Positions 1-7,682 of a stretch of 7,682 nucleotides of DNA are shown one piece after another (the first letter of the stretch is position 1; each line of letters opens with the position of its first letter). Position numbers and translations under genes: made by a program. The notes beneath the pieces were generated by a model. The model was not told where the DNA came from and did not search any database. It saw nothing but the letters and a program-made list of their open reading frames with translations. Source of the stretch: Anaerolineales bacterium (GTDB lineage: Bacteria; Chloroflexota; Anaerolineae; Promineifilales; Promineifilaceae); assembly GCA_020432595.1 (NCBI GenBank), contig JAGQGA010000246.1, positions 1 through 7,682 on the forward strand, read 5' to 3'.

Positions 1-1593
1 TTGGGGATATTGGTCGGCCAGCCGCTGGCGATACCAGTCAAAGGCGAATAAATTGCTGTCCACCAGCAGTAAATCGGGTCGCTGCTGTTCGGCGTGGTGG
101 AAATACCACAGGGTGAAAATGGTGGCATCGCCGGGGGTAAGCAGCACGGCGTTGGCTGGGGCATGAGTAAAAATCTCGCCTACGGCCGGCCGCAGGGAAA
201 TAGGTTCGGCTGGTGGCTGGACGATGTGGGCGGCAAGCAAAAATAATGGCACGCAAAGGCGCAAAGACGCAAAGGAGACGCTTTTTCTTTGCGCCTTTGC
301 GCCTTGGCGTGAAATCCCCTCCATCCCAGCGGCCAAAGGGAAGGTGAGCAGCAGCAGAGTGGGCAGCAGCAGCACGTGGGCATCGGGGGTGGCGTAGGTG
401 AGGGCGTGGATGAGGGTGAGAACGGCCGTTAATAACGACAAAAGAAAAATTGTACCCATGTCATTTCGAGGTCTTCCGAGAAATCCTGTTGGTGTTGGCA
501 AAGGGTATGGTATTTCTCCTCGAAGACTCGTCGAAATGACATGTTTCTGTCCCCATGCGATCAACGGCAACCCCAGCCAACTAAACTGCACGGCCAACAG
601 TTGCCCCCAATCCGCCAGCCGCTGGGTTAGATCGGACAGGGAGAGGGCGAACAGGTTAGCGCGGTAAATCTGGCCGCTGACCAGCCACCACCAGCCGCCC
701 ACCGTGTTTGGCTGTCCCCAAACGATGGGGCTGGCGGGGCGTGCCAGCCAGGGGAGAGCTAGTAGGGGGGTGAGACCGAGGACGAAGCCGAGGAGGGATT
801 TGAACCGCAGAGGGCGCAAAGGGCGCGGAGTTTTTTTTGTGTCTGTCCAGATGTCTTTCCCGCGAAAGCGGGAATCCAGTTGGGCGGCGGATGGATACCC
901 GCTTTCGCGGGTATGACACTCTTTTGAGTAACGATCTTGGACACTGCCAATATCGTTTCTCTTTTCTTTTTCTTTCTTTGCGCCCTCCGCGTCCTCTGCG
1001 GTTAATTCTTCCCAAATGCGCCACCCAACCAAAGGCAGCAGCAGCAGCGAAGTGGCGTGGGTGGTGAGGGAGAGGGCGAAGAGGAGGGTGGTTTGAAACA
1101 ACGGCCGTTTTTTCACCACCGCCCAAACCACTGCCGCCACCGCCAGCAAATTCAGCCCGTATACCTCGGTGATGGTGGCTTGGCTCCAGACGAGGGGAGC
1201 GAAGGCGAGGGTGAGGCTGGCGGCGAGGCTGGTTGAACGGGAGAAGTGGGTGCGGAGGGTAACGGCTGTTAATCCCACCGCCGCCGCCGCTGCCACTGCC
1301 GAAAACAGGTTGAAGCGGTAGGCCATTGTGCCGATGGGGAGCAGGCTAAACAGCTTGCCCAGCAGCACATAGGTCGGGTAGCCGGTGGGGTGCGGCACGC
1401 CCAGGGTCACGCTGGCGGCAATCAGTTCGCCGCCGTCGCCGCCGTAGCTGCGCCAGGTGAGGTCGGGCGCGAGTGTCAGCAGGTAGACAAGCAGGGCGGT
1501 GGAGCCAGCCAGCAGGCCGGGGTGGGTGAGGATATGGGGGAAAACGGCCGTTTTCCCCCGCCCCTTAGCTTCCCGCGCCATAGACCCGATCAT
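1..1593 (-). CDS. DUF2723 family (TMEM260/PMT-like) membrane glycosyltransferase, N-terminal 531 codons; runs off the left edge
   Basis: The frame from ATG 1593-1591 stays open to base 1, checked triplet by triplet for stops. The N-terminal third matches DUF2723: GGDGGELIAAS (residues 51-61, with acidic D53 and E56), GVPHPTGYP (65-73), YRFNLFSA (92-99) and WSQATITEVYGLN (136-148). A later PWLARPASPIVWG stretch and a WWWLVSGQIYR stretch near 302-311 also fit. Many hydrophobic helices are visible, for example around 95-112, 120-136, 170-190, 265-286 and 382-425. DUF2723 proteins are related to TMEM260 and protein O-mannosyltransferases, so the likely role is transfer of sugar from a lipid-linked donor outside the membrane; the acceptor is unknown. 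The start overlaps the previous stop (ATGA, 1590-1593) and has a good ribosome binding site. Three palindromic repeat elements lie in frame at residues 198-264, 351-379 and 428-448, without any frameshift. Family call is strong; substrate is inference. Confidence 0.85.
   Translation of the reverse strand, partial: MIGSMAREAKGRGKTAVFPHILTHPGLLAGSTALLVYLLTLAPDLTWRSYGGDGGELIAASVTLGVPHPTGYPTYVLLGKLFSLLPIGTMAYRFNLFSAVAAAAAVGLTAVTLRTHFSRSTSLAASLTLAFAPLVWSQATITEVYGLNLLAVAAVVWAVVKKRPLFQTTLLFALSLTTHATSLLLLPLVGWRIWEELTAEDAEGAKKEKEKRNDIGSVQDRYSKECHTRESGYPSAAQLDSRFRGKDIWTDTKKTPRPLRPLRFKSLLGFVLGLTPLLALPWLARPASPIVWGQPNTVGGWWWLVSGQIYRANLFALSLSDLTQRLADWGQLLAVQFSWLGLPLIAWGQKHVISTSLRGEIPYPLPTPTGFLGRPRNDMGTIFLLSLLTAVLTLIHALTYATPDAHVLLLPTLLLLTFPLAAGMEGISRQGAKAQRKSVSFASLRLCVPLFLLAAHIVQPPAEPISLRPAVGEIFTHAPANAVLLTPGDATIFTLWYFHHAEQQRPDLLLVDSNLFAFDWYRQRLADQYPQ
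250..311. repeat. Palindromic element A (GCGCAAAG-type) inside the DUF2723 gene
   Basis: Two 26-base arms (250-275 and 286-311) are inverted copies with 3 mismatches around a 10-base spacer. Each arm is built from CGCAAAG-type units. Motifs of this kind are, from memory, frequent dispersed repeats in many bacterial genomes. The element is read in frame as residues 428-448 of the DUF2723 protein (QGAKAQRKSVSFASLRLCV plus flanks). It contains no stop in any of the three minus-strand frames. The exact ends are uncertain by a base or two. Confidence 0.85.
457..543. repeat. Palindromic element B (CATGTCATTTCGA ends) inside the DUF2723 gene
   Basis: A perfect 13-bp terminal inverted repeat (457-469, CATGTCATTTCGA; 531-543, its complement) encloses imperfect inner arms (AGAAATCC against GGTATTTCT) and a central loop. 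The length is 87 bp, exactly 29 codons. It is read in frame as residues 351-379 (HVISTSLRGEIPYPL and onward), between two hydrophobic segments of the DUF2723 protein. The TGTCATTTCGA terminus resembles, from memory, dispersed repeats of other bacteria. Confidence 0.88.
803..1003. repeat. Composite element C (AACCGCAGAG ends) inside the DUF2723 gene
   Basis: A 10-bp terminal inverted repeat (803-812 AACCGCAGAG; 994-1003 CTCTGCGGTT) bounds 201 bp, exactly 67 codons. Next to the ends, GGCGCAAAG-like and GGCGCGGAG-like modules occur on both sides, but in swapped order. The element carries an inner hairpin pair (separate entry), an eight-T run (831-838) and a pyrimidine tract (954-978). It encodes residues 198-264 of the DUF2723 protein in frame, and all three minus-strand frames are open across essentially its whole length. 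Confidence 0.85.
853..917. repeat. Inner hairpin pair nested in element C (CCCGCGAAAGCGGG type)
   Basis: Two hairpins stand side by side. TTCCCGC-GAAA-GCGGGAA (857-874) has a 7-bp stem. ATACCCGC-TTTC-GCGGGTAT (895-914) has an 8-bp stem. The hairpins are also nearly complementary to each other, with TCCA and TGGA flanking the centre and GTC and GAC at the outside, so the whole makes a larger palindrome. The sequence resembles widely dispersed REP-like or dRS3-like repeats (CCCGCGAAAGCGGGAATCC), from memory. It appears to have been inserted into, or captured by, the outer element. Confidence 0.8.
1536..1559. repeat. Perfect 24-bp palindrome centred on an AACGGCCGTT copy
   Basis: The AACGGCCGTT at 1543-1552 is flanked by GGGGGAA and TTCCCCC, so 24 bases are exactly self-complementary. 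It sits 11 codons into the DUF2723 gene (GKTAVFP) and could form a strong hairpin near the start of that reading frame. Confidence 0.9.
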
Positions 1594-3161
1594 CGCGCAC
1601 CCTCCCCTTTGATCACCGCCGGAATCGTTTGCAGCAAAATAAGCAGGTCGCGCCCCAGCGAATAATGGTCAATATAGGCTAATTCTAACTGCACCCGCTG
1701 ATCCAGCGACAAATTGCCCCGCCCACTCACCTGCATCGGGCCGGTGATGCCAGGCTTGACGGCCAAACGGCGACGGTGCCAGTCGTTGTAAAACTGCGCC
1801 AGCCGCAGCTCTTCGGGGCGGGGGCCAACGAGACTCATTTCCCCTTTGAGGACGTTCCAAAATTGAGGCAACTCGTCCAGGCTCCAGCGGCGCAGCCAGC
1901 GGCCAACGCGGGTCAGGCGGGGGTCGTCAAGCCGCTTGGGGGGCGGTTCGGGTGACTGCGGCTGTTCAGCCATCGTTTCGGCGTTGACGTGCATGGAGCG
2001 GAATTTGTAGACGGTAAACGGCCGTCCCCCTTGCCCCACGCGCTGCTGCCGGAAAATGACGGGGCCGGGTGAGTCGAGTTTGATGGCTAAAGCAAGAATG
2101 GGGATCATAACGGCCGTTAATAATAACCCAAACACGCTGCCCACAATATCAAGAAACCGTTTAAAAAGATAATTTGGCCCGGAAATAGTATTGGTCGCGG
2201 CGCTGCCACGCGGGTTTTGCCGGTAAACCAGCCCGCAGCCGTAGCCCGCACCCAATGCCAAAGCGCGAGCGGCCAGCAGCAGCGGTGAGGTCAGCGCCAC
2301 AATGCGGTCTTTGCCCCATGCTTTGGCAACAAAAGGTAGGGTGGTGAGCAAAAAGGTGAGCAGTACCCCGCCCGTGAGCAAGGCTGCCCACGGCGTGAGC
2401 AGGAGCAGGGGCAGGGTCGCAAGCAGCAGCCCCATCAGCCCCATTTGCAGCTTCATCACCTGCGGCGTGTGCGAATCTTTAACCCCGTGCTGGGGGAAGC
2501 GGCGCACAACCTGGGCTTTCCAGTAGCCGATGATGGCCTTTTTGCGGATGTAGCGGGCAAGGGTGTGGCTGTGGCGGTGGACAACAACGGCCGTTGGTTG
2601 GAACACCATTTTGTATCCTCGCGCCGCCAGCCGGAAAGAAAGCTCTTGGTCTTCGAGGTAAGGGAACTGTTCGTCAAAGCCGTCGTTTGCCAACAGCACG
2701 TCGCGGCGGTAGGCGGCGGAGTAGGTGTCAATAAAGTCAATGGTTGGTTGCTGCGCCAGCAGATCATATTTGTCTTCGTATTCAAGCTGGACAAAGCGGG
2801 CAACAAGCTGGGACTGCTGGGTGGCGTAGCTGCCTTTGGCGGCCACCAGATTGGGGTCGGTAAAGGGGGCGATTAATTCGCGTAGCCAGTTTGGCGCGGG
2901 AATGCAGTCGGCATCGGTGCAACAGACGATGGTGCCGTTGGCGGCGCGGATGCCGCTGTTGCGGGCGGCGGCGGGGCGACCACGCGACCGTTTGATGATG
3001 GTGACACCACATTGTTGGGCAAGAACGGCCGTTTCGTCCGTCGAGCCATCATCCACCACAATAATCTCATACGGCTCCGTAAACGCCTGCTGCTGCAACG
3101 CCTGCACACAAGCCACAATGGTAGCCGCAGCATTATAAGCAGGAACAACAACCGAGATCAT
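1590..3161 (-). CDS. GT2 glycosyltransferase fused to polyprenyl-phosphate sugar-1-phosphate transferase (WcaJ/PglC type)
   Basis: This 523-residue protein carries two enzymes. Residues 1-230 are a GT-A family 2 transferase: VPAYN near 6-10, VVDDGS (35-40), the DxD-like CTDADC (81-86) and YLEDQELSFR (168-177). Three hydrophobic segments follow (about 238-256, 258-279, 288-312). Residues 333-523 are a monotopic phosphoglycosyl transferase (bacterial sugar transferase, PF02397): FKRFLD (333-338), a hydrophobic reentrant helix with Pro354, DSPGPVIFRQQRVG (363-376), KFRSM (386-390), the catalytic Asp-Glu pair D429-E430 in SLDELPQFWNV, SLVGPRP (443-449) and PGITGPMQVSGR (470-481). By family, the C-terminal half moves sugar-1-phosphate from a nucleotide sugar to undecaprenyl phosphate, and the GT2 half adds a further sugar. 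The sugars cannot be read from sequence. ATG 3161 overlaps the upstream stop (ATGA) and no Shine-Dalgarno sequence precedes it, so translation probably depends on coupling. Confidence 0.93.
   Translation of the reverse strand: MISVVVPAYNAAATIVACVQALQQQAFTEPYEIIVVDDGSTDETAVLAQQCGVTIIKRSRGRPAAARNSGIRAANGTIVCCTDADCIPAPNWLRELIAPFTDPNLVAAKGSYATQQSQLVARFVQLEYEDKYDLLAQQPTIDFIDTYSAAYRRDVLLANDGFDEQFPYLEDQELSFRLAARGYKMVFQPTAVVVHRHSHTLARYIRKKAIIGYWKAQVVRRFPQHGVKDSHTPQVMKLQMGLMGLLLATLPLLLLTPWAALLTGGVLLTFLLTTLPFVAKAWGKDRIVALTSPLLLAARALALGAGYGCGLVYRQNPRGSAATNTISGPNYLFKRFLDIVGSVFGLLLTAVMIPILALAIKLDSPGPVIFRQQRVGQGGRPFTVYKFRSMHVNAETMAEQPQSPEPPPKRLDDPRLTRVGRWLRRWSLDELPQFWNVLKGEMSLVGPRPEELRLAQFYNDWHRRRLAVKPGITGPMQVSGRGNLSLDQRVQLELAYIDHYSLGRDLLILLQTIPAVIKGEGAR
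1601..1605 (-). promoter_or_regulatory. Ribosome binding site of the DUF2723 gene
   Basis: GGAGG on the minus strand lies 7 bases before ATG 1593, inside the last codons of the sugar-transferase gene. It supports this start and independent loading in addition to coupling through the ATGA overlap. Confidence 0.75.
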
Positions 3162-4222
3162 GATGACTGATGACCGATTACCGATGACTGATTACCGCTT
3201 CCCGACCACCGCCAGCGGGTGCGCGTGGCGGCAATGCTGCCCAGAATGATTTGCGGCAGCATCACCACCAAATGGAAAGCAATCGAATAACCAACCACGG
3301 CCGCTTCGTTGGGAGCATTGAGGCTGAGGAGCAGCAGAGCGGCAGCGCTGTTGAACACGCCAATTTTGGCGGGGGTGCTGGGCGGTGTGGTGACGACGCT
3401 GACGACAACATGCATCAAGGTGCCTTCCAGCAGACCAAACGGCAGATTAAAGGCCGGGAAAAGGACGGCCGGTAAAATGGCGGCCAGCAGCGCGACGATG
3501 ATTGAGGAGCCAACTAGCAGCAGCGACAGGCGCGGGCTGCGGAGGGCGGCCAGCCCTTCTAGCCCATCAACGGCGACATGCAGCAGCCGCTGGCCGATGG
3601 CGGCGGGCAGTTTGGCAAAAAGCCAGCGCAGCGTGCGGATGACCCAGCTTGTTTGGTAGGCCAGCAGATAGAGAACCAACAGCAAAAAGAAGGCGATGGT
3701 GCCTACCAGGGTGCTAGGGTTGCCGACAAAATCGGGCAGGACGACAAGGGGGAGGATGATGACGATGGTGGCGGCAAAGAAGATGAGATCGAGGGTTTTT
3801 TCGACGACAAGGGTGCCGAGGGCGCGGGCTTTGCTGATTTCGGTTTGCTGGTGCAGGGCGTAGATGCGGGCGATTTCGCCGAGGCGGAGGAAGGGGATGA
3901 TGAGGTTGACGTATTGGCCTAGCATCATAGCCCAAAAGAGGGGCATGAAGGGGGGCGGGGCTGTGTCTGGGGTTGCCAGCAGCAGTTGCCAACGCCAATT
4001 TTTAACCCAAAGGGTGGCAAGCATGATGAACAGGGCAAGCAGGATGTAGCTGAAATGGGCGTGGATGAGGGTGTCGCCGATGTCGGCCAGGGTGACGTTG
4101 CGGGCGATGAACCAGAGACCAACGGCTGTTAATCCCAACGTCAGCAGCCAATTCAGCCATTGCCAGAGCCGCCGCGAGGCTGAGGGAGGGGGTGGGGGAG
4201 CGGTTTGTTTTTCGGCCAACAT
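3158..4222 (-). CDS. Flippase-like integral membrane protein (UPF0104 / LPG synthase TM domain family)
   Basis: The 354-residue protein has a short Pro-rich cytosolic N-terminus (PPPPPSASRR) and about eight hydrophobic segments. The first spans roughly 24-41, with others near 57-74, 145-163, 172-189, 235-256, 290-302 and 310-330. Family landmarks are KNWRWQLLL (74-82), GQYVNLIIPFLRLGEIARIYAL (102-123), LGTLVVEKTLDL (135-146) and PPSTPAKIGVFNSAAALL (280-297), which corresponds to the conserved 'PGGLGVFE' region. Members share the transmembrane domain of MprF, where it flips lipid; many stand beside glycosyltransferases and have unknown substrates. Here it lies directly between the C25 peptidase and the lipid-linked sugar transferase, so a role in glycolipid translocation is plausible but inferred. 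ATG 4222 is chosen over the in-frame TTG at 4225 because GGAAGGA lies 9 bases upstream. The last ten residues or so (NQSSVIGHQSS) are encoded by a heptamer tandem repeat. Confidence 0.88.
   Translation of the reverse strand: MLAEKQTAPPPPPSASRRLWQWLNWLLTLGLTAVGLWFIARNVTLADIGDTLIHAHFSYILLALFIMLATLWVKNWRWQLLLATPDTAPPPFMPLFWAMMLGQYVNLIIPFLRLGEIARIYALHQQTEISKARALGTLVVEKTLDLIFFAATIVIILPLVVLPDFVGNPSTLVGTIAFFLLLVLYLLAYQTSWVIRTLRWLFAKLPAAIGQRLLHVAVDGLEGLAALRSPRLSLLLVGSSIIVALLAAILPAVLFPAFNLPFGLLEGTLMHVVVSVVTTPPSTPAKIGVFNSAAALLLLSLNAPNEAAVVGYSIAFHLVVMLPQIILGSIAATRTRWRWSGSGNQSSVIGHQSS
3163..3197. repeat. Heptamer tandem repeat at the flippase/sugar-transferase junction
   Basis: Five 7-bp units lie in a row: ATGACTG, ATGACCG, ATTACCG, ATGACTG, ATTACCG (consensus AT[G/T]AC[T/C]G). 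They encode the last residues (about NQSSVIGHQSS) of the flippase-like protein and lie directly before the ATGA overlap that starts the sugar-transferase gene. They resemble the short tandemly repeated heptamers (STRR) described in cyanobacteria. Confidence 0.8.
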
Positions 4223-4228
4223 CAAACT

Positions 4229-6331
4229 TTATCCTTCCGGCCGCACAATGTGGGCGCTGGGGTCGCCAAAGAGGGCAAAGGTGTCGCTGATCTCGCGCAG
4301 CCCGTCGTTGTTGGCAACATCCAGCGACAGCTTGGCCGCTTGAAACGCATCCCCCATGCGGCTGACGGCTGGGTCTTGCAACTGTTGGTAGAGGCTGGTG
4401 GCAAACGGCTCCTGGTGGGTGGAAAGGGTAAGGCTGGTGGCACCGACCAGCAGCACGGGGCCGTTTTTGTGGCGCAGCATCGTTTCCGAAAGGGAGGTTT
4501 GCTGCGGGTGGGCAAAGAGGCCGCTGAGGCAGGTAAGCTGGACGACGATGGGGGGCGTGGTGGCGGTTAGGTCGTTGACAGCATCGAGAGTGAACACATC
4601 GTCCTTGCCCCATTGGGACAAGCTGCCGTGGCCGACGTAGCTGGTGAGCCAGCCCCCGTTGTTCCAGGCGGCGGTGACTTCGCTGGCGGCGGGGCCGTTG
4701 AGAATGGAAACGGTGGCAGCGTCTAGGCCGCTATTGTCGGTAAGCTGCTGGGCAATTTGGGCGAATTGGGGTTCGGTGCCGTCGGTGGCAAAGAGGATGC
4801 GGTTAACGGCCGTTTCTCCCTCATACGCCAACGTCCGCGCCACCAACTCCTCCACCTCAGCCACCGTGGAGACCGGCCAGCGGCCAACGGCCAAATCGGG
4901 GCGTGTGTCGTTGTCTATATCGGCCAGGCGGGAGTCGCTGACCGTTTCGCCGCTAAACTGGACGGGAACCATGAGGGAAGGAACATTATTTCCAGGGGCT
5001 AAACCCAGGTAGTTGCGGTAGTCAGAGGTGGCATCGCCGACGATAAAGAGATAGCGGGGATGGGGTTCGGCCCATTGGGTGGCGGCGTAGCGCACAAAGG
5101 CGTGGATGCTTTCGGGCGAGGCGGCTCCGTCGCCAAAGGCATCGTAAATTTCGGCGGTGGTGGCAACGGCTACGGCCAGCCCTTCGGCCTGCCGCGCCTC
5201 TACCAACGAAGCCAGCGCCGGGGCAAGTTGGTCGGTGGTGACAATGAGCAGGTCAGCCTGGTTGCTGCTGTCGCGCCAGGTGGATTGGCGCACGGGTTCA
5301 ATGCTGGCTGGTTTTTGGAAACCGACGGGACCAACGGCGAGGATGTGGTCGCTGGGGGTGACGGTGAGGGAAACGGCCGTTTCCCCCTCGCTGGTAAGCT
5401 GCTGCGGTTGGGCGGGGTTGGTGATGTCGAGCAGAACGGGGTCGCCGCTGAAGCCGGTGAGGGTGAGGGTGCCGCTGGTTTGGCTGAATTGCAGGCGGTC
5501 ATTAACGGCCGTTGGCGGCGTGGCGTAGGTCAATTCCACCCAATTAAGCTGCACCACATCCAAAAAAGAAGCCCCTTCAGGGGTGTTGTCCAGCAGCAGT
5601 TCGTTGTCGCCCGTTTTAAGCTGGCCGCTGGGGATGGGGATGGTGTCGGTGAAGACGGTTTGGCCGTCGAAGCGGACGGTGGCGAGAGGTTGCCCGTTGA
5701 GCCATAAATCGAGGTCGTGGTCGTTTTCTACCTGGGGGTTGCGGGTGACACCGCGCAGTTGCAGCCGCAGTTCGGCCGGGGCATCGCTGAGGCTGGGTAG
5801 GTTGAGGGTGACGGGCAGGCTGCTTTGCTGTGGAATTTCTTGCCAATACCAGAGGTCAATGCCCTGGCTGGTGGCTTCGGCGGCGTAGAGGTGGTTTTCT
5901 TCGAGAAAAAGGGTTTGGCGAATCTCGCTGACGGGCGGGGCATCGTCGCGGCTGACGGGGCGCTGGTTGATGAGCGTGCCGGGGTGTCCGATTTCCAGCA
6001 GGTAGGGGCGTTGGGCGGTGTAGCGGTCGCTGGGGGCTTGGCCGTAGAAGATGAGGCTGTCGTCGTGGAGGAGGTAGGGAACGGCCGTTTCCCCCGTTCG
6101 CAGCCGCAGGTTGTCGCTGTCCCACGTTTCCAGCATGAACTCGGCCTGCGCCAATTCGTCGCGGGTGAGGCGGTACACGCCATCATGGTCAACCAGGATT
6201 TTGACGATGCCGCTGGCCGCTTCGCCAATGGCGACCGGAGTTTGCGGGCGCATGAGCCAAAAGGCAGCAAACGCTGCGCCCGCCCCCAGGATAAGGCTGC
6301 CGGTCAGAATGAGCGCCGTTTTGCGGGTCAT
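4229..6331 (-). CDS. Membrane-anchored C25 (gingipain-type) cysteine peptidase
   Basis: The 700-residue protein opens with a hydrophobic segment (about 5-27) that is either a signal peptide or an uncleaved anchor. Residues 40-350 are beta-rich with no clear catalytic motif. This part resembles the N-terminal propeptide and jelly-roll-like region seen before C25 domains (for example LDLWLNGQPLATVRFDGQ, 207-224). The peptidase domain covers about 360-695: FIVGDATSDYRNYL (429-442), DIDNDTRPDLAVGRWPV (471-487), catalytic His568 in YVGHGS and catalytic Cys601 in QLTCLSG. It ends at LFGDPSAHI, the usual C25 terminus, with no added sorting domain. C25 enzymes are clan CD, caspase-like; the family includes gingipains and PorU, which joins secreted proteins to lipopolysaccharide. 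ATG 6331 is chosen because it makes an ATGA overlap and is followed at once by the signal segment. GETAV occurs three times (80-84, 316-320, 505-509), each encoded by AACGGCCGTT. Confidence 0.92.
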   Translation of the reverse strand: MTRKTALILTGSLILGAGAAFAAFWLMRPQTPVAIGEAASGIVKILVDHDGVYRLTRDELAQAEFMLETWDSDNLRLRTGETAVPYLLHDDSLIFYGQAPSDRYTAQRPYLLEIGHPGTLINQRPVSRDDAPPVSEIRQTLFLEENHLYAAEATSQGIDLWYWQEIPQQSSLPVTLNLPSLSDAPAELRLQLRGVTRNPQVENDHDLDLWLNGQPLATVRFDGQTVFTDTIPIPSGQLKTGDNELLLDNTPEGASFLDVVQLNWVELTYATPPTAVNDRLQFSQTSGTLTLTGFSGDPVLLDITNPAQPQQLTSEGETAVSLTVTPSDHILAVGPVGFQKPASIEPVRQSTWRDSSNQADLLIVTTDQLAPALASLVEARQAEGLAVAVATTAEIYDAFGDGAASPESIHAFVRYAATQWAEPHPRYLFIVGDATSDYRNYLGLAPGNNVPSLMVPVQFSGETVSDSRLADIDNDTRPDLAVGRWPVSTVAEVEELVARTLAYEGETAVNRILFATDGTEPQFAQIAQQLTDNSGLDAATVSILNGPAASEVTAAWNNGGWLTSYVGHGSLSQWGKDDVFTLDAVNDLTATTPPIVVQLTCLSGLFAHPQQTSLSETMLRHKNGPVLLVGATSLTLSTHQEPFATSLYQQLQDPAVSRMGDAFQAAKLSLDVANNDGLREISDTFALFGDPSAHIVRPEG
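4232..4238 (-). promoter_or_regulatory. Ribosome binding site of the flippase-like gene
   Basis: GGAAGGA on the minus strand lies 9 bases before ATG 4222, overlapping the end of the C25 peptidase gene. It favours ATG 4222, although TTG 4225 at 6 bases cannot be excluded. Confidence 0.65.
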
Positions 6332-7377
6332 GGTTCTCGCTTGCGGGTAAAGAGAATGATGGAGCCAAGAACGGCGGCGGCAAACAGGATCATGGCGGCG
6401 ATAAAGCCCCCCCACAGATAGAAGGTGCTGAGCCGCGCTTCGGCCGGCTGGGGGTCGGTTTGCTGGGGCGCGCTGGGTGGAACGAGGGTGCGGCCGATGA
6501 TGATGGGAGCGGCTTTGCCCGTTGGGGCGTTGTTTTGGGCGATGGCGACGGGTTGCTCGGCACTGGGCTGGTCGGCGGCGGGGAGGGGATTAACGGCCGT
6601 TTCCTCCACCGCCGCTTCCTCCGTGCTATCATTTGCCAGCCCTGCCGCCTGAGCCAAGGCCGCCCCGAAATTTTCGGCCAACAGGGTGGGGGCAATGACG
6701 ATGGCGCTGTCGCTGCTGCCATTGTCGTTACCATTGTCTGGCTCTACCGGAGCCAGGGTAGGTAGGGAGGGGACGAAAAAGGGTTGGTTGGTGGCGGTGG
6801 GTAATGCGGGCTGGTCGGTGGCAGTGGGTTGTGGGGTGCTGGTGGGAACGGCCGTTGCTGCCACAGTCGTTGCCGTAGGACGCGGTGTATTGGTAGCAGC
6901 CGTGGTGTTGGTAGGTTGTGGCGTGGCGGTAGGCTGGCCGTTATTGCCGCCACCCAGCGGGATGGGGGTGTTGGTGGGCGTTAGAGAGACGGTGAAGGTG
7001 AGTTCCCGCATGACGTGTTCTTCGGAACTGGTGGTGATTTCCAGCAGTTGGTAGACGTAGGTTTGGCCGGAAACGGCCGTTGTGTCGGTGTAGGTGTACT
7101 CTGCTCCCTGCGAAAAGTCACCGACAGCGGGGATGATGGGGCTGATGGCGGTGAAGTTGCCCCCCTGGCCGCGCTTGAGAATAAATCCGGCTGTGTCCTG
7201 CTCCGATTGGGTGTCCCAGTCAGCGCGGACATGGATGGTGTTGTTGTAGGAAACGGCCGTTAGGGTGAAATCACCCAACGTCACCGCCATTGGCTCCTCG
7301 CCGCTGACTGGCTTAATAACCGCTCCGCTCCAGACAACAACCAAAGCCAGAAAAATTACAAAAATTGTTTTCTGCAT
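6328..7377 (-). CDS. Secreted type I membrane protein: Fn3-like domain, Pro/Thr-rich mucin-like stalk, C-terminal anchor
   Basis: The 349-residue protein has a signal peptide (about 1-26, MQKTIFVIFLALVVVWSG). Residues 32-131 form an Fn3-like beta domain with the pattern VRADWDTQSEQDTAGFILKR (50-69) and YTYTDTTAVSGQTYVYQLLE (94-113). This form is, from memory, common in Chloroflexota surface proteins. A low-complexity stalk rich in Thr, Pro and Ala follows (132-210, for example PTATPQPTNTTAATNTPRPT), then an Asn/Asp/Ala-rich stretch. Near the end is one transmembrane helix (about 319-343) with a short basic tail, FTRKREP, so the bulk of the protein should be outside. The stalk is a good candidate for dense O-glycosylation, and the operon encodes a PMT-like enzyme; this link is inference. 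No LPXTG or clear PEP-CTERM motif is seen. The start lies 11 bases after the previous stop with only a weak, distant GGAGA. No specific function is recognised. Confidence 0.85.
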   Translation of the reverse strand: MQKTIFVIFLALVVVWSGAVIKPVSGEEPMAVTLGDFTLTAVSYNNTIHVRADWDTQSEQDTAGFILKRGQGGNFTAISPIIPAVGDFSQGAEYTYTDTTAVSGQTYVYQLLEITTSSEEHVMRELTFTVSLTPTNTPIPLGGGNNGQPTATPQPTNTTAATNTPRPTATTVAATAVPTSTPQPTATDQPALPTATNQPFFVPSLPTLAPVEPDNGNDNGSSDSAIVIAPTLLAENFGAALAQAAGLANDSTEEAAVEETAVNPLPAADQPSAEQPVAIAQNNAPTGKAAPIIIGRTLVPPSAPQQTDPQPAEARLSTFYLWGGFIAAMILFAAAVLGSIILFTRKREP

Positions 7378-7388
7378 TGCTAACAGCT

Positions 7389-7682
7389 CTATCTCCGTGC
7401 GATGATTGGCAACATCAGCCGGTACTCAGCTTGAAATAGCTGCATGGCCGGGTCACCTTGCAACGTAAAACTATACAGTTCTGAATCAGCCAGGTCAAGG
7501 GCAGTATATCCCAGCTTGGCATAGAGAATGGCATCGCCGATGCGCGACAGGTGACCTTCGGTCAAGCCATCGTAGAAACCGGTGTGTAAAACGGTGTGTT
7601 CATAAGAAAGACCCAGCCCGGCAGATGACCACTGGGCAGCCACGCCACGCAAATTGTCCAGCCGCATCCACGTTTCGCTAAG
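7389..7682 (-). CDS. C-terminal 97 residues of a second C25-family peptidase; runs off the right edge
   Basis: The frame is open to the window edge, so the true start lies outside. The fragment aligns by eye with the end of the complete C25 peptidase downstream. LSETWMRL matches SLSETMLR, RIGDAILYAKLG matches RMGDAFQAAKLS, and FTLQGDPAMQLF matches FALFGDPSAHIV. These are positions that follow the catalytic cysteine, so the active-site His and Cys would both lie beyond the edge and activity cannot be judged. After the peptidase fold it ends with EYRLMLPIIARR, a short hydrophobic-basic tail absent from the other paralog. An internal ATG at 7667 exists, but nothing suggests it is a start because homology continues before it. 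The stop is 11 bases before the stalk-protein gene, so the two are very likely cotranscribed. Confidence 0.75.
   Translation of the reverse strand, partial: LSETWMRLDNLRGVAAQWSSAGLGLSYEHTVLHTGFYDGLTEGHLSRIGDAILYAKLGYTALDLADSELYSFTLQGDPAMQLFQAEYRLMLPIIARR

Follow-up and report, generated by a model that had tools for sequence, protein, structure and literature searches.

Three palindromic elements, here called A, B and C, are read in frame by a single membrane-enzyme gene in the window, that is, the whole 7,682-nt stretch of DNA analysed. We consider it probable (at about 0.8) that they are dispersed, non-autonomous REP/MITE-like repeats which were inserted successively into loop regions of the gene for a functional GT-C-like glycosyltransferase and are tolerated there. 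They would have arrived one by one, A and C before the split from the homologue P0002 and B later, presumably mobilised in trans by an enzyme. Their tolerance would be explained by the fact that they keep the frame, are poor in stop codons and lengthen loops between membrane helices, most likely cytoplasmic ones. The added peptides themselves may well be neutral, and sequence comparison suggests that the frame would be maintained by purifying selection, which acts on the downstream portion of the enzyme.

The host gene (1..1593, minus strand, continuing past base 1 at the window edge) is open over 531 codons, and its product matches PF11028 (TMEM260-like/DUF2723) with an E value of 1.9e-25. 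Foldseek paired the product with PglB, ArnT, OST, ALG12 and Pmt4 at probability 1.00, with no match at E <= 0.001. Element A, a 62-bp octamer-arm palindrome at 250..311, codes for about residues 428-448 (SRQGAKAQRKSVSFASLRLCV); T is absent from its first 31 nt and A from its last 31 nt, and 26 of 31 end-to-end pairs match. Element B, an 87-bp palindrome at 457..543 (TGTCATTTCGA...TCGAAATGACA; about residues 351-379), consists of two CGTC-like hairpin units arranged head-out. Element C (803..1003; about residues 197-264) is a 201-bp composite, whose outer arms at 803..826 (AACCGCAGAGGGCGCAAAGGGCGC) and 980..1003 (GCGCCCTCCGCGTCCTCTGCGGTT) form an inverted repeat around an inner one at 852..918; its first 28 nt are T-free and its last 44 nt A-free. 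All these elements are unstranded. The arms of A and the outer arms of C are built of GCGCAAAG-like octamers (CGC[AG][AG]AG, T-free on one strand) and have copies in kin genomes; they belong to one superfamily, for which "octamer-arm palindromes" is our working name. The word AACGGCCGTT occurs with 13 of its 14 copies in one phase. In the best 40-94-bp stretch of the gene, 19 of the 20 outer bases are self-complementary, versus 14-17 in eight dinucleotide shuffles. No match to Rfam was obtained at the gathering threshold. The codon-usage score, in 15-codon bins, drops at each element: to -0.2 and -0.5 at codons 346-375 (B), -0.25 at 436-450 (A) and 0.01-0.10 at 211-270 (C), the first C bin (196-210) scoring 0.40. 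Most other bins score 0.2-0.5, and low ones also occur outside the elements, such as 1-15 and 106-120 (about 0).

The core of C resembles the CGTC REPs, which are defined by an unpaired tag CGTC, often TGTC, an 8-9-bp stem beginning with AT, a 4-5-base loop and a CCA tail, and which are dispersed in many copies, mostly as dimers (PMC3733652). Members include dRS3 of Neisseria and RPE-4/RPE-6, and intragenic in-frame copies, cases of two per ORF and copies in tRNA synthetases have already been reported; the five phyla named in the cited part of that report do not include Chloroflexi (PMC3733652). The inner element of C shares with them the TGTC tag (TGTC at 852-855, GACA at 915-918), an 8-bp stem, a 4-base GAAA loop, the CCA tail and the dimeric arrangement. 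Its right unit, read in reverse (TGTC-ATACCCGC-GAAA-GCGGGTAT-CCA), fits the stem, loop and tail fully, and the left unit (TGTC-TTTCCCGC-GAAA-GCGGGAAT-CCA) fits except for a mismatch in the first pair; multicopy dimers were found in kin genomes only. In contrast to the described repeats, this dimer is nested within another palindrome, and C is a composite of octamer outer arms and a CGTC-type REP dimer core. B carries the TGTC tag and the AT start; however, its stem is longer and interrupted (5 bp, GA/GA and a short inner stem) and its tail is CC only, so that it looks like a looser relative of the same dimers. The preliminary description had recognised three palindromes read in frame by one gene, which we confirm. 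It had also taken them for three unrelated repeat families, a claim that falls with the arms common to A and C and the likeness of B to the core of C.

Comparison with homologues shows that A, B and C are insertions. Scored by peptide motif, they are absent from 117 of the 120 listed homologues. Among the other three, P0001 (89% identity) contains all three peptides, P0002 (76%) contains those of A and C and lacks that of B, and P0003 (98%) contains at least those of A and B; A and C are older than the P0002 split, and B is younger. In a length table of 121 rows, the loop at the C site has 78 residues in the window versus a modal 13 (98 rows; net +65), that at the B site 41 versus 17-19 (59 rows; net +23), and that at the A site 29 versus 15 (113 rows; net +14). 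Net growth falls short of the element length at the A and B sites (14 versus 21 and 23 versus 29 residues). The loop lengths must also vary for other reasons, since P0120, P0074 and P0063 have A-site loops as long as that of the window without the element motif, and the C-site loop of P0072 comprises 107 residues; at least 40 residues are present at the B site in eight further homologues. Searches of the protein database with the C region (16 candidates, one match, P0002) and with the A region (seven candidates, two matches, P0003 and P0001) say little about the spread of the peptides because few exact words are in common.

Two arguments of the preliminary description need qualification. B and C are exact multiples of three, as had been stated, whereas A, at 62 bp, is not. 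The 531 codons are indeed open throughout; however, this is weaker evidence than it sounds, since A is open in six of six frames and B and C in four of six each. Likewise, the selection that had been deduced from three retentions of the frame is poorly supported by the window itself, because the elements are poor in stops; it gains support from the orthologues, since A and C remain in frame in P0001 and P0002 despite residue-level indels in C (+2 residues in P0001, -3 in P0002), and from HisC in kin genomes. As had been proposed, the inserts lie between helices of the membrane protein and are basic, with net charges of +5 (A), +4 (C) and +1 (B), and they are probably on the cytoplasmic side.

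The element patterns are dispersed in kin genomes. Arm and unit patterns were searched, with a control, in 52 genomes of the family, all of them from kin of the window's organism. The A-arm pattern occurs in 32 of the 52 (one control match), the C-inner unit in 27 (control 0), the B arm in 20 (control 0) and the C-outer arm in 12 (one control match). One kin genome contains up to 167 C-inner unit matches, many of them in opposed pairs. A contig scan with the window protein as query found no relative, and a scan with the alignment as query gave 78 loci whose best segments are 25-70% identical, with no close relative of the window among them. When the elements were compared with 97 loci by BLAST, a single 16-base match was obtained.

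Other enzymes also carry in-frame copies. In a non-random sample of kin copies, 13 of 86 octamer-arm copies are in frame in genes (LeuRS, HisC, hydantoinase B, DUF2298 and others), as against 0 of 67 CGTC-like copies (Fisher p = 0.0006; p = 0.001 with LeuRS counted once). By type, the counts are 9/66 for A, 4/20 for C-outer, 0/47 for B and 0/20 for C-inner. These figures leave out the candidate L102, a 22-base pattern match in a hydrophobic stretch without a strong palindrome, which was dropped; with L102 counted, p = 0.004. A single Pfam domain match extends across the insert in DUF2298 (L235), hydantoinase B (L240), amine oxidase (L267), aminotransferase/HisC (L333) and ABC_tran (L334) proteins. 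Many of the in-frame A-type kin copies are single arms without a palindrome. Meanwhile, 25 kin copies have coding sequence on both sides without a common open frame. With a frame search beginning 36 nt upstream of the element, the upstream frame stops before the element or at most 6 nt into it in 22 of them, and inside it in three (L257, L212 and L260), which could be interrupted genes. Binomial figures calculated on the assumption of no more than two frame-breaking copies are set aside here, because these data allow three and because of that starting point of the search.

The composition of the arms suggests a simple explanation, open to test, for the tolerance of one superfamily within genes. 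The 5' arm of the octamer-arm elements (A and C-outer) is T-free and the 3' arm A-free, so all six reading frames of the arms are necessarily free of stop codons; this is likely to be why these copies sit in frame and would make the superfamily especially able to persist in genes. On average, A-type copies have 4.3 of six frames open (22 copies) and B-type copies 1.7 (27 copies). Dinucleotide shuffles of the A-type copies still have 3.7 open frames, indicating that the poverty in stops is mostly a matter of base composition. The account also leaves out B, which is in frame here and in 0 of 47 kin copies.

In HisC and LeuRS, one site is filled in some species and empty in others. In HisC, 7 of 20 orthologues examined carry an in-frame insert at one site, with lengths of 54, 63, 63, 69, 72, 72 and 72 bp, all multiples of three. 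The filled and empty sites of G362 and G402 are compatible with a clean 72-bp insertion, and the GGTT end of the element would mask any short target-site duplication. As to whether the HisC insert had one origin or arose by repeated insertion, a tree of the 20 rows needs four changes, and its well-supported branches force only one. In both LeuRS and HisC, the same loop appears to be used recurrently. We tentatively suggest, as an idea that may well prove wrong, that octamer-arm palindromes are a repeat class suited to genes, with strand-asymmetric, stop-proof arms, which recolonises the same HisC/LeuRS loop and stays palindromic there, either by repeatedly inserting with a preference for that site or by renewal templated on the hairpin. 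If this is true, protein loops would be long-term homes of a DNA-level element.

The HisC arms also bear on a rather unlikely alternative, namely that the hairpin and not the peptide matters, acting at the DNA or mRNA level (supercoiling, pausing, mRNA stability), and that copies in coding sequence simply do not stand in the way of translation. The arms are mostly complementary across lineages, some lineages having G-C and others A-T at pairs 7, 8, 16 and 17, and the 22 copies near which an upstream frame ends lie where a hairpin would affect transcripts. However, the paired changes fall at positions that differ among element subfamilies anyway (CGC[AG][AG]AG), so separate insertions would give the same pattern. 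In addition, pairs 7 and 16 also show mismatches, the HisC copy of G405 pairs at its ends only and those of G407 and G392 over about the outer 19 positions only, and many in-gene A-type copies are one-armed.

Another alternative, in our judgement quite improbable, is that the insert peptides have acquired a function as loops or linkers, one example being a basic segment for docking in the cytoplasm, and are retained for that reason. A peptides are 95-100% identical in P0001 and P0003 (20/21 residues in P0001) and 81% in P0002, and B is identical in P0001 (30/30) and P0003; the reuse of one loop in HisC and LeuRS would also fit. However, C diverges far faster than the rest of the protein (60% versus 93% identity with P0001, 57% versus 85% with P0002), which suggests relaxed constraint on the C peptide. 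The AF2 model (mean pLDDT 87.5, pTM 0.88) likewise predicts little order for B (residues 361-380, pLDDT 53-64) and most of C (221-260, 44-64), so that disorder is predicted for the B peptide and for the later portion of that of C; in the model, the start of C (197-220, 86-91) lengthens a helix and the A peptide (about 72-91) adds to a helical turn. Most of the listed homologues lack such peptides, and similar ones occur in unrelated proteins of kin genomes. The codon-usage score, in 15-codon bins, drops at each element: to -0.2 and -0.5 at codons 346-375 (B), -0.25 at 436-450 (A) and 0.01-0.10 at 211-270 (C), the first C bin (196-210) scoring 0.40. Most other bins score 0.2-0.5, and low ones also occur outside the elements, such as 1-15 and 106-120 (about 0).

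That the gene is an assembly or binning artefact or a decaying pseudogene is hardly credible: it is cut by the window end, but in-frame inserts recur in the independent records P0001, P0003 (8 member sequences) and P0002 (a 2.9-Mb contig), conserved residues flank the inserts on both sides, and P0003 continues beyond the window's end to a C-terminus resembling those of other homologues.

Successive insertion of tolerated repeats has known parallels. The Rickettsia palindromic elements (RPEs) are palindromic repeats in frame in unrelated protein genes and are translated as an extra peptide, according to the portions cited (PMC10969869, PMC3733652). The preliminary description had drawn this comparison, and the homologues, the other enzymes and HisC bear it out: here, too, conserved protein genes have received in-frame insertions. 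The differences, as judged by description only, are another host group, other arms (T-free/A-free octamers), and three insertions with a nested composite in one gene. In-frame palindromes are thus already known from RPEs and from intragenic REPs of several phyla, and A, B and C look like a variant, a free-living counterpart of RPEs; in the open-licence literature we found neither the octamer-arm family nor in-frame palindromes in Chloroflexota. The phenomenon now extends to uncultured Chloroflexota with multi-megabase genomes and to several unrelated enzymes, and the filled and empty HisC and LeuRS sites allow a direct test of what becomes of peptides derived from repeats (neutral loop, new function or retention of the hairpin).

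The elements are also short, non-coding, inverted-repeat and dispersed like bacterial MITEs, but neither a cognate transposase nor a clear target-site duplication was found for them, and our scans yielded no mobilising enzyme for A, B or C. GTAG REPs with RAYT transposases are likewise short dispersed hairpins, and the host's family, too, has RAYT-like genes with terminal hairpins; however, most of those hairpins have other sequences. More than 100 Y1_Tnp places were listed; 50 loci from this list, at 48 distinct places, were scanned strictly and showed no A-, B- or C-type element beside RAYT, which leaves mobilisation of A and C by RAYT unsupported. A looser scan for single short words in 30 of these loci gave scattered matches. 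B may differ from A and C in this respect: at two loci, L191 and L194, an inverted repeat of 78 bp adjoins or overlaps a RAYT-like ORF, and its ends, GTCATTTCG/CGAAATGAC, have GTCATTTCG in common with B.

The palindromic elements A (250-311), B (457-543) and C (803-1003) lie within a minus-strand gene at 1-1593, whose 531 open codons continue past the window end. The encoded protein matches PF11028 (TMEM260-like/DUF2723), and its AlphaFold model (mean pLDDT 87.5, pTM 0.88) shows structural likeness to the GT-C glycosyltransferases PglB, ArnT, OST, ALG12 and Pmt4 at probability 1.00; yet the E-values are 0.003 or higher, none reaching 0.001. Codon usage, scored after training on 289 long ORFs from kin loci, drops at B, at A and across most of C; the opening bin of C (codons 196-210, 0.40) shows no drop, and some bins beyond the elements are also low.

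The preliminary description took A, B and C for three unrelated families; their sequences instead place them in two superfamilies. The CGC[AG][AG]AG octamers of A recur in C's outer arms (C-outer); A and C-outer form one superfamily, here called octamer-arm, with many members, variants included, in kin genomes. The element nested within C at 852-918 (C-inner) has a TGTC tag, a stem of 8 bp with a single mismatch in its left unit, a GAAA loop and a CCA tail, and matches the anatomy of CGTC-type REPs, arranged as a dimer, as described in PMC3733652. B, in which two units of the form TGTC-ATTTC-GA...GA-GAAAT-CC are arranged head-out, seems to be related to the CGTC type but more loosely built. 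In the kin locus L146, the octamer-arm and CGTC kinds adjoin. A, B and C thus record at least four insertion events, one of them nested, with the order of nesting inferred.

Insertion in frame, as proposed earlier, is borne out by alignment to homologues: among the 120 listed of 814 above threshold, the element peptide motifs occur only in P0001, P0002 and P0003. Across 121 aligned sequences, the C site has 13 residues in 98 (78 in the window protein), the A site 15 in 113 (29 in the window) and the B site 17-19 in 59 (41 in the window). P0001 (89% identical to the window protein) has all three elements, and P0003 (98%), a fragment beginning at the end of C, has A and B. Because P0002 (76%, on a 2.9-Mb contig) has A and C without B, parsimony suggests that A and C came earlier and B later. 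Relative to the window, C has gained two residues in P0001 and has three fewer in P0002, with the frame kept; its identity is 60% and 57%, respectively, versus 93% and 85% for the remaining protein. A is retained at 20/21 residues in P0001 and 17/21 in P0002, and B at 30/30 in P0001. C has drifted, whereas A and B have not. The length of these loops varies for non-element reasons as well: the A site has 30 residues in P0120, P0074 and P0063, the C site 107 in P0072, and the B site at least 40 in eight further homologues, some with repeat-like peptides, e.g. HASRITHHALPIT in P0113.

Hydropathy and the model place all three inserts between helices, as the preliminary description had predicted: C follows the helix that begins at 180, B follows helix 338-358, and A sits at the turn between helices 417-434 and 441-458. 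GT-C enzymes have their first large loop and their C-terminal domain on the outside; under such a topology the C, B and A loops would be inside, and the positive net charge of the insert peptides agrees with this placement.

In-frame palindromes are real and recurrent in the family. Kin genomes stood in for the host's own: the survey covered the 52 genomes in the family to which G305 belongs, G305 being the closest by this protein among those sampled. The A arm pattern was found in 32 of the 52 (one control hit), the B arm pattern in 20 (control 0), the C-inner pattern in 27 (control 0) and the C-outer pattern in 12 (one control hit). We classified 66 A-type and 47 B-type copies (113 distinct, 120 loci) together with 20 C-outer-type and 20 C-inner-type copies; where no partner arm was detected, the element was the pattern alone. 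Nine of the 66 A-type copies are in frame in coding sequence, two of them at one leucyl-tRNA synthetase (LeuRS) site in two genomes; L256, an initial in-gene candidate dropped by the later in-frame test, is outside this count. The corresponding numbers are 4/20 for C-outer-type, 0/47 for B-type (L102 excluded as no element) and 0/20 for C-inner-type copies. In this non-random set of tool-listed or hand-picked loci, with the A/B and C sets assessed by slightly differing scripts and 5 of the 113 A/B copies too close to a contig end for frame judgement kept in the denominators, octamer-arm copies (13/86) differ from CGTC-like copies (0/67) at Fisher p = 0.0006 (0.004 if L102 is included, 0.001 if LeuRS is taken once).

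T is absent from the first 31 nt of A and the first 28 nt of C, and A is absent from their last 31 and 44 nt, respectively. Every stop codon contains both T and A, and therefore these T-free or A-free arms are stop-free in any frame. Six of six frames are open in A, and four of six in B and in C. A-type kin copies have on average 4.3 open frames (n=22) versus 3.7 in shuffles, and B-type copies 1.7 (n=27) versus 2.0; stop-poverty is thus mostly base composition. In most frames, then, the element body does no harm, and selection has to act on its length. For 25 kin copies flanked by coding sequence with no common open frame, the upstream frame stops before the element or within 6 nt of its start in 22, the pattern expected between genes; it stops inside the element in L257, L212 and L260, which could be interrupted genes.

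Fourteen distinct ORFs with in-gene copies were scanned against Pfam. A single domain match spans the insert in DUF2298 (L235), hydantoinase B (L240), amine oxidase (L267), an ABC transporter domain (L334) and an aminotransferase class I/II (L333), which by its motifs is putatively HisC. The insert lies between or beyond matched domains in leucyl-tRNA synthetase (L128, L238), polyketide synthase (L231), another TMEM260-like protein (L233), aconitase X (L236), a TPP enzyme (L327) and a PTPS-related membrane protein (L332); the L137 and L256 ORFs had no Pfam match. For LeuRS, 30 loci were fetched and 25 aligned, one of which (L291) was misread; AKAQ/AEAQ/TEAQ-type peptides occupy one loop in 10 of the 24 alignable orthologues, and the insert is a single arm in all five peptide-bearing orthologues whose DNA was inspected. 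In L272 (G400), a second in-frame insert of ~25 residues adjoins the A-type peptide in this loop. The C-terminus of P0002 and one LeuRS orthologue outside those ten, that of G372 (L283), share a similar repeat-like peptide of another sort (ADERGRKTEDGGR / DERDGRRRTEDGEGR), which may mark yet another repeat family translated in frame.

HisC matches were found in 37 genomes and 20 orthologues were examined; in seven of these a single site holds an octamer-arm insert (54, 63, 63, 69, 72, 72 and 72 bp), with AACCGC-like to GCGGTT ends. Two further orthologues, from G367 and G261, have a five-residue extension containing a 15-base mini-palindrome, and the remaining 11 have 30-34 residues there. The outer 19 positions pair well in six of the seven inserts, and that of G405 pairs at the ends only. 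Pairs 7, 8, 16 and 17 vary between G-C and A-T from insert to insert, and pairs 7 and 16 also include mismatches; G409 and G002 were read on the opposite strand, which swaps G-T/A-C labels only. On the 20-row tree the insert requires four changes, of which well-supported branches force only one.

According to PMC3733652, CGTC REPs are without a dedicated transposase. No A/B/C-type element turned up in a strict scan of 50 Y1_Tnp loci, the 30 best plus 20 chosen, at 48 distinct places. Several RAYT-like genes bear hairpins of their own, near-perfect and 33-63 bp long, near both ends of the ORF in L188, L189, L199 and L205 and near one end in L196 and L197; these units resemble REPtrons, but their hairpins differ from A, B and C. 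Two genomes have a 78-bp inverted repeat that adjoins or overlaps a RAYT-like ORF (L191:1399-1476 in G409; L194:1371-1448 in G407); its ends, GGTCATTTCGG/CCGAAATGACC, have nine bases, GTCATTTCG, in common with element B, which tells against a clean negative.

In-frame palindromes as a kind are already known from RPE and intragenic REPs. Within the literature searched, the new features are the group of hosts, an octamer-arm superfamily that is stop-proof, the nesting of one element in another in composite C, the loading of three elements in one gene, and the recurrent HisC site, mostly still palindromic.

A separate perfect palindrome, AACGGCCGTT, occurs 14 times in the 7.7-kb window (421, 1100, 1543, 2109, 2586, 3024, 4805, 5372, 5504, 6080, 6592, 6847, 7072 and 7252; shuffle mean 0.01), with 13 copies in one reading phase, encoding x-Thr-Ala-Val. 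Its core ACGGCCGT was counted 1451 times across 337 retrieved loci totalling 1.97 Mb (overlaps retained), versus 26-39 for three other GC-rich palindromes, and is absent from some Chloroflexota loci (L001, L004, L012, L044). This abundance resembles that of HIP1, a palindrome of cyanobacteria; our literature search found no paper on AACGGCCGTT. The remainder of the window (1590-7682) is an operon-like series of adjoining or overlapping genes, comprising a GT2-Bac_transf fusion, an LPG_synthase_TM gene, a Peptidase_C25 gene, one gene lacking any Pfam match and the final part of another Peptidase_C25 gene. The LPG_synthase_TM gene terminates at 3158-3195 in GNQSSVIGHQSS; the repeats that encode it are GATGACTGATTACCG-like and near-tandem, and may represent another family translated at a C-terminus.
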